Assembly (NCBI RefSeq): GCF_014191375.1
Contig: NZ_JACHWN010000006.1
Coordinates: 1 to 64,000, forward strand
Reading direction: 5' to 3'
Length of the DNA: 64,000 bases
Source of the DNA: Mesorhizobium sp. RMAD-H1
GTDB taxonomy: Bacteria; Pseudomonadota; Alphaproteobacteria; Rhizobiales; Rhizobiaceae
Positions 1 to 64,000 of the stretch are shown in pieces; the first letter of the stretch is position 1, and every line of letters begins with the position of its first letter. Made by a program: the position numbers and the translations under genes. The notes beneath the pieces are model-generated. The model was not told the DNA's origin and ran no database searches. It was given only the letters and a program-made list of their open reading frames with translations.

Positions 1-1
1 T

Positions 2-113
2 CGATCCGGCAGGACAGGCGATTGGATCAAGATCAAATGCACCCAGAGCGAAAGCTTTGCGGTAATCGGTTACGAACCATCCCAAAAGGTGACGGTGACG
101 TGCCCCCGTTAAA
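2..113 (+). pseudogene. ATP-dependent DNA ligase (LigD-type), 3' fragment cut by IS
   Basis: Reading from base 2 gives RSGRTGDWIKIKC followed by SESFAVIGYEPS, the conserved motif V region of the ligase domain of LigD/LigC-type ATP-dependent DNA ligases used in non-homologous end joining. The gene runs in from outside the window. The ligase-like reading stops at the IS terminal repeat that begins at base 96, and the frame closes at a TAA inside that repeat. No continuation of the ligase is visible on the far side of the element, so the C-terminal end of the ligase domain is lost. The family call rests on about 30 residues but the motif is characteristic. Confidence 0.7.
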
Positions 114-146
114 TTAAGCCATTTGGAACTGGAATTTTCCACTTAT

Positions 147-298
147 TGAAGTGCTCCTCGATTCTGGGCCAGCGAGAACTGGAATTTCCGGGGTTATGAA
201 GTGCTCCCCGATTCTGGGCCAGCGAGAACTGGAATTTCCGGGGTTAATTGAAGTGCTCCCCGATTCTGGGCCAGCGAGAACTGGAATTTCCGGGGTTA
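147..298 (+). repeat. Three tandem 50-bp repeats resembling ends of a related IS
   Basis: Units lie at 147-196, 197-246 and 249-298. Each starts TGAAGTGCTCC, contains GAGAACTGGAATTTCC and ends GGGGTTA; unit 1 differs from the others by one base. Their layout (TGA start, C-rich block, then GAACTGGAATTTYCC) parallels the 51-bp terminal repeat of the resident element, so they look like ends of a sister IS3-family element without its transposase. Confidence 0.9.
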
Positions 299-302
299 AG
301 GC

Positions 303-1148
303 TCAGCTCGGCGGGGGTGCCGATGAGCCGTTCATGAGCGAAATCGGCACCTTGTTGCCGAGGGCGCTGTGTGGCCGGAACTCGTTATACTCTCTACGCC
401 AATCCTCCATCTTTGCCCGCGCGTCGTCAAGGCTCATGAACCAGTGGGCGTTCAGGCACTCGGCGCGGAACTTGCCGTTGAAGCTTTCGATGTAGCTGTT
501 GTCGGTCGGCTTGCCTGGCCGGGAAAAGTCGAGCACGACACCCTTGTGATAGGCCCAAAGATCGAGGTCTCGCGAGATGAACTCGCTGCCATTGTCGACA
601 CGGATCGATGCCGGATACCCCACCTGCCGGCACACCCGCTCCAGTGTCTGGACCACATCCTCGCCTCGATAGCTGAAGCGGGCATCGATTGCCGGTGAGA
701 ACCGTGAGAAGGTATCGACGACGGTCAGCACCCTGATCTTGCGGCCGGTGGCCAATTGATCGTGCACGAAATCCATCGCCCAGACATGGTTGGAATGGGT
801 GGCCTCCGTACGGTCGGCCCGCAGCTTCGCCCTGACCCGCCTCTTCGGCACCTTGTTGCGCAGCTGGAGGTCCATCTCCTTGTAAAGACGATAGATTCGC
901 TTCGCATTGACGGGCCATCCGTCACGCTTGAGAAGCACGTGTACGCGACGGTAGCCATAACGCACCCGTGTCTGGCAGATATCCTTGATCCTGAGCTTCA
1001 ACTCGGCCTGCCCGCCGCGCCTGGACTTGTAGACATAAAGCGACCGGTCGATCTTCAACACCGAGCATGCACGCCGGATCGAGACCTGCCAGTCCGCCTT
1101 GATCGTGTCGACAAGCTCGCGCTTGCGGGCAGGCCTCAGAGCTTTTTT
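303..1148 (-). CDS. IS3-family transposase OrfB (DDE catalytic part, made by -1 frameshift)
   Basis: The frame contains the rve integrase core with the DDE triad visible in order: D in WAMDFVHD, D in VDNGSEF and E in NSYIESFNGKF, followed by the usual FRPHSALGN end. It is entered by programmed -1 slippage on the A6-G sequence at the end of orfA, giving the OrfAB transposase of about 370 residues. The frame extends upstream of the slip site but that part only shadows orfA. The C-terminus lies close to the left tandem repeats. No disabling mutation is seen. Confidence 0.93.
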   Translation of the reverse strand, partial: KKALRPARKRELVDTIKADWQVSIRRACSVLKIDRSLYVYKSRRGGQAELKLRIKDICQTRVRYGYRRVHVLLKRDGWPVNAKRIYRLYKEMDLQLRNKVPKRRVRAKLRADRTEATHSNHVWAMDFVHDQLATGRKIRVLTVVDTFSRFSPAIDARFSYRGEDVVQTLERVCRQVGYPASIRVDNGSEFISRDLDLWAYHKGVVLDFSRPGKPTDNSYIESFNGKFRAECLNAHWFMSLDDARAKMEDWRREYNEFRPHSALGNKVPISLMNGSSAPPPS

Positions 1149-1402
1149 GACAGCACGTCCTGAAGCATCGCCTTGTCCAGCGACAGGTCCGCGACGATCC
1201 GCTTCAGCTTGGCGTTCTCCTCTTCGAGTTGCCGCAGCCGCTTCATCTCCGAGGGCATCAGGCCTGCATACTTCTTGCGCCAGTTGTAGAACGTCGCGTC
1301 CGAAATCCCGGCCTTGCGGCACACTTCGCCAACCGGCGTTCCGTCCTCCGCCTGCTTCAAAACAAACGCAATCTGCGCTTCCGAAAACTTCGAAGCCTTC
1401 AT
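1136..1402 (-). CDS. IS3-family transposase OrfA (helix-turn-helix subunit)
   Basis: This 88-residue protein starts MKASKFSEAQIAF and carries the HTH of IS3-family OrfA (EVCRKAGISDATFYNWRKKY) followed by a leucine-zipper-like stretch (LRQLEEENAKLKRIVADL). It binds the terminal repeats and is also the N-terminal part of the OrfAB fusion transposase. The ATG at 1402 is preceded by a purine-rich GAAGAGGAG; the frame also stays open upstream into the terminal repeat. The gene ends SKKL-stop just after a run of six A residues (1143-1148 on the complement), the place where ribosomes would slip to enter orfB. Confidence 0.93.
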   Translation of the reverse strand: MKASKFSEAQIAFVLKQAEDGTPVGEVCRKAGISDATFYNWRKKYAGLMPSEMKRLRQLEEENAKLKRIVADLSLDKAMLQDVLSKKL

Positions 1403-1484
1403 CGAATTCTCCTCTTCTTCCCGACAGGGATCATAAGTGGAAAATTCCAGTTCCAAATGGCTTAATTTAACGGGGGCACGTCAT

Positions 1485-1534
1485 TAACCCCGGAAATTCC
1501 AGTTCTCGCTGGCCCAGAATCGGGGAGCACTTCA
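1485..1534 (-). repeat. Inverted fourth copy of the 50-bp IS-end repeat
   Basis: This is the exact reverse complement of the unit at 197-246. It begins one base after the right terminal repeat of the IS and ends CACTTCA at 1534. It would be the right end of a sister element within or beside which the resident IS is nested. Confidence 0.9.
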
Positions 1535-1667
1535 ATGGGTGGCGGAGGTGCAATTCAATGCATGGACGCGGGATCGACGGGTGCGTCAGGCATCTTTTAA
1601 AGGCTTGCGAGATGCGGCTGACAACGCAGAGATTTATGAAGTGGAATAGGTCTACTGGAGTGTGTGA

Positions 1668-1910
1668 ATGGCAGACAGAAAAAGCGCGGAACCCAAATGG
1701 CTGAAGGCGGTCGGTCTCGACGCCCAATATAGCAGCGATGATGAACTTGTCGGCATCATGGTTTTGTACGACGTCGATGGGAACCCATACCAGTTCTTTG
1801 TCGGCCCAGAGACCGCCGAAGGTATCAAAATGGCGATGACCAATTATCTAAATGCACGCGCCGGCCAGCCTATGTCTTTCCCTCCGCCAGGCGAGGAAAC
1901 GCCGTCCTAA
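1668..1910 (+). CDS. Hypothetical protein, 80 residues
   Basis: I do not recognise this family. The protein is acidic, without a signal peptide or membrane segment, and ends proline-rich (MSFPPPGEETPS). The start ATG has a GGAG 9 bases upstream. It is convergent with, and slightly overlaps, the next gene on the minus strand. It sits between the IS and the conjugative-element genes, so it is probably cargo of that element. Confidence 0.5.
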   Translation: MADRKSAEPKWLKAVGLDAQYSSDDELVGIMVLYDVDGNPYQFFVGPETAEGIKMAMTNYLNARAGQPMSFPPPGEETPS

Positions 1911-2143
1911 CCTTTCTTGAAGAGAGCCGCAATTTGCTCGGCAATGAAATCATTCTCGATCATGGCGAGTGCACGGTGATCGGCGAGTTCAATAATCGCA
2001 CTGCATGCCTCGGCTTCGTTCCAACCCGCATTCACCGCCCGCGCCATCAATTCCTGAAATGCGATCTCCAGTGCCGCCTGGCATTCCAGAGAGCGGTCGG
2101 CGGCGTCTTCAGGGCTTTTCGGCGAGGGAATATCCTTGATCAT
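1907..2143 (-). CDS. Hypothetical protein, 78 residues (mobile-element cargo)
   Basis: The chosen start gives MIKDIPSPKSPEDAADRS, a soluble, mostly helical acidic protein that ends in AEQIAALFKKG. A longer frame reaches 2260 but the extra part overlaps the upstream gene and looks non-coding. I do not recognise a named domain. It overlaps the end of the upstream minus-strand gene by about 35 bases, which suggests co-transcription. Confidence 0.5.
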   Translation of the reverse strand: MIKDIPSPKSPEDAADRSLECQAALEIAFQELMARAVNAGWNEAEACSAIIELADHRALAMIENDFIAEQIAALFKKG

Positions 2144-2312
2144 CCCTCTTAAATGCGTCTGCCCGGTGTTTTCCGCAATACCACTCCACACCGTAGCGGC
2201 CGGCGAAGCCAAAACTCCCCCAAGCTTTGCAGCCAGGGTGCATACACCAATGCTCCACAATGCCCGGCATTGTTTTGTCCTGCAGCCTTATCGGTGCGCT
2301 TTCATCACCCAT
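2109..2312 (-). CDS. Small protein with a Cys/His zinc-binding-like motif
   Basis: The 67-residue product contains HWCMHPGCKAWGSFGF followed by WYCGKH. The spacing Cys-x4-Cys ... Cys-x2-His suggests a single structural zinc site. No enzyme family is recognised. An internal ATG (MPGIVEHW) is an alternative start. It is first of a two-gene overlapping pair with the next hypothetical gene and lies in the accessory element. Confidence 0.5.
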   Translation of the reverse strand: MGDESAPIRLQDKTMPGIVEHWCMHPGCKAWGSFGFAGRYGVEWYCGKHRADAFKRDDQGYSLAEKP

Positions 2313-2318
2313 TTTTAT

Positions 2319-2615
2319 CTATTCCAGCATCGCTTCGATTGGAACTTTCGCGAGAACATAACCCTCGTCATTGGAATTCGCGAAGATGTATACCTCTCCG
2401 TGCTGCGGATGCATGCCTCTTGTCGCAAAGTAGCAGGAGGGGCCAGAGTGTTTTTGACGCGTGAAGGATGGAGTGCCGATCTCATCGAGAGCGATCGCAT
2501 AGCAGTTCGGCATTTCCTCGATCTCTTTCAGAGTTGGGCGCAAAGCATGATAGTCATCGATGTTAAGGGCTCCGAAACTCCATCCATCGAAAATGAGGCT
2601 GTTGAAGTCGATCAT
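2319..2615 (-). CDS. Hypothetical protein, 98 residues
   Basis: Translation from the ATG at 2615 gives MIDFNSLIFDGWSFGAL and so on, with a good AAAGGTGA ribosome site just upstream; the longer frame to 2735 lacks one. The product is soluble and ends VLAKVPIEAMLE. No family is recognised. It is probably in one transcript with the two small minus-strand genes that follow. Confidence 0.55.
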   Translation of the reverse strand: MIDFNSLIFDGWSFGALNIDDYHALRPTLKEIEEMPNCYAIALDEIGTPSFTRQKHSGPSCYFATRGMHPQHGEVYIFANSNDEGYVLAKVPIEAMLE

Positions 2616-2944
2616 ACTGTCACCTTTGGTGGATCGACATAGTTCCTGACGCCAGATCATTTCTGGCTCGATTACGACGGTTGTAAGAAAGCGGGCTAGC
2701 TCGTGCCCTAGCCGACAGCATTTGTTTCGCGGCACGATAGCAATCTTTCAAAGACCTTTTTTGTAACCTGTGGGATTTGATAGGTCCAGACTCTAACCGG
2801 CCCGAAAGCTAAATGACCTCTCGCAGCACGCGTCTCCGATGGTGAGGGAGCATCAGCTACAGGGCAATCAGCAATTCGACAGTGGCACGCATTTCCTGAT
2901 CTGGTTTCTGGAGTTGTTGGAATGACTCCATGACAGGTAAACCG
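2616..2944. other. Non-coding stretch, no feature recognised
   Basis: About 330 bases with no convincing reading frame. It probably contains the promoter of the minus-strand gene at 2319-2615. No repeat or RNA gene was recognised. Confidence 0.4.
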
Positions 2945-3049
2945 CTCTCGCCGCGACTATGGAATCGCTCTACAATCCCACTCCCCGCTTGCGACCAAAT
3001 TCCGTCGATGCCACCACCGTTGCGAACGAAACCGGATACATGCTTGACG
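2945..3049 (-). pseudogene. Diverged fragment of the relaxase C-terminus
   Basis: On the minus strand this reads HVSGFVRNGGGIDGIW, which matches the last residues of the full relaxase at 4026-5765 (KHVSGVTRNDGGIDWNFGR). The nucleotide similarity is also plain between 2969-3045 and 4024-4101. Only about 30 residues of similarity remain, joined to an IS630 remnant. It is a second, older relaxase copy or the product of a local duplication. Confidence 0.7.
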
Positions 3050-3540
3050 CGCCGAATCGGCTCGTCCTCCCTGACGAGACCGGCAGGACGGCCAAGATGG
3101 CCCGTCTGCGGGGCGGATGTCCGAAGGGGCAGCGGCTGCGCTTCACCCCCCCCCTGCTCGCATTGGAAGACCCAGACCTTTCTTCGCCGGACTGAGATGC
3201 TCCGGCCCTAACCGACCCTTGGTGGTGGACAAGCCGATGAACCGGCGCATTGTAGAAAATATATCAAGACCCAACTCACCCCGACCTGTCGGCCGGCCGC
3301 CCACAAAGCCCGAAAGGCCGAAGCCGCCACCAAGGCGAGCAGCGCATGGATCGTCTTCCTGCCGCCCTACAGCCCCATCTCAATTATCCAAATGGCCTTC
3401 CAAGCTGAAGGCCAACTTTCGGGCACGCGCCATCCGCGCCAAAGACGGCCTCCGAAGGCGACCGGCGGCATCTGTGCCCCTCAATTCACCCAAGGGATGC
3501 CACAGTACTCGAAACCGCCGGGTCAGAGTGCGCGTTGCCC
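3050..3540 (+). pseudogene. IS630-family transposase remnant, several frameshifts
   Basis: Pieces of an IS630 transposase appear in order but in different frames: LVLPDETGRTAKMARLRG (with the catalytic D of the DETG motif), SHWKTQTFLR, VVDKPMNRRIVE, HKARKAEAATK with AWIVFLPPYSP, then KLKANFRARAIRAKDGL. At least four frameshifts separate them, and the LPPYSPDLNPIE block is corrupted to LPPYSPISI, so it is inactive. The N-terminal half is missing and the relaxase fragment abuts its 5' side. Confidence 0.8.
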
Positions 3541-4025
3541 TAGCCCGAGAATGCGGACTGAAACGCCGAAATCGTGCTGATGGGCGAGACGGTGACCTGA
3601 CAATTGGCAGACGGATAATCGATCGTGCGGATCCATTCCTGCGAGTGCGGAAGAGCCACTTTGACCTTGTCGCCATTCGGGCCATCATCGCAAGCGGTGG
3701 GGGCGCATGATCCGACGATATTGTGAACAGCGGCGCTGCTGTCGTCCACCTACGCTAAGTACTCAATAACAACAGACTGCATTAAACATCTGTCCTGGCT
3801 CGACACTTGGGATGTTTCGAAGCCCAAGATCATGCCGCTTACAGGGCTCGCTCCAGCAATTCGACCTTACCGACACTTGCTTGCGCAAACCCGATCAGTC
3901 CCAGAACCACGCTCTCGGGATTTTGATTTACCTAGGCTGCTTCCGGTACCCGATCGCATTTGGCGATCAACACACAACGAGACTGATCTCCTTCTACCAG
4001 CTCCAAAACCGGTGACAGGAGCGCT
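3541..4025. other. Degenerate stretch between IS630 remnant and relaxase
   Basis: A minus-strand frame at 3540-3749 (start MDDSSAAVHNIVGSCAP) has a protein-like composition but runs into the IS630 remnant and has no recognised family. The part 3750-4025 shows no convincing gene. It is probably decayed element DNA. Confidence 0.35.
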
Positions 4026-5765
4026 TTACAATCCCAGCCCGCGTTTCCGACCGAAATTCCAGTCAATGCCACCATCGTTACGGGTCACGCCGGAAACGTG
4101 CTTGCCAAGCTCTTTTTCCAGCGAAGGACTCCAGGGAACGAGTTGGAAACCTAGACCGTCGTCGATCATGGCAAAGCGGCCGGAAGCAAGCGCGAAGCGC
4201 CGGCGATAGGTGCCGGCGACATATTCGCCGCTGTCGGGGCGGTTGAACGGCTGGCCCGTTTCGGCGGCGAGCTTTTCGCCGAGCGCATCCAGTTCGCGGC
4301 GGCGCAAGGTGTCGATGAGTTTGCGCGCGAACACCACGCCGTGCCCCTGTCGCTCGGCGAGACCCCGCTCGATGAGGTGGTCGGCGCGCCGATCCATAGC
4401 CTGCTGCACCTCGGCACCGAAGCCGCCATCGGAGAGTGACAGCGGCTCACGGGCAACCGCTTGCCGGTCGAGCCAGGTCGCGCCCGATGCAGTCACCTGT
4501 CGGTCGATGTCGAGATCGGAGCGGACGGCAAGCGCGACGCGGCGCCGGCCGCGCGCGTCATCGTATTTGCGCAACTCGACAATAGAACCGGAGGCGCCGT
4601 CGCCCGTCGCGTCGAGATCGGGCAGCCTGATGTGGTGAGTGCGGCCATCAACACCATCCACCACGGCATAAGCCATGCCCTTCAGTTCGTCGTCAAGACC
4701 GCGTTCGATCAACCTGCCGACAATAGGCTCATCCAGGCTTTCGCTCGCCAGCACATAGCTCGCTGCCCCCCGCTCGATGCCGCGTTCCGTCAGGGCCTTG
4801 TGCATCCGCTTGATGATGTCGCCGCGCTCACCGAGCTCGCGCAACACCGCCTCAGCTTCGGGCTTGATGAACCATTGCGAGTGGCCGACCTGTCCCGCCA
4901 GCCCAAGGATTTCCAGTTTCCGAAGCCGCCCAACCTTCAGGGCATGAAATTCGTCGGGCGGGCAGTCGGATCGCGGCGCGAGATCGATGATCCCGGTTTC
5001 TCGCGCATCGCGGACGAGCTGACGGTCGAGCTGGGTCCAGCGTTCCGCTTCGATCTGGCGCTCCAGCGAGCGGCGAATGTCGAGGTCGGTGCGTGGCCCC
5101 AGTTCCTGGGTGATGAGATCACGCGCCCGGTCTCGCATCCCTTCCTTGATGTAGTCGCGCGAGATGACGAGATCCTGTCCATCGTCGCGGACACCGCGCA
5201 CGATCAGATGGACATGCGGATGCTCGGTGTTCCAATGGTCCACGGCCACCCACTCGAGCCGGGTGCCGAGATCCTTCTCCATCTGGCTGACAAGATCGCG
5301 GGTGAAGGATTTTAGGTCGGCCATTTCCAGCGCATCATCGGGCGAAACGATGAACCGGAAATGATGCCGGTCATCCTGGCACCGCTCGGCGAAGGCACCG
5401 GCATCGGCATTTTCAGTACCAGGCCCGAACAGACGCGCCTTCTCCCCGTCTCGGGTCACGCCTTCCCGGCGCAGATAATTGAGATGGGCGCCGAGCGGCG
5501 CGCTGCGTATCGAATGGCGAACAACGCGCGCCTTGACGACGGCGCCACGCGAACGGGAGGATATCAGCCGATTGGCCTGGATGCTGGCGCGCTGGCCATG
5601 ACCGAAGCGCGAGCGATTGCCCGGAACGACACGGCCGGAGCGCGACACGCCACCGCCAGCCTTCTTGGCCGCGGCGAGCGCCTGCGCAATGAAGGGCCGC
5701 GCCGATTGCGTCCGCCTGGAACGGATACGTCCCGGACGGACGCGGAACTGACGCTCATCGGCCAT
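4026..5765 (-). CDS. Conjugative relaxase (VirD2/TraI type, with DUF3363-like C-terminus)
   Basis: This 579-residue protein would nick oriT and pilot the strand during conjugation. Residues 177-186 read HWNTEHPHVH, the three-histidine metal motif of P-type relaxases. LNYLRREGV near residue 97 offers a candidate catalytic tyrosine, and DRHHFRFIVSP at about 132-142 is the conserved strand before it. The N-terminus is Arg-rich. The C-terminal half fits the DUF3363 region found in relaxases of alphaproteobacterial ICEs. The start at 5765 has GGGGTGGG upstream. The frame is intact. A candidate nic site lies about 150 bases upstream. Genes for the coupling protein and mating channel are not in the window. 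Confidence 0.9.
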   Translation of the reverse strand: MADERQFRVRPGRIRSRRTQSARPFIAQALAAAKKAGGGVSRSGRVVPGNRSRFGHGQRASIQANRLISSRSRGAVVKARVVRHSIRSAPLGAHLNYLRREGVTRDGEKARLFGPGTENADAGAFAERCQDDRHHFRFIVSPDDALEMADLKSFTRDLVSQMEKDLGTRLEWVAVDHWNTEHPHVHLIVRGVRDDGQDLVISRDYIKEGMRDRARDLITQELGPRTDLDIRRSLERQIEAERWTQLDRQLVRDARETGIIDLAPRSDCPPDEFHALKVGRLRKLEILGLAGQVGHSQWFIKPEAEAVLRELGERGDIIKRMHKALTERGIERGAASYVLASESLDEPIVGRLIERGLDDELKGMAYAVVDGVDGRTHHIRLPDLDATGDGASGSIVELRKYDDARGRRRVALAVRSDLDIDRQVTASGATWLDRQAVAREPLSLSDGGFGAEVQQAMDRRADHLIERGLAERQGHGVVFARKLIDTLRRRELDALGEKLAAETGQPFNRPDSGEYVAGTYRRRFALASGRFAMIDDGLGFQLVPWSPSLEKELGKHVSGVTRNDGGIDWNFGRKRGLGL

Positions 5766-5822
5766 CGCCCACCCCCGCAATGTTCAAAAAATGTTTCGGT
5801 ACCAATGGCTTGGAGCGTTTCG

Positions 5823-5921
5823 GCACATTGCTACAAAGCTGAACAATGTGCGGAGCGCACCAGAAATCCCAGCAAAAACAAACACCCGACCGCCGCGCAA
5901 TGTGCACTGTTTTATCCTGCC
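5823..5921 (+). other. Candidate origin of transfer (oriT) with P-type nic sequence
   Basis: TATCCTGCC at 5913-5921 matches the IncP/Ti nic consensus YATCCTGY. It is preceded by an inverted repeat GCACATTG (5823-5830) / CAATGTGC (5844-5851), a second CAATGTGC (5898-5905) and the short palindrome GTGCGgagCGCAC. The location, in the only sizeable gap next to the relaxase gene, is where such elements usually keep oriT. The assignment is by motif and position only. Confidence 0.55.
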
Positions 5922-6008
5922 ATCGTCCGGTTGCTGCTACCGCTTCCACTCCCGGCGCCGTCCATGATGCGCCGCAGCACGATGGCATGCGAGAGAGCAG
6001 GTTGACCG

Positions 6009-6764
6009 TCATTGCGGCCCCTCCCCCTCGCGACGGGTGAGGAAAATGGGCGCTGCCTGAGATCCTGAAGCGCTATCGGCCTGCGCCGGAACGGGAGGTC
6101 GCAGGCGGTTCTGCAGACGATCGGTGGCAGGTTGGCGGTCCTCCTCGCGCGCCGCAAAGAGCGGCGCCTCGCGCCAATCGCGGGATTGCCGGAGCGCGGT
6201 TCGTGGTCCACCCAACGGCACAGCGCTGCCGAGAGCGGGCGCGAGCAAAGCGACATAGGCGCGCGTTTCGGCCGGCAGGGAACGGCCAGCTGCGAGGTGC
6301 TCGTCGTAGCGCGCCGGCCCCGCATTGTAGGCAGCGAGCATGGCCGGAACGGTGCCGTAGCGATCAAGCATCTCGCGCAAATAAGCAGTGCCCGCGATGA
6401 TGTTGTCGCGCGGATCAAATGCATCGCTGCCGAGGCCATAGCGAGCGCGCAGTTCGGCCCATGTTTCGGGCATGATCTGCATGAGCCCGAGCGCGCCGGT
6501 GGACGACACAGCGCGCAGGTCGTTATTGCTTTCAGCGCGCTTTACCGCGGCGATCCACGCCTGCGGGATCCCGAAGCGCTGCGACGCCTCGGCGATATGC
6601 GCGGCATAGGGATCGCCAGCCGCGGCGCGGGTCGCTGGCGGCGTCTGCGCGAAAACCGGAAGCGTTGCGGACGTGGCGGAGGCCAGGCCGGAAAGGAGAA
6701 GAAGGACAGCCCTATGCCGGACGGAGAACGTCCGTCCGGCTACCGAGCGACGCATCCGGCGCAC
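6009..6764 (-). CDS. Lytic transglycosylase (VirB1/TrbN-like, SLT domain)
   Basis: The product is a 251-residue periplasmic muramidase that would open peptidoglycan for the mating apparatus. An Arg-rich N-terminus and hydrophobic segment (AVLLLLSGLASA) with a likely cleavage near VFAQ form a signal peptide. The SLT domain has the catalytic Glu78 in KRAESNND, followed by GALGLMQIMPETW and AAYNAGPARY. The start is taken as the GTG at 6764, which has AGGGAGGA seven bases upstream; an ATG at 6755 is the alternative. The DUF736 gene ends three bases before the GTG, so the two are co-transcribed. Confidence 0.88.
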   Translation of the reverse strand: MRRMRRSVAGRTFSVRHRAVLLLLSGLASATSATLPVFAQTPPATRAAAGDPYAAHIAEASQRFGIPQAWIAAVKRAESNNDLRAVSSTGALGLMQIMPETWAELRARYGLGSDAFDPRDNIIAGTAYLREMLDRYGTVPAMLAAYNAGPARYDEHLAAGRSLPAETRAYVALLAPALGSAVPLGGPRTALRQSRDWREAPLFAAREEDRQPATDRLQNRLRPPVPAQADSASGSQAAPIFLTRREGEGPQ

Positions 6765-6767
6765 CGC

Positions 6768-7103
6768 TCAATCCTCCCTGCGTGGTTTGGCGGGCCGGTT
6801 CATGTGTAGGCCCCAGAGGGAACCGTCGCTGCTAGAGTTGAAAAGATTGGCGCGCAGCGGCTTGGCGAAGAGCGGGCTGTCGATCTCGATCGAAACATAT
6901 TCGCCAGCGCGGTCGCCGATATGCGTCCAGCCAGCACCGATGTCGAAGCCCTCCTCGTCGCCGAGCAGAACGCGATAGCTCGGGGCGTTCTCGGAATCCG
7001 AGGGCTCGGCGGGAACGAAGGTGATTTCCGCCTCGATGCCAAGCGCTTTGAGCTGCCCTGAGAAGCCGGATTGCGTACGAATAAATTGGCCGATCTGGGC
7101 CAT
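6768..7103 (-). CDS. DUF736 family protein
   Basis: This 111-residue protein starts MAQIGQFIRTQSGFSGQL, with an ideal AAAGGAGG ribosome site; the longer frame to 7196 lacks one. DUF736 proteins are typical of alphaproteobacterial conjugative elements and sit in this exact gene order beside transglycosylase and TraF genes. The molecular role is unknown. The conserved WTHIGDRAGEYVSIEIDSP and LFNSSSDGSLWGLHMNRP blocks are present, so the gene looks intact. Confidence 0.88.
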   Translation of the reverse strand: MAQIGQFIRTQSGFSGQLKALGIEAEITFVPAEPSDSENAPSYRVLLGDEEGFDIGAGWTHIGDRAGEYVSIEIDSPLFAKPLRANLFNSSSDGSLWGLHMNRPAKPRRED

Positions 7104-7149
7104 GGTCGCCTCCTTTGGATTTGCGGTGAGGATGGGCATGGCCACGCCG

Positions 7150-7722
7150 TCACCGCGTCGGCGCGCGCCAGACGAAGCGGCCATCGCCGTCTTCATCGGT
7201 GTAGAGAGGAGTTGCCCGGCCGATGACCGTGGCGGCCGGAAGCGGCCCGAAGTAGCGACCGTCGAGGCTGTCGCGGACTTTCACGTTCATGAGGAAAAGC
7301 TCGTCAGCCGCAATGATGCGGCAGCCCCGCCAGACCGGGAGCGGACGGCCGACACGATCATGTTCCAGCGCATCGCCCATTTCGATACCGTCAACGGTGA
7401 TGACGCGACCGATCCGGCAAACCTGTTGTCCCGGAAGCCCCAGAACACGCTTCAACAGCGGCGTGCCGCGACCGACATAGCCGCGCTTCGCCATGAAGTC
7501 GGCCAGCGGTTCGGACGGCAGGACGGCGACCAGGTCGGGCACCTCGAGCCGGTCGACCGGCGCGACGGTATAGAGCCCGACCGGCGCGCTGCTGGTAGCG
7601 TTCCAGATAAGCCTGGTCGACGTCGGGATGAACGCGGCGACGGCAACGCTCATCGCCGCGAAATACGTCACCATGGCGTAGCCGAAGCGGGTCACTGTTC
7701 GGTTCCCCGCCGCTTTAGCCAC
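7150..7722 (-). CDS. traF: TraF-type S26 signal peptidase of the conjugation system
   Basis: The 190-residue protein has one N-terminal membrane segment (about 15-35) and the S26 active site: Ser45 in NATSSAPVGLY and Lys91 in TPLLKRVLGLPGQ. The last conserved block is FLMNVKVRDSLDGRYFGPL. In RP4, TraF processes and cyclises the TrbC pilin; the pilin gene is not present here. Its start overlaps the end of the DUF2840 gene by 31 bases, indicating translational coupling. Confidence 0.9.
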   Translation of the reverse strand: MAKAAGNRTVTRFGYAMVTYFAAMSVAVAAFIPTSTRLIWNATSSAPVGLYTVAPVDRLEVPDLVAVLPSEPLADFMAKRGYVGRGTPLLKRVLGLPGQQVCRIGRVITVDGIEMGDALEHDRVGRPLPVWRGCRIIAADELFLMNVKVRDSLDGRYFGPLPAATVIGRATPLYTDEDGDGRFVWRAPTR

Positions 7723-8213
7723 GCCTGATGACGCTCAACGGTGTACGCTCGCGGCGCCTCACCGGCCTGCATGCGGTGAGCGACGTGGCGCCAGTGATCG
7801 GGTGCGACGTCGCAGGCATCGATACCGGCGCGCTCCACGGCATCGATGTGGTGCAGAACGGCTTCCACCTTGGGCCAGCCTTCGACCTTCAGAAGGATTT
7901 CGCCACCAGGGCGCACGAAGGGCAGCGTCTGGTAGGCTTCGCCCGGCTCGACGGCACGCACGATGTCGATGCGGGACATGACCGTGCCGAAATCATTGGC
8001 GGCCCAGCGGACGAACGCAAAGATACTGTTCGGCCCGAAAGAGACGACACGCCTGCGGCGGTCGAGGATTTCCAAATGTGCCTCGCGCCCGAACCTGATC
8101 CAGAATTCGATCTTCTTCTCGATCCAGGTCAATTCGACCTGGGTCATGCTGCCGATGGTGCGTGCGGACGGCAACAGGTCGCCGCGCAAGCGGGAAGCCG
8201 CGTTGCCGGTCAT
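7692..8213 (-). CDS. DUF2840 family protein
   Basis: The 173-residue soluble protein contains VELTWIEKKIEFWIRFGRE and VSFGPNSIFAFVRWAANDFGT, typical of DUF2840, a family of unknown function found between parA and traF in alphaproteobacterial ICEs. The ATG at 8213 has GAAGGAGA upstream; an internal MTQVELTW start at 8147 is weaker. The start overlaps the parA remnant stop by four bases (ATGA type). Confidence 0.85.
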   Translation of the reverse strand: MTGNAASRLRGDLLPSARTIGSMTQVELTWIEKKIEFWIRFGREAHLEILDRRRRVVSFGPNSIFAFVRWAANDFGTVMSRIDIVRAVEPGEAYQTLPFVRPGGEILLKVEGWPKVEAVLHHIDAVERAGIDACDVAPDHWRHVAHRMQAGEAPRAYTVERHQAWLKRRGTEQ

Positions 8214-8401
8214 AAATGGTCTCCTTCAGTCGGAAGGAATTGACGCGCGAGCAGTTCGCGCAGCATGTCGGCGACGGTGACGCCGCGCCGGAATGTGACG
8301 CGCTTTCCTTGCGCGGCCCCTTCACAGGCGAGGTTAAGCGCCAGCGTCGTCGTGCCGACACCGCCTTTTTGATTGAGGAAGGCCCCGATCATCGCGAACA
8401 T
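8210..8401 (-). pseudogene. parA: ParA partition ATPase with a large in-frame internal deletion
   Basis: Only 63 residues remain of a protein that is normally about 210. The N-terminus (MIGAFLNQKGGVG, then LALNLACEGAAQGKRVT) is joined directly to a typical C-terminus (VADMLRELLARQFLP). The switch regions and the rest of the ATPase fold are gone. The Walker A box reads KGGVGTTT instead of KGGVGKTT, so the nucleotide-binding lysine is also lost. The frame, start and stop are kept, as is the overlap with the next gene. It cannot act as a ParA. Confidence 0.85.
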
Positions 8402-9534
8402 CCCCGACGGTTAGCGAGATGGGACGTTTCAGAAACCACGCAAGCAGACGTGTCGGGACGATCAGGAGCTGATGGCGCGCTATTCTTCGCGGCTGTGCTG
8501 AGGCTTCCGGCTGCGCCGCAGACAACGTTTTCCACATCGCGCGCGCTCTCTTCAAAGTTAGAACCTCTGTTAGATTCTAAGTTAAGGGCGGGATTTTCCC
8601 TTTTGCTATCGTGGATTAAGACCGGCTTGCGTTCCCGATAGCACGATACTGACGTTCCCGATGGCACGATATCTTGCGTTCCCGATAGCACGAGGCCATC
8701 CAAAGGCTTTCCACAGGGCGCGAAAGCGAGAAGCATTCGGCCGCCTACCTCCATCTCGATGAACAGGGTGTAACCGGGCAATGGCTGACGCCGGACGATG
8801 TTGCGCAGTTCGAAAACGAAGCGCCGGAAAAGTGAAAGGCTGCCGGATTTCTGGTGAAGATGGCTGAAGTCGAAACGCCAGCCGTCGCGCTGATGGCCGC
8901 CGTGTTTCCGCACAAGACGATATAGCCAGCGGTCAAGGCCGCCTGTCAGCCCGAAATAAGCCCGATCGATGGTAAGCACGAGGGCATCGTCAAGAACGGC
9001 CTGGTAGAACCAGTCCGGAAGGATCATCTCGATTCCGTCTGGCCGACCATCGCGATCCGTCAGCTCCTTCCACTCATTGATCCAGGAGAAGCGATGCCGC
9101 CGCCCTTCGGCGGGCTGGCGGATTGTGGTGGCAACGGTGGTGGACTGGAGACGGTCGAGCGCGGCTTTCAGGCGCTGATAGTCCCTGAGCGATGTGCCGC
9201 GGCCAATGAATTTGAGGATCTCATAAGGCGTTGCGGCCATCAGGCGAGATGTACGAAGTCCGGCATCGCGAGCTTCGACGATCTGGCTCGCCGCCCAGAT
9301 CAGGATGTCGGCATCCCAGATCGTAGCCATGCCATGATCCGGGACGGCTTCGACCCGGATAGACACGTTGCCGGCGGAAAAGTCGATCGGCGCGACGCGA
9401 TGGGTCTTGGAGAGGGAGAAAAATGGGAAAGCCATGAGATCCTGCGCGTCTCTTGGCGCGAAGTCGCTGCTAGGGAGCGCGCGGAACAGATCGAGTTGCC
9501 TGCGCTCCGAGGGAGACAGATGCCGCGCCGTCAT
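8389..9534 (-). CDS. repA: RepA-type replication initiator protein
   Basis: The 381-residue protein matches the plasmid-type replication initiator of alphaproteobacterial ICEs and plasmids: AFPFFSLSKTHRVAPIDF near the N-terminus, then IWDADILIWAASQI, ATPYEILKFIGRGTS and LTIDRAYFGLTGGLDRW, the winged-helix region that binds iterons. The C-terminal part after about residue 290 is low-complexity and spans the iteron DNA. The start is ATG 9534; an upstream GTG at 9543 is possible. In ICEs such proteins support replication of the excised circle. The gene sits between the AlpA-like regulator and parA, the usual order. Confidence 0.88.
   Translation of the reverse strand: MTARHLSPSERRQLDLFRALPSSDFAPRDAQDLMAFPFFSLSKTHRVAPIDFSAGNVSIRVEAVPDHGMATIWDADILIWAASQIVEARDAGLRTSRLMAATPYEILKFIGRGTSLRDYQRLKAALDRLQSTTVATTIRQPAEGRRHRFSWINEWKELTDRDGRPDGIEMILPDWFYQAVLDDALVLTIDRAYFGLTGGLDRWLYRLVRKHGGHQRDGWRFDFSHLHQKSGSLSLFRRFVFELRNIVRRQPLPGYTLFIEMEVGGRMLLAFAPCGKPLDGLVLSGTQDIVPSGTSVSCYRERKPVLIHDSKRENPALNLESNRGSNFEESARDVENVVCGAAGSLSTAAKNSAPSAPDRPDTSACVVSETSHLANRRGCSR
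8631..8693 (+). repeat. Three direct repeats (iterons) inside the repA coding region
   Basis: Copies of GTTCCCGATRGCACGA start at 8631, 8654 and 8678, so the spacing is 23 and 24 bases, about two helical turns. Copies 1 and 3 match over 16 bases and copy 2 differs at one position. They lie in the C-terminal third of repA. Repeats of this kind are the usual binding sites of plasmid-type RepA initiators. Confidence 0.85.
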
Positions 9535-9551
9535 TCGGAACACCGCCGCAA

Positions 9552-9833
9552 TCAGCGCGCGTAGCGGCCGGGTTGCGGCGTGGCGGGAAGCGTTTGACGC
9601 TTTGCCGGCAGCACCTGGCCACGCGGGTCGGAGGTCGAGGTGACGGCGCCGCGCGCAGCCCAGGCAACAAGATCATCGACGGAATAGACGACGCGGCCGC
9701 CGAGCTTGCGATAGGCCGGACCGGTTCCGTAGGTCCGGTGCTTTTCCAGGGTACGGGCGGAAAGACTGAGGAACTCGGCGGCTTCCTTGGTACGCAGGTA
9801 GCGCGGCGGCAAAATGGCTAGATCGGGTCGCAT
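9552..9833 (-). CDS. AlpA/excisionase-like helix-turn-helix regulator
   Basis: The 93-residue protein carries the MerR-like winged HTH of AlpA/Xis proteins: RYLRTKEAAEFLSLSARTLEKHR, then GTGPAYRKLGGRVVYSVDDLVAW. Such proteins activate or assist excision and regulate the downstream repA-parA-traF block. A GGAGG sits nine bases before the ATG. The frame is intact and ends shortly before repA, so the genes are likely co-transcribed. Confidence 0.88.
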   Translation of the reverse strand: MRPDLAILPPRYLRTKEAAEFLSLSARTLEKHRTYGTGPAYRKLGGRVVYSVDDLVAWAARGAVTSTSDPRGQVLPAKRQTLPATPQPGRYAR

Positions 9834-9964
9834 GGATCGGGCCTCCGTGACGTTGCGGGTTGCTGCTGCGGTTCAGCGGCGGACGGCGACCACGGTGGCG
9901 CAGCGAACGCGCAAAGGGGGATGGGGAATTTGCGGGGATCTAAAATCCCCACCCCCTGCAAGCG

Positions 9965-10727
9965 CTACGAGCGACGGCGGTGGCGAAGCAGCTGCCGATA
10001 ACCACCGGCGATGAGCGCGAGCCCTTCCTCGACGAGTCCGATGATCGTGTCGCGCAGCGGCGAGGTCTTCCAAGGGTCTGAGGCAACACGCGCTTTGCCG
10101 AAAATTGCGAACGCGATCTCGCGATAACTCGCACCATTCATACGGCCATCGGCAGCCTGAAGCTTCAGACGCAGGCGACGGCGCTGGTTGGCGGTGATAC
10201 GCGTATCGCATGGCACCGGACGGCCTTGCGAAGCCCGCCAAAAGCGGGAGAGCGCTTCGATTCGACCTAGTGTGTCTGCGTCGAGGGGGATCAGCGCCGT
10301 GAGTGGATCACTCGGGATAGCGCCGGGGAGAAAAAGGAGCTGCGTCGAAAGAACATCCTGGAAAGCGTAGCGGCCTTCAGGACTATCTGGGCCGGCAATA
10401 ATCCCCTGGCCAGGCGGTCCATCTGCAATCGGCAGCCCGTCAGGGAGCCGCGTAAAAAGCACCACACTCGGATCGGCAGAAGGTGTCCAGAGCACCTGTT
10501 GAGAGGAAAAGGAAAGGTTGGGCCGCGCCGGGAAATCGCAGCCCCCAGCGGCGTTGCGCTTCCTCTGGAAGCGGAGCGTTTTCGGTGTTTGCGGCTACGA
10601 GCTCCTGATAGTACTGCTGATAAGGCTCACAGCGACGAAGGCACTCCCAGGCGAGACCTTCAACTGGAAGCGCATCGAAGGAATCGTAGCTTTCACGGTT
10701 TCGCCAATTTGAAGTATCAGGCCTCAT
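9965..10727 (-). pseudogene. DUF6499/DUF2285 regulator gene split by a one-base frameshift
   Basis: The 5' frame starts MRPDTSNWRNRESYD (ATG 10727) and contains the DUF6499 block LPVEGLAWECLRR and RRWGLRFPG, then runs to a stop at 10440 in unfamiliar sequence. The second frame, to 9965, gives the DUF2285 part (LPLDADTLGRIEALSRF-like block, RRRLRLKLQAADGRMNGASYREIA). Removing one G near 10540 would join them as RFPARPNLS...VLWTPSADP, which is how the two domains are linked in related elements. A sequencing error is an alternative explanation. Confidence 0.7.
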
Positions 10728-10862
10728 ACGCCAACTCCCCGCCTGTATCCCGTAGGTCGAGGGGAATTGATTCCGACACACACAGGTTGATGGAAGCCGG
10801 CCAGCCGGCATCACCCTCTGCTGCGTCGTCATCACCCATGAAAGAATAGCCCGCTCCAGCAA

Positions 10863-11123
10863 TCAGGCGCGGGGTTCACGCAAAAGATGACGATAGCCGG
10901 TATGTGTCATCCAGCGAGCCCGGGCCAAATGGCTGTCATGCAGGCGGCGGGCACGTTCTTCGTCAATGGTTGGATCAATTCCGAATAGTACCAGGACGGC
11001 CTCCTGCCAATCGGCGCCATCAGCCGCGGCATCGAGCAGCCGTACATAAAGCTTGATGTGCGCACGATCATAGTCGGTCAGTTCCGGGCTGGTCGGGGCA
11101 AGTTCGTCAAACGGCTCAATCAT
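10863..11123 (-). CDS. DUF2285 domain protein, 86 residues
   Basis: The sequence TDYDRAHIKLYVRLLDAAADGADW followed by DSHLARARWMTHTGYRHLLR is the DUF2285 pattern, a small helical DNA-binding-like domain found only in these mobile elements. It is a stand-alone version, related to the C-terminal domain of the split gene downstream. The start at 11123 gives MIEPFDELAP. It is the first gene of the minus-strand block and faces the XRE regulator across a 240-base promoter region. Confidence 0.75.
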   Translation of the reverse strand: MIEPFDELAPTSPELTDYDRAHIKLYVRLLDAAADGADWQEAVLVLFGIDPTIDEERARRLHDSHLARARWMTHTGYRHLLREPRA

Positions 11124-11361
11124 GATCCGACCCGGTTCTATAGTTGGTGTTGCGACGGGGGATTTTTACAGGAACGATACGGCAAATGGACGACCACCAG
11201 CAGGCATCGCCTGGTGTTCATTTGGCATCACCCTCCCCCAAGGAATAGCGCGACGTGGATCTTCCCAACGATCTGCATCACCCGTCGCGCTCACAGTAGA
11301 ACCGTCTGTTACATATTATAGTTGATAAACTTAAAGTATGTAAATCGCGATCCTCCTGCGC

Positions 11362-11580
11362 ATGGACATGCGCAAATTGGTCGGTCGGAACTTTGCCCGC
11401 CTGCGTCGGGAGAAGGGCCTGACCCAGGAAGAAGTCGAAGTGCGTTCCGGCTTCAGTCAGCAATATCTGAGCAGTCTTGAGCGCGGGCGGAGGAACCCGA
11501 CCGTGATCACGCTCTATGAACTCGCCCAGGCGCTCGGTGTTAGTCACGTTGAGCTTGTCGAGCCAGACGGTCAGGACTGA
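11362..11580 (+). CDS. XRE-family helix-turn-helix regulator, 72 residues
   Basis: A single Cro/C1-type HTH fills the protein (RKLVGRNFARLRREKGLTQ, then SGFSQQYLSSLERGRRNP). Such small regulators usually repress conjugation or maintenance genes. It diverges from the DUF2285 gene. No clear ribosome site precedes the ATG at 11362, and an ATG two codons on is equally possible. An AT-rich promoter-like stretch lies at 11305-11340. Confidence 0.88.
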   Translation: MDMRKLVGRNFARLRREKGLTQEEVEVRSGFSQQYLSSLERGRRNPTVITLYELAQALGVSHVELVEPDGQD

Positions 11581-11588
11581 GAAGCGAA

Positions 11589-11610
11589 CCCGGCGGCTTT
11601 CGCCGCCGGG
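11589..11610. terminator. Hairpin between convergent XRE and ssb genes
   Basis: CCCGGCGGC (11589-11597), loop TTTC, GCCGCCGGG (11602-11610): a perfect 9-bp GC-rich stem between the ends of two convergent genes. There is no U-run, so it may act together with Rho or as a bidirectional transcription block. Confidence 0.65.
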
Positions 11611-11625
11611 CCTTCGACACGCCAT

Positions 11626-12027
11626 TCAAAATGGGATGTCGCTCTCATCTACCAGCTGGCCTTCCTCCTTTTCAGCCGGCGTTGCCCGGCTCAGGAAATC
11701 CACCGTTTCGGCGATGATCTCGGTGCTGTAGCGATCGACGCCATCGCGATCGGTCCATTTCGTGTAGTGGATGCGGCCGCGGACCAGCACCTTCATGCCC
11801 TTCTCGCAATACTGTTGGACCGTCTTGCCGAGCCCGTTGAAGGCGGTGATGCGGTGCCATTCGGTATCCTGGACCCGGTAGCCGTTCTCGTCGCGGACGA
11901 TCCTGCCTTCCGAGTAGCGGGGGCGCGAGGTGGCCAAGGTGAAGTGAGTGATGCTGGTGCCGCCCTGGGTGATCCGGGTTTCAGGGGCCTGACCGATGTT
12001 GCCGGCGAGAATGACGATGTTCTGCAT
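11626..12027 (-). CDS. ssb: Single-stranded DNA-binding protein
   Basis: The 133-residue Ssb has the OB fold (MQNIVILAGNIGQAPETR, then VQDTEWHRITAFNGLGKT, then GMKVLVRGRIHYTKW) and the acidic tail ending ESDIPF that contacts partner proteins. It is shorter than chromosomal Ssb (about 170) because the linker is trimmed, as in plasmid copies. The ATG at 12027 has GGAGA upstream; the longer frame is not needed. The leader carries a hairpin CGGAGGGA/TCCCTCCG at about 12039-12068. It would protect single-stranded DNA during transfer. Confidence 0.93.
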   Translation of the reverse strand: MQNIVILAGNIGQAPETRITQGGTSITHFTLATSRPRYSEGRIVRDENGYRVQDTEWHRITAFNGLGKTVQQYCEKGMKVLVRGRIHYTKWTDRDGVDRYSTEIIAETVDFLSRATPAEKEEGQLVDESDIPF

Positions 12028-12474
12028 TTTAGTGTCTCCGTTGCTCCGCGGAGGGACCATTCCCTCCGACGAGACCCGGCCAAGGCCGTCGGGAGCCACC
12101 TGCAACTGGCGGCGCGCCGCCAGCTCGCCCCCAAGGCCCCGGGTGGAGCGGGCAGCCGCGCTTGCGCGGCAACACGGCCGGCGGCCGCGGGGGTTGCTGG
12201 TGGAAACCGAACGGCCTTAGGGGATCAGTCAGTCGGAGGGATTGGTGCCTTTCGAGAGCATAGCGGGGACGCGCAACAGAACCATCGTCCCTCCCGGCAA
12301 CAGCGTACGGCAGGCTTCGCGCGAAACCGCATCATACGATGCGTGCGCACGAGCTCCTCTTCATCGGCCATTATGCGCCGCTGCCCGTAGGCAGGCCGGG
12401 ACTTAACGGTAGCTGCCACCCGGTTCCGGACGCATATGGCGCGCTCCTACCTTATGGGTAAAAGCACGGTCCCG

Positions 12475-12509
12475 CGTATTGCGAGAAGGGCATGAAGGTG
12501 CTGGTTCGC
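12475..12509 (+). pseudogene. Short inverted fragment of ssb
   Basis: About 35 bases encode YCEKGMKVLVR and match the ssb gene (same strand as coding) with one substitution, but lie in opposite orientation to the full gene 0.7 kb away. It is a relic of another ssb copy or of a local rearrangement. Confidence 0.65.
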
Positions 12510-12876
12510 AATCGTTACTATGCGAAGTAGAGCGTCTGACGCGTGCCGATTGCTTTGGCTCACCAGAACACAGCCGAGACGGTAGATTTCTTGAGTTGGA
12601 CGAGGCTGGCCTAAGAACGACGGCCACCACATCACAGACAAACCACTGCGTGTGAGCCGGTGCCGGCACCCGACTTCGCCGAACTAAGTGTCACAGGCCG
12701 CTACATCGCACGCTTGGCCTCGACATAGTCACCGTTGGTGCGCAGCTTCACCGTAACGGCCCCGCCAGCGATCGCGCCAGAGCCCGCCGTGATCGCCGTG
12801 GAAGGCGGTCCGAAGAACACCTTCGATTCCGGGAAAACCAAGTGAGGCGTATGCCCACATTGAAAGATCCCGTCCA

Positions 12877-12888
12877 GGGGGATAGTAT
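12877..12888 (+). promoter_or_regulatory. Candidate RcnR/CsoR operator
   Basis: GGGGGATAGTAT lies directly before the regulator ATG (12895). RcnR-type operators consist of a G tract flanked by AT-rich half-sites (TACT-G6-N-AGTA in E. coli), so this fits autoregulation by the CsoR/RcnR protein. Confidence 0.5.
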
Positions 12889-12894
12889 TATGCC

Positions 12895-13176
12895 ATGAAT
12901 GATCACCGTCATGTCCACGAAATCCACCCGGAGTTTGTAAAGCGGCTGAAGCGCGCGCACGGCCATCTCAAGGGAATCATCGAAATGATCGAGGCGGGCA
13001 GGCCCTGCCTCGACATCGCCCAGCAGCTTCATGCGGTCGAGAAGGCGGTCTGCCAGGCCAAGCGAACGCTGATCCAGGACCATCTCGACCACTGCCTTGA
13101 AGACCTCGTCGGACCGCTGGCGCGTGACCAGCGCCGCTCGATCGACGAGTTCAAGGAAATCACGAAGTACCTGTGA
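12895..13176 (+). CDS. CsoR/RcnR-family metal-sensing repressor
   Basis: The 93-residue all-helical protein has the family pattern RLKRAHGHLKGIIEMIEAGRPCLDIAQQLHAVEKAV, with the conserved Cys in RPCLDI, His in QQLHAVE and His/Cys in DHLDHC. The N-terminal His residues (NDHRHVHEIHPE) resemble nickel/cobalt sensors (RcnR, DmeR) rather than copper sensors. It would release its operator on Ni or Co binding and induce the exporter gene that begins eight bases downstream. That exporter is broken. Confidence 0.88.
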   Translation: MNDHRHVHEIHPEFVKRLKRAHGHLKGIIEMIEAGRPCLDIAQQLHAVEKAVCQAKRTLIQDHLDHCLEDLVGPLARDQRRSIDEFKEITKYL

Positions 13177-13183
13177 GACCCCG

Positions 13184-14315
13184 TTGCCGTCCTTCGCCGA
13201 GCTGATCCAGCAGAGTTCCGCGCACGCTTGGCTGTTCATTCCAAGCGCCATCCTGCTCGGCGCCCTCCATGGATTGGAGCCAGGCCATTCCAAGACGATG
13301 ATGGCCGCCTTCATTGTTGCGGTTCGCGGAACAGGGACCCAGGCCGTCCTGCTGGGGCTCGCGGCGACGGTCTCGCACACTCTTGTGGTCTGGGGCATTG
13401 CGCTCGGCGGCATGTATCTGTGGCGAGGCGTCGATGCCGAGACCTTCGAGCCCTATTTCCAGCTCGCCTCAGCAGCGATGATTATCGGAATCGCCTTGTG
13501 GATGCTGTGGCGCACGTGGGAGGATCAGCAGCAAGCAAAAGCTGCGGCCAGGCACGCCCACGGGGAGGATATCCGCCCGATCGACACCGGTCACGGCGTG
13601 ATCGCCGTCGAGGTGTTCGAAGACGGCGTGCCGCCGCGCTGGCGCATCCGCACCGAGGGCGGCCATCGTTGGGTCGCCAACGAGGTGACCATCGTCACCG
13701 AGCGGCCGGACGGAGCCCGGCGGGCTTTCACCTTCGTCGATCGCGGTAGCTATTTCGAATCCGTAGACGCAATTCCCGAGCCGCATGAATTCATGGCGCG
13801 GGTCAGCCTCGGTCATGATGGCCACACCCACGACTACGATCTTGCCTTCGTAGAGGGACATGGTCATGACCACTTGCACGAAGAGGTGCACGGGCTCGAG
13901 GTTGCTACCGACGGTATCGAGATGCGCACGAACTGGCGCATGCCAACGACATCCGCCGCCAGTTCGCCGATCGCAACGTCACCACCTGGCAGATCATCAT
14001 GTTCGGGCTGACCGGCGGGCTTATTCCATGTCCGGCGGCGATCACGGTGCTGCTGCTCTCCTGCAACTAAAGGAGTTCACGCTCGGCTTCGCGCTCGTGT
14101 TGTGCTTCTCGATCGGGCTCGCCATCACCCTTGTCACGGTCGGCGCCGCCGCTGCCCTCAGTGTGCGTCATGCGACCAAACGATGGTCGTGGTTCAGCAC
14201 CTTCGCACGGAAGGCCCCTTATTTCTCCAGCGTCCTCATCATCCTTGTCGGCCTCTATGTCGGCTACCACGGCTGGGCTGGTCTTACGGTTCAGGCCGGA
14301 ACCGTCTCCGGCTGA
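13184..14315 (+). pseudogene. rcnA: RcnA/NicO-family nickel/cobalt exporter, two frameshifts
   Basis: The gene begins at a TTG (13184: LPSFAELIQQ) and reads well through the first membrane helices with GALHGLEPGHSKT, the metal-binding HxxxxxH-like NicO signature, then a His-rich loop (GHDHLHEEVHG). Near 13915 the correct protein moves to another frame (DAHELAHANDIRR, then GLTGGLIPCPAAITVLLL). Near 14060 it moves again (LQLKEFTLGFALVLCF to the stop at 14315). Restoring both shifts gives a normal-sized exporter. Sequencing error cannot be excluded. Confidence 0.82.
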
Positions 14316-14404
14316 CGTGCGTCAGGCTCGGTGTTCTCGCCAACCGGCCCTACCGGCGTCTGCTTCTTGCCCAAGTTACTGCGCTTGAAGGCGTAAGCGG
14401 CGCT

Positions 14405-15334
14405 TTATGCGCCGCCGTCGAACTTCATGACTGGGATGCCGAGCTTGCGGGCCTTGTCCGCGAGGTTCTCCTGGATCCCGGTACCGGGAAAGACGAGGAC
14501 ACCGACCGGCAGGACATCGAGCATGGCGTCGTTGCGCTTGAACGGTGCGGCCTTGCCGTGCTTCGTCCAGTCCGGGCGGAAGGCCACCTGCGGCACTTTG
14601 CGGCTATCTGCCCAGCGGCAGGCAATCAGTTCGGCGCCCTTCGGCGTGCCGCCATGCACAAGCACCATGTCAGCGTGCTTGGCGCGAACCTTATCGAGCT
14701 TCTCCCAGATCAGGCGATGGTCGTTGAAGTCGGCGCCGCCGGTCACGGCAACCTTTGGTCCGGCGGGCAGCAGCACTTGCGCTTCGGCCCGGCGCTTCGC
14801 GGCAAGGAAGTCGCGGCTGTCAATCATTGCCGAGGTCAGGTTGCGATGGCTGACCATCGAGCCGGCTCGCGGGCGCCAGGCGATGCCGGTGTGGTGCTCG
14901 AAAGCTTCCGCCGAGAGGTCACGGAAGAGTTCCATGCTGTTGCGCCGCTCGATAAGCGTCTGCCCCTCTGCCGTACGGCGTTCGAGTTCGACCGACTTCA
15001 CCTCGCTGCCGTCCTGTTCCCGCTGATGGCGATGCTGCGCCCGCTCATTGTCATCGAGTTCCCGCTCTACCCGGCCCACGGCGCGGTGGAAGAGATTGAC
15101 GACACCCCAGAGCAGATCGTCGAGGTCGGGTTCGAGGCGGGTGTCGCCGAGCGTGGCGACGAGGGCATCGAAGATGTCGGCGATCGCGGTGGCGATCGTG
15201 CTGCCCTCCGGCAGTGGCCTCGGATCGGGTTCATCGCTGTAGGGACGCCAGCCATAGAGCTGGAGCTCGGTGAGGAGTTGGTCGGTGGGGGATGGGGCCG
15301 GCTCGAAGCTGAGATTTTCGTCTTCTTTCATCAT
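14405..15334 (-). CDS. DUF2493 (SLOG/YspA-like nucleotide-binding) protein
   Basis: The 309-residue protein ends in a Rossmann-like SLOG domain: KVAVTGGADFNDHRLIW, MVLVHGGTPKGAELIA, then VFPGTGIQENLADKA. It probably binds a nucleotide or nucleic-acid-derived ligand. The N-terminal half is helical and acidic and is typical of the version carried by alphaproteobacterial conjugative elements. The start is ATG 15334, with AAGGA upstream; the next ATG codon is equally possible. No defect is seen. Confidence 0.82.
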   Translation of the reverse strand: MMKEDENLSFEPAPSPTDQLLTELQLYGWRPYSDEPDPRPLPEGSTIATAIADIFDALVATLGDTRLEPDLDDLLWGVVNLFHRAVGRVERELDDNERAQHRHQREQDGSEVKSVELERRTAEGQTLIERRNSMELFRDLSAEAFEHHTGIAWRPRAGSMVSHRNLTSAMIDSRDFLAAKRRAEAQVLLPAGPKVAVTGGADFNDHRLIWEKLDKVRAKHADMVLVHGGTPKGAELIACRWADSRKVPQVAFRPDWTKHGKAAPFKRNDAMLDVLPVGVLVFPGTGIQENLADKARKLGIPVMKFDGGA

Positions 15335-15698
15335 CGGGAGCATCCTTCGTCTGAGACCGCGCGACGTACGCGGCCTTCGCAGGCGTCGAAGCTCACAGGC
15401 GGGACGGACTGGCACTCGGAGCGAAGCGCAGGGCTCGATGGCCAAGGCGGACTATTTTGCCTCGCGATGCAAAAGCGGCGCGATCCGGGGCCCCGCGCGA
15501 CCTGTCGCGTGGGGTGGTCAGCCGCTGGCGGAAAATAGCCGGCCGCAGCGCCATTGCCCGGCCGGCCCGTTTGTGAGCCGATCGCCCTCTCGAGAAGGCC
15601 GTGGGCGCGGCTCTCTTCGACAATGAAGGATATTTTCGATGATGAACGCAGACAGCAGGTGGAGAGCCCGGGCCGCGCTTCATTCCCCGCCGGCCTCC
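15335..15698. other. Gap between Toprim and DUF2493 genes
   Basis: GC-rich, with several short palindromes such as GGCCGGCC, and no frame with coding character. It probably holds a leader or promoter for the DUF2493 gene. No RNA gene was recognised. Confidence 0.4.
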
Positions 15699-16742
15699 TC
15701 ACTCCTCCATGAACCGGCTGACGTCCTCGGGATGAAGCTGTTCCTTGAGGGCCGTCCGGAGGGCATCGACGCCGCGCTGGCGCAAATCGTCGTTGAAGTC
15801 CGCGCCAATTGGCGATACCGCGGTCGCCTCGATCCCGACCCTTTCTGCTCTGGCAATCAGGCTGTCTCTTGCAGCATTGCCGGCCGGGTCGCGATCTCGC
15901 AGGACATAAAGCCTGCGCAGCGTTGCCGGGAACAGGATTGCGGCGAGGTGTGCGGCCGAGAGCGCCGCCAGCATCGGCATTTGGGGCAGCACCTGACGGG
16001 GCGACAGAACGGTCTCGATCCCCTCCCCGGCGGCGAGCACCTCATCGGCGATACCGAAGCGGACGCCATGCCCGAGAAGATCCCCCATCGCCCGTCTCGG
16101 CGTCTCGACCGGCGCCTTGCCCGAACCGTCGAGGGAGAGCCAGGTGCGGTGCGCGCCGGTCTGCCGCCCCTCGAGGTCGGTGACGGAAGCGATCATCGCC
16201 GGCCAGATCTCTGTGGGAGAACGCTCGCCCGCCCGGTAATAGCACCGTGGATGGTAGCGCAGCGCGGCGGTGCCGGCGAGCGACCTGATCGCCCGCCCGT
16301 TGAGGTAGATCTCCGCAAGCGTGCCGGTAATTGGCCGGGACATGGCGAAGAGCCGCCGCGCCGCTTCGGGCGAACTGACCGCCATATTCGTTGTCCCTCT
16401 GGTCAGTATCCTCATTCTCTCCGGTTGGGGATGCGGGAGCGAGAGGAACCGGCGCGCTTCCTGGGCCACTTGCCTGAAGTCGACAAGGCCAAGCGCCTCG
16501 CGGATGACATCGAGGAGGTCGCCGTGCTCCCCCGTCGCCATATCGGTCCATTTGCCGGCCGCTCCCTTGCCGGTTTCCGGCCCGGTCAGGCGCACGAACA
16601 TGGACCGGCCCGGACTGTTCTGCACATCGCCGACAATCCAGTATCGCCCGGCGCGACGGCCGGAAGACAGATAGTGGCGGCAGACCGCCTCGGCGTTGCG
16701 GCCGAGACGGATTGCCAGATCGGAAGCATCTTGGCGGGACAT
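15699..16742 (-). CDS. Toprim-domain (primase-like) protein of the conjugative element
   Basis: The 347-residue protein has an N-terminal DUF7146-like region (RAGRYWIVGDVQNSPGRSMF, GKWTDMATGEHGDLLD) and a C-terminal Toprim domain with the acidic residues in AAGEGIETVLS and YVLRDRDPAGNAA. Such proteins are plasmid- or ICE-borne and are thought to prime replication of transferred DNA. Its ATG overlaps the stop of the upstream ParB/helicase fusion (TGATG), so they are translated together. The frame is intact. Confidence 0.85.
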   Translation of the reverse strand: MSRQDASDLAIRLGRNAEAVCRHYLSSGRRAGRYWIVGDVQNSPGRSMFVRLTGPETGKGAAGKWTDMATGEHGDLLDVIREALGLVDFRQVAQEARRFLSLPHPQPERMRILTRGTTNMAVSSPEAARRLFAMSRPITGTLAEIYLNGRAIRSLAGTAALRYHPRCYYRAGERSPTEIWPAMIASVTDLEGRQTGAHRTWLSLDGSGKAPVETPRRAMGDLLGHGVRFGIADEVLAAGEGIETVLSPRQVLPQMPMLAALSAAHLAAILFPATLRRLYVLRDRDPAGNAARDSLIARAERVGIEATAVSPIGADFNDDLRQRGVDALRTALKEQLHPEDVSRFMEE

Positions 16743-18049
16743 CAGGCGGCCTCCCGATCCGAGATACGTTCAACCGGATAGGTGTCGAGCAGCTTGGCGA
16801 GGACAGCCGGACCGGACGCGTCGACAGGCACGAAGAAGCGGAGCTTCCACGAGATGATCTCCGTGAAGAGACCATAGGCGCGCAGGCGCTCCCGCATGGC
16901 TTCGGTGAAACCGGCAAGCTCGATACGGTACGTGCCATCACTGCGGGTAATACTGGCCGCCTCCATCGCCGCATCGAGATGATTGTGGATGATGGCGAAC
17001 GCTCCTGCATGGGCATCGTAGATGCTCCGCTGTTCGTCGGTGAGCTGGTGCTCGACCAGCTCGTATTCGACGCCGTCATACGACAGCGAGCGCGCGGTAT
17101 AGAGGCCGAGCGGGCGAAGGTCGCGGGCCACAACCTCCATCGCCGCGACGCCGCCAGCCTCGATCGCTTCGACGGACACGGCGCGGGTTGCGAACTGAAA
17201 ATCCTCGCCGCCACATAGCCCGAGCCGCTGCGCATAGGCGAGATTGTGGACGGTGATGGCGCCCGTGGCGGACACATGGACGACACGGGCATCGGGAAGC
17301 ACGTGCCGCAGCCGCAGGCCGGCGCGCCCCTGCCGCGAAGGGGCGACGTCGTCGCGTTCTCCCTTGCCGCCGCCGGCGTTCTGCATCGCGTGGCTCTCGT
17401 CGAAAATGATCACTCCATTGAAGGCTTTCGGGTTCCCTGTCGCGGCTTCGCCGCTCCCCGCCTCCTGGCCCAACCATTCGACGATTTGCCGGACGCGCGA
17501 AACCCGTGTCCCGCGGTTGTGGGAGCGTAGCGTGGCATGGGTTGTAAATAGGATGCCTTCATGGAGCGTGATGCTTGCGCCTTGAGGGAAGCGCGACAGC
17601 TGCGTGATAAGCAGGCGCTCCATGCCAAGCGCCGACCAGTCGCGCTGCACATCCTCGATCAGCTTGTCGGACTTCGAGATCCACACGGCCTTGCGGCGTC
17701 CGCGCAGCCAATTGTCGAGGATGATACCGGCCGACTGGCGGCCCTTGCCCGCGCTGGTGCCATCGCCGAGCATGAAGCCACGGCGGAAGCGCGCCGCGCC
17801 CTTGGCATCGGCGGGCGCGGCCTGGACGAGATCGAAGGTCTCATCGACCGTCCAGGATCCGGCGAGATAGCCGGAATGCGCCTCAACGGCATGGATGACA
17901 GTCTCCGAGGTGAGTTCATCGAGGCCGGCCTCGACGTCGATTTCGCGAACATTGCTGTCCGACAGCCTGATCCGGTTGAACGGAATATCGCGCGCCGGCG
18001 AGAAAACGATCATCCGGACAGCGGGTTTCTCCTTGGTAGCTTTGGCCAT
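16742..18049 (-). pseudogene. Chimeric ParB N-terminus fused to a shortened strawberry-notch helicase
   Basis: The 435-residue frame begins like an element-borne ParB (MAKATKEKPAVRMIVFSPA, IPFNRIRLSDSNVRE) for about 45 residues. It then jumps into the helicase part of a strawberry-notch-type methylase/helicase that is normally over 1400 residues: AHSGYLAGSWTVDETFD, FMLGDGTSAGKGRQ (Walker A), IIFDESHAMQNA (Walker B). After NHLDAAMEAASI it jumps again to the extreme C-terminus (YRIELAGFTEAMRERL ... YPVERISDREAA). Both joins are in frame. ParB function, the methylase and the second RecA domain are missing. Confidence 0.82.
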
Positions 18050-18061
18050 GGTGGTTTTCTC

Positions 18062-18107
18062 CGTGACGGGCGCCGAGAGCCTTTCTCTCAGCCCGAAACC
18101 CGTCACG
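18062..18107 (-). promoter_or_regulatory. Hairpin leader of the ParB/helicase fusion, shared with ardC
   Basis: CGTGACGGG pairs with CCCGTCACG around an inner GAGAG/CTCTC stem, 13 bases before the start codon and next to the GGAGA ribosome site. The same GACGGGCGCCG ... GGCTGAGAG arrangement occurs before ardC. Confidence 0.65.
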
Positions 18108-18242
18108 AAGCGAAGCGCCGCCCTCTCACTGTATGAAGGCAGCGCCACGCAATCGGCAAACCAGAAATGCGCGAAGCCGGAATGCGCAGCCCCCATTTTC
18201 GGCGTATCGAAATCCGGAGGGCTCGGCAGCAGGAGTGACTGG

Positions 18243-19205
18243 TTATGCAGCCTTCCTGTCGACCAGGTTTTCCGGTTCGGCATCCGGGCGCTCGGTGTCC
18301 GGCAGGAAGGACAGCAGCCAATCGGCCGCCTTGCTCGCCTGGGATGCGGCGCGCACGATCGCGCGCTTGTCTTCGCGCAGCACCTCGAGCCAAGAGCCTA
18401 TATAGTCCGCATGCCGGACGGTCGGCGCGATGCCAAGCGACGCGCAGCAGAAGGCCGCGTTCATCTCGGCAACCAGTTCCTCGACGGCGTATTTCTTGCT
18501 TCCGAAGCTGCCACTCAGGTCGCGGCAAAGACGAGACGAATGGCCGGTCGCGTGGCCAAGCTCGTGTAGCGCTGTCCGGTGCCAATTGATCGGCTCGAAA
18601 TAGGCCTGCGGCGGCGGGACCTGTACATAGTCGAGCGCTGGCACGTAAATCGCGCGGTCGCCGCCAATGCGAAAGTCAATGCCTGTCGCGCGGATCAGGG
18701 CCTCGACCTTTGGCTCGATCAGGCCCGCCATCGGTGGCGACGGAACAGTCGCGAGCTCGTCGGGCAGGTTCTCGCATTGCGCGGCGTTGAACACGGTGAA
18801 CCGCTTCAGGAACGGAATCGCCTGTGCTTCTTCACCGGTCTCTCGCGCGCGTCGCTTCTCGTCGTCGGGCACGAAGCGGTCTGCGTAGACGATGGTCGTG
18901 CCACGCTCGCCCTTCCGGACGTTGCCGCCGAGCGCGAGGGCCTGGCGGAAGGTGAGCCAGCTCTGACCGGGGAAACCGTGTTCGATCACCGCATCCCAGA
19001 GGATCAGCACGTTGATCCCGGAATATCGCCGGCCGGTCGCGGCGTTTCTCGGCATGGCGAGCGGCGCCTTGGCTGCCGCCGTCCCCCAAGGCTGCACCCA
19101 CGGGACCCGGCCGGCCTCAAGCTCGGCGACGATCTTGCCGGTGATTTCGTCATAGAGGCTCGCCCGTGCCTGGCCGAGGCGAGCGGATGCGGTTTTTCTA
19201 GACAT
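18243..19205 (-). CDS. ardC: ArdC-type antirestriction protein / zincin-like metallopeptidase
   Basis: The 320-residue protein has the N-terminal ssDNA-binding domain of ArdC (LYDEITGKIVAELEAGRVPW, YSGINVLILWDA, GGNVRKGERGTTIVYADRF) and a C-terminal metallopeptidase-like domain with HELGHATGH zinc ligands and VEELVAEMNAAF as the distal Glu helix. ArdC proteins protect incoming DNA from host restriction after conjugation. The frame is intact. The leader forms a hairpin that is shared with the downstream fusion gene. Confidence 0.92.
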   Translation of the reverse strand: MSRKTASARLGQARASLYDEITGKIVAELEAGRVPWVQPWGTAAAKAPLAMPRNAATGRRYSGINVLILWDAVIEHGFPGQSWLTFRQALALGGNVRKGERGTTIVYADRFVPDDEKRRARETGEEAQAIPFLKRFTVFNAAQCENLPDELATVPSPPMAGLIEPKVEALIRATGIDFRIGGDRAIYVPALDYVQVPPPQAYFEPINWHRTALHELGHATGHSSRLCRDLSGSFGSKKYAVEELVAEMNAAFCCASLGIAPTVRHADYIGSWLEVLREDKRAIVRAASQASKAADWLLSFLPDTERPDAEPENLVDRKAA

Positions 19206-19218
19206 CGCGGATCTCCAC

Positions 19219-19258
19219 GACGGGCGCCGGAAGCCTCTCTCCCAGCTCTCAGCCCGTC
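19219..19258 (-). promoter_or_regulatory. Hairpin leader of ardC
   Basis: GACGGGC (19219-19225) pairs with GCCCGTC (19252-19258) immediately upstream of the ardC ribosome site. The loop contains the GGCTGAGAG and CCGGCGCC elements also seen in the leader at 18062-18107. Confidence 0.65.
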
Positions 19259-19285
19259 ATGGCAAACCCGGTCCGCACTCTCACT

Positions 19286-19501
19286 CTAAGGAGGTGTTGC
19301 GGGGAACTCCCGCTGAACGGGTTGGTGGAGACGAGGCTCCGCCGCGGGGGAAAGCCTTCCCCTCAAATTCGCAATCCTGCAATCACGGCATTCAGGCTTT
19401 CCGGGTTTCGAGGTGAGTATGTCGTTCTCGAGCGCCCACTCCACTGTGGCTTCAAACTTGGTGGAGGTGAGCCGAAGCTGGATGTAATGAAGGCTGGCCA
19501 T
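19286..19501 (-). CDS. Uncertain small reading frame, 71 residues
   Basis: The N-terminal half (MASLHYIQLRLTSTKFE, VEWALENDIL) has protein-like composition, while the C-terminal half is Pro/Arg-rich and may not be coding. No family is recognised. It overlaps the decayed tail of the toxin gene and the ardC leader region. It may be a fragment. Confidence 0.25.
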   Translation of the reverse strand: MASLHYIQLRLTSTKFEATVEWALENDILTSKPGKPECRDCRIANLRGRLSPAAEPRLHQPVQREFPATPP

Positions 19502-19554
19502 GGTTGGAACGCATGGACGAGACGATCAAGATCCTCAGATTGTCGTCTGCTATC

Positions 19555-19674
19555 TCAAGAACACTGTCCCTCTTCCTTAAGCGCAATAGAGATATTGTTG
19601 CTATTCTTCGGATAGATATTGATGGCCTCCTCAGGGAATATGATACACTCACCCGGCTCTTCTTGCTCTTCCAT
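19555..19674 (-). CDS. Small acidic protein, 39 residues, probably truncated
   Basis: It starts MEEQEEPGECIIFPEEAI behind a strong AAGGGGAG ribosome site and reads INIYPKNSNNISIALKEEG before a stop. In the next frame the sequence goes on as VLEIADDNLRILIVSSM, so the gene was probably about 65 residues and has suffered a frameshift. No function can be assigned. Confidence 0.45.
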   Translation of the reverse strand: MEEQEEPGECIIFPEEAINIYPKNSNNISIALKEEGQCS

Positions 19675-19811
19675 GGTGCTCCCCTTTTTTGCGTCGCTTC
19701 AGCGGCCACCAGCCGCGGGCTTCCGATGGTCGCGTCATCAAGATTTCCCGGTTGAGATGCTTTCAGGCCGGAAGCCGGAAAGGCGCGCTGCGTCATGCGC
19801 CGCGAACACTC

Positions 19812-20228
19812 CCTCAACGGATTGATGATCTGAAGCCCGGCAAAATCCTTCTCGTTGTCCGTCACGACGGCGCAGTCATTGGCACTGGCGATGGCGGCGA
19901 TCATGTCGAGCGCACTGCGCGGACGGCCGGCAGCCTTCCCTTCCGCAATCAACCGCGCCCAGATTAATCCAGCCTTGTCATCGAAGACGAGAACACGCCC
20001 CGCGAACAGCGCTTGTGTGGGCCCTCCGGCCCGGCAAACCAGGCCTTGAGGGGCATCTTTCTTCTTGCCGCGCGGCTTTCCGAGAATGCCGCGCCGGATT
20101 TCCGCGACCGTCAACGAGGCAATGAACAGATCCTCATCCCGTTGCGCCGCCATCCAGGCAAGCAGCGTTTCCGACGGTCGCGGCTTGACGATATCGCTGA
20201 TGATGTGGGTGCCGAGAAGATAGCGCAT
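19812..20228 (-). pseudogene. vapC: VapC-like PIN-domain toxin, degenerate
   Basis: The PIN fold is clear (LAWMAAQRDEDLFIASLTVAEIRRG, RPRSALDMIAA, VVTDNEKDF) but the start reads MRYLLGTHIISD instead of MRYLLDTN.ISD, so the first catalytic Asp is Gly. Residues around KDAPQGLVCRAGGPTQ are out of frame; one extra base followed by two extra bases restores the frame, and the original would read LKAWFAGPEGP. The normal stop after IINPLR is also lost, and the frame runs on to 19452. VapC toxins are RNases that need all acidic residues, so this copy should be inactive. Confidence 0.82.
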
Positions 20229-20528
20229 CACAGGTCGACCTTGCGCCCCTCTTCACGCGGGCGGGAAAAGTCGAGGTCAGCGCCAACCAGCGGCGAGCGG
20301 CGCAATGCAGCGAGAATGCCGCCGGGCTTGGGTGGCTCGCCTGCTACAAGAGCCTTCACGGCCTGCCGCGCCTGCTCCGCTTCCGGGCCGTCCTCGGCGA
20401 GGCGGCGCGCAAGGGAATGGATCAATTCGCGGCCGGATTCCGGCGCCATGACTTCAAAGCGTCTGAAGCCGCGCTGCGTCAGGCGCGCGGTAGTTCTTGA
20501 TCGCTCTCTTCTGTGCCGCATTGCCCAT
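20228..20528 (-). pseudogene. Antitoxin gene of the vapC pair, N-terminal frameshift
   Basis: The body (FEVMAPESGRELIHSLARRL, then GGILAALRRSPLVGADLDF and PREEGRKVDL) is the antitoxin family that partners this VapC type. The native start at 20528 (MGNAAQKRAIKNYRA) is separated from the body by a 2-base deletion after YRA. An ATG in the other frame at 20521 (MRHRRERSRTTARL) could still yield an in-frame 97-residue protein, so an antitoxin with an altered N-terminus might be made. It overlaps vapC by one base. Confidence 0.7.
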
Positions 20529-20543
20529 GACTAGCCTCCGTTC

Positions 20544-20557
20544 TATATCTGGATATA
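20544..20557. promoter_or_regulatory. Palindromic operator/promoter of the toxin-antitoxin pair
   Basis: TATATC-TG-GATATA lies 16 bases upstream of the antitoxin start. Antitoxins of this type bind such palindromes over their own promoter. Confidence 0.5.
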
Positions 20558-20565
20558 TAATCCGA

Positions 20566-20631
20566 CTATCCAAGGCGTGGGCGGCCCGCATCCCTTGAAC
20601 GCTGATCATCCGGGCCGTGCCACTTTCCCAT
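20566..20631 (-). other. 21-codon truncated reading frame at the element edge
   Basis: ATG at 20631 follows AAAGGGGACGAC and encodes MGKWHGPDDQRSRDAG before a stop. It follows the AHSA1 gene closely and looks like the 5' stub of a third operon gene cut where the mobile-element DNA begins. Confidence 0.35.
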
Positions 20632-20669
20632 GTCGTCCCCTTTCGGTAGGCCTTCAAAGTCGCAATATT

Positions 20670-21590
20670 TCAGCGGGATGTGGCGAAGCGTTCCAGTTTG
20701 CCCAAGGTCTGCTGTCCCAGTTCCTCGGCACCGAAGCCCTTCGCCTCCTGGAACTCGGCAGCCGTGTTGAATACCATACCCAGCGTCACCTGCGTCGCCC
20801 CGTCCTGATCCTCGAACGAGGCCCAGGCGTCGGCGTGTTTCGGCCCGTTCTCGCCCCAATGCAGCGCATAGCCGATCCGCTCCCTGGGCCGGACCTCGTT
20901 ATAGAGATGATGGTTCGGGAAGACAGTGCCGTCAGGCGCGATCATGTCGAAGACCCATTCCCCGCCCGCTCGCAGGTCGATCCTCTTGGTTCGACAGGAG
21001 AAGCCGTCCGGCCCCCACCATTGCGGCAGCGTTTCCGGGTTCATCCACACGCCCCACACGATGGATCGCGGGGCCTTGATCACCCGCTGCAGCACCATGG
21101 TTCGTTCAGCCACATCAGCGAGATTGTCCAGTCCCGCGCCGAAGCCTTCCTGATAGCCGGCCTCCATGTCCTCCGCCAGCGAAGAAAGCTGCACCGTCAC
21201 GGCCAACCGGCTGCGCTCCTGCATGCCTGAGATATCAGCCGTCACCAGTGCAACCGATTGCGTCACGCCTTCGGATGAGATCACCTCGTAGTTGACGCTG
21301 CGCCACGTCGGCTGCAAAGCCAGCCAGCCGCATTCGCAGCGGATATCCGGCTGCCCCTCCACCTTGCACAGAGAGATCTCGCGTCCACCGACCCTGGAGT
21401 CGGCCTCCAGGAACTCCACGGTGACGGATGGCGATGGCGCAGCCCAGACCGCCCGCGCGGTCGGGGCCGTCCATGCCTCCCACAGCACGACCACTGGCGC
21501 GGCGACGTCCCGTTCGAAGGTGAGCGTCGCAAAGCGGCCTTTTCCAGGCACCGCATGGGTCGCACCGTTTGGAGCGAGGTTCTGTGTCAT
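20670..21590 (-). CDS. AHSA1/SRPBCC protein with two START-like domains
   Basis: At 306 residues this is about twice the usual AHSA1 length. The N-terminal domain (TLTFERDVAAPVVVLWEAWT, GGREISLCKVEG) and the C-terminal domain (MVLQRVIKAPRSIVWGVWM, PQWWGPDGFSCRT, GGEWVFDMIAPDG) are both helix-grip folds that bind hydrophobic ligands. Its ATG overlaps the stop of the ArsR gene, the standard ArsR-AHSA1 pairing. The ligand is unknown. Confidence 0.88.
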   Translation of the reverse strand: MTQNLAPNGATHAVPGKGRFATLTFERDVAAPVVVLWEAWTAPTARAVWAAPSPSVTVEFLEADSRVGGREISLCKVEGQPDIRCECGWLALQPTWRSVNYEVISSEGVTQSVALVTADISGMQERSRLAVTVQLSSLAEDMEAGYQEGFGAGLDNLADVAERTMVLQRVIKAPRSIVWGVWMNPETLPQWWGPDGFSCRTKRIDLRAGGEWVFDMIAPDGTVFPNHHLYNEVRPRERIGYALHWGENGPKHADAWASFEDQDGATQVTLGMVFNTAAEFQEAKGFGAEELGQQTLGKLERFATSR

Positions 21591-21928
21591 TCTTTGCTTT
21601 CCTTCATCACCTTCATCACAAATGCATCCAACCGATCCAGCCGGGCCTCCCAGATGGCCCGCTGTTCATCGAGCCATGTCCGCACCGGATCGAGTGCCTC
21701 GGGCACGATGGCGCAGGTGCGTATCCGCCCGTCCTTGGAGGTGGCGATCAACCCTGCCCCCTCCAGCACGGAAAGGTGCCGCATCACCGTGGGCAGCCGT
21801 AGTCCAGTGGGCCCAGCCAAATCCGTTACCCGCGCGGGCGCTTGGGCAAGCCGTGTCAGGATCGACCGGCGGGTCGGATCAGCGAGCGCGTGAAAAAGCA
21901 GCGAGAGATCGAGGTAATGCTTAGCCAT
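21587..21928 (-). CDS. ArsR-family helix-turn-helix regulator
   Basis: The 113-residue winged HTH protein (FHALADPTRRSILTRLAQ, LPTVMRHLSVLEGAGLI, DGRIRTCAIVPEAL) is of the SdpR/YgaV-like type that accompanies AHSA1 proteins. The usual metal-binding cysteines are absent, so it probably senses something other than metal. It is the first gene of a two-gene operon and probably represses it. Confidence 0.9.
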   Translation of the reverse strand: MAKHYLDLSLLFHALADPTRRSILTRLAQAPARVTDLAGPTGLRLPTVMRHLSVLEGAGLIATSKDGRIRTCAIVPEALDPVRTWLDEQRAIWEARLDRLDAFVMKVMKESKE

Positions 21929-22144
21929 GTAGCTAACTATAACTCAATTTTCCGGCAGCGCAAGCGAAAACTTAGTCAAATTGCTAAGTTTATCCCCGGA
22001 CGCACGGCGTTCTTGAGCAGGCGGCTTCCACTGCCCAGTCCGCTGGAACGTTGCTTACTGCAGCGTAGCTTCCCGCAAGCCGCCCAGACCGGGTTTCTGC
22101 GATGGCCCGGTCAACCTGGCGAAATGATTTGAGACCGGACCCGA

Positions 22145-23380
22145 TCAGCCGGATACGCGCCCTGAAACCCGCCGGACGAGATCGTTGCGATCGAGGACAT
22201 CGGGGGCGAGCGACGCACCGAGCCCCGGCCCGTCCAGCGGGGCGATGAAGCCTTTTTCGAACACCGGCAGATCGGTCATGACATCCCTGTAGAAGCCGCG
22301 GAGATGAGAACGGACCGTTTCCGCGATCAGCCCGTTTGGCGCATGGGCGAGAAGATGGAGATTGCAGAGAAGCGTCACCGGGCCGGTGCAGTCGTGCGGG
22401 GCGATTGGCCGATCGAAGACATCGGCCAGATGGGTAACGCGCTGCGCCTCCGTCAATCCGCCCGTCCAGGTGACGTCAAAGGTCGCAAAATCGATCGCGC
22501 CTCGCTGGAAGGCTTCACGGAACCAGGGCGCGGTTCCGAGATTCTCGCTGGCTGCGACCTTGGCATTCGACGCCCGCCGGAATTCGGCAAGATCGGCGAA
22601 ATTGTCGAGCACGATCGGATCCTCGTGCCAGAAAATGCCGTAATCGGAAAGCGCTCGGGCGATCTCGACGGCGGCCGGCAGCCTCCAGAGCCCATGATAC
22701 TCGACCATGATCTCCATGGCATCGCCGACCTCCTTGCGGATTTCCTCGACCGGCCAGAGCCCTTTTTTAATGTCCACCGGCGAAATCCAGTTTCCTCCCT
22801 CCCGCAAGGCAAAGACATCGAAGGGCCAGATCTTCATTGCGGTGATCCCCTCGTCGAGCAGTTCCCGCGCAAGCCGGGCCGGTTCATAGACCTGCATCGA
22901 CAGGTCCTCATATTGTCCGATCTTTTCCGGCGGCGCCTCGTCGCGGCTGAACATCTGGTAATTCTGAGCGTGCCGCACCCTGTTGTTGTATTCACTGTTT
23001 GCGCATGTGTTGTACATGCGGATCCGGTCGCGCGACTTGCCGCCAAGCAGATCGTAAATGGGCAGACCAACCATCTGCCCGCACAGATCCCATAGCGCTA
23101 TATCGACGGCCGAATTGCCGCGGATTTCGATGCTTCTCGTCGGAAATCCCTTGAAGCTGTTGCCGACCCTGTCACGCAGCGTTCGGCTCAGGGCCGTGCG
23201 ATCCCTTGGATTTTTCCCTATCAGGAATGGGGCGCAGGTCTCATGGACATAGGCCACGACCGCCTCGGGATTGCGGAAGGTTTCGCCGAGGCCGATCAAT
23301 CCTTCGTCGGTATGCAGCCGGACCCAGACGATATTGCTGAACTCGACGAGCTGAATGGTTTCCAAACCTGTCACTATCAT
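22145..23380 (-). CDS. Mandelate racemase/muconate lactonizing enzyme family (enolase superfamily)
   Basis: The 411-residue protein shows the capping domain (VRLHTDEGLIGLGETF) and the barrel residues: Lys in TAMKIWPFD, metal ligands in VEYHGLW, WHEDPIV and ASENLG, and the His base in IAPHDCTGPV. This points to a sugar-acid or hydroxyacid dehydratase or epimerase. The start is ATG 23380 with GGAG upstream. It is the last gene of the transporter operon and lies 23 bases after the hydroxyacid dehydrogenase. The substrate is not evident. Confidence 0.85.
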   Translation of the reverse strand: MIVTGLETIQLVEFSNIVWVRLHTDEGLIGLGETFRNPEAVVAYVHETCAPFLIGKNPRDRTALSRTLRDRVGNSFKGFPTRSIEIRGNSAVDIALWDLCGQMVGLPIYDLLGGKSRDRIRMYNTCANSEYNNRVRHAQNYQMFSRDEAPPEKIGQYEDLSMQVYEPARLARELLDEGITAMKIWPFDVFALREGGNWISPVDIKKGLWPVEEIRKEVGDAMEIMVEYHGLWRLPAAVEIARALSDYGIFWHEDPIVLDNFADLAEFRRASNAKVAASENLGTAPWFREAFQRGAIDFATFDVTWTGGLTEAQRVTHLADVFDRPIAPHDCTGPVTLLCNLHLLAHAPNGLIAETVRSHLRGFYRDVMTDLPVFEKGFIAPLDGPGLGASLAPDVLDRNDLVRRVSGRVSG

Positions 23381-23403
23381 GGGGTATGCTCCAGCGCGGC
23401 GTT

Positions 23404-24399
23404 TCAGGCTACGTCCGTCTCTTCGGCTTCGTGGACGATGTTCATGCAACGGCCGCCACTGAAATAGGCGTCGATATTGGCTGCCATTGTCTGCGCGCGG
23501 CGCCGAATGGTGCCATTGGTCCAGCCGGACATGTGCGGCGTCATCACGATATTATCGAGGCGTTCGAAGGGCAGCCTGGAGGGCAATGTCGGCCCGTCAT
23601 CCTTGTCGGGATACCGGTACCAGGTATCGATGATCGCTCCGCCGATCCTGCGCGCGGCAAGCGCGTCATAAAGCGCCTGTTCGTCTATGACCGGCCCTCG
23701 TCCGACATTGATGATGGTTGCCTCCTGCCGCATGCGCGAGAATGCCTGCTCACCGACGAAACTCCTCGTTTCGTCCGTCAATGGCAGCGACACGACGATG
23801 AAGTCGGCCGAACCATAGAAATCGTCCAGTTGCCGAAGGCTGAAATAGGCATCGACATCCTCACCGGTCGCCACCACGCTTCGGTTGGCGGCAAGCACGC
23901 GCATGCCGAAAGCCCTGGCCCGGCGGGCGATAGCCCTGCCGATATGCCCATAGCCCAGCAGGCCCACCGTCAGACCGCCAATCTCACCGTGCACCGTCGA
24001 GGTCGAGCCAGAGCGGAACAGCCACTTGCCTTGCCGCAGGCTCGCATCGGCCGCCCGGAGCGGTATGCGCGCGCCAAGGATCGCAGCCATCACATATTCG
24101 GCGATCGCCTGCTCATGGCCGAAGCAGTTGCAGACCATGACCGATGGCGGCAGCGCTGCAAAGTCGACGCCGTCATAGCCCGCCGCCGAGACGTGGTAGA
24201 ATTTCAGCCGCAATGGCTTTGGCATCGAGGAGGTCAGACGGTTGCCGACGATGACATCGGCGTTTTCGAATGCTGCGATATCCGCATCGTCACGCAACTC
24301 GTCGGGCAGAATGACCACCTGCGCCTCACTCTGCAGGAAATCACGGAATTCATCGTGATAGGTCGCCGCGTTGCGTCCGTGAAAGACGATATTGATCAT
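23404..24399 (-). CDS. D-2-hydroxyacid dehydrogenase (NAD-dependent)
   Basis: The 331-residue protein has the Rossmann motif in TVGLLGYGHIGRAIARRA, the catalytic Arg in INVGRGPVIDE and the catalytic His in MTPHMSGWT. The region normally containing the catalytic Glu reads AIIDTWYRYP and is unusual. It oxidises or reduces a 2-hydroxy/2-keto acid. Its ATG overlaps the stop of the upstream Ldh2-type gene (ATGA), so the two dehydrogenases are translated together. Confidence 0.87.
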   Translation of the reverse strand: MINIVFHGRNAATYHDEFRDFLQSEAQVVILPDELRDDADIAAFENADVIVGNRLTSSMPKPLRLKFYHVSAAGYDGVDFAALPPSVMVCNCFGHEQAIAEYVMAAILGARIPLRAADASLRQGKWLFRSGSTSTVHGEIGGLTVGLLGYGHIGRAIARRARAFGMRVLAANRSVVATGEDVDAYFSLRQLDDFYGSADFIVVSLPLTDETRSFVGEQAFSRMRQEATIINVGRGPVIDEQALYDALAARRIGGAIIDTWYRYPDKDDGPTLPSRLPFERLDNIVMTPHMSGWTNGTIRRRAQTMAANIDAYFSGGRCMNIVHEAEETDVA

Positions 24400-25484
24400 G
24401 CTTGGAAGGCCTTTGTCGGGTTGTCCTGTGGCAGTGGCTCGGGGAATTGCACCTGCAGCTTTCTGGCCCATGGGGCGATGGCATCGCAGATCTCACGGCT
24501 GATATGGAGACCGTCCCTCATCTGGCGGTCGGCCCTTGTCCTCGCCCCGTCACCCGGCACCCTGACGCTCTCGCCAGGCTTGCGGCTGCGGGAATTGCGC
24601 GTGGCCTCTGCCATCCATTCCGTCTCATCCAGGAAAGCACCCCGTCCGGCAAAGGCATCGGGATCGATCAGTTGCAGGAAAAAGCCCTGCGCTTTTTCGC
24701 CCGACAGACGCCCGAACCCCGGTAGGGCGAGCGACATGGCGCTCACCAGCATCGCGATGGCGTAGCCTTTGTGGCCGTGCGTGATGCCGCCGAGCGGCAG
24801 GATCGTCCCCGGTGGGTCGGTGAAGAGCACGGATGGATCGTCGCTGACCTCTCCGGCCGCCGACAGGAGCGCCGGCCACGGCAGCTTCTCGCCGCGGGCA
24901 TGCGCCCGCTTGGCATATCCGTTGCTCGTCAGCGACGTGGTGGTGTCGACAAGGATCGGCATGCTGCGCGTCGGAATGCCCGCGGCGATGGGCTCGCTGG
25001 TGAGAACGGGATCAAGCCCGCCAAAGGGGGCGACGGAGCGTACCTGCGAATCCGTAACCCAGAGCACGCACATATAGCCCCGATCGGTCGCCATCGTCAG
25101 ATAGACCTGCAGGGCACCGACATGCTGGCACCGTCGGACGGCTATGTTGGCCACGCCATAGGAGGGCACCCGTTCCATGGCCGCGGTGAAGGCCTTCTCG
25201 AGAACCCAATGTCCGGGAAGCATCCCCGCGTCCCAGAGCAGGCATGGACCGCGCTCGCAAACCGTTTCGATCCTCCCGCGTCTCGAGGTGATCCCTTCCT
25301 CGATTTCCATCAGATACCGCGGCAGCAATGCCAGACCATGCGTGTCATGGCCAAAGAGATCGGCATCAACGACGCGCCGGGCGACAACCGAGGCGATTTC
25401 ACCGTCCACATCCGAGGCCACCAAGCACCGCGCTGCAAAGGCGACGAGATCGCCGTGGGAATAGCGTTCAGGGACATCTTTCAT
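24396..25484 (-). CDS. Ldh2/malate-L-sulfolactate type dehydrogenase
   Basis: The 362-residue protein fits the non-Rossmann NAD(P)-dependent Ldh2 family: RVVDADLFGHDTHGLALLPRYL near the N-terminus, PILVDTTTSLTSNGYAKRA, and HKGYAIAMLVSAMSLALPG. Members reduce or oxidise 2-keto/L-2-hydroxy acids. It starts at ATG 25484 behind GGAAGG. It pairs with the D-2-hydroxyacid dehydrogenase downstream, which suggests inversion of a hydroxyacid centre or sequential steps on an imported sugar acid. Confidence 0.87.
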   Translation of the reverse strand: MKDVPERYSHGDLVAFAARCLVASDVDGEIASVVARRVVDADLFGHDTHGLALLPRYLMEIEEGITSRRGRIETVCERGPCLLWDAGMLPGHWVLEKAFTAAMERVPSYGVANIAVRRCQHVGALQVYLTMATDRGYMCVLWVTDSQVRSVAPFGGLDPVLTSEPIAAGIPTRSMPILVDTTTSLTSNGYAKRAHARGEKLPWPALLSAAGEVSDDPSVLFTDPPGTILPLGGITHGHKGYAIAMLVSAMSLALPGFGRLSGEKAQGFFLQLIDPDAFAGRGAFLDETEWMAEATRNSRSRKPGESVRVPGDGARTRADRQMRDGLHISREICDAIAPWARKLQVQFPEPLPQDNPTKAFQA

Positions 25485-25539
25485 CCGTTGCCTTCCAATC
25501 CGTTGGCGTGCGAGCCGCGCTTGCCGGAATTTTCTTTCT

Positions 25540-27210
25540 CTAAGATCCGTCCCTCGCCAGATCCTTCTCCTCGCAAGCGATCCACTTCGGACGCGGCGTG
25601 GCGGCAAGGAGGCTTCGGGTGTAATCGTGTCGAGGGTTGTCGAAAATCGCCGTGGTCGAGCCCTCCTCGACCACCTCTCCCTGTTTCATCACGAGGATGC
25701 GATCGGCGAAATGACGGACGATCGGCAGGTCGTGCGTAATGAAAATGTAGGACAGACCGAGGCGGGACCTGAGATCGGCCAGCAGATCGATAACCTGCAT
25801 CTGGATCGACACGTCGAGCGCCGACACGGCCTCGTCGCAGATGACAAGCTCCGGCTCGCTGGCCAGGGCCCTGGCGATCGCGATGCGCTGGCGCTGACCG
25901 CCGGAGAACTGGTGGGGATAGCGTTCGGCGTGATCGGGGGACAGCCCGACGAGTTCCAGCAGTTCGGCCACACGGTCGCGCCATTCCGGCTTCGGCAGGA
26001 TATCGCGATGGATGGCCCAGGGTTCGGAGATGATGGATCTTATGTTCATCCGTGGGTTCATCGACCCGTATGGATCCTGGAAAACCATCTGCACCTTGCG
26101 ACGGAATTTGAGAAGCTCCCGCGCATGCATGGCGAAAACATCGTCGCCGCGGTAGAGCGCCCGCCCGGAGGTCGGCTCGGCCAATCGCAGCAGCATGCGG
26201 GCAATGCTCGATTTGCCGGAACCGGATTCGCCAACGATGCCGAGCGTCTCGCCTCTGCCCACATCGAAGCTGACGTCGCTGACGGCCCTGAATGTTCTGG
26301 GCTTGCCGAAAATGCCGGACGGAAGCGCGTATTCCTTCGTCAACTGCTCGACCTTGAGGATGGTCCCGCCGGCCGCGTCCCTCGAGCGTCGATGGGAAGT
26401 CTCCACGGCCGAACCATGTGGCAGAGCCGATATCAGCCGTTTCGTATAGGCGTGCTGCGGGTTGGAGAAGACATCCCTCGCCGGCCCGGTCTCCACCACC
26501 TGTCCGCGGTTCATGACCACCACCCGATCGGCCATCGCGGCCGCGACCTCGCGGTCATGGGTGATCAGGATCAATGCCATCCGGGTCTCGCGCTGCAGAT
26601 CACGCAGCAGGTCCAGAATCTGCGCTTGGACACTGACATCGAGAGCTGTCGTCGGCTCATCCGCGATAAGAAGGTCCGGCTTGAGGGCAATCGCCATTGC
26701 GATCATCACGCGCTGGCGCTGTCCTCCGGAAAACTGATGCGGATAATGATCGACCCGGCGTTCGGGATCCGGAATGCCGACGCGCCGCAAAAGGTCGATC
26801 GTCCGTTCGCGGATCTGCGCGCCTGGCATCGAGCCATGACTTTCGAACACCTCGCCGATCTGGCGGCCGACCGTGTAGACCGGATTGAGATAGGCGAGCG
26901 GATCCTGGAAGATCATCGCGATCTGGCGGCCATTGATGCTTCGCCGCGCTTCCGCATCGAGGCGGCCGAGATCGGTTCCCTCGAACACGATATTTCCGGC
27001 GACGATATGGCCGGGCGGCCGGTCGACAAGGTCCATCACCACGCTTGTGCTGACGCTCTTGCCGGAACCGCTCTCGCCCAGGATCACCAGCGTCTCGCCA
27101 CGCTCGATCTGAAACGAGACGTTGTCGACGGCGCGCACGGGATCCTGGTCGGAAAGAAAGTCGACCGTCAGGCCCTCGACCTTGAGAATGGGGGAATGGA
27201 CCATGTTCAT
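25540..27210 (-). CDS. Fused DppD-DppF-type ABC ATPase (oligopeptide/opine class)
   Basis: Two ATPase domains lie in one 556-residue chain, as in GsiA. Domain 1 has Walker [11 protein letters not shown], signature [14 protein letters not shown] and Walker [13 protein letters not shown]. Domain 2 has [26 protein letters not shown] and [12 protein letters not shown]. The second Walker B reads DEAVSALD, not DEPTSALD, a common variant. The ATG at 27210 overlaps the permease stop (ATGA). It energises import through the two permeases upstream. Confidence 0.93.
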
Positions 27211-28130
27211 CGCGTTGACTTCCGCAAGGTCTGAAGACGCCAGCGCTGCTGCGGATCGGCGATGGTGCGCGCCCAGCTCGAAAGCAGGTTGAGTGAAAGA
27301 GTCGTCAGCATGATCGCCAGCCCCGGCCAGAAGGCGATCCACCAGGCATTGGCGAGATAACCGCGGCCATTGGCCACCATTGAGCCCCAGGTGAAATCGG
27401 GCGGCTGGATGCCGAGGCCCAGAAAGCTCAGCGCCGATTCCGAGAGGATGACGGTGGCGAAATCGATGGCGCCGATGGTGATCAGCGTCGGAAGGACAAG
27501 CGGCGCTATATGGCGCACCACGATCCTGAGCGGCCCCGCCCCCATGGATTTCGCGGCGCTGACAAACATGCGCTCGCGAAGTTCCAGCACCTCCGCCCGT
27601 GTGGTGCGCAAATATATGGGCATGCGGGTGATCGCGAGGACGATGATGACGTTCGTCACGCTTGGCCCGAGCGTATAAAGCACGATCAGCGCGAGAAGCA
27701 GCGAGGGGAAGCTCATCACGATATCCGCGAGCCGCAGGATGAGATGGCTGTACCAGCGCTCCGTGTAGCCCGCAATGAGCCCGAGCGCTCCCCCGAGAAG
27801 CAGGGAGCAGCAGACGGCCGCTGCGGCGATGCCGAGCGTGTTTTGCGCGCCGACGATCAGGCGCGCGAGAATGGAGCGGCCCAGTGTATCCGCACCAAGG
27901 ATATACATCCAGCCATGCTGAAGGTTGAACGGCGCCAGATTGCGCTGGCGCAGCCCGAGCTTCTGCGCCGCATCCCCGACCAGCAGGGGACCGAAAACCG
28001 CAATGACGAGCAGGATCGCCAGATAAATGGCCGCACAAAAGGCGAGCTTGTCATTCTTGAGATAGTTGAAAAGCGCGCTTGCCCCTCGGGCAGGTGGCGC
28101 CGCTTTGTTTTCTGTCGCAATCGCAGCCAT
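27207..28130 (-). CDS. DppC-type ABC permease
   Basis: The 307-residue protein has an N-terminal cytoplasmic part, six or so membrane segments and the EAA loop SAAKSMGAGPLRIVVRHIAP that docks the ATPase. The motif GADTLGRSILARLIVGAQ is typical of DppC/OppC. It sits two bases after the DppB-type gene and overlaps the ATPase gene. Confidence 0.93.
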   Translation of the reverse strand: MAAIATENKAAPPARGASALFNYLKNDKLAFCAAIYLAILLVIAVFGPLLVGDAAQKLGLRQRNLAPFNLQHGWMYILGADTLGRSILARLIVGAQNTLGIAAAAVCCSLLLGGALGLIAGYTERWYSHLILRLADIVMSFPSLLLALIVLYTLGPSVTNVIIVLAITRMPIYLRTTRAEVLELRERMFVSAAKSMGAGPLRIVVRHIAPLVLPTLITIGAIDFATVILSESALSFLGLGIQPPDFTWGSMVANGRGYLANAWWIAFWPGLAIMLTTLSLNLLSSWARTIADPQQRWRLQTLRKSTR

Positions 28131-28132
28131 GG

Positions 28133-29047
28133 TCAGTACCGAATCCGCGGATCGAGCGCCGCGTACAGGAGGTCGATGATGATGTTCAGCACGAAGATTG
28201 CCGTCGCCGTGACCAGGATGGTCGACTGAACCACGGCGAAGTCGCGCTGTATGATGGCGTCGATCATCAGTTTGCCGATGCCGGGCCAGCCGAAAACGCT
28301 TTCCACGACGACCGCGCCATTGACGAGGCTCGTGGCAAGGTCGCCGGCAACGGTTACGACCGGGAGAAGGGAATTGCGAAGTGCGTGGCCGAAGATGATC
28401 CTGTAGCGCGACACGCCCTTGGCCTTTGCCGTCTTGATGTAAGGGGATGCGAGCGCGCCGAGCATGGTACCGCGAACGACCTGGACGAGAAGTCCGAAAG
28501 GCCTGAGCGTCAGGACGAAGATCGGCATGACCCAGTGAAGAAGGGTTCCGGTCCCCGAGGTCGGCAGGAGATCAAGGCCTACAGCAAAGATCAGGATCGC
28601 GACGATGGCCACCCAGAAGTCCGGAGCGCTGGCTCCCGCAAGCGATATGATGGTGACGAACCGGTCAAAAATGCCCCCCGGCCTGGATGCCGCAAGCGCT
28701 CCGACGAGAACGGCGAGCACGGTGGAGAGTATCATCGCAACGAAAGCCAGCTTCAGCGTTTGCGGAAAGGCCTGAAGCGCGACGGCCATCGCCGAGCGGT
28801 TTTGCCGGACAGATTCGCCGAAGTCGAGATGCAGGAGATTGCGGAGATATTCCCAGAATTGCCAGTAGATCGGCTGGTCAAAGCCATGCAGCTTGGCAAA
28901 GGCCGCCCTCGCCTCCTGCGTCGAATCGAGCGGAAGATAGAGAGCGGACGGATCACCTGTCAGGCGCGTGAGAAAGAAGACGAGCGCCAGCAGCCCTATG
29001 ACCGAAACGATACTGTGCGACGCGCGTCGCCCGATATAAGCTAGCAT
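28133..29047 (-). CDS. DppB-type ABC permease
   Basis: The 304-residue integral membrane protein has the DppB/OppB pattern: an N-terminal helix (SIVSVIGLLALVFFLTRLTGDP), a large periplasmic loop, and the EAA loop TAKAKGVSRYRIIFGHALRN, ending VFGWPGIGKLMIDAI. It forms the channel with the DppC-type partner directly downstream. Confidence 0.93.
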   Translation of the reverse strand: MLAYIGRRASHSIVSVIGLLALVFFLTRLTGDPSALYLPLDSTQEARAAFAKLHGFDQPIYWQFWEYLRNLLHLDFGESVRQNRSAMAVALQAFPQTLKLAFVAMILSTVLAVLVGALAASRPGGIFDRFVTIISLAGASAPDFWVAIVAILIFAVGLDLLPTSGTGTLLHWVMPIFVLTLRPFGLLVQVVRGTMLGALASPYIKTAKAKGVSRYRIIFGHALRNSLLPVVTVAGDLATSLVNGAVVVESVFGWPGIGKLMIDAIIQRDFAVVQSTILVTATAIFVLNIIIDLLYAALDPRIRY

Positions 29048-29124
29048 TCACATGGTCCTTCGATCCTGATCATGAGGGAGCGGAGCGGAAACGACATAAG
29101 CTGCTTCCGCCCTGCTGACCGCCA

Positions 29125-30636
29125 TCAGTTCTTCAGGTGAATGTTCGCGAGCGGAATTTCGCTATTGGTCGTAATGTCGGGCTGCCAATCGAGCCGTTTG
29201 CCGACACGCGTGTAGCCGATCATATGAAACATCGGGATATCGAGCACGATCTCGTTGCGCATCTCATCGAAGATCGCCTTGAACGCCTTGGTACGCTCCT
29301 CGCCTGTCGCCGAGAGCGCAGCATCGATCTGAGCATCTATCTTCGGATCGCTGAGCGTCGAATACTGGCCGGACGAGCGATAGAAGATCGGAATGGTGAA
29401 GGCCGCGTCGCCCTTGTTGTTGTCATGCATCATCTGGACGAGGTTCGCCCCGCGCTCTGCGGGGAAGGGCTTCTGCAGGTAGCGGATCCAGTCGGCAACA
29501 TCGAGCATCGTCAGCTTCACGTTCAATCCGGCGGCCTGCCACATGGTCATCATCGCCTCCATGGCCTCGCTGCCATTCGGATAGATGCCGTTGCGCCCGA
29601 TGAGCTTGATCTCCGTATCCACGGGAACGCCTGCAGCCTTGGCCTCGGCCACAAGCTCTGCCGCCTTTTCCGGATCCGACTCCCAAGGCTTCAGAGCGTC
29701 GTCATGGCCGTTTATGCCGGGAACGACCATCTGGGCCGCCCGCAAGGTGGCATCACCGAACAGGCTCTTCAATCCTTCCCAATCGATGGCGAGATTGAGC
29801 GCCTTGCGAATGCGCACATCATTCAGCGGCGGCTGCGTGGTATCGATGCGAACCGCCGTCGTCTCGGAATTCAGATAGGAGAAATCCGTTTGCGGATTGG
29901 TGGCATCCTGAAGAGCAATCGAAGGCGTGAGGTCCGCCTCTCCCGTTTCGACCATTGCAGCGCGAATGGACGATTCCGGACGCCACACATAGGTCGCCTT
30001 GTCGATTTGGGGCTTGTCGCCCCAATAACCATCGAACCGGTCGAGGATGACGGTTTGCGGGTTGAATGTCGTAAGCTTGTAAGGCCCCGTGCCGATCGGA
30101 TCGTTCACGGTCTTGTCGGCGGGCGTGGCGGGCGAAACCACCATGACGACGCTCAAGAGCGTCGGCAGGATCGGCTGCGGCTTGTCGGATTTGATCTCGA
30201 TGGTCAGATCGTCAACCGGAGTGACCGTCAGCTTGGCATCGCCGAATTTGGCGATGTTGTTGCAGGTGATCGCACCGCTCGTCATCCGCCGGATTGAATG
30301 GGCGACGGCCTCCGCGTCCATGTTCTTCCCGTCATGGAATTTGACCTCGGGACGCAACTTCAACCGCCAGGTCAGATCATCGATCTGCGTCCATTCGGTC
30401 GCAAGCTTCGGCATCGGCTGGCCGGTCTTGGCATCAATGACCGTCAGCGACTCCGTCACGTTCTGGCTCAATATCTGACCGACGCTGGTGATGATCGTGC
30501 CGCAGGGCTCGAGATTGCTCGGCTCCTCCGGCAGTACGATCCTGATCTCCTTGCTGTTGTCTTGAGCAAAGGCGGGCAGCGCGGCCGAAGCGATCAGGAC
30601 GGCCGCCGCTATTCCAAGAATTCTTGCAGGTTTCAT
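29125..30636 (-). CDS. Family 5 (DppA/OppA-type) periplasmic binding protein
   Basis: The 503-residue protein has a signal peptide (MKPARILGIAAAVLIASAA, cleavage after AFAQ) and the SBP_bac_5 hallmarks KLATEWTQIDDLTWRLKLR, VKFHDGKNMDAEAVAHSI and IGTGPYKLTTF. The start is ATG 30636 with GGGAGGAG upstream. It is the first gene of the operon, and its promoter contains a palindrome that probably binds the upstream GntR protein. Many such proteins bind sugars or opines rather than peptides, which fits the sugar-acid-type enzymes in the operon. Confidence 0.93.
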   Translation of the reverse strand: MKPARILGIAAAVLIASAALPAFAQDNSKEIRIVLPEEPSNLEPCGTIITSVGQILSQNVTESLTVIDAKTGQPMPKLATEWTQIDDLTWRLKLRPEVKFHDGKNMDAEAVAHSIRRMTSGAITCNNIAKFGDAKLTVTPVDDLTIEIKSDKPQPILPTLLSVVMVVSPATPADKTVNDPIGTGPYKLTTFNPQTVILDRFDGYWGDKPQIDKATYVWRPESSIRAAMVETGEADLTPSIALQDATNPQTDFSYLNSETTAVRIDTTQPPLNDVRIRKALNLAIDWEGLKSLFGDATLRAAQMVVPGINGHDDALKPWESDPEKAAELVAEAKAAGVPVDTEIKLIGRNGIYPNGSEAMEAMMTMWQAAGLNVKLTMLDVADWIRYLQKPFPAERGANLVQMMHDNNKGDAAFTIPIFYRSSGQYSTLSDPKIDAQIDAALSATGEERTKAFKAIFDEMRNEIVLDIPMFHMIGYTRVGKRLDWQPDITTNSEIPLANIHLKN

Positions 30637-30850
30637 CCTACTCCTCCCATTGAGTCTGCACCTGATGCGACGCCTCGGCAGAGGTCGTCGCCTATCGTCT
30701 CCCATGACCGCACATCCTCCTTATGCGGCGCATCCCTCATATCCGCGCAACCAGCTTGCGCGATATGTCCTTCTCCTCAATCTTGAGATCGGCAGACGAA
30801 CAGGTCGCGCCAGCGCCCTACTCTTCTCTAGTGATATCAATCGGCCATCT

Positions 30851-30881
30851 CATAATATGTCATTGGAAATGTCATATTATG
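30851..30881. promoter_or_regulatory. Palindromic operator for the GntR/FadR regulator
   Basis: CATAATATG (30851-30859) and CATATTATG (30873-30881) form a perfect 9-bp inverted repeat around TCATTGGAAATGT, between the regulator gene and the binding-protein gene it probably controls. Confidence 0.65.
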
Positions 30882-30896
30882 AATTTTGGAAGAATG

Positions 30897-31640
30897 TCAA
30901 TGCTCCTCGGAGACGAGAGGCGCCTTTCTGCTCGTCAGCGCCCGATAGCGCGTAATGCCGGTGAGAAGATGCCTGCGCATGGCTTCGCGGGCCCGATCGG
31001 GATCGCGCGCGAGGATTGCGTCGGCAACGGCGGTGTGCTCGGCAAGGATGATGTGGTCGCGACTCGGCAGAGGATCAATTCCGCCCATGGCCGAACGGAA
31101 CTTCACACGCGGAATGATGCGCCGTCCGACATGCTCCAGAAAAGTCTTGAAACGTGCATTGTTCGTGGCTGTCGCGATCGCCATGTGAAAAAGGAAATCG
31201 GCTTCGTCCGTGGGCTTCCCTTCCGCCATCAGGAGCGCGAAGTGGTCCAGTTCCGCCTGAATCGCAGCTTCCTGAGCGGGTGAGCTTCTCAGGGCTGCAA
31301 GCCCCGCGGCCTCGACCTCGACTCCGATGCGCAGTTCGAGCTCCTCGATGATATCCGAAATCTTGTCGGTTGCGTGGGTGAACAGCTTCAGCGTTTCCGG
31401 AGATTGCTTCGGCCCGAGCACGAATACGCCCGCCCCCTGACGTGAATCGAGCAGGCCATCTGCGCGTAGCGCGGCGATCGCCTCGCGGACGACCGTCCGG
31501 CTCACATTGAATTTTTCCACGAGAACCGGCTCTGTCGGGATCTTGTCGCCCGCCGCATACTCGCCTGCCTCGATCCGTCTGCGCAACTCGTCCGCTACGT
31601 GAGACGAAAGCGTCTTGCGCGCCCCTGCAGGTCCGCTCAT
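30897..31640 (-). CDS. GntR/FadR-family regulator of the transporter operon
   Basis: The 247-residue protein has a winged HTH (HVADELRRRIEAGEYAAGDKIP, FNVSRTVVREAIAALRADGLL) and an FCD ligand domain with metal-binding His positions in LDHFALLM, FHMAIATAT and EHTAVADAI. FCD regulators sense organic acids. It is encoded just upstream of, and in the same direction as, the ABC/dehydrogenase operon, so that operon is its likely target. Confidence 0.92.
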   Translation of the reverse strand: MSGPAGARKTLSSHVADELRRRIEAGEYAAGDKIPTEPVLVEKFNVSRTVVREAIAALRADGLLDSRQGAGVFVLGPKQSPETLKLFTHATDKISDIIEELELRIGVEVEAAGLAALRSSPAQEAAIQAELDHFALLMAEGKPTDEADFLFHMAIATATNNARFKTFLEHVGRRIIPRVKFRSAMGGIDPLPSRDHIILAEHTAVADAILARDPDRAREAMRRHLLTGITRYRALTSRKAPLVSEEH

Positions 31641-31719
31641 GATGAAGTCTGCTCCGTTGTTGCAACAGGCAATATAATCATCATATCAAAATACAGGAAG
31701 CGAAAAACCGCGCCTAATT

Positions 31720-31728
31720 CATATTATG
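31720..31728. promoter_or_regulatory. Operator half-site upstream of the GntR/FadR gene
   Basis: CATATTATG recurs about 80 bases upstream of the regulator start, identical to the right arm of the operator at 30851-30881. It suggests autoregulation. Confidence 0.45.
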
Positions 31729-31864
31729 ACTATCGGCATGATCGCGGCGATCGTCCAATCCTGCTTCTCCAGTTTCAGACGCTGATGACCCCCGACAGGC
31801 CGATCGACTTCGTCACCGGCTTCATCGGGGGCTGTTGAGTCTCGCGATGCCGAGATCAAAGAAA

Positions 31865-31927
31865 GGACGGATGGCGATAAACTCCGCCATCCGTCCGGCT
31901 TCGTCAGACGTCCGGTCAAGCCGGACG
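31865..31927 (-). terminator. Double hairpin terminator after the APC permease
   Basis: On the minus strand a CGTCCGG/CCGGACG hairpin (31909-31927) is followed by a perfect 12-bp stem GGACGGATGGCG/CGCCATCCGTCC (31865-31896) and then TTTCTTT. This is a good intrinsic terminator for the aspartase-ETF-permease operon. Confidence 0.75.
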
Positions 31928-31949
31928 CTATCTTGTTGTGCGAGGGCGC

Positions 31950-33350
31950 TCAGACATCAATGTGGCGGTCCGCCGGCTCCGGCTCAAAGAGGCCCTTTTT
32001 CATAACGAACTTGACCCAGATCGCCGCCAGAATGGCGCCTGCCAGAAGCGTGCCGCCCGCCACCGAGAACACCGTCACCGTCAGTTCGGGCGCCGGCGAG
32101 GCGTAGTAAATGGCATAGAGCATACCGGCAATGCCGAGGATCTGCGGGAGCGGGTAGAGTGGCGTTTTGAAAGGCCGCGCGATTTGCGGATAGCGCCGCC
32201 GCAGGACGATGACATCGATATGGGCGATGATATAGGCGATGAGCCATGCGATGGCGGCGCCGACAAGCAGCAGCAGGATCGCATCAGCCTTCACCCCGTA
32301 GATGAGGATCGGGAGCGCAGTGACGAGCCCGACCAGGATGATCGCCACCCAGGGCGTGCCGTACCGGGGGTGGAGCTTGCCGAACACGGTGAAGGTCTGA
32401 CCGTTCTGCGCCATGCCGTAGATCATGCGCGGAACCGCCGCCAGCGAGGTGTTGACCGTGCTGCATGTGGCCGTGAAGGCGGCAACAGTCAGGAAGATCA
32501 GTCCGGCCTTTCCCAGCACGGCCTCGACATAGGCGTAGTGCGGGAGCGGCGAGGATGCGAGCGTCGCGGTCGGCACATAAAGCAGCGCGCCCCAGCAATA
32601 GAGCAGATACATCACCATGATCACCGTAGCGCCAGTAATCATGGCGCGCGGGATGGTCCGGGCCGGATCCCGCGTCTCGTTGACGAGTGGACAGGAAAAT
32701 TCGAGCCCGACAAAACCCCAGATGGCGACCGCAAGCAGGGCAAGCATCCCACCACTGAACGGTCCGACGCTTTCGGTCACCAAGTCCACCGGCCGCGGCA
32801 TGCCGACGCCCGTGAGCGCAATGATGCCGAGCAATGTGATGGTGATCACCATGATGAAGGAGAGCGCGGACTGTACCGTGGCGAAGACGTCGATGCCCAT
32901 GATGTTGAACACCGTGAACAGCGCAAGCAGGCCCAGAAGCACCAAGCCGGGCGGCAGTTGAAGCCCCGTGATTTCCACCAGCATCAGTTCGATCAGCACC
33001 AGTTCGGCGGAAAGCGCGAACATGGCGACGACGAGATAGCCGGAGAACACGGCAACGATCGCGGGAAAGTTCCCGATCGCCACCTCGGTGAAGGTGGCCA
33101 GGCTGCCGGGGCTGCGGAACATCAGCGTCAGCTCCGAGAAGGAGAAGACGTAGGTCAGCGCCAGTACATAAGCCAGCAGGATCGTCATCAGGAAGCCATA
33201 GCCCCCGAAACCCGCGCCCTGCAGCATGATGACCATCACACCTTGCGAGACGACGAGCCCGACGCAGACCGCAAGCTGCGACCAGAAGCCGAGCGATCCC
33301 TTGAGATGGCCGGTATTTTCAGCCGGCCCGGTATCGTTGATCAATTCCAT
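31950..33350 (-). CDS. APC-superfamily amino acid/amine permease
   Basis: The 466-residue protein has about 12 membrane segments. It starts LKGSLGFWSQLAVCVGLVVSQGV, the usual helix 1 of APC carriers, and includes VAIWGFVGLEFSCPLVNETRDP, the conserved helix 6 block. It starts at ATG 33350 behind AAGGGGAAC. It is the last gene of the operon aspartase-etfB-etfA-permease, so it probably imports the nitrogenous substrate of that pathway. Confidence 0.88.
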   Translation of the reverse strand: MELINDTGPAENTGHLKGSLGFWSQLAVCVGLVVSQGVMVIMLQGAGFGGYGFLMTILLAYVLALTYVFSFSELTLMFRSPGSLATFTEVAIGNFPAIVAVFSGYLVVAMFALSAELVLIELMLVEITGLQLPPGLVLLGLLALFTVFNIMGIDVFATVQSALSFIMVITITLLGIIALTGVGMPRPVDLVTESVGPFSGGMLALLAVAIWGFVGLEFSCPLVNETRDPARTIPRAMITGATVIMVMYLLYCWGALLYVPTATLASSPLPHYAYVEAVLGKAGLIFLTVAAFTATCSTVNTSLAAVPRMIYGMAQNGQTFTVFGKLHPRYGTPWVAIILVGLVTALPILIYGVKADAILLLLVGAAIAWLIAYIIAHIDVIVLRRRYPQIARPFKTPLYPLPQILGIAGMLYAIYYASPAPELTVTVFSVAGGTLLAGAILAAIWVKFVMKKGLFEPEPADRHIDV

Positions 33351-33422
33351 TTTTGTTCCCCTTTTGTGTATAGCCGGGCATCGGATCGAGGATGAATGCC
33401 TGTCAGCCGATACGCCTTTCCA

Positions 33423-34355
33423 TCATTCCAACTGCTTCCCCAGATCAGGAACCATCTCGAACAGATCGCCGACGATGCCGTAATCGGCGACCTGGAAGAT
33501 CGGCGCTTCCTCGTCCTTGTTGATGGCGACGATCACCTTGGAATCCTTCATGCCGGCGAGATGCTGGATCGCGCCGGAGATGCCGCAGGCGATGTAGAGA
33601 TCGGGGGCGACGACCTTGCCCGTCTGGCCGACCTGCCAGTCGTTCGGCGCATAGCCGGCATCGACGGCGGCGCGCGAAGCACCAACGGCAGCGCCAAGCT
33701 TGTCAGCGACGGGCAGGATGACCTCCCTGAACTTCTCCGAGGAGCCGAGCGCCCGGCCGCCCGAGATGATGATCCTGGCCGAGGTCAGTTCCGGACGGTC
33801 GCCGCCGGAAAGCTTCGCCTCGACGAATTTCGACAGTCCCGGATCGCCGGCGGCGCTGACCGTCTCGACGGGAGCCGAGCCGCCCTCGCCCGCCGCCTGG
33901 AAGGACGAGGTGCGCACGGTGATCACCTTCTTCGGATCCGTCGCCTGCACCGTCTGGATGGCGTTGCCGGCATAGATCGGGCGCTTGAACGTATCGGCCG
34001 ACACCACTTCGATGACGTCGGAAACCTGCATCACGTCGAGCAGGGCGGCGACGCGCGGCAGGATGTTCTTGGCCGAAGTGGTCGCCGGCGCGATGATCGT
34101 GTCGTAATTGCCGGCAAGCGAGACGACGAGCGCCGCGGTCGGCTCGGCAAGCTGCTCCTTCAGGGCCACGCTTTCGGCCAGCATCACCTTGCGTATGCCG
34201 GCGAGCTTAGCCGCGGCGTCCGCCACCGCCCCTGCGCCATCGCCTGCCACGAGAATATCGATCTCGCCAGCGATCTTCTTCGCCGCCGAAAGGGCCTTTG
34301 CCGTCTGGTCAGAGAGCGATTGATTGTCGTGCTCAGCTATAAGAAGAATTGCCAT
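33423..34355 (-). CDS. etfA: Electron transfer flavoprotein alpha subunit
   Basis: The 310-residue protein has the N-terminal EtfA domain ([18 protein letters not shown]) and the C-terminal FAD domain: [65 protein letters not shown] and [22 protein letters not shown]. It takes electrons from flavoprotein dehydrogenases and passes them to ETF-ubiquinone oxidoreductase. It follows etfB by 23 bases. Its presence in this operon suggests a dedicated ETF for the amine dehydrogenase encoded at 47073. Confidence 0.95.
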
Positions 34356-34378
34356 CGTTTGTCCTTCCTGTCGCGCGA

Positions 34379-35128
34379 TTACAGAACGCCCGCTTCGTTC
34401 CTGAGCCGGTCGACGAGCTCGGCCACGGAGGCCACCTTGATGCCGGCCTTGCGTTTGGCTGGCTCCTCGGTCTTCAAAACCTTGAGCCGTGTCTTCACCT
34501 CAACGCCGTAATCCGCCGGGCTCTTCTCATCGAGCGGCTTCTTCTTGGCTTTCATGATGCTGGGTAGCGAGGCATAGCGCGGCTGGTTGAGCCTGAGATC
34601 AGTTGTCACGATCGCCGGTAGCTTCAGTTCCACCACCTGCAGGCCGCCGTCCACCTCGCGGGTCACCATTGCCTTGCCTTCATCGATCTCGACGCTGGAC
34701 GCGAATGTCCCTTGGGCCCAGCCCAGAAGGGCGGCCAGCATCTGCCCGGTCTGGTTGGCGTCGTCATCGATCGCCTGCTTGCCCAGCAGGAACAGCTCGG
34801 GCTTCTCCTGTTCCGCCACGCCTTTCAGGATCTTGGCCACATCAAGCGGCTCAACGATCGTGTCTGCCTTCACGAGGATGGCGCGGTCGGCGCCCATGGC
34901 GAGAGCTGTGCACAGCGTTTCCTGCGCCTGCGCCGGGCCGATCGAAACGGCCACGATCTCTTCCACCTTGCCGGCTTCCTTGAGCCGGATCGCCTCCTCG
35001 ACCGCTATCTCGTCGAACGGATTCATCGTCATCTTGACATTGGCAAGCTCGACGCCGGAACCGTCCGCCTTCACGCGCGGCTTGATATTCGCGTCTATGA
35101 CCCGCTTTACGGGCACGATCACCTTCAT
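34379..35128 (-). CDS. etfB: Electron transfer flavoprotein beta subunit
   Basis: The 249-residue protein begins [19 protein letters not shown] and has the AMP-binding and family blocks [38 protein letters not shown] and [20 protein letters not shown]. It forms the ETF heterodimer with the next gene product. It lies about 95 bases after the aspartase gene on the same strand, consistent with one operon. Confidence 0.95.
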
Positions 35129-35222
35129 AGGCTGGCTTCCTCCACGGATTCGGTCTCTATTTGCGTTTGGCCCGCCGCATCACCCATATGCGAGGGGGCA
35201 TGCGCGGCAAGAAAAAGGGGGC

Positions 35223-36641
35223 TCATGGTGTCAGCTCCGCGATGGGACCGAGCATCGCCTGCGGAACGAGCGCCCGCTCGATTTCCTCATGCGTCATGAC
35301 GCCGAGATCGAGGGCGGTTTCGGCAATCGTCCGCCCGGAAAAACTGGCAGTCTTGGCAATGGCAGCGGCCTTTTCATAGCCGATATGCGGAACCAGGGCC
35401 GTGGCGAGCACCAGGCTACCCCGCAGCAATTCATCACAACGCGCCACGTCAGGCTCGATTCCGCTGACACAGCGGTCAGCGAGAATGGCGAGCGAGCGCG
35501 TCAAGATCCGCATCGACTCGAGCACGTTGAAGATGACCACGGGCTCCATCGCGTTCAACTGCAATTGCCCCGCCTCCGCCGCCATGGTGACCGTGAGATC
35601 ATTGCCAATCACCTGATAGGCGACCTGATTGACGACCTCCGGGATGACCGGATTTACCTTTCCCGGCATGATCGATGATCCCGCCTGAACGGCAGGCAGG
35701 CGAATCTCGCCAAATCCTGCGCGCGGCCCGCTGCTCAGCAGCCGCAAATCATTGCAGATCTTCGAGATCTTCACGGCGATGCGCTTCAGCACCCCGGAAA
35801 ACGTGACAAAAGCACCCAGATCGGACGACGCTTCCATGCGATTACGCGCCTCGACCAGCCTGTATCCAGATATTTCCGAAAGATATTTGACGGCGAGCGC
35901 CGCATATCCCGGTGGAGCATTGACGCCGGTGCCCACCGCGGTGCCCCCGAGATTGACTTCCTTCAGAAGCCCGCCGAGCTGGATAACCCGCTCGACATCC
36001 TCGTCGATCGTCGCGGCAAAGGACGCGAACTCCATGCCGAGCGTGATGGGAACCGCGTCCTGCAACTGCGTTCGCCCGACCTTCATGATGCCCGAAAAGG
36101 CGGCTGCCCGCTCCTCGAAAGCCTGGCTCAAACGCCGCTGCGCCATGCAAAGCGGCTCGCATCTTTGAAGCGTTGCGAGACGTATGGCTGTTGGATACAC
36201 GTCGTTCGTCGACTGCGAACGGTTCACATGATCGTTCGGATGAAGCTGATCATAGGCGCCGTGGAAATAGCCGAGTTTCGCCAGCGCCAGGTTGGCGATC
36301 ACCTCGTTGACATTCATGTTGGTCGATGTCCCGGCGCCTCCCTGGATCATGTCGACGACGAAATGCTCGTGATGCCGGCCCTGGATGATTTCGTCACAAA
36401 CCTCGATAATGGGATGGGCAAGTTCGGGCGCCAGCACGCCGAGGTCGCGGTTCGCCAGCGCCGCGGCCTTCTTGACCATGGCGAGCGCGCGCACCAGTTC
36501 GGGGAAATGGCTCAGCCGGACATCGGTGATCGGGAAGTTCGTCAGCGCACGGGCAGTGTGAATTCCATAGACGGCATCGCGTGGCACGGGCAGATCGCCG
36601 AGAGAATCCGTCTCGATCCGGAATGAATTTTCGACCTGCAT
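35223..36641 (-). CDS. aspA: Aspartate ammonia-lyase (aspartase)
   Basis: The 472-residue protein follows aspartase rather than fumarase: RIETDSLGDLPVPRDAVYG at the start, GGAGTSTNMNVNEVIAN, HPNDHVNRSQSTNDVYPT, GRTQLQDAVPITLG, and the lyase signature GSSIMPGKVNPV. It converts L-aspartate to fumarate and ammonia. The start is taken at ATG 36641, seven bases after GGGAGG. It leads the operon with ETF and the permease and diverges from the flavin monooxygenase. As the last step it would feed pathway-derived aspartate into the TCA cycle. Confidence 0.88.
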   Translation of the reverse strand: MQVENSFRIETDSLGDLPVPRDAVYGIHTARALTNFPITDVRLSHFPELVRALAMVKKAAALANRDLGVLAPELAHPIIEVCDEIIQGRHHEHFVVDMIQGGAGTSTNMNVNEVIANLALAKLGYFHGAYDQLHPNDHVNRSQSTNDVYPTAIRLATLQRCEPLCMAQRRLSQAFEERAAAFSGIMKVGRTQLQDAVPITLGMEFASFAATIDEDVERVIQLGGLLKEVNLGGTAVGTGVNAPPGYAALAVKYLSEISGYRLVEARNRMEASSDLGAFVTFSGVLKRIAVKISKICNDLRLLSSGPRAGFGEIRLPAVQAGSSIMPGKVNPVIPEVVNQVAYQVIGNDLTVTMAAEAGQLQLNAMEPVVIFNVLESMRILTRSLAILADRCVSGIEPDVARCDELLRGSLVLATALVPHIGYEKAAAIAKTASFSGRTIAETALDLGVMTHEEIERALVPQAMLGPIAELTP

Positions 36642-36884
36642 CCTCATGCCTCCCTCATGCTGAGCGACCGCTTCAGCATTCCTCAAATCGAAGGGGCACC
36701 CAATTATCGTTTGCCGACGCAATGCTGAGGCGCAACCTAATCGTGGGGCTGGCCGCGGCATTTAGGATCAACCTAACCATCACCACGTGAAATCGTAATT
36801 TTCGCCGTTTCGCCCCTCCGCTAGACCAGCGTTCAGACGCAGACGAATGCGCAGATGTCGGGAGAAGCCAGAAAGGGCGCGAAT

Positions 36885-38240
36885 ATGTCAGTTGAAGAAG
36901 TAGACACGCTTGTTGTCGGTGGCGGCCAGGCCGGCTTGGCCATGAGCGAGCATCTGAGCAAATGCGGCATACCTCACCTTGTTCTCGAGCGGGATCGCAT
37001 TGCTGAGCGATGGCGCTCACAGAGGTGGGATTCCCTGGTTACCAATGGCCCCGCCTGGCATGATCGCTTTCCCGGAATGGAGTTCCCCGGCGCCGCCCCC
37101 GATGACTTCATCCATAAGGAGGCCGTTGCCGATTATTTTGTTGCTTATGCCAAAATGATTGCAGCGCCGATCCGGTGCGGCGTGGAGGTGAGGGAGGTCC
37201 GAAGAGAAGCCGGCCAACCCGGTTTCCGCGTCGAGACCTCAGCGGGCGTGATCGCGGCAAAGAGCGTGGTTGCCGCCACCGGGCCATTTCAGCGTCCCAT
37301 CATCCCGCCTGTCGTCCCCGAAGATGCAGGGCTGACGCAGATACACTCCAGTACCTACCGCAACCCCGGTCAATTGCCGGAAGGTGCGGTATTGGTGGTC
37401 GGCGCCGGGTCGTCGGGCGTGCAGATCGCCGACGAACTGCTACGAACTGGCCGAAGCGTCTTCCTGTCGGTCGGTCCGCACGACCGTCCTCCGCGCGCCT
37501 ACCGTGGGCGCGATTTCTGCTGGTGGCTGGGCGTCCTCGGCAAATGGGACCTTCAAACGCCGAGGCCCGGCATGGAGCATGTCACCATCGCGGTGAGCGG
37601 TGCGCGCGGCGGTGAAACCATCGATTTCCGGCGTCTTGCCGCGCAGGGGATGACTCTCGTCGGCTGCACGAGAAGCTATCAGGACGGCGTCATTACCTTC
37701 GCGCCGGATCTCAACGAAAATATCGCACGCGGCGATGCCAACTACCTGTCGCTGCTGGACGAGGCCGATGCCTATGTCGCGCGCAATGGCCTGGACCTTC
37801 CCGAAGAGCCGGGGGCCCGCAAGATTGACGCAGATCCGGAATGCGTGACGAATCCGATCCTCGAACTGGACCTCGCCCGGGCCGGGATAAGGTCCATTAT
37901 CTGGGCGACCGGCTTTGGCGTCGATTACAGCTGGCTCAAGGTCGATACGTTCGATGAAAATGGCAAGCCGAAGCATCAGCGGGGTGTTTCGACGGAACCG
38001 GGAATCTATTTCCTGGGGCTGCCATGGCAATCGCGCAGAGGATCCAGCTTCATCTGGGGCGTCTGGCACGACGCCAAGTTCCTGGCCGACCAAATCGCCA
38101 CGCAACGCAAATATCTCGCGTACCATGAAGCGGCGAAGCAGGGGGCCAACGATCATCACAACGCGACGGCCGATAATTCGCAATCAACGCAGATCACGCG
38201 TCCAACCCGTGCTCCTGCCCCAGTCGGCGACAAAGCCTGA
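36885..38240 (+). CDS. FAD/NADPH-dependent monooxygenase (FMO-like)
   Basis: The 451-residue protein has the FAD motif LVVGGGQAGLAMSEHL at the N-terminus, the FMO-like fingerprint IHSSTYRNP near residue 165, and the NADPH motif VLVVGAGSSGVQIADELL. It would hydroxylate a small organic substrate. The start chosen is ATG 36885 (MSVEEVDTL), with AAAGGGCG upstream; an ATG at 36855 is possible. It heads a plus-strand operon with a Rid protein and DUF1028. Imidazoleacetate hydroxylation is a hypothesis from the neighbourhood, not from the sequence. Confidence 0.85.
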   Translation: MSVEEVDTLVVGGGQAGLAMSEHLSKCGIPHLVLERDRIAERWRSQRWDSLVTNGPAWHDRFPGMEFPGAAPDDFIHKEAVADYFVAYAKMIAAPIRCGVEVREVRREAGQPGFRVETSAGVIAAKSVVAATGPFQRPIIPPVVPEDAGLTQIHSSTYRNPGQLPEGAVLVVGAGSSGVQIADELLRTGRSVFLSVGPHDRPPRAYRGRDFCWWLGVLGKWDLQTPRPGMEHVTIAVSGARGGETIDFRRLAAQGMTLVGCTRSYQDGVITFAPDLNENIARGDANYLSLLDEADAYVARNGLDLPEEPGARKIDADPECVTNPILELDLARAGIRSIIWATGFGVDYSWLKVDTFDENGKPKHQRGVSTEPGIYFLGLPWQSRRGSSFIWGVWHDAKFLADQIATQRKYLAYHEAAKQGANDHHNATADNSQSTQITRPTRAPAPVGDKA

Positions 38241-38269
38241 TCATACCTGCCTGATCCATGGAGACCAAA

Positions 38270-38686
38270 ATGGCGCATACGCGAATCCGCAAGTTCAACA
38301 CGAAAGATACCTATCCCGAGCAGAACCTTAATAACGATCTCTGTCAGGCAGTGGTGACCCAGGGCGGCAAGATCGTCTGGCTGCGTGGCCAATGTCCGCA
38401 GAATCTGGACGATGCGGTGAATATCGACAGCCACGATCCCGTCGAACAAACCCACAAGGTCATGCAGAACATCAGACAGCTGATCGAGGAAGCGGGCGGC
38501 CGCATGGAGCATCTGGTGAAGGTCGTGGTCTACCTGACCGATGTCAGGCATCGCGAAGCGGTGTACCGCACGATGGGCGAATATATCAAAGGCGTGTATC
38601 CCGTTTCGACCGGCCTCGTCGTCCAGGCGCTGGCCCGGCCCGAATGGCTGGTGGAGATCGACGCCACCGCCGTGATCCCGGAGTGA
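38270..38686 (+). CDS. RidA/YjgF-superfamily protein lacking the catalytic Arg
   Basis: The 138-residue protein has the family fold (RIRKFNTKDTYPEQNLNND, MQNIRQLIEEAGGRMEHLVK, LVEIDATAVIP). The position of the key Arg105 of true imine deaminases reads STGLVVQALARPE, so the Arg is absent and it belongs to one of the other Rid subfamilies of unknown chemistry. A GGAG lies six bases before ATG 38270. It is five bases from the DUF1028 gene, so they are co-translated. Confidence 0.87.
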   Translation: MAHTRIRKFNTKDTYPEQNLNNDLCQAVVTQGGKIVWLRGQCPQNLDDAVNIDSHDPVEQTHKVMQNIRQLIEEAGGRMEHLVKVVVYLTDVRHREAVYRTMGEYIKGVYPVSTGLVVQALARPEWLVEIDATAVIPE

Positions 38687-38690
38687 TCCC

Positions 38691-39365
38691 ATGACCTTTT
38701 CGCTCGTCGCCCGCTGTCGCGATACCGGCATGTTCGGCATCGCCATTTCCTCCTCCTCTCCCGCAGTGGCGGCACGATGCGCCTATGCGCGCGCCGGCGT
38801 CGGCGCGGTCGCCTCGCAGAATGTGACGGACCCAACCTTGGGTCCCCTCACCCTCGACCTGATGGAACAGGGATTGAGCGCCGAAGCCGCCATCGCCGAG
38901 GTGAAGAAGCGAGGCAGGTTCATCGAGTACCGGCAGGTGCTCGCGGTCGACCGCGAGGGGCGCACGGCGATTCATTCCGGACCGAACGCCCTTGGCATCT
39001 GGGCGGAGGCGCTGGGCGAAGATGTCGCCTCAGGCGGGAATTTGTTGGCCAATGACGGCGTCCCGCAGGCGATCGTCGATGGCTTCCTCGCCGCATCGGG
39101 CCATCTGGGTGATCGCCTGATTGCCGCGATGCGGGCAGGGCTGGCGGCCGGCGGCGAGGCCGGCCCGGTGCATTCGGCAGGGCTCAAGATCGTCGACAAG
39201 GTCAGCTGGCCTGTCGCCGATCTGCGCTGCGACTGGACCGATGGCTGCCCGATCGAGGCGATTGCAACGGCCTGGAATATCTACAAACCCCAATTGGAGG
39301 CCTATATCCAGCGCGCCCTCGATCCGCGCCAGGCTCCATCCTACGGCGTGCCCGGAGACGAATAG
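38691..39365 (+). CDS. DUF1028 family protein (Ntn-hydrolase-like)
   Basis: The 224-residue protein matches DUF1028: MTFSLVARCRDTGMFGIAISS at the N-terminus, the GAVASQNVTDPTLGP block, and LLANDGVPQAIVDGFLA. The family is predicted to adopt an Ntn-hydrolase fold and is repeatedly found beside Rid proteins and peptidase- or deacylase-like genes in catabolic clusters. It may carry out a hydrolytic (amide or formimino) step here. That role is inferred from context only. Confidence 0.85.
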   Translation: MTFSLVARCRDTGMFGIAISSSSPAVAARCAYARAGVGAVASQNVTDPTLGPLTLDLMEQGLSAEAAIAEVKKRGRFIEYRQVLAVDREGRTAIHSGPNALGIWAEALGEDVASGGNLLANDGVPQAIVDGFLAASGHLGDRLIAAMRAGLAAGGEAGPVHSAGLKIVDKVSWPVADLRCDWTDGCPIEAIATAWNIYKPQLEAYIQRALDPRQAPSYGVPGDE

Positions 39366-39419
39366 ACCGGGCGCGCGCGCACTGCCCCCGATCATGCGGT
39401 AAGGACACGATTCGGAGCA

Positions 39420-39453
39420 CCCGATTTGTTATAAAGCAGATCGGGTTTCTCTC
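39420..39453 (+). terminator. Intrinsic terminator after DUF1028
   Basis: CCCGATTTG (39420-39428) pairs with CAGATCGGG (39437-39445), with one G-U pair, followed by TTTCTCT. It lies between the convergent DUF1028 and livF genes. Confidence 0.7.
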
Positions 39454-39495
39454 CTTGCCTGTCACCGACGCTCTCGATCTATCTCAGGGTGCGAT

Positions 39496-40197
39496 TTACA
39501 GATAGAGGCTTGTGGCCGCCTTCGATGACAGCAGCTCCTTGGCAGGCCCTTCCTGGGCTACCCTACCCTTGACCAGAAGATAGCCGCGATCGGCAATGCT
39601 GAGACCCATCTCGGCATTCTGCTCGATCAGGAGAATGGTCGTTCCCCGGCGGTGAATTTCCTGGGTGATTTCGAAATATTCGCCGATCAGCTTGGGCGAA
39701 AGTCCCAAAGACGGCTCGTCCATCACCACGAGCTTGGGCTCGCCGATCAGTGCCCGCGCCAGCGCGACCATGGCCTGCTCCCCACCCGACAATGTCCCCG
39801 CCTCCTGCCGCAACCGCTCCCGGATGCGTGGAAACAGCCCCGACATCTTGTCGAGCTGGGTTTCGAAGTTCAGCCGGCCGCCGGAAACGGCGTCATAGCC
39901 AAGACGCAGGTTCTCGAGAACCGTCAGGCTCGGAAACAGCCGCCGCCCTTCGGGGACGAGGCCGACGCCGAGCGCCGCGAGGTTGTCGGTGCCAAGCGCC
40001 GCGACGTCCTTGCCCAGCAGTTCGACCCGGCCGCGCTGAGCGCGCACGACACCGCAGACGGTCATGAACGTGGTTGTCTTGCCCGCGCCGTTCGGCCCCA
40101 GCAGGCAGACCAGTTCACCCGCGCGGACACTCATCGTCACATTGCGCAGCATCGGAACCGCGCCATAGGTGGTATCCACATCCTTCAGATCAAGCAT
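39496..40197 (-). CDS. livF: LivF-type branched-chain/amide ABC ATPase
   Basis: The 233-residue ATPase has Walker A GPNGAGKTTTF, signature LSGGEQAMVALARAL and Walker B LVVMDEPSLGL, and ends in the LivF-type VLLSSKAATSLYL region. The start ATG 40197 overlaps the livG stop by eight bases. It is the last gene of the liv operon. Confidence 0.93.
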   Translation of the reverse strand: MLDLKDVDTTYGAVPMLRNVTMSVRAGELVCLLGPNGAGKTTTFMTVCGVVRAQRGRVELLGKDVAALGTDNLAALGVGLVPEGRRLFPSLTVLENLRLGYDAVSGGRLNFETQLDKMSGLFPRIRERLRQEAGTLSGGEQAMVALARALIGEPKLVVMDEPSLGLSPKLIGEYFEITQEIHRRGTTILLIEQNAEMGLSIADRGYLLVKGRVAQEGPAKELLSSKAATSLYL

Positions 40198-40975
40198 GGG
40201 CGGCTGCCTTTCCCAGATAGGCTTCCTGTACGCGGGGATCGGTGCGCACCGTCTCAAAATCGCCTTCGGCAATGCGGCTCCCGTAGTCGATGCACATCAC
40301 ATGCTCCGCAAAGGCATCGACGACCCGCATGTCGTGCTCGATCAGGATCACGGACAGTTCGGGACGCTCGGAGCGCAGCCGCTTGATATCGGCCACCAGC
40401 GCATCCGTTTCGGTGTCGTCCATGCCGACCGACGGCTCGTCGAGCAGGATCAGTTTTGGTTGCGAGGCGAGCGCACGGGCGATTTCCAGCCTGCGCCGGT
40501 CGGCCTGGGCCAGCGTGCCGGCGGGGCGGTTGCGCTGCTCGTAAAGATCGCCGGATCCGGCCCGCAGCAGCGCTTCCGCTTTCTCCACACAGGCCGCCAT
40601 CTCACGGCGCGAGGCACCGGGGCGGAACAGCGCATCCAGGACGCCGGTCTTCGTGCGCGTGTGCATCCCGATGATGACGTTGTCCAGCACGCTGAGGTCG
40701 GAAAACAGGCGCGATGACTGGAAGGTGCGGGCGATCCCTCGCTGCACCACCTCATAGGACGGCTTGCCGGTGATCTCGGCGCCGTCGAACCTCACCCGGC
40801 CCGTAGTCGGCTTGTAGACGCCGGTCACGACATTGAACAATGTCGACTTTCCGGCACCGTTCGGCCCTATAACCGCCAGCACCGAACCCTTTTCGATGGA
40901 GAAGCTGACATCATTCAGTGCGACCAGCCCGCCGAAACGCATGGTCACGTTCTCGACCTTGAGAAGCGCGCTCAC
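40190..40975 (-). CDS. livG: LivG-type ABC ATPase
   Basis: The 261-residue ATPase has Walker A GPNGAGKSTLF and Walker B LILLDEPSVGM. The signature reads GTLAQADRRRLEIARAL where LivG normally has a LPYGQQRRLEIARAL-type block, a deviation that may weaken or merely vary ATPase coupling. Translation starts at GTG 40975, which overlaps the livM stop (GTGA). Confidence 0.92.
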   Translation of the reverse strand: MSALLKVENVTMRFGGLVALNDVSFSIEKGSVLAVIGPNGAGKSTLFNVVTGVYKPTTGRVRFDGAEITGKPSYEVVQRGIARTFQSSRLFSDLSVLDNVIIGMHTRTKTGVLDALFRPGASRREMAACVEKAEALLRAGSGDLYEQRNRPAGTLAQADRRRLEIARALASQPKLILLDEPSVGMDDTETDALVADIKRLRSERPELSVILIEHDMRVVDAFAEHVMCIDYGSRIAEGDFETVRTDPRVQEAYLGKAAAHA

Positions 40976-42147
40976 CGATGAACTCCATATTGACGAAGAC
41001 GCTGCGGGAACAGTCCCTGCGGACGGATCATGAGGAAACCGATAACGACAACCCCGAAGAACAGGAGGCGATAGTCGGAAAACGCGCGCAGCTTTTCGGG
41101 CAAAATCGTGAGAAGGAATGCTCCGACGATCACGCCCGGGATATTGTCCATGCCGCCGACGATGACCATCGTCATGATGGTGACCGAGACCAGGAAAGTG
41201 AAATTGTCAGGCGAAATGTAGGAGACGTAGAAGGCGTAGATCGTGCCGGCGAAGGCCGCTAGAAAGGCATCGACCGCAAAGGCCAGCACCTTGTACCAGG
41301 CAACGTTGATCCCTTGCGCCTTGGCGGCGATCTCGTCGGCCCGCAGCGCGTTCCAGGCAAGGCCGATGCGCGAGCCGTGGAGACGCCGTGCCGTGACAAT
41401 GGCCACCACCACCAGCGCGGCTGCGAGATAATAGAAATTCGCCTGGCTCGGGAGCTTCCAGCCGAACACATGTAGCGGGCTGGCAAAGGAATGGCCGAAG
41501 AGACTCGGCGCGGGAATGCCGACCAGACCATTGGGTCCGCCTGTCCAGTCGAAATTGTTGAGCAATTGCTGCACGACCACGCCGAAGGCGATTGTGACGA
41601 GCGCCAGATAGGTATCGCGCGTCCTCATCGAGGGAATGCCGATGATGAAGCCGAACAAGGTCGCCGCCAGAGCGGCGATGGGCAGCGTCAGCCAGAAGCT
41701 CATGCCGAAATTGAGCGCCAGCAAAGCCGATACATAGGCGCCGATCCCGTAGGACGCGCCGGTGGCAAAGTTCGGGATGTTGGCGCTGCCGAGCTGGAAG
41801 TTGAGCGCCAGCGCCAGAACTGCGTAGAGCTGCGCCACGATCAGGAGATGCAGTATATAGGTGTTGGAGCCCACCACGAACGGAAAGCCCAGGACGATGA
41901 CGGCGGCCGTCGCGGCGGTAACCAGCGGAACGCGCGTCAGGCTGTCCGTGATGAATTCGCTGATCCCGGGAAAACGCTCAAGCAGGAAGAAGCCGAGGCC
42001 GAGCAAGGCCAGGAGCGCTAACACCTGCCAGCCGCCATCGGCCTTGAGCAGCGCATAGAGAAAGGCGGCGCCGCAAAACTGTGACAGGATTGCGAATATG
42101 GCGGCCGTGGCTGCTCCCGGAGCAGCAGAGGAAGCTGGGCGTTCCAT
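40972..42147 (-). CDS. livM: LivM-type ABC permease
   Basis: The 391-residue membrane protein has an N-terminal extension with extra hydrophobic helices, then the LivM core (LNFQLGSANIPNFATGASYGIGAY, GIPSMRTRDTYLALVTIAFG, GMDNIPGVIVGAFLLTILPE). It partners LivH, which is encoded two bases upstream. Confidence 0.93.
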   Translation of the reverse strand: MERPASSAAPGAATAAIFAILSQFCGAAFLYALLKADGGWQVLALLALLGLGFFLLERFPGISEFITDSLTRVPLVTAATAAVIVLGFPFVVGSNTYILHLLIVAQLYAVLALALNFQLGSANIPNFATGASYGIGAYVSALLALNFGMSFWLTLPIAALAATLFGFIIGIPSMRTRDTYLALVTIAFGVVVQQLLNNFDWTGGPNGLVGIPAPSLFGHSFASPLHVFGWKLPSQANFYYLAAALVVVAIVTARRLHGSRIGLAWNALRADEIAAKAQGINVAWYKVLAFAVDAFLAAFAGTIYAFYVSYISPDNFTFLVSVTIMTMVIVGGMDNIPGVIVGAFLLTILPEKLRAFSDYRLLFFGVVVIGFLMIRPQGLFPQRLRQYGVHR

Positions 42148-42149
42148 TG

Positions 42150-43067
42150 CTAGACCTTCTCCATGATGGTGCGCCCGAGCAGGCCTGCGGGGCGGAAGAC
42201 AAGCACGACAATGACGAGGATGAAGACGAAGACCAGCCGGTAGGACGCCCCGTCCGGAACAAAGGTCTGGGCCAGCACCTCGATGCCGGCAATGATCAGT
42301 CCTCCGAGAATAGCGCCGGGCATGGAGCCCAGCCCGCCGATAACCGCCGCCGAGAAGCCGAGCAGACCGGCCATCACGCCGAAGTCGAAACGCGTGACGC
42401 CCGCATAGCTGGCAAACAGCAACCCCGCGATCGCGCCGATCGCAGAGGCGATGAAGAAGGTCGCCCGGAACACACGGCTATCGCGTATTCCCATCATCCG
42501 CGCGACGATGCGATCCTCGGATGCGGCACGGATGCGCAGGCCAAGCGGGGTCAGCCGCAGGAAGACGAAGAGCAGCGCGACCAGCAGAGCTGTCAGCCCG
42601 ACGACGAGCAGCGCGAACCAGCCTACCGGCACGCCGGCGATTTCGAATGCCACGCCCGAAACCAGCCGTGGGAAAGCGTGCGGATTGGACCCTTGCGGAT
42701 AGAGATGACGGATGAGCTCGCGGATGACAATGCCGAGCGCCACCGTCGCCACCAGCGCCATCATGGCCGGCGCCTCGCGGAAACGGCGAATGACGAATTT
42801 GTCGAGCACGGCACCGATCAGGCCAACGATGAGAACCGCAGCAATAACCGCCAGCACCAGCCAGGCCGGCCCAGAAGCCGCCAACGCCACGGCAAGCGCC
42901 TGCGCTGACGCCAGCGCGATGAACGGTGCCGTCATTGCGACATCGCCATGAGAGAAATGAATAACGTTGAGGACCCCGAAGATCAGGCTGAACCCTATGG
43001 CGAGCAAAGCATAAATGCAGCCAAGCGTGATCCAGTTCACTGATTGCTGGACAAACAGTTCCGTCAT
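42150..43067 (-). CDS. livH: LivH-type ABC permease
   Basis: The 305-residue membrane protein begins LFVQQSVNWITLGCIYALLA and includes FGVLNVIHFSHGDVAM and the EAA-like loop RAASEDRIVARMMGIRDS. It is the first gene of the minus-strand livHMGF operon. It diverges from the binding-protein gene across about 195 bases that must hold both promoters. Confidence 0.93.
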   Translation of the reverse strand: MTELFVQQSVNWITLGCIYALLAIGFSLIFGVLNVIHFSHGDVAMTAPFIALASAQALAVALAASGPAWLVLAVIAAVLIVGLIGAVLDKFVIRRFREAPAMMALVATVALGIVIRELIRHLYPQGSNPHAFPRLVSGVAFEIAGVPVGWFALLVVGLTALLVALLFVFLRLTPLGLRIRAASEDRIVARMMGIRDSRVFRATFFIASAIGAIAGLLFASYAGVTRFDFGVMAGLLGFSAAVIGGLGSMPGAILGGLIIAGIEVLAQTFVPDGASYRLVFVFILVIVVLVFRPAGLLGRTIMEKV

Positions 43068-43262
43068 CCGTTCCGCCTCTTTTGTAATTGGGAGGGACGA
43101 TTATCAGTGATCCGAACAAGCGCCCATAATGAATCTCCGAAGTCACGGATAGCAATTTCCGAATTTCCCACCAAGTCACAGGTAGTTAGAGTTCACCGCA
43201 GCCGGCGATAACGACCGGCAGGCCGCGGGCAGTGCGGCGGATAATCCCTTTAGAGGTGGAAC

Positions 43263-44393
43263 ATGAAAACCAGGCCGAAAGCGCTCAATAGCGCATCCTC
43301 CTTCCTTGCCGGCATTGCGCTGGCGCTTGCATTGGGCGTCGCACATGCCCAGGCCGAGCAGATCAAGCTGGGCTTCATCGGGCCCTTGTCCGGTGGTAAC
43401 GCCCAACAGGGCCTTGGTGCGCGCAACGGCTTCCTGCTCGCCATCGAGCAGGCCAACGCCGGCGGCTACCCCTATGAAGTCGAAGCGGTGGTTCTTGACG
43501 ATGCTTCCGATCCCACTGCCGGCGTATCCGCAGCCCAGAAGCTGGTGAACGATCCGGCGGTCGTCGCCGCAACCGGACACTGGAACAGCCCTGTCGCGCT
43601 GGCGACCATGCCGGTCTTCAACCGCGCTCAGATGCCGTTCATCATCTGGGGCGCCGTCAGCCCCAAGATCACCGAGCAGAACCTTCCCAACGTGACGCGC
43701 GTCACGCCCACCCTCGTCAACGAGAACAAGCCGCTCGCCGAGGCGATCATCAAGGAAGGCAAGGTGAAGAAGATCGCGATCATCTCCGACACCTCTGATT
43801 ACGGCGCTGCCAACACCAAATGGTTCACCGAGTTCTTCTCCGCGGCTGGCGGTGAGATCGTTTCGTCCGACGCCGCAGCGGTTGGGACCACGGATTTCCG
43901 TGCCATGCTGACCACAGCCAAGGCGGCCGCGCCCGACGCCATCTATTTCGGCGGGGTGGTGACCGAGGCGGCCCTTGTGCGCAGCCAGATGGCTGATCTC
44001 GGAATGGGCGATCTTCCGATGTACGGCATATCCGGTATCTTCGATCCGAAGTTCATCGAAATCGCTGGCGCTGCCGCCGAAGGCACGATCGTGGGCACCC
44101 CATCGGTGCAGTCCAATCCGAAGTTGCAAGCATTCGAAAAGGCCTATGAGGCCAAGGGCTTTGCCGAGCCTGCGGGATCCTATGCGAAATATGCCTATGA
44201 GGCGGCGCAAATCCTGCTTGCGGTCATCAAGGAGCACGGCATCGAGGACAAGGAGGCGCTGAGTCAAGCCATTCGCGGCATTCATCATGACGGAATACTC
44301 GGCAACATCTCCTTCGACGAGAACGGTCAGATCGATATGGCGGTGGAGATAGACCTTCACGTCGTTCGCGACGGCAAATGGGTCGACATGTAA
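43263..44393 (+). CDS. Branched-chain amino acid/amide-type periplasmic binding protein
   Basis: The 376-residue protein has a signal peptide (SSFLAGIALALALGVAHAQA) and the Peripla_BP_6 pattern: IKLGFIGPLSGGNAQQGLGA, VVAATGHWNSPVALA, IAIISDTSDYGAANT, APDAIYFGGVVTEAALV. It should deliver substrate to LivHMGF, encoded divergently. It is followed by the aldehyde dehydrogenase gene, so the ligand is probably the amine or a product of the same pathway. Confidence 0.92.
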   Translation: MKTRPKALNSASSFLAGIALALALGVAHAQAEQIKLGFIGPLSGGNAQQGLGARNGFLLAIEQANAGGYPYEVEAVVLDDASDPTAGVSAAQKLVNDPAVVAATGHWNSPVALATMPVFNRAQMPFIIWGAVSPKITEQNLPNVTRVTPTLVNENKPLAEAIIKEGKVKKIAIISDTSDYGAANTKWFTEFFSAAGGEIVSSDAAAVGTTDFRAMLTTAKAAAPDAIYFGGVVTEAALVRSQMADLGMGDLPMYGISGIFDPKFIEIAGAAAEGTIVGTPSVQSNPKLQAFEKAYEAKGFAEPAGSYAKYAYEAAQILLAVIKEHGIEDKEALSQAIRGIHHDGILGNISFDENGQIDMAVEIDLHVVRDGKWVDM

Positions 44394-44408
44394 GGCAATG
44401 TCGGACCG

Positions 44409-44434
44409 CCGCGCTGCTGCCGACAGCAGCGCGG
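44409..44434 (+). terminator. Perfect hairpin between binding-protein and aldehyde dehydrogenase genes
   Basis: CCGCGCTGCTG, loop CCGA, CAGCAGCGCGG: an 11-bp perfect stem without a U-run. It may stabilise the binding-protein mRNA or attenuate read-through into the enzyme genes rather than end transcription completely. Confidence 0.6.
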
Positions 44435-44477
44435 CCAATCCCTTCAATTGAGACTTGCCACCAATCAGGGTTTCAAA

Positions 44478-45968
44478 ATGACCGAGCTCAGCCACAAAGA
44501 CTGGATCGAAAAGGCGTCGCAGATCCGTTTCCGCGACAAGGCGTTTATCGACGGCCGGTTCATCGAATCCAGATCGGGAAGGACGTTTGCCAGCGTCAAT
44601 CCGGCAACCGGCGAAACGCTCGCTGAGGTCGCCTCCTGCGGAGAAGAAGAGATCAATCTCGCCGTGGCGGCTGCCCGGCGGAGCTTCGAGGCGGGGGCAT
44701 GGTCACGCGCCGCGCCGGCTCATCGCAAGCAGGTGCTGCTGCGCCTGGCCGCACTGCTGCACGAAAACCTCAACGAGCTTGCCCTGCTTGAATCGCTCGA
44801 CATGGGCAAGCTGGTCAAGGATGCGGCGACCGTCGATGTGCCGGGTTCGGCGGCGATCTTCCAGTGGTATGCCGAAGCCATCGACAAGATCTATGACGAA
44901 ATCGCCCCGGTGGGCGAAGGCAACCTGGCGCTGGTGCGACGCGAGCCGCTCGGCGTCGTTGGCGCGGTGGTGCCGTGGAATTTCCCCCTCGACATGGCGA
45001 CATGGAAGTGCGCTCCCGCACTTGCGGCCGGCAATTCGGTGGTTCTCAAGCCGGCGGAACAGTCGCCCTTTTCCGCACTGAGGCTCGCCGAACTTGCCAT
45101 GGAAGCGGGATTGCCCGCAGGCGTTCTCAATGTGGTTCCAGGCCTCGGCGAGACCGCCGGTCAGGCGCTGGGACGCCATATGGATGTCGACTGCCTCGCC
45201 TTCACCGGCTCGACAGCGGTCGGCAAGATGTTTCTGCAATATTCCGGCCAGTCGAACATGAAACAGGTGTGGCTGGAGACCGGCGGCAAGAGTCCCAATC
45301 TGGTATTTGCCGACTGCACCGATCTGGATGCGGCGGCAGACATGGCCGCCTTTGGCATCTTCTTCAACCAGGGAGAAATATGCTCCGCCAATTCACGGCT
45401 TCTCGTGGAGCGCAGCATCAAGGACACGCTGCTTGAAAAGCTGGTGAAGCGGGCGGAGGCGATGCAGCCCGGCGACCCACTCGACCCGGATTCGAAGATG
45501 GGAGCAATGGTCGATGCCCGCCACACGGCGAATGTCATGCGTTTCATCGAGGCGGGCAAGCGGAGCGCGCGCCTGGTCGCCGGCGGCGAACAGGTGACGG
45601 TCAACGGAAGGGGCAGCTACGTGCAACCCACCATCTTCGACAATGTGCCGCCGAATGACACGCTGGCACGTGAGGAGATATTCGGTCCCGTCCTCTCTGT
45701 CATTCCTTTCGATGACGAGGAGGAGGCCGTCCGGATCGCCAATGACAGCGTCTATGGCCTCGCGGCATCGCTATGGACGGACAGCCTGTCGCGCGCGCAT
45801 CGTATCGCCGACCGTCTGCGCGTGGGCACGGTTTCCGTCAATACGGTCGACGCATTGAGCCCGATGACGCCGTTCGGCGGCGTCAAGCAATCCGGCTTCG
45901 GACGGGATCTGTCGCTTCATTCGCTCGACAAATACACCACGCTCAAGACCACTTGGATCAAATATTGA
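44478..45968 (+). CDS. Aldehyde dehydrogenase, aminoaldehyde (PuuC-like) type
   Basis: The 496-residue enzyme has the ALDH core VPWNFPLDMATWKCAPALAAGN, catalytic Glu in WLETGGKSPN and catalytic Cys in NQGEICSANSR, with PFGGVKQSGFGRD near the end. The block IFQWYAEAIDKIYDEIAP and the overall sequence resemble PuuC-type gamma-aminoaldehyde dehydrogenases. It would oxidise the aldehyde released by the amine dehydrogenase at 47073 to the acid, with NAD(P) as acceptor. It starts at ATG 44478. Confidence 0.92.
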   Translation: MTELSHKDWIEKASQIRFRDKAFIDGRFIESRSGRTFASVNPATGETLAEVASCGEEEINLAVAAARRSFEAGAWSRAAPAHRKQVLLRLAALLHENLNELALLESLDMGKLVKDAATVDVPGSAAIFQWYAEAIDKIYDEIAPVGEGNLALVRREPLGVVGAVVPWNFPLDMATWKCAPALAAGNSVVLKPAEQSPFSALRLAELAMEAGLPAGVLNVVPGLGETAGQALGRHMDVDCLAFTGSTAVGKMFLQYSGQSNMKQVWLETGGKSPNLVFADCTDLDAAADMAAFGIFFNQGEICSANSRLLVERSIKDTLLEKLVKRAEAMQPGDPLDPDSKMGAMVDARHTANVMRFIEAGKRSARLVAGGEQVTVNGRGSYVQPTIFDNVPPNDTLAREEIFGPVLSVIPFDDEEEAVRIANDSVYGLAASLWTDSLSRAHRIADRLRVGTVSVNTVDALSPMTPFGGVKQSGFGRDLSLHSLDKYTTLKTTWIKY

Positions 45969-46019
45969 AGGGATGCCGAGCGCTTGATTACAAAGCTGAA
46001 ACCGGCGATATAGCCATCC

Positions 46020-46955
46020 ATGCCGCTCCGCTTCACGCTTAGACAACTGGAATATTTCGTTGCCGTAGGCGAGGCTGGCTCGATAGCCAAGGCTGCGGAG
46101 CAGGTGAATGTGTCGCCGCCGTCGATCTCCGCATCGATTGCCCAGCTCGAGGAAGAGTTCGGCATCCAGTTGTTCGTCCGCAAGCATTCCCACGGCCTGT
46201 CGCTCACCGCGGGCGGGCGCGTCTTCCTCAAGCAGGCCCAGCGTCTGCTCGGCGACGCCGACGCGCTTCATGACGTGGCCGCCGATATCTCCGAAAAAGT
46301 CCGGGGGCCGCTGGCGGTGGGCTGTCTGCTGACATTTGCGCAAATCGTGCTTCCCGCGCTTCGCAGAAAATTCGAGGATGCCTTTCCCGAGGTGCGTGTC
46401 AGGCAGTTCGAGCGCCATCAAGGACAATTGCTCGAGATGCTGCAGCGTGGTGAGATCGATGTCGCGCTGACATATGATCTCGAACTGTCGCAGGACCTGA
46501 CGTTCGAGCCGCTGATGCAGTTGCCCGCCTATGTCATGCTGCCGGCCGGGCATCGTCTCGCCATGCGGAAGGGCATTACGCCCGAAGAGCTCGTCGAGGA
46601 ACCAATGGTTCTGCTCGACCTTCCCTTCAGCCGCGAATATTTCCTCTCGGCGTTTCAGCACAAGGGCTTGCGGCCGAATATCGCCGAGCGCACGGCAGAC
46701 ATAGCCCTCATGCGCTCGATGGTGGCGAACGGGTTCGGCTATGGCATCGCCAACATGCGGCCCCTCAATACGATGTCCCCTGACGGCAAGCCGCTGGTTT
46801 TCGTGCCGCTTGAGAGCGATCTGAAGCCGCTCACCATGGGCGTGGCCATGCCCAATGCCGAACACCGTACCCAGACGGTGCAGGCATTCCTCGACCATTG
46901 CCGCCGGTTCGTCCTTGAACAGGGTGTGTTCGGCATGGAACGGGCCGTCAAATGA
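46020..46955 (+). CDS. LysR-family transcriptional regulator
   Basis: The 311-residue protein has the N-terminal LysR HTH (LRQLEYFVAVGEAGSIAKAAEQ, SPPSISASIAQLEEEFGIQL) and the effector domain (GPLAVGCLLTFAQIVLPALR). It lies between the aldehyde dehydrogenase and amine dehydrogenase genes on the same strand, so it probably controls this cluster in response to a pathway compound. Confidence 0.93.
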   Translation: MPLRFTLRQLEYFVAVGEAGSIAKAAEQVNVSPPSISASIAQLEEEFGIQLFVRKHSHGLSLTAGGRVFLKQAQRLLGDADALHDVAADISEKVRGPLAVGCLLTFAQIVLPALRRKFEDAFPEVRVRQFERHQGQLLEMLQRGEIDVALTYDLELSQDLTFEPLMQLPAYVMLPAGHRLAMRKGITPEELVEEPMVLLDLPFSREYFLSAFQHKGLRPNIAERTADIALMRSMVANGFGYGIANMRPLNTMSPDGKPLVFVPLESDLKPLTMGVAMPNAEHRTQTVQAFLDHCRRFVLEQGVFGMERAVK

Positions 46956-47072
46956 AAAGGCGGCCGTGCTTCGCGCCGGAATTAGGCTGCGCCGAAGCAG
47001 AGCTTTCGCATTCCTGACTTTTCTTCGGCCTCCCGCTTCCTATGCTGGCGCGAAACAGAATGGGAGGTAGGA

Positions 47073-49175
47073 TTGCGCGATCCTCGATACGACATACTCT
47101 TCGAACCGATGAAGATCGGCCCGGTGACGGCCAAGAACCGTTTCTACCAGGTGCCGCACTGCAATGGCGGCGGATATCGCGATCCCTCGGCTGCCGCCGA
47201 GATGCGCGGCATCAAGGCCGAGGGCGGCTGGGGTGTCATCTTCACCGAGCAGTGCGAAATGCACCATACGTCGGAGATCACGCCGTTCATCGAGCTGCGT
47301 TTGTGGGAGGACAAGGATATCCCGCAATTGCGCCGGATGTCGGAGAAGATGAAGACGCATGGCGCGCTGGCCGGAATCCAGCTCGCCTATTCCGGGATCA
47401 ACGGCCCGAACCTTTATACGAAAGAGGTGCCGCTGGCGCCATCGGCCCTGCCCATCCGCACCTTCACCAATGATCCGGTGCAGGCGCGGGCACTGTCCTT
47501 GTCGGAAATACGTGATCTCCGCCGCTGGTTCGTCACCGCCGCCAAGCGCTCGAAGCTCGCCGGCTTCGACCTTATCTGCCTTTATGGCGCGCACGGGTTC
47601 GGCATATTCCAGCACTTCCTCAGCCGTGCGACCAATCAGCGGATCGACGAATATGGCGGCAGCCTGGAAAACCGCGCCCGCTTCGTCAACGAAGTGATTG
47701 CCGATATCCGCGACGCGGTAGGCGACACGATGGGCATCACCCTGCGCGTCAGCCTGGATGAGACCATCGGTGAACTCGGCTTCTCCAATGCGGAACTGCG
47801 CGATTTCATCGAGATGAACCGCAACCTGCCCGATCTGTGGGACCTGGCCCACGGCACATGGGAGGACTGCTCCGGCCCCTCGCGCTTCAAGGAGGAAGCC
47901 GCGCAGGAGCTGTTGGTTCGCGGCATTCGCGAGCTGTCGGACAGGCCGATGGTCGGCGTCGGCCGCTTCACCTCGCCCGACGTGATGGTCAGAATGATCA
48001 AGTCGGGCACGCTGGATTTCATCGGCTGCGCGCGACCGTCGATCGCCGATCCGTTCCTGCCGAAAAAGGTCGAGGAAGGACGGATCGAGGACATCCGCGA
48101 ATGCATCGGCTGCAATATCTGCATCACCGGTGACATGACCATGTCGATCAGCCGCTGCACCCAGAACCCGACCTTCATGGAGGAATGGCGGCAGGGCTGG
48201 CACCCGGAGCGCATGAACGCAAAGGGCGACAGCGACACCGTGCTGGTGGTGGGATCCGGGCCCGCCGGACTGGAGGCGGCCTGGGCTCTGTGCAGGCGCG
48301 GCTATGACGTCGCCATCGCCGAGGCGCGCACGGAAATCGGCGGGCGCGTCGCGCGCGAGAGCAGGCTGCCCGGACTGAGCGCCTGGGGCCGCGTCAAGGA
48401 CTATCGCGAATATCAGCTGCGCCAGCGGCCGAATGTCGAGATCTATCTCGACAGCCGCCTGACGGCCGACGAGGTGATGGCCTTCGGCTTCCAGAACATC
48501 GCCATCGCCACCGGCGCGACCTGGCGCCGCGACGGCGTCGCGCGCCAGCACGTCGTGCCGATGACAACCGCGGAGGGTGCAGCCGTCTACACGCCCGACG
48601 ATCTGATGGACGGCAACATCCCCGGTGGCAATGTCGTGATATTCGACGACGACCATTATTACATGGGTGGTGTCCTCGCCGAATTGCTGGTGCAGAAGGG
48701 CGCCAAGGTCACTTTGATCACGCCCTCCGCCTATGTCTCGGACTGGACAAGGAACACGCTGGAACAGGGAACGATCCATGCCCGGCTCGACGCGCTGGGC
48801 GTGAACATCGTCCTGAACCGCGGCGTTACCGAAATCGCGGTGGACCATGTCGTCAGCAACTGCGTCTATACCGGCAGGACCTGCCAGTATCCGGCGGATG
48901 CGGTGGTGATGGTCGCCTCGCGCAGCGGCAATGATCAGCTATATCGGGATTTGGTGGTGCGGCAGGATGAATGGGCCGATGCCGGCATCAGGTCGGTCAA
49001 GGTCTTCGGCGATGCCGAAGCTGCCGGGCCGATCGCCTGGGCGACCTATGCCGGCCATCGCTACGCCCGCGAGTTGGATGGTGAACCGCGCGGGGATGCT
49101 CTGCCCTTCCGGCGGGAAATTACCGAACTCGCCGTCGAGCATGCGCCCTCCCCGGAGCTATGCCTTCATGACTGA
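47073..49175 (+). CDS. Trimethylamine-dehydrogenase-family flavoprotein, histamine dehydrogenase-like
   Basis: The 700-residue enzyme is colinear with trimethylamine dehydrogenase. It has a TIM barrel with Cys30 in YQVPHCNGG (the 6-S-cysteinyl-FMN site), a 4Fe-4S motif ECIGCNIC...RCTQNP (C-x2-C-x2-C-x11-C) and an ADP-binding domain (TVLVVGSGPAGLEAAWAL). Of the residues that line the TMADH active site, Tyr60 is Gln60 here (FTEQC), Trp264 aligns with Trp in GTWED, and Trp355 is Asp (ICITGD). The Gln/Trp/Asp set is that reported for histamine dehydrogenase. It would deaminate an amine oxidatively and pass electrons to ETF. Translation starts at TTG 47073 behind GGGAGGTAGGA. Confidence 0.88.
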   Translation: MRDPRYDILFEPMKIGPVTAKNRFYQVPHCNGGGYRDPSAAAEMRGIKAEGGWGVIFTEQCEMHHTSEITPFIELRLWEDKDIPQLRRMSEKMKTHGALAGIQLAYSGINGPNLYTKEVPLAPSALPIRTFTNDPVQARALSLSEIRDLRRWFVTAAKRSKLAGFDLICLYGAHGFGIFQHFLSRATNQRIDEYGGSLENRARFVNEVIADIRDAVGDTMGITLRVSLDETIGELGFSNAELRDFIEMNRNLPDLWDLAHGTWEDCSGPSRFKEEAAQELLVRGIRELSDRPMVGVGRFTSPDVMVRMIKSGTLDFIGCARPSIADPFLPKKVEEGRIEDIRECIGCNICITGDMTMSISRCTQNPTFMEEWRQGWHPERMNAKGDSDTVLVVGSGPAGLEAAWALCRRGYDVAIAEARTEIGGRVARESRLPGLSAWGRVKDYREYQLRQRPNVEIYLDSRLTADEVMAFGFQNIAIATGATWRRDGVARQHVVPMTTAEGAAVYTPDDLMDGNIPGGNVVIFDDDHYYMGGVLAELLVQKGAKVTLITPSAYVSDWTRNTLEQGTIHARLDALGVNIVLNRGVTEIAVDHVVSNCVYTGRTCQYPADAVVMVASRSGNDQLYRDLVVRQDEWADAGIRSVKVFGDAEAAGPIAWATYAGHRYARELDGEPRGDALPFRREITELAVEHAPSPELCLHD

Positions 49176-50352
49176 TACGACCGCGCCCTATGCAGCCACG
49201 CTCGAACTGTTGGAGCGGCTGGTTGCCTTCCCCACGGTCAGCGCCGAAAGCAATCTGGACCTGATCGATTTTGCCGATGCGCATCTGATCGGGGCCGGCT
49301 TCCAGACGCATCGTCTGCCTGACCCTTCCGGGCGAAAGGCGGGGCTGCTGGCGCGGCTGGGCCCCGCCGGGCCGGGCGGAGTCCTTTTGTCGGCGCATAG
49401 CGATGTCGTGCCGGTGGAAGGCCAGCACTGGACCCGCGCGCCGTTCCAGTTGACGCGCGAAGGCGGCAGGCTCTACGGCCGGGGCACGACGGACATGAAG
49501 GGCTATCTCGCGTCGATGCTGTCGCTCGCCGCGCGGGCGGCGAAACAGCCCCCTGGGCGACCGCTGATGCTTGCGATCTCCTACGATGAAGAGGTCGGCT
49601 GCGCGGGCATCCGGGAGATGCTGCCGGGATACAGGGCGCTGGGCTGGCAGCCGGAGATTTGCATCGTGGGCGAACCGACGGGAATGCGGCCAGCCACCGG
49701 ACACAAGGGCAAGGCTGCATTCGTGGCGACATGCCACGGGAACGCCGGCCACTCCTCCCTTGCGCCGCGCTATGTCAATGCGCTGCATATCGCCGCCGAC
49801 TTCATCGCAGCCCTGCGCCGGATACAGGACGACTATGCGGTCTCGGCTGCGCAGGATACCGGATATGATGTGCCCTATTCGACCGTCCATGCGGGGCGGA
49901 TGCAGGGCGGAACCGCATTGAACATCGTGCCTGACTATGCGCGGATCGAGTTCGAGCTGCGCCACCTGCCCGACGATACCCCGGGGGATTTTCTATCGCG
50001 GCTGCGGCAGGAGACGGGCCGGATTCTGCCCCCCTTCCGCGCGCGGGGCAACGCAGAGATCAAAATCGAAGTCACCAATTCCTATCCCGGCCTCGAAATC
50101 GGACCCGAACATGAAGCGGTCCGTCGCGTGGCCGCGCTGAGCGGCTCCCATCAGACGATCAAGGTCACCTACGGCACGGAGGCCGGCTATTTCGCGCAGC
50201 TCGGCATCCCCACCGTTGTCTGCGGGCCGGGCGACATGGAAGGCCAAGGCCACAAGGCCGACGAATACATCACCATCGAGCAGCTTGGCGGTTGCGACCG
50301 CATGATGGACCGGCTGCTGATGCAATTGAGCGCATCGCCAGCCTTCGCTTGA
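49168..50352 (+). CDS. M20-family deacylase (ArgE/acetylornithine deacetylase-like)
   Basis: The 394-residue zinc hydrolase shows the metal ligands in LLSAHSDVVPVEG, GRGTTDMKG and SYDEEVGCAGI (catalytic Glu), the dimerisation domain (GRMQGGTALNIVPDYARIEFE), and a final His in GQGHKADEY. ATG 49168 overlaps the stop of the dehydrogenase gene, so both are translated together. ArgE itself removes acetyl from ornithine. In this operon, removal of an acyl, formyl or acetyl group from an amino acid or amine of the pathway is more likely. Confidence 0.88.
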   Translation: MTDTTAPYAATLELLERLVAFPTVSAESNLDLIDFADAHLIGAGFQTHRLPDPSGRKAGLLARLGPAGPGGVLLSAHSDVVPVEGQHWTRAPFQLTREGGRLYGRGTTDMKGYLASMLSLAARAAKQPPGRPLMLAISYDEEVGCAGIREMLPGYRALGWQPEICIVGEPTGMRPATGHKGKAAFVATCHGNAGHSSLAPRYVNALHIAADFIAALRRIQDDYAVSAAQDTGYDVPYSTVHAGRMQGGTALNIVPDYARIEFELRHLPDDTPGDFLSRLRQETGRILPPFRARGNAEIKIEVTNSYPGLEIGPEHEAVRRVAALSGSHQTIKVTYGTEAGYFAQLGIPTVVCGPGDMEGQGHKADEYITIEQLGGCDRMMDRLLMQLSASPAFA

Positions 50353-50572
50353 AGGGCTACCTACCCCCGTTTGATCGCCATGGCAGATCGTGCGCTCTCC
50401 GACAAATTCAGCACTCTTTTGAGGATGAACGGCAATATGCCGCCTGCCTTCAAGGTTTGGATTCGACGTTCGTCTCGATCACCGTAAATCGAAGCTGCCC
50501 CGCGCCGGCAGGGCCTTGATCATATTGTTGCGGGAGATCGGGCCGCTTACGCATCTCGCCTGTACCGTTTGC

Positions 50573-51340
50573 CTAAACGGCCTCGCGCGCCTTGCGGGCT
50601 GCCTCATTGAGCGTCTTTACGCTTGCATCGAAGCGGTGTTCAGCCTCGGCATTGCGCTGGAAGCCGACACGCTCGACGAGGATTTCCCTCGGCGTCGGTC
50701 GCTCCTGGAACAACGACATGACCTCATCGATGAATTCTTCGAGCGGCAGATATCCTGGCCTCGTCGCCTGGCCGGGTGTGAGATCCGTCTGCACGGCTGG
50801 CGGCACCAGTTCAATGACTTCGACCTTGCCTTCCAGCGCCTCGCGCATGGTGACCGTGTAGCTGTGGATGGCGGCCTTGGTGGCCGAATAGGTTGGCGCG
50901 GCGACAAGCGGGACGAAGGCCAGCCCCGAACTGACGTTGATGATCGCGGCGTTGGATTGCCCGGCCAGATGTTCGACCAGAGCGTTGGTCAGGCGGATGG
51001 GGCCAAGCAGGTTGGTCGTGACAGTCGCCTCCGCGTCGCTCAGGTCCCGGAACCGATCAAGCGCCTCGAACCGCATGATGCCGGCATTGTTGACGAGGAC
51101 GTTTACGGCCGGAAATTCGGTGATGAGCCGCTTGGCGAAAGACGCGACCCCCTCAGCACTTTCGATGTCCAGAGTCAGGGCATGCATGCGCGGCCGCTGA
51201 CCGATCGCCTTTTCCAGAGCTTCCATCCGCCGTCCGGCGATGATGACCGTATTGCCGAGATCGTGAAAGCGGTGAGCGAGGGCCTCGCCGATACCTGATC
51301 CGCCCCCGGTAATGAGGATGGTGTTACCTGACATCTGCAT
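50573..51340 (-). CDS. Short-chain dehydrogenase/reductase (DltE-like)
   Basis: The 255-residue SDR has the cofactor motif TGGGSGIGEALAHRF, NNAGIMRFEAL, catalytic Ser in IINVSSGLAF and the YSATK active site. The C-terminal part (EFIDEVMSLFQERPTPREIL) is typical of DltE-like SDRs. The start is ATG 51340 with AAAGG upstream. It diverges from an HxlR regulator, a common pairing in which the regulator senses electrophiles or aldehydes and induces the reductase. Confidence 0.9.
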   Translation of the reverse strand: MQMSGNTILITGGGSGIGEALAHRFHDLGNTVIIAGRRMEALEKAIGQRPRMHALTLDIESAEGVASFAKRLITEFPAVNVLVNNAGIMRFEALDRFRDLSDAEATVTTNLLGPIRLTNALVEHLAGQSNAAIINVSSGLAFVPLVAAPTYSATKAAIHSYTVTMREALEGKVEVIELVPPAVQTDLTPGQATRPGYLPLEEFIDEVMSLFQERPTPREILVERVGFQRNAEAEHRFDASVKTLNEAARKAREAV

Positions 51341-51376
51341 GGGAATAACCTTTCTGCCGTTGTGTTTTGGCAAGCT

Positions 51377-51441
51377 AAACCCCATACTCTCCATTTTGAA
51401 GTAGGCACCGAAAAGATTTATACGCACCAAAAGGAGAGTGT
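51377..51441. promoter_or_regulatory. Shared promoter of the SDR and HxlR genes with repeats
   Basis: The intergenic region carries the direct repeat GTAGGCACC / TACGCACC (near 51401 and 51420), inside a larger imperfect inverted pair ACTCTCCATTTTG / CCAAAAGGAGAGT. These are candidate HxlR binding sites. Confidence 0.45.
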
Positions 51442-51885
51442 ATGATGCGCAGGGCGGAAGCGGACCCCGAAATCGAGGTGCGGCGGCACGAACCGATCCC
51501 CGAGCGGATCGACCCGGCCATCGAAGCTCTTGTCGAAGACATCATCGGCAAGGTAGCCGATAAATGGACCATGCTGATCCTGGAGGCACTGCAGGAGAAT
51601 GGCACACTGCGATACACGCAGCTTCGCAAGAAGGTCGAGGGCATCAGCCAGAAAATGCTGACGCAAACCGTAAGACAGATGGAGGAGGATGGCCTCGTCC
51701 GCCGCACCGTGCACCCGGTCATACCGCCGCATGTCGATTATACGCTGACGCCACTGGGCGACAGCCTGAGCAAAGCCTTCTGCGGCGTATGGATATGGGC
51801 ACAGACAAACTATGACGAGATCCAGCGAGCCCGACAAGCCTTCGCCGCCCAAGGCAAGTTGAACTCCGGCAAGCGGACCTCTTAA
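51442..51885 (+). CDS. HxlR-family regulator
   Basis: The 147-residue winged HTH protein shows the HxlR pattern IIGKVADKWTMLILEALQENG, GISQKMLTQTVRQMEEDGLV and HVDYTLTPLGDSL. The N-terminal Cys typical of aldehyde- or diamide-sensing HxlR members (HypR, YodB) is not present, so the signal may be different. It is divergent from the SDR gene, which is its likely target. Confidence 0.92.
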   Translation: MMRRAEADPEIEVRRHEPIPERIDPAIEALVEDIIGKVADKWTMLILEALQENGTLRYTQLRKKVEGISQKMLTQTVRQMEEDGLVRRTVHPVIPPHVDYTLTPLGDSLSKAFCGVWIWAQTNYDEIQRARQAFAAQGKLNSGKRTS

Positions 51886-52089
51886 CGAACCTTGCCCTCC
51901 CTTCCCGACTGGGAACCGTGGGGGGCAGCATCCTTATATCGCCCACGGGAACCGGCGACGGCCACTGAGCCGACAGGATTTGCGACAAGGAGCCTCCGAG
52001 ACTTCCCTCCTCTTGTCATTCGAATTCGTTTTGAGTTGCCCATCGCGAAATGTTATTTTCGGGGTGGTCTTTCCACCTCAGGGGCGGCG

Positions 52090-52995
52090 ATGGCGAAGGA
52101 GATTGCACAGAGCCTGGGCAGGTTTGTAGGCCTGGAACAGCCCCGCACGCTTACCACCCGTTTCCTGCAACTGGCGGAAATCACCGGCAGTCGTCTGCGC
52201 TGGAACGAATTCGGCACCGACGTTCCCGTCAAGATGGAACAGCGCGACGGCTATCTGCTGTGCCTGCAGCGACGCCACCTGGCCGAATTTCCATATTGGG
52301 TCAACGGCAAACCGGCGCCGTCAATGCCGCTCGATGCCGGGCAGTTTCTTTTTCTCGACCTCAATGAGGAGCATGCCTCCCTGACCCAGGGTACCATCGA
52401 CTGCGTCTCCATGTTTATCGCGCGTGAGGCACTTCAGCGGTTCCATGAAGAGCACGATTTGCGGTCCATGGGTTCCCTTCGGACCGCCAACGGCGTCGCC
52501 TTCAGCGATGACGTCATCAGAAATCTGGGCGAGTGCCTGGTACCCGCCTTCGAACGGCCGGATATGGCAAGCCAGCTTTTTGCCGATCATGTCGCTCTGG
52601 CGCTCATGGCCCATCTTACCGCCTTTTACGCCGAGCGGCCCGCTGTCGTGCGCCCGACCCGTGGCGGGCTGGCGCAATGGCAGGAACGTCGTGCGAAAGA
52701 GATGCTGCTGGCCAATCTGGATGGGAAGATCGGCCTCGATGAACTGGCGCGCGCTTGCGGTCTGTCACGCAGCCATTTCGCGCGGGAATTCAAGACCACG
52801 GTAGGCATGCCGCCTCTCCAATGGTTGTTGACCCAGCGGATCGAGCGAGCAAAAGAACTGCTCTTGAACCCCTCCATGCCGATCGAGGTGATCGCGCGGC
52901 AATGCGGGTTCGTTGACCAAAGCCATTTCACCCGCGCCTTTTCCAGGGCTGTGGGTGCCACGCCTGCCGCGTGGCGGCGGGTTCAGCGCTTTTAG
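52090..52995 (+). CDS. AraC-family regulator upstream of the paoABC operon
   Basis: The 301-residue protein has a cupin-like N-terminal domain and two C-terminal HTH motifs (IGLDELARACGLSRSHFAREF, IEVIARQCGFVDQSHFTRAF, ending GATPAAWRR). The preceding block GGLAQWQERRAKEMLLANLDG is shared with its paralogue at 57299. The start is taken as ATG 52090 (MAKEIAQSL). It lies about 220 bases upstream of the aldehyde oxidoreductase operon in the same direction. Confidence 0.9.
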   Translation: MAKEIAQSLGRFVGLEQPRTLTTRFLQLAEITGSRLRWNEFGTDVPVKMEQRDGYLLCLQRRHLAEFPYWVNGKPAPSMPLDAGQFLFLDLNEEHASLTQGTIDCVSMFIAREALQRFHEEHDLRSMGSLRTANGVAFSDDVIRNLGECLVPAFERPDMASQLFADHVALALMAHLTAFYAERPAVVRPTRGGLAQWQERRAKEMLLANLDGKIGLDELARACGLSRSHFAREFKTTVGMPPLQWLLTQRIERAKELLLNPSMPIEVIARQCGFVDQSHFTRAFSRAVGATPAAWRRVQRF

Positions 52996-53213
52996 TCCGA
53001 ACAATATCCCTGCGTAGTCTCTTCCAGGGCTCGAGCAATTCTGGTTGCGCTGGGCGAGCCGGAGGCGCGTCTTTCGCAAGACAGCACTGGCGTACAAAAA
53101 ACAGCACTCCGTGCACTGGTCCGCGAGCAATAGACAAGTAGCGTTTAGGGCGGAAGCTGCGGATGCCCTGGCCGATCGGCCGAGTGCCATGCGTGGCCAG
53201 TCAGGAGGCCAAG

Positions 53214-53855
53214 ATGACCAACCAACACCGGACAATACCGGGTGAGGCAGGCAAAGATGAACACTCGCCCCCTACCCCGGCACCATTATCCCGTCGCACG
53301 GTTCTTCAACTGGCCGGCGGCGTGGCGTCACTCGCAGCGTTGCCCGACGCGGAGGCGCAGTCACTCCCCTCAGCCAGAACGGACATTACGGCCGTCGAGC
53401 CGGTCCGCCTCATCGTGAACGGCGTATCAGGGGAACTGGAAATCGATCCCCGGCAATCATTGCTGGACGTGCTGCGTGAAATGCTCGACCTCACCGGCAC
53501 CAAGAAGGGCTGCAATCAGGGCGCCTGCGGAGCCTGCACCGTTCTCGTCAATGGCAGGCGCATCGTTTCGTGTTTGACCCTGGCCTCCATGTATGACGGC
53601 GCCGAGATCGAGACGATCGAAGGGCTGGAAAAGAATGGCGCGCTCCATCCGCTCCAGGAGGCATTCATCGAGCATGAGGGCCTGCAGTGCGGGTTCTGCA
53701 CGCCTGGCCAGATCATGTCCGGATTGGGCTGCATTGCCGAAGGCCATGCAAGTTCGCCGGAGGACATCCGCTTTTGGATGAGCGGCAATATCTGCCGGTG
53801 CGGCGCCTATCCGGGTATCGTCGCAGCCGTCGCCGATGCGGCCGGGAGGAGCTAG
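53214..53855 (+). CDS. paoA: Tat-exported 2Fe-2S subunit of aldehyde oxidoreductase
   Basis: The 213-residue subunit has a twin-arginine signal (PLSRRTVLQLAGGVASLAAL), then a plant-type 2Fe-2S domain (GCNQGACGACTVLVNG) and the second 2Fe-2S helical domain (CGFCTPGQIM, ICRCGAYPGI). This is the PaoA (YagT) layout of periplasmic molybdenum aldehyde oxidoreductases. GGAGG precedes ATG 53214. The FAD subunit gene follows after three bases. Confidence 0.93.
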   Translation: MTNQHRTIPGEAGKDEHSPPTPAPLSRRTVLQLAGGVASLAALPDAEAQSLPSARTDITAVEPVRLIVNGVSGELEIDPRQSLLDVLREMLDLTGTKKGCNQGACGACTVLVNGRRIVSCLTLASMYDGAEIETIEGLEKNGALHPLQEAFIEHEGLQCGFCTPGQIMSGLGCIAEGHASSPEDIRFWMSGNICRCGAYPGIVAAVADAAGRS

Positions 53856-53858
53856 CCC

Positions 53859-54836
53859 ATGTTTCCTTTTGTGTTGGAAAAAGCAGGCAGCACGCACGAT
53901 GCGATAGCGGCTGCGGCCGCCGGAGCGCGCTACATCGCCGGCGGCACCACGCTCGTCGATCTCATGCGCGAGGAGGTCGAGCGTCCTGACCGGCTCGTGG
54001 ACATCAATGCGCTTCCCTTGAACGGCATCCGGGCGGAGGGCGAGGATCTCGTTATCGGTGCGCTCGCCCGGATGTCCGACGTCGCCGCCCATCCGGACGT
54101 ACAGCGCCTCCAGCCGGTGATCGCGGAAAGCCTGATCGAGGGAGCTTCGCCGCAACTGCGGAACATGGCCTCCATGGGCGGCAATCTGCTGCAGCGCTGC
54201 CGCTGTCCCTATTTCAGGATGCTCGACGCCGCCTGCAACAAGCGCGACCCGGGCTCTGGCTGCGCGGCGATCGATGGTCTCAATGCCGGCAACGCAATCC
54301 TTGGCACGAGTGACCATTGCGTTGCGACGCATCCTTCGGACGTCGCGGTGGCCCTTGTCGCCCTGGGGGCGACGATGCGCGTCCGCGGGCCTGACGGCGA
54401 GCGCAGCTTTGCCGTGGAGGATCTCTTCCGCCTGCCGGGCGACACGCCGCATCTCGAACATACGTTGCTGCCGGGCGAACTCATCCTGGATATCCGCGTG
54501 CCCGGCGGGCCCCTCAGCCGGCGCGCGCGCTATCTCAAGGTGCGCGACCGTGCGTCATACGAGTTCGCCCTCGTCTCGGCGGCGGTGGCGCTCGATGTCG
54601 AGGACGGTCTCGTCCGCTCAGCGCGGATCGCCGTGGGCGGTGTCGGAACCAGGCCGTGGCGTTTACGGGCCAGCGAGAAGGCTCTCGCCGGCAAGCCTGC
54701 GGACCGCGCAAGCTTCGAAGCGGCCGCACATCTGGCGACAGAGGGTGCCCGCCCGCTGAGCCATAACCATTACAAGGTCGAACTGTTGCCGCGCACCATT
54801 GTCCGTGCGCTCGAGATGGCGGGAGAAGTCGCATGA
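53859..54836 (+). CDS. paoB: FAD subunit of aldehyde oxidoreductase
   Basis: The 325-residue protein has the FAD-binding motif ARYIAGGTTLVDLMREEVERP and the 4Fe-4S-type insertion with cysteines in LLQRCRCPYF, AACNKRDPGSGC, as in PaoB (YagS). It has no signal peptide of its own and would be exported with PaoA. The gene overlaps the next by four bases (ATGA). Confidence 0.92.
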   Translation: MFPFVLEKAGSTHDAIAAAAAGARYIAGGTTLVDLMREEVERPDRLVDINALPLNGIRAEGEDLVIGALARMSDVAAHPDVQRLQPVIAESLIEGASPQLRNMASMGGNLLQRCRCPYFRMLDAACNKRDPGSGCAAIDGLNAGNAILGTSDHCVATHPSDVAVALVALGATMRVRGPDGERSFAVEDLFRLPGDTPHLEHTLLPGELILDIRVPGGPLSRRARYLKVRDRASYEFALVSAAVALDVEDGLVRSARIAVGGVGTRPWRLRASEKALAGKPADRASFEAAAHLATEGARPLSHNHYKVELLPRTIVRALEMAGEVA

Positions 54837-57040
54837 CGGCCCATTTTATCGGCAAACCGCAAACCCGCGTCGACGGCCCCCGAAAAGTGACAGGAGACGC
54901 TCGCTACGCGGCCGACTTCAATCAGGCCGGTCAGGCCTATGCTGTTATTGTAAGCGCTACGGTTGGCCTGGGCCGGGTTACCGGCATCGACAGCGCTCCC
55001 GTCGAGCGGATGCCGGGTGTCACCGCGGTGATCACCCACCGCAACGCCGAAAGGCTGCCTTATCTCCCCCACAAGGCCGGTATCGATCCGGCAGCGGGCG
55101 AACGCCTCCATGTCCTGCAAGACGACAATGTACGCTTCTATGGTCAACCCGTGGCCCTCGTCATCGCGGACACGCTCGATCACGCGGAGCGCGCGGCCGC
55201 GGCGCTGCATGTTTCATATGGGGCCCGCCAACCGCTCGTCGATCCCACGGTGGCGCAGAGCATTGTTCCGGACGGTGCCATGGTCGACAGATCACGCGGC
55301 GATGCCGATGAGGCGATGGCACGGGCGTCGATCGTAATCGACGAGACCTACAATATCGCCCGCGAGAACCACAACCCCATGGAGCCGCACGCGACGATCG
55401 CTTCCTGGAGCGGCGATCGGCTGACCCTGTGGAGCAAGAGCCAGTATCTGGTCAACGAGCGGGCTGAGATCGCCGCCATATTCGGCCTGCCTGTCGAGAA
55501 TGTCGAGGTCATCTGCCCGTTCATCGGAGGCGGCTTTGGAACCAGCCTCAGAACCTGGCCGCATGTCACGCTGGCAGCACTTGCGGCACGCCATATCCGG
55601 CGCCCGGTCAAGCTCGTGCTCACCCGCAGGCAGATGTTCTTCACGACCGGTCATCGGCCACGCACCTTTCAGAGGGTCAAGCTCGGCGCGACGCCTGAGG
55701 GCAGGCTTGTCGGGGTGGCCCATGAAGGAACGGGAGAAACCAGCCGCTATGAACAATTCACGGAGGCACTGACCACCGTCACCGATTACCTTTATTCCTG
55801 TCCCAATGTGCGCACCCAATACCGTCTGGCGGAACTCGACACGAGCACGCCCAATCATATGCGCGGTCCGGGCGAAGCTAGCGGCATCTTTGCGCTCGAG
55901 AGCGCCATGGACGAATTGTCCTACAAGCTCGGGATCGATCCCATCGAGCTACGGCGCCGCAACGAACCGCAGATCGACGAAGCCGAAAACAAGCCCTTCT
56001 CCAGCCGCTCGCTCATGCAATGCTACGAGCTTGGCGCCGAACGTTTCGGCTGGGCCCGAAGAACACCCGAGCCGGGTTCCATGCGCGACGGGCGCCTTTT
56101 CGTCGGCATGGGAGCAGCGACTGCCACCTACCCGGCGTTCCATGCGCCGGCGAGCGCCCGAGTGCGGCTGCTCGCCGGCGGGATGGTCGAAGTGGAGGCA
56201 GCCGCAAGCGACATGGGGCCTGGAACCTATACTTCCATGACACAGGTTGCGGCAGAATTTCTCGGATTGCCGCTGGAACAAATCCGCTTCAGGCTCGGCA
56301 GGTCGGATTACCCGCAGACCCCCTCTCACGGCGGCTCGTGGACGATGGCATCGGTGGGATCGGCAATCCGGGCGGCCTGCCTTGCAGCACAGGCGCAGGC
56401 GGCCCGTCACGCAGTGCAGGATGCAGGCTCGCCGCTCTCCGGGGCGCGGATGGACGATCTCGAATGGAGCGACGGGCGTCTCCGGCGCCGTGGGGATGCC
56501 TCGGCAGGCTTATCGTACCAGGACATTGTAAGCAGAACGCGTGTTCCGATCGAGGCAGCTGGATCTGCGCAACGCGATCCGAAAGTGGCGGAACGATATT
56601 CGATGCACTCCTTCGGCGCGGTGTTCGCCGAGGTTGCCATCGATCCCGATGTGGGCACCATCACCGTGCGCCGCATCGTCGGCGCGTACGGGATCGGCCG
56701 CGTGGTCAATCCTCTTCTCGCCCGCAGCCAGTGTACCGGCGGCATGATCGGCGGCATGGGCATGGCGCTCATGGAACGCACCGTCCTCGATCCGCGTGAC
56801 GGACGGCCTGTCAATGCGGACATGGCCGACTACCTCATGCCTGTCAGTTTGGATATTCCGGAGCTTGAGGCGCACTTCGTCGACGAGGTCGATCCGCACG
56901 TGAACCCGCTTGGTGTAAAGGGGCTTGGCGAGATTGCACTGGTGGGTACTGCTCCAGCGATCGCCAATGCCGTTTTCCACGCGACGGGCAAACGCATGCG
57001 GACGCTGCCTATCACAATCGAAGATATTCTGACCGTCTAA
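54833..57040 (+). CDS. paoC: Molybdenum-cofactor subunit of aldehyde oxidoreductase
   Basis: The 735-residue large subunit has the xanthine-oxidase-family pattern: RVDGPRKVTGDARYAADF, FIGGGFGTSLRTWPH (Moco binding), MRGPGEASGIFALESAMDEL and the end GVKGLGEIALVGTAPAIANA with the catalytic Glu in GLGE. It oxidises aldehydes, often aromatic ones, to acids in the periplasm using molybdopterin cytosine dinucleotide. No XdhC/PaoD-type insertion chaperone gene is seen next to the operon. Confidence 0.93.
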   Translation: MTAHFIGKPQTRVDGPRKVTGDARYAADFNQAGQAYAVIVSATVGLGRVTGIDSAPVERMPGVTAVITHRNAERLPYLPHKAGIDPAAGERLHVLQDDNVRFYGQPVALVIADTLDHAERAAAALHVSYGARQPLVDPTVAQSIVPDGAMVDRSRGDADEAMARASIVIDETYNIARENHNPMEPHATIASWSGDRLTLWSKSQYLVNERAEIAAIFGLPVENVEVICPFIGGGFGTSLRTWPHVTLAALAARHIRRPVKLVLTRRQMFFTTGHRPRTFQRVKLGATPEGRLVGVAHEGTGETSRYEQFTEALTTVTDYLYSCPNVRTQYRLAELDTSTPNHMRGPGEASGIFALESAMDELSYKLGIDPIELRRRNEPQIDEAENKPFSSRSLMQCYELGAERFGWARRTPEPGSMRDGRLFVGMGAATATYPAFHAPASARVRLLAGGMVEVEAAASDMGPGTYTSMTQVAAEFLGLPLEQIRFRLGRSDYPQTPSHGGSWTMASVGSAIRAACLAAQAQAARHAVQDAGSPLSGARMDDLEWSDGRLRRRGDASAGLSYQDIVSRTRVPIEAAGSAQRDPKVAERYSMHSFGAVFAEVAIDPDVGTITVRRIVGAYGIGRVVNPLLARSQCTGGMIGGMGMALMERTVLDPRDGRPVNADMADYLMPVSLDIPELEAHFVDEVDPHVNPLGVKGLGEIALVGTAPAIANAVFHATGKRMRTLPITIEDILTV

Positions 57041-57055
57041 AAAACCGCGATTACG

Positions 57056-57104
57056 TTCCGGACCGAATGTCGGCAACCGCAATGTCGGGCTGTTCGGTCC
57101 GGAA
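57056..57104 (+). terminator. Long-stem hairpin after paoC
   Basis: TTCCGGACCGAA (57056-57067) and TTCGGTCCGGAA (57093-57104) form a perfect 12-bp stem 15 bases after the paoC stop. No U-run follows, so it may be a Rho-dependent or mRNA-stabilising end. Confidence 0.6.
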
Positions 57105-57298
57105 ATTGTCAGCCTGATAACATTGCCCGCACGCCGCGGAATTGATCGCCGGCTCCAGGATCAGGCCTTTCTTACATTCAGCTTATCTACCTCAATTCAT
57201 GCGCCTGGATACACCAACGGATTTGATGACAAACTCAAATCCAACTGAATATCATAGGTTCGGGTATCGCAACGCTCCGGCGACCAGAGGAGAGAGGG

Positions 57299-58195
57299 AT
57301 GACGGAGACTGCTGATGGTCACGCGAGAAAGTTCAACGAAATCGATGCGCCGCCCCAGATCAGGGTCAGCGCATCGCAGTCGGCGGAGATATCGCTGACC
57401 TGGAAGATATCCAGATCCGGAAATCCGGCGCGGTTCGAACGTGAGGACGGCTACCTCATGTGCCTACGGCGGACCAATGTTCCCAAAAATCCTCGCAGGA
57501 TCGATGGCCGAAGCGTGGTCATGCCGCGCATGATTCACGGACAATCGTTGCTTGCCGATCTCAACCGGAAGCATACCAAAACTATACATACGGCGATCAG
57601 CTGCATCTCATTCCACGTTTCCCGTAGCGCAATCGACCGCTTCCTCGAGGAGCACGGGCTGCCGAAAGTCGCGTTTCTTCGGGCAGTTCAGGGAACTGCA
57701 CTGGATGATCCGATGATTGAAAATCTTGGCAACTGCCTGCTGCCTGCGTTCCAGCGGCCGGAAGCCGCCAATCAGCTGTTCGTGGACTATGTCGCGCTCG
57801 CGCTTCTCGCGCATCTGGTAACACGTTACGGTGAACGAGAAATCACAATGCCGCCTGCAAGGGGCGGGCTTGCGCCGTGGCAGGAGCGGCGTACCAAGGA
57901 GATGCTGCTCGCCAGTATCGATGGAAAAATCGGGCTCGACGAGCTTGCAAAGGGATGTGGTCTTTCGCGCAGCCATTTTGCACGAGCCTTCAAAACAACG
58001 ACAGGAATGTCGCCCCTGCGGTGGTTGCACGTTCAGCGTATCAATCGTGCGAAGGATCTGTTGCTGAATTCCGCCCTGCCTGTTGATCAAATTGCAATTC
58101 AGTGCGGTTTTGCCGACCAAAGCCATTTTACCCGCGCATTTCTCAAAGCGGTTAACGCCACGCCGGGAGCATGGCGCCGCCGCGGCGCGCGCTGA
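57299..58195 (+). CDS. AraC-family regulator, paralogue of the one at 52090
   Basis: The 298-residue protein matches the first AraC regulator along most of its length: GGLAPWQERRTKEMLLASIDG, IGLDELAKGCGLSRSHFARAF, VDQIAIQCGFADQSHFTRAF, then NATPGAWRR. The N-terminal domain has diverged more than the DNA-binding domain. ATG 57299 has an AGAGGAGAG ribosome site. The pair brackets the paoABC operon, so both may act on it or respond to different aldehydes. Confidence 0.9.
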   Translation: MTETADGHARKFNEIDAPPQIRVSASQSAEISLTWKISRSGNPARFEREDGYLMCLRRTNVPKNPRRIDGRSVVMPRMIHGQSLLADLNRKHTKTIHTAISCISFHVSRSAIDRFLEEHGLPKVAFLRAVQGTALDDPMIENLGNCLLPAFQRPEAANQLFVDYVALALLAHLVTRYGEREITMPPARGGLAPWQERRTKEMLLASIDGKIGLDELAKGCGLSRSHFARAFKTTTGMSPLRWLHVQRINRAKDLLLNSALPVDQIAIQCGFADQSHFTRAFLKAVNATPGAWRRRGAR

Positions 58196-58502
58196 AGGCG
58201 CCAGACATTTAGATCGCCTGCCGGACAGGATTGATACGGTCGGGACGAACTCATGAGATCGGCGTTGTCAGGTCGCTCGGCAGACATTCAGACGACGACA
58301 ACCGGGATCTCTTCCACCCGTATTTGCCGTGTCGACATCTGCCGGCACGAATGCGCTCTGTTCTGGCAGAAGAAGCAGTGTTGCACAAGAAACACTGCCG
58401 GGTTTAAAACCTTACGTAGAGTATCCACGAGATTGACAACTTACAAATAACTGCCCCAATATTTGAATCTGTGGGGTGGCTTCGCACATGGGAGGACTCG
58501 TG
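58196..58502. other. Promoter region of the autotransporter gene
   Basis: About 300 bases without a credible gene; AT-rich near 58420-58470. It probably contains the autotransporter promoter. No operator was recognised. Confidence 0.4.
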
Positions 58503-61500
58503 ATGCGGTGTCAGGCACGTTGTGGGTCTCGCGAGACGACCGCGGGTTCGTCGGGATGTCGGCCTCTCGGCACCCCTGGCCGCAATCGTCGGTATGTCAT
58601 CGCATCTCCTGTTCCGCCGGTCCATTTTCCCAACGTGCTGCATGTCGGTCCGGGAGGGCACCGAAGCCGCCGGACCCTGCGCCATTTGCTTCTTCAATCC
58701 GTTGCATCGATCGCGCTTCTTTGCCTGGGAAAAACCTCCGCATGGGCGGATTGCGTCGCCAGTGGCGCTACGGTGACCTGCACTGACAATTCGGGCGCGC
58801 TTGTCATCCCTCCGCCAGCCGAGCCGGCGGTGACCGTGGATGTGTTCGATCAACTGAACGGCGGCATATCGATCACGGGCATTCCGGATTCGTTTGTTAC
58901 CAACAACGGCAACATCAACGGCAATATCACCGTGAACGGCGGCATCAACTTCACCTTTGTCCAGAATGGAAGCTTTGGAGCAACCGCGATCATCGCAAAC
59001 AACAGCGGGACAAATGGCCTGATCGTCAATCCGGGACATTCGGTCACCGATGTGACGATGACGGGACAGAACAACGCCATCGACAACAGCGGTGTGTTCA
59101 ACACCAGCCTGAACCTCACCGCCACCGGCGCGAACAGCATCATCAACCGAGCCGGCGCGGTGTTCAATCAGGTCACGCTCAACGCACCGAGCAACAGGAT
59201 CGACAATTCGGGGACGTTCAACAGCAGCATCCAGTTCACCGTCAATGGCGTGAACAGGGTCGAGAACCGGCCAACGGGCGTCATCAACGGCATCATTTCC
59301 AGTGGAACGTCGTCCGACAGCGTCTATAACGAGGGGCAGGTCAACGGCACCGTCTCGCTGGGCGCGGGCGACGACAGATACACCAATCTCGGCGCAACCG
59401 TCCGCGGCAATATTGACATGGGCGCAGGCCGGGACACGCTCTATATGAACGCCGGCCAGATCACCAGCCCGATCAACCTCGGCGACGGCAAAGACTGGGC
59501 CGCCATTCTGGGCGGAACCCTGTCGTCGGATTTCCAGGCTGGGGCCGGCGCGGACACCCTGCACTGGGCCGGCGGCACCATCATTGCCGGTGTCAGCATG
59601 GGTGCCGACGACGACCGTGCCATCTTCTACGATCTTGATCAGTCGCATCTGCCCGCCGGAGAACGGATCGACGGCGGGACCGGCACGGATACCATGACCT
59701 GGCAGAACACCACCGCCAGCGATGTCGGCCGCTTCGTCAACTGGGAGTTCATCGACCTTACCCGCGGCTCCCAGATGATCTTCTCCAATTTCAGCACCCT
59801 GACCATGGGCGATTCCGGAACGGGAACCGGCACGCTCACGATCGACGCGACCAGCATGGTTGCCGCCGGCAACGGTACACATACGGTTGCCCCGTTCACC
59901 TCCGGCCAGCTTGTCCGCGTCAACAATGCCGGCGTCATCGACCTGACCAACTCCGGCGAGTCGACGAGTGACCGCTTCGTCGTCCGCGGGAATTATCTCG
60001 GCCAGTCCGGCAGTCTCAATCTCCAGACATATCTGGGTGCCGATAATTCATCTTCCGACCAGTTGGTGATCCAGGGAGCCGGCGCGCGTGCCGCAGGTAT
60101 CACTCTGATCAACGTCACCAACGTAAATGGCCCTGGTGACCAGACGACGGGCAACGGGATCAGGGTCGTGGACGACGACCTGGCCAGCGGCGCCACGACC
60201 GATAGCGGCTCCTTTGCATTGGCCAGGCGTGCGGCCGCCGGTATCTATGAATATCAATTGTTCTACGGAGGCATTGGCGCCGACACCGGAGACAATGACT
60301 GGTACCTGCGCTCGCAAGTGCTTGATCCAATAGGCCCGGTGTTCCCACCCCAACCTCCGCCATCGCCGCCACCTCCCGCACCACCCCCACCACCTCCGTT
60401 GCCGCCGGCACCACCTCCGCCACCTCCCGCGCCGCCTCCGCCGCCGCCCACGGAACCTCCGGAGGTGCTGCCCCCGCCCGAACCGCCGCCGGAGCCACCG
60501 GCGCCTTCACCTCCACCACCACCGCCACCGCCGCTTCCGCCGGAACCACCTCCGCCGGGACCGCCGCCACCTGCGCCACCGCCGCCTCCATCACCCCCGG
60601 CGCCGCCGCAGGAGGTACCGTTGATCCGTCCTGAAATCCCGGGTTACACGATCGCCCCGGCAGTCGCACAGCGGATGGGCATCGCCGCGATCGACAAGTT
60701 CCATTCCCGGCAGGGCGACCAGTCTCTGCTGAACAGCTATGGGACCGTTCCCGGAGCCTGGGGCCGGCTCTTCGGCCAGTCGTCGGACCAGGAGTGGACC
60801 ACCAGCATCAGCGGCACGGACTTCCAGCTGGATCCGAAGTTCGACGGCCACATATGGAGCCTGCAAACGGGTCTGGACCTGTTCGGGCGCGATCATGACG
60901 ACGGCAACCAGGACCGGATCGGCATTTTCTACACGCATACGGAAGCCCGCGGCGATGTGATCGGCAATACGCTTGCGCGGCTGGAGAGCAGGTCCGGCGA
61001 ACTGGAGATCAATTCCGATGGATTAGGCGTTTACTGGACCCACATAGGTTCCACCGGCTGGTATCTGGAAACCGTGGGCATGTTAAGCTGGCTCGATGGC
61101 GATGCAACATCGGAGCTGGGGGTCGGAACGGAGATCTCCGGCAACGCCTTACTGGCCTCCCTTGAAGGCGGCTATCCCTTCGCCCTCGGGAATGGATGGA
61201 CGCTCGAACCACAGGCCCAGCTCATATGGCAGCGCATTGACCTGGACGATACCCGGGATCCGTATTCCAGCATCGATTACGAGGCGTCCGATACGTTAAC
61301 GGGCCGTCTTGGCGCCCGACTGGAAGGCAGCACGACGCTGAATGGCAGGCCGGCACAGCCGTTCATCGACATCAATCTGTGGCATAATTTTTCTTCCGAT
61401 TACACGGTGGAGTTCAATGACAGGACGCTGGGAACCGAGTTGGACGGCACGTCGCTGGAGCTTGGCGGCGGCCTTTCGGCGCAACTCACCGAAAGCGTCA

Positions 61501-61592
61501 GCGCGTATGGAGCACTGCATTACACGACGGGTCTGGACGGCAATGACAATGAAGGCCTCGGCGGCAATATCGGTTTGCGCATCAGATGGTGA
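58503..61592 (+). CDS. Autotransporter (type V) with poly-proline linker and beta-barrel
   Basis: The 1029-residue surface protein has a long N-terminal extension and a hydrophobic signal segment (LLLQSVASIALLCLGKTSAWA). A passenger rich in Asn/Gly repeat strands follows (NNGNINGNITVNGGINF, GAGDDRYTNLG, GDGKDWAAILGG), forming a beta-helix. Residues about 614-704 are almost only Pro with Ala, Glu and Ser. The C-terminal 280 residues form the autotransporter barrel (RLFGQSSDQEWTT, GLDLFGRDHDDGNQDRIGIF), ending GNIGLRIRW with the terminal aromatic. The ATG at 58503 has GGGAGG seven bases upstream. It is likely an adhesin or other surface factor. Confidence 0.92.
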   Translation: MRCQARCGSRETTAGSSGCRPLGTPGRNRRYVIASPVPPVHFPNVLHVGPGGHRSRRTLRHLLLQSVASIALLCLGKTSAWADCVASGATVTCTDNSGALVIPPPAEPAVTVDVFDQLNGGISITGIPDSFVTNNGNINGNITVNGGINFTFVQNGSFGATAIIANNSGTNGLIVNPGHSVTDVTMTGQNNAIDNSGVFNTSLNLTATGANSIINRAGAVFNQVTLNAPSNRIDNSGTFNSSIQFTVNGVNRVENRPTGVINGIISSGTSSDSVYNEGQVNGTVSLGAGDDRYTNLGATVRGNIDMGAGRDTLYMNAGQITSPINLGDGKDWAAILGGTLSSDFQAGAGADTLHWAGGTIIAGVSMGADDDRAIFYDLDQSHLPAGERIDGGTGTDTMTWQNTTASDVGRFVNWEFIDLTRGSQMIFSNFSTLTMGDSGTGTGTLTIDATSMVAAGNGTHTVAPFTSGQLVRVNNAGVIDLTNSGESTSDRFVVRGNYLGQSGSLNLQTYLGADNSSSDQLVIQGAGARAAGITLINVTNVNGPGDQTTGNGIRVVDDDLASGATTDSGSFALARRAAAGIYEYQLFYGGIGADTGDNDWYLRSQVLDPIGPVFPPQPPPSPPPPAPPPPPPLPPAPPPPPPAPPPPPPTEPPEVLPPPEPPPEPPAPSPPPPPPPPLPPEPPPPGPPPPAPPPPPSPPAPPQEVPLIRPEIPGYTIAPAVAQRMGIAAIDKFHSRQGDQSLLNSYGTVPGAWGRLFGQSSDQEWTTSISGTDFQLDPKFDGHIWSLQTGLDLFGRDHDDGNQDRIGIFYTHTEARGDVIGNTLARLESRSGELEINSDGLGVYWTHIGSTGWYLETVGMLSWLDGDATSELGVGTEISGNALLASLEGGYPFALGNGWTLEPQAQLIWQRIDLDDTRDPYSSIDYEASDTLTGRLGARLEGSTTLNGRPAQPFIDINLWHNFSSDYTVEFNDRTLGTELDGTSLELGGGLSAQLTESVSAYGALHYTTGLDGNDNEGLGGNIGLRIRW

Positions 61593-61601
61593 CCCGGCCC
61601 G

Positions 61602-62351
61602 ATGAAGGGACTTACCGCCTATGTCGTCGACGGACATGAACTGCGCATCCGGCCAGCACCGGTCGAGCGGGAATGGATGGACGATACCGATCAGCGGTTT
61701 GCTTATCGCTGTCTGCCATTGAACATAGCCAATGCCCATGGCTGGGAAATCTTATGCACGACCGCGTTTTCCGCGATTTGGGACGGCCGCCCGAGCCTTG
61801 ATGCGGTTCGCATCAAATCGAGCGCGTCCGGAGGGGCACTTCAGGCAATCAGCCATTTCGGCAGCGGGACGCTGACCTTCCATGTCCCGTGTCTTTTCCG
61901 GACCGAGCCGGGTATCGAACTCTTCGTGACGGGGCCGCTGAACCGGCCGAAGGACGCGATCGCACCTCTGTCCGGGATCGTGGAAACCGACTGGTCGCCC
62001 TATACTTTCACCATGAACTGGAAATTCACCCGGCCGAACCACAGGGTGCATTTCGAGATAGACGAACCGTTCTGCCACATATTTCCCCTGCAGCGGGGCA
62101 GCCTTGAAAGCCTGATGCCGGACATCCGCCGACTTTCCGATGAGCCTGACCTCGAGCAAGAATTCAGGAAATGGTCGGAGAGCCGCAGTGTCTTCAATGC
62201 CGATCTGGGGAATGCCGGTTCGAAAGCCGCCAAGGACAAGTGGCAGAAGGCATATTTCAAGGGTATGCACCCTTCGGGTGCGCTCGCTGCCGAGAAGCAT
62301 CGAAGCCGGCTGCGATTGCGACCGTTCAAGATATTTCCATCGCAAGACTAA
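61602..62351 (+). CDS. DUF6065 family protein
   Basis: The 249-residue soluble protein contains RFAYRCLPLNIANAHGWEIL and the FTMNWKFTRPNHRVHFE block with FCHIFPLQRG, features of DUF6065, a family of unknown function in proteobacteria. The conserved His and Cys residues in HGWEILC and PFCHIFP may be functional. It follows the autotransporter gene by nine bases and is probably co-transcribed with it. Confidence 0.75.
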   Translation: MKGLTAYVVDGHELRIRPAPVEREWMDDTDQRFAYRCLPLNIANAHGWEILCTTAFSAIWDGRPSLDAVRIKSSASGGALQAISHFGSGTLTFHVPCLFRTEPGIELFVTGPLNRPKDAIAPLSGIVETDWSPYTFTMNWKFTRPNHRVHFEIDEPFCHIFPLQRGSLESLMPDIRRLSDEPDLEQEFRKWSESRSVFNADLGNAGSKAAKDKWQKAYFKGMHPSGALAAEKHRSRLRLRPFKIFPSQD

Positions 62352-62508
62352 TTGCCATCGGCGGCGAGCTGATGCCGGCGTCCAAAAAGAGACGCAGAGC
62401 GCAGTATCGGGATTCTCAGCTAATTTCTTCCGGCATATCGGAAGATAGACTGTATTTCGGGCAACTGGGCACGTTGCTTTCCATCATGTTCCAACACAGG
62501 TGGTACTC

Positions 62509-63024
62509 ATGTCCAACCTCATTGTCATTGTATATCCGACCGAAGCGAAGGCCGAAGAAGTGCGCAACAAGCTTTTCGGCCTGCAGAGAGAATACCTCAT
62601 CAGCCTCGGCGATGCCGTGATCGCAACCAGAACCGAGGCCGGAAAGGTGAAGCTGAACCAGATCGTCAACACCACCGCTTCCGGCGCGGCCCAGGGCAGC
62701 TTCTGGGGACTGCTCATCGGTCTTTTGTTCCTCAATCCGCTGATCGGGGTTGCGCTGGGCGCAGCTTCCGGCGCGATCGCCGGAGCACTGACCGATGTCG
62801 GCATCAACGACACCTTCATGAAGGAGCTTTCGGCAAACCTGGAGCCGGGCAAAGGCGCCCTGTTCCTGCTTGTTCAGGATATGACGGCGGACAAGGTCCT
62901 GAAGGAAATCGAAGGATATGGCGGCACGGTACTCCGGACGTCGCTCGATGAGAGCAAGGAACAGGTTCTGCGCGATGCACTCGGCCGGGCGTCCGCCCAA
63001 GCGGAGGCGCCGGCAGCCTCGTGA
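62509..63024 (+). CDS. DUF1269 family membrane-associated protein
   Basis: The 171-residue protein starts MSNLIVIVYPTEAKAEEVRN, has a Gly-rich hydrophobic hairpin (GSFWGLLIGLLFLNPLIGVALGAASGAIAG) with glycine-zipper character, and ends KVLKEIEGYGGTVLRTSL. This is the DUF1269 layout, seen in stress-linked inner-membrane proteins. It starts at ATG 62509 after AGGTGG. No close operon partner is certain; the small membrane protein gene follows after 33 bases. Confidence 0.88.
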   Translation: MSNLIVIVYPTEAKAEEVRNKLFGLQREYLISLGDAVIATRTEAGKVKLNQIVNTTASGAAQGSFWGLLIGLLFLNPLIGVALGAASGAIAGALTDVGINDTFMKELSANLEPGKGALFLLVQDMTADKVLKEIEGYGGTVLRTSLDESKEQVLRDALGRASAQAEAPAAS

Positions 63025-63057
63025 GGACCCCGGAGAAAACCTGCAGGCCCGGTGACG

Positions 63058-63372
63058 ATGCTTGAGTTCTCCGGCGCAATAGTGCTGGCCATCCAATTCC
63101 TTTTTGGCGCTGCCGTAGGAATTGCGCTTGGCCGCCAGGTTCACAGTTTCAGCTGGGGCCGGATGGCCGATGGCCTGATCGGCGGCATCGGAGGCCTGCT
63201 CTTTGTATGGCCTTCCCCGCGCATTCCGGGCGTCGGGCGCTTTATCGGTCATCTCGCAGATGGCCTCACGCCGACCATGGTGATCGGAGCCGCAATAGCA
63301 GGACTGTTGGGTGGCCTGGTCCTGATCCTGCTGGCCGGCTTTATCAGGGTCCTCATGAGGGGACGGCAGTAG
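63058..63372 (+). CDS. Small integral membrane protein, 104 residues
   Basis: It has three predicted membrane segments: an N-terminal helix with LEFSGAIVLAIQFLFGAAVG, a Gly-rich middle one and the last with IGAAIAGLLGGLVLILLAGF. It ends Arg-rich (RVLMRGRQ). I do not recognise the family; the size and Gly pattern recall transglycosylase-associated (GlsB-like) proteins, without proof. A GTG at 63052 is an alternative start. Confidence 0.65.
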   Translation: MLEFSGAIVLAIQFLFGAAVGIALGRQVHSFSWGRMADGLIGGIGGLLFVWPSPRIPGVGRFIGHLADGLTPTMVIGAAIAGLLGGLVLILLAGFIRVLMRGRQ

Positions 63373-63396
63373 CTTCACAGGAAGGGAGGACATACG

Positions 63397-63777
63397 ATGT
63401 CAACCGGTGCTGGTCAGTTGCTCGCTTTCGTTTTCATCCTCGGCGCGGCGTCCGCCTGCACCGTCGCCCCCGACCACCGTCCGGTTCCAGGACGCACCAC
63501 GGCGTGTACCTTCGAGAATGCACCGGTTTGCGCGCGGCGCGGTAACCAGTTGCGGACCTTCACCAATGCCTGCCTGGCCCAGTCGAAGGGTTTCCAGGTC
63601 GTCCGCAGAGGGCCGTGCCGCACAAGCGCTGGGCCGGTCTGGAACCGGCCGGCCGCCTGTACACGCGAATTCGCGCCGGTCTGCGCAGTACGAGCCAATG
63701 TCAGGCGGACGTTCGACAACAGCTGCCTCGCACGCGCGAGCGGGTTCCGCCCAGTGCGTCCAGGACGCTGCCGCTGA
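63397..63777 (+). CDS. Secreted protein with two Kazal-like domains
   Basis: The 126-residue protein begins with a signal or lipoprotein-like segment (LLAFVFILGAASACTVAP). Two tandem repeats of about 38 residues follow, each with a Kazal pattern of four cysteines: ACTFENAPVCARRGN...TFTNACLAQSKGF...GPC and ACTREFAPVCAVRAN...TFDNSCLARASGF...GRC. Kazal domains inhibit serine proteases. A GGAGG lies upstream (GGGAGG at about 63383). A role in protection from host or own proteases is an inference. Confidence 0.8.
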   Translation: MSTGAGQLLAFVFILGAASACTVAPDHRPVPGRTTACTFENAPVCARRGNQLRTFTNACLAQSKGFQVVRRGPCRTSAGPVWNRPAACTREFAPVCAVRANVRRTFDNSCLARASGFRPVRPGRCR

Positions 63778-64000
63778 TATCGCCGGCTGATATGCGCTCT
63801 GGCCTATCAGCGGCCGCCGCTCTGTCGGTTTAAACCCCAGAACGGCCAAACCTTGAATGGGCCGCGACAAGAGACGCAGGCATATCTGGAAAATCTTGGC
63901 CGGGCCGTGGAAGATATTGAGGAATATCCATTTCTCGTATAAAGTTCAATGAGGCGGGAGGCGGCTCTTTTTGCGAGAAAAAAGATGTTGCCGCTTGAAC

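Follow-up and report, generated by a model that had tools for sequence, protein, structure and literature searches.

Establishment genes help decide whether a plasmid or an integrative and conjugative element survives on entry. To our knowledge, the timing of such genes has yet to be explained for Alphaproteobacteria (rhizobia, Paracoccus, sphingomonads). In Bacillus plasmids of the pLS20 family, a conserved leader rich in inverted repeats, EGeRS1, directly precedes the ribosome sites of ardC and of several further establishment operons; in the part of that report consulted, no strong σA promoter is reported for it, a single-stranded DNA promoter is judged highly unlikely by the authors, and a block on read-through from upstream promoters is reported (PMC8708921). 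ArdC of R388 is required in the recipient and not in the donor, according to the consulted part of another report (PMC7213743).

We analysed a 64,000-nt stretch of Mesorhizobium sp. RMAD-H1 (contig NZ_JACHWN010000006.1, positions 1 to 64,000; the window). An earlier note had proposed that the unrelated ardC and "ParB fusion" genes of the window share a hairpin leader, which might be a common switch for establishment genes or a single-stranded promoter active on incoming DNA. Both leaders are on the minus strand, with start codons at 19205 (ardC) and 18049. The ardC gene (18243 to 19205) encodes an ArdcN ssDNA-binding domain and a zincin-like metallopeptidase (Pfam PF08401 and PF18818). The second gene (16742 to 18049, minus strand) does have a ParB-like N-terminus. 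According to Pfam and to blastp against the Sphingopyxis pMC4 and L182 genes, the remainder consists of two segments that derive from a strawberry-notch helicase (AAA_34), and the gene is a deletion chimera rather than a plain fusion. Residues 1–64 are 59% identical to the L182 ParB-like protein and residues 10–46 are 49% identical to the Sphingopyxis one; the chimera then aligns to residues 439–761 (76%) and 1374–1440 (75%) of the Sphingopyxis strawberry-notch protein. It looks like the remnant of two deletions that kept the frame. The leader of the chimera itself shows a full fit to the covariance model described below.

The two leaders are copies of one element of about 76 nt. Both were seeds of the covariance model, whose whole matches in the window extend from 19211 to 19290 for ardC (92.9 bits, E 4.7e-26) and from 18057 to 18135 for the chimera (82.9 bits, E 4.8e-23), both on the minus strand. 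When aligned, they have a mean column identity of 81% and fold similarly, each into a lower stem TGACGGG/CCCGTC, a 5'-side bulge, an 8-bp upper stem, and a 5-nt loop. The hairpin core of the ardC leader (19219 to 19259, −33.2 kcal/mol, z −3.7) has the loop AGAGG at 19234–19238, and that of the chimera leader (18065 to 18105, −36 kcal/mol, z −5.6) has AAAGG at 18080–18084. The upper stems differ yet still pair, with A-U versus G-C at one pair and G-C versus G-U at the next. The core stem ends 13 and 15 nt ahead of the start codons in the two leaders. The Shine-Dalgarno (SD) sequence GGAG lies at 19213–19216 for ardC, 7 nt before the start codon, where a longer fold pairs GGAG and part of the spacer, and at 18059–18062 for the chimera, 9 nt before the start codon, where sequence, pairing counts, and fold indicate that an outer stem closes over it. 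The GACGGG/CCCGTC stems claimed for both leaders are thus borne out by the like folds and by the joint pattern GACGGG...CTGAGAG, which occurs twice in the window versus 0.03 times expected by chance; their extent had been drawn too short, as the stem runs on across the SD sequence.

The box that the earlier note had thought shared, GGGCTGAGAG, is present in both leaders, but it is not homologous, as it occupies the bulge and upper stem in the 18-kb copy and the lower stem and bulge in the ardC copy. The conserved box is instead AGAG-NN-AGAG, which starts 27 nt (18-kb copy) or 28 nt (ardC copy) before TGACGGG, in both cases outside the parts that had been marked. In the box columns of the 191-element profile, it reads AGAGTGAGAG in the ardC leader (19278 to 19287, minus strand) and ACAGTGAGAG in the chimera leader (18123 to 18132, minus strand), with the consensus AGAGNNAGAG. 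Short strings taken singly were at background levels. Exact GGCGCCCGTC stands directly ahead of both ribosome sites, with one more copy in the window at 56087; with up to one mismatch, it occurs 20 times in the window (17.2 expected), and GGGCTGAGAG occurs five times (6.0 expected). A loose stem pattern had 19 matches in the genome itself versus 27 for its backward control. The beyond-chance signal is in the whole leader and not in short strings. The covariance model found two significant copies in this genome, the third match having an E-value of 0.87.

When 297 genomes of the same order were searched for a strict pattern with the two stem halves fixed, 51 had it, whereas its backward control was found in 4 of the 297. 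After five fetched loci (one duplicate and four judged by eye to be chance) and sites with a flank off the locus had been left out, covariance model R1 was built from 34 seed leaders. Since the seed pattern fixed TGACGGG and GGCGCCCGTC, the invariance of the lower stem is partly imposed; later model matches relax it (for example, GACGAG/CTCGTC, GACGGA/TCCGTC, and GGCGAA/TTCGCC). At E ≤0.01, R1 matched at least 30 of 385 genomes of the class (own included), at least 27 of them with E <1e-5, and at least 34 of 398 genomes of the phylum (own included), of which 33 were Alphaproteobacteria and the remaining one had an E-value of 0.0055. These counts are lower bounds, because 11–12 candidates were scored per genome; the class and phylum samples overlap, and the share of the phylum sample outside the class is not given. 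Combined with the pattern-fetched loci, 196 matches were obtained, 194 of them unique (118 from genomes, own included, 71 from titled contigs, and 5 from viral contigs), the genome and titled-contig collections overlapping and only identical elements (2 of 196) having been merged.

A pattern scan of titled contigs gave at least 120 stretches. Among those listed, 49 carry the element (31 of 80 and 18 of 40), and the other 71 of the 120, in which the model matched nothing at E 1e-4, can be presumed to be chance occurrences. The 49 matching contigs bear names of Alphaproteobacteria, except for "Proteobacteria bacterium" (three) and "Bacterium" (one). Wherever the class can be told, the element is found in Alphaproteobacteria. 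The viral collection yielded 69 stretches, with clear elements in L107 and L155 and a weak match in L147 (E 0.0077). Contig L155 holds three leaders within 1.6 kb (L155:3184-4804), ahead of genes for ArdC, a 130-aa family, and a ParB-like protein, and is possibly a plasmid filed as a virus. Using leader-plus-start queries, blastn matched 206 and 76 plasmid records, some of which may owe their matches to the coding part. On a Mesorhizobium contig, there are five matches to group II introns (L263:1649-5666, minus strand), in sets of three and two with equal scores, near an ardC leader (1400-1477). A survey of ArdC gave 30 loci from 22 of 190 class genomes, one further ArdC fragment having no locus. 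The leader precedes ardC at the eight loci whose ArdC is at least 74% identical to that of the window (itself included) and none was seen ahead of ardC at the 22 loci with at most 71% identity; before ardC, in this sample, it is restricted to one ArdC lineage.

The anatomy of the element was read from a profile of 191 near-full copies, three gapped ones of the 194 being left out. Conservation sets in at the AGAG-NN-AGAG box, which is followed by a poorly conserved linker of near-constant length and the bulged hairpin, and it stops at GGAG. The box is exactly AGAGNNAGAG in 161 of 191 elements, GGAG is present in 187, and the loop is AGAGG in 130 and starts with AGAG in 155. In 167 of 173 classified copies, the start codon lies 5–8 nt past the modelled element. 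No strong conservation across all copies was seen in the 120 nt upstream, and the shared part is therefore not an evident promoter; a search for σ70-like promoters around the leaders found 0 where 0.2 were expected, and is uninformative at that expectation. The leader is not a coding extension in general, since its frame with respect to the start codon differs between copies and 41 of 173 copies contain in-frame stops. An intrinsic terminator or attenuator was rejected as well: the stem is followed by the SD sequence, there is no U run, and no terminator-like site was found at either leader of the window.

The pairing was evaluated in a MAFFT alignment, made without structure, of 148 elements drawn from the 191 near-full ones. 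Of its 3092 cells 92.6% were paired, and 178 were compensatory, versus 65.0 in shuffles; both-side changes occurred at 14 of 21 pairs, versus 9.1. Controls with slid pairing reached at most 52.0% paired, 60 compensatory cells, and 11 pairs. Unprompted, RNAalifold recovered the central hairpin, with 15 pairs, 11 of which had both-side changes. The earlier note had staked its proposal on covariation or conservation of the stem beyond this locus, and the covariance check, once run, revealed both in many genomes. In model-fitted alignments of the 194 unique elements, the pair types were 2878 Watson-Crick, 466 G-U, 51 A-C, and 59 other, 23 of the 51 A-C cells being located at the pair beside the bulge. 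Because G-U cells far exceed A-C cells in the sense orientation, the fold is assigned to the sense strand. Combined with the nearly constant spacing to the start codon, this is evidence for an mRNA element and against both a single-stranded promoter in the template strand and a duplex operator. A cis-acting RNA element is well supported by these comparisons. The common switch proposed earlier thus finds support in its RNA-level version, from the covariation, the sense-strand wobbles, the near-fixed spacing, and the likeness across genes, while its single-stranded promoter option is contradicted.

The outer stem covers the SD sequence. The four GGAG columns are paired in 92, 96, 66, and 84% of elements; for the base that follows, the figure is 73%. 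In ardC leaders, two more spacer positions are paired in 84 and 83%, and 31 of 58 such leaders have a G-A mismatch at one SD pair. The cost of opening the SD sequence was calculated for classified elements, 12 without a readable gene and 9 assigned to "other" being left out, as they were from the class counts above. The mean cost was 7.10 kcal/mol, versus 3.15 kcal/mol with a dinucleotide-shuffled leader, and the native cost exceeded the shuffled one in 154 of 171 elements. The increase was seen for ardC (8.45 vs 3.56 kcal/mol), parB (6.57 vs 2.93), DUF932-like (6.19 vs 2.85), and 130-aa family (6.80 vs 3.30) leaders. The exception is a 182-aa family (five members), whose opening cost is 5.12 vs 3.51 kcal/mol, yet whose SD unpaired probability is 0.44 vs 0.31. 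Given the raised opening cost, the ribosome site is predicted to be closed by default, except perhaps in the 182-aa family. The AGAG box is only about half unpaired in the predictions (0.52). A two-state switch via upstream CGG:CCG pairing was considered and rejected, since the frequency of such pairing is not above the expectation for independence.

On balance, we lean towards a translational lock in the mRNA, common to the genes of an ardC–parB module and set by a putative factor that reads AGAG motifs. The 5' leader would offer two AGAG motifs, with a third in the loop of the bulged hairpin, and the base of the stem would pair with the SD GGAG and, in the majority of ardC leaders, with the start of the spacer too, leaving the ribosome site closed by default. 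One putative trans factor (an RNA-binding protein or a small RNA, encoded by the host or by the element) would recognise these motifs and set the degree to which the lock opens; a single factor seems most likely because the motifs and the geometry are kept ahead of different genes. The result would be a translation-level regulon of ardC, the genes for the ParB-like and DUF932-like proteins, and further members of the module. Comparison or prediction supports the structure and its covariation, the strand that folds, the location at the ribosome site, the resemblance across gene families, and the sequestration. We infer, in addition, the trans factor and the direction of its control: the AGAG motifs would be its contact, translation would stay low until the lock opens, and the purpose would be joint timing of establishment genes after DNA entry. 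The wider proposal of an RNA-level establishment regulon, in which, on entry of a conjugative element into an alphaproteobacterium, one AGAG-reading factor jointly unlocks or limits the translation of ArdC, ParB-like, DUF932-like, and further proteins, is tentative, and we regard it as possible rather than probable.

The serious rival to the factor-set lock is a fixed 5' hairpin that has no dedicated regulator and lowers translation or protects the mRNA to a fixed level, AGAG being a ribosome standby or nuclease-related signal. The strongest signals are those of the stem and the SD geometry, the purine tracts AGAG and GAGG resemble an SD sequence, the analysis turned up no regulator gene, and a strong hairpin at the ribosome site could suffice alone. 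However, the box, the spacing, and the loop are kept beyond the needs of a plain hairpin (loop AGAGG in 130 of 191 elements, box in 161 of 191) and are common to different genes, and we consider this explanation unlikely, if still to be reckoned with.

The genes that follow the 194 elements encode ParB-like proteins (76), ArdC (59), DUF932-like proteins (30), and members of the 182-aa (5) and 130-aa (3) families; 9 are "other", with an AlpA-like regulator and a protein weakly similar to DUF6884 among them, and 12 are unreadable (contig edge or broken). For DUF932 and DUF6884, the Pfam matches fall short of the curated cut-offs, the name DUF932 coming also from plasmid annotation, and two of the three 130-aa copies score only 31–32 bits, one of them, L066, being without the box by eye. 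Inspected by eye, L070, L087, L238, and L284 among the "other" genes are variant or broken forms of ParB-like, ParB-like, DUF932-like, and ArdC genes, respectively; L055, L071, and L205 are different genes, and L024 and L097 have no clear class. On annotated plasmids, the genes tend to form one module, not every gene being present in each record: ardC or DUF932, DUF2958 or a RadC-annotated protein, a ParB-like gene, a strawberry-notch or similar helicase, toprim, and DUF2493. Several members each have their own leader, and two or more leaders are present in 65 of 126 loci. Two leaders (L290:3342-3420 and L338:14998-15076) precede DUF932-like reading frames that are missing from the plasmid gene tables. 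Another copy is followed by a protein (L289:21717-22235) whose annotation, DNA repair protein RadC, looks doubtful, as it has no Pfam match and by eye resembles the 182-aa family. A 54-aa protein downstream of the ParB-like gene is strongly conserved on three plasmids (L289:8237-8401, L291:16154-16318, and L293:24559-24723), with no Pfam match for the L293 copy; it was rejected as a regulator, being, by eye, acidic and not RNA-binding-like.

A lesser rival is feedback by a protein of the module: ArdC, which is ssDNA-binding, or the ParB-like protein would bind its own and its neighbours' leaders and shut them once abundant. The genes that most often follow the element are those for ArdC and ParB-like proteins, and, in the consulted part of the report, R388 ArdC prefers single strands over duplex and partial duplexes with overhangs over perfect duplex, though RNA binding by ArdC is not seen there (PMC7213743). 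The composition of the loci speaks against such autogenous control: 22 of 126 have ardC leaders only, 20 have parB leaders only, and 22 have DUF932-like and parB leaders without an ardC leader, many of the loci being about 3 kb long, so that a second gene may lie beyond them. We judge feedback to be improbable.

The lock set by one factor also has to be viewed against the age of the sharing. For 55 of 58 ardC, 69 of 76 parB, and 18 of 30 DUF932-like leaders, the closest other leader stands before a gene of the same class. Leader likeness is 0.706 between different genes at one locus, 0.712 between different genes anywhere, and 0.770 within a class. As leaders of different genes at the same locus are no more alike than elsewhere, recent copying is argued against, and the sharing appears to be old. 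A common ligand would account for its persistence; old paralogy and slow change could, however, keep leaders alike without one.

A double-stranded DNA operator, with TGACGGG/CCCGTCA as palindromic half-sites for a dimeric repressor, would account for the palindromic and well-conserved lower stem. It would not be expected to have upper-stem letters that co-vary to keep pairs, G-U pairs, or a one-sided bulge; moreover, the position of the element tracks the SD sequence and no conserved promoter adjoins it, which makes an operator very improbable. A single-stranded DNA promoter of the Frpo/ssi type on the incoming strand, suggested by a hairpin ahead of an anti-restriction gene on mobile DNA, is contradicted by the sense-strand pairing, as a template-strand fold would give A-C wobbles in the sense strand (466 G-U versus 51 A-C seen), and by the lack of conserved promoter-like sequence, no promoter-like hexamer being seen by eye in the consensus stem; the stem is G+C rich, it ends only 13 and 15 nt ahead of the start codons of the window, and we find such a promoter hardly credible. 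Chance similarity or recent local duplication of one leader, to which the mere two significant copies in this genome might point, has a negligible probability in view of the 51 of 297 order genomes with the strict pattern (four for the backward control), the at least 27 of 385 class genomes with E <1e-5, and the grouping of leaders by gene and not by locus.

Searches of Rfam 15 at gathering scores gave no match in the window and none at the elements of 18 further loci. Relaxing the search to E-value thresholds added nothing stronger than E 1.1, with one weak match inside ardC (E 4.8) and two touching elements of L155 (E 1.3) and L204 (E 1.1), far below gathering. The radC RNA (RF01754), whose members we take to be 5' leaders of DNA-handling genes, invites comparison in that one element here precedes a RadC-annotated gene; it differs in that its model has 149 positions, and it was rejected, as 0 of 150 order genomes (own included) were over the cut-off and no listed weak place coincided with an element. 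The literature searched, which covered few subscription papers, held no description of the leader; outside that search stands a list of 224 candidate RNAs reportedly given by a 2017 study. Leaders that sequester the ribosome-binding site are well known as such. The novelty lies in a single conserved leader that is common to several different mobile-element genes and has no Rfam match; it appears to be an uncatalogued RNA element that would allow one factor to control several genes together. Being compact and widespread, the leader predicts set membership for uncharacterised genes (the DUF932-like, 182-aa, and 130-aa families), and could serve as a short RNA bait for the regulator.

Among known systems, STAXI RNA is likewise structured and located near ssDNA-binding, topoisomerase, anti-restriction, and integrase genes, but differs in its tandem pseudoknots and frequent UUCG tetraloops, according to the part of the source consulted (Weinberg 2010, PMC2864571); it had no match at gathering scores in the window and the 18 loci scanned. 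The Frpo/ssi promoters of F and ColIb-P9 are also hairpins upstream of anti-restriction genes on conjugative DNA, but they form promoters on the transferred strand, as described in the consulted part of PMC8708921, whereas the element here pairs in the sense strand. EGeRS1 may be regarded as a functional parallel, likened by description and not by sequence. In the part of its report consulted, it measures 400–600 bp and belongs to Bacillus plasmids, while the element here is 76 nt long, belongs to Alphaproteobacteria, and is predicted to close the SD sequence. As in an EGeRS-like establishment regulon, the same leader is found ahead of several genes, including an anti-restriction gene. If the RNA-level establishment regulon proves true, it would constitute a third route of timing, besides DNA repressors and single-stranded DNA promoters.
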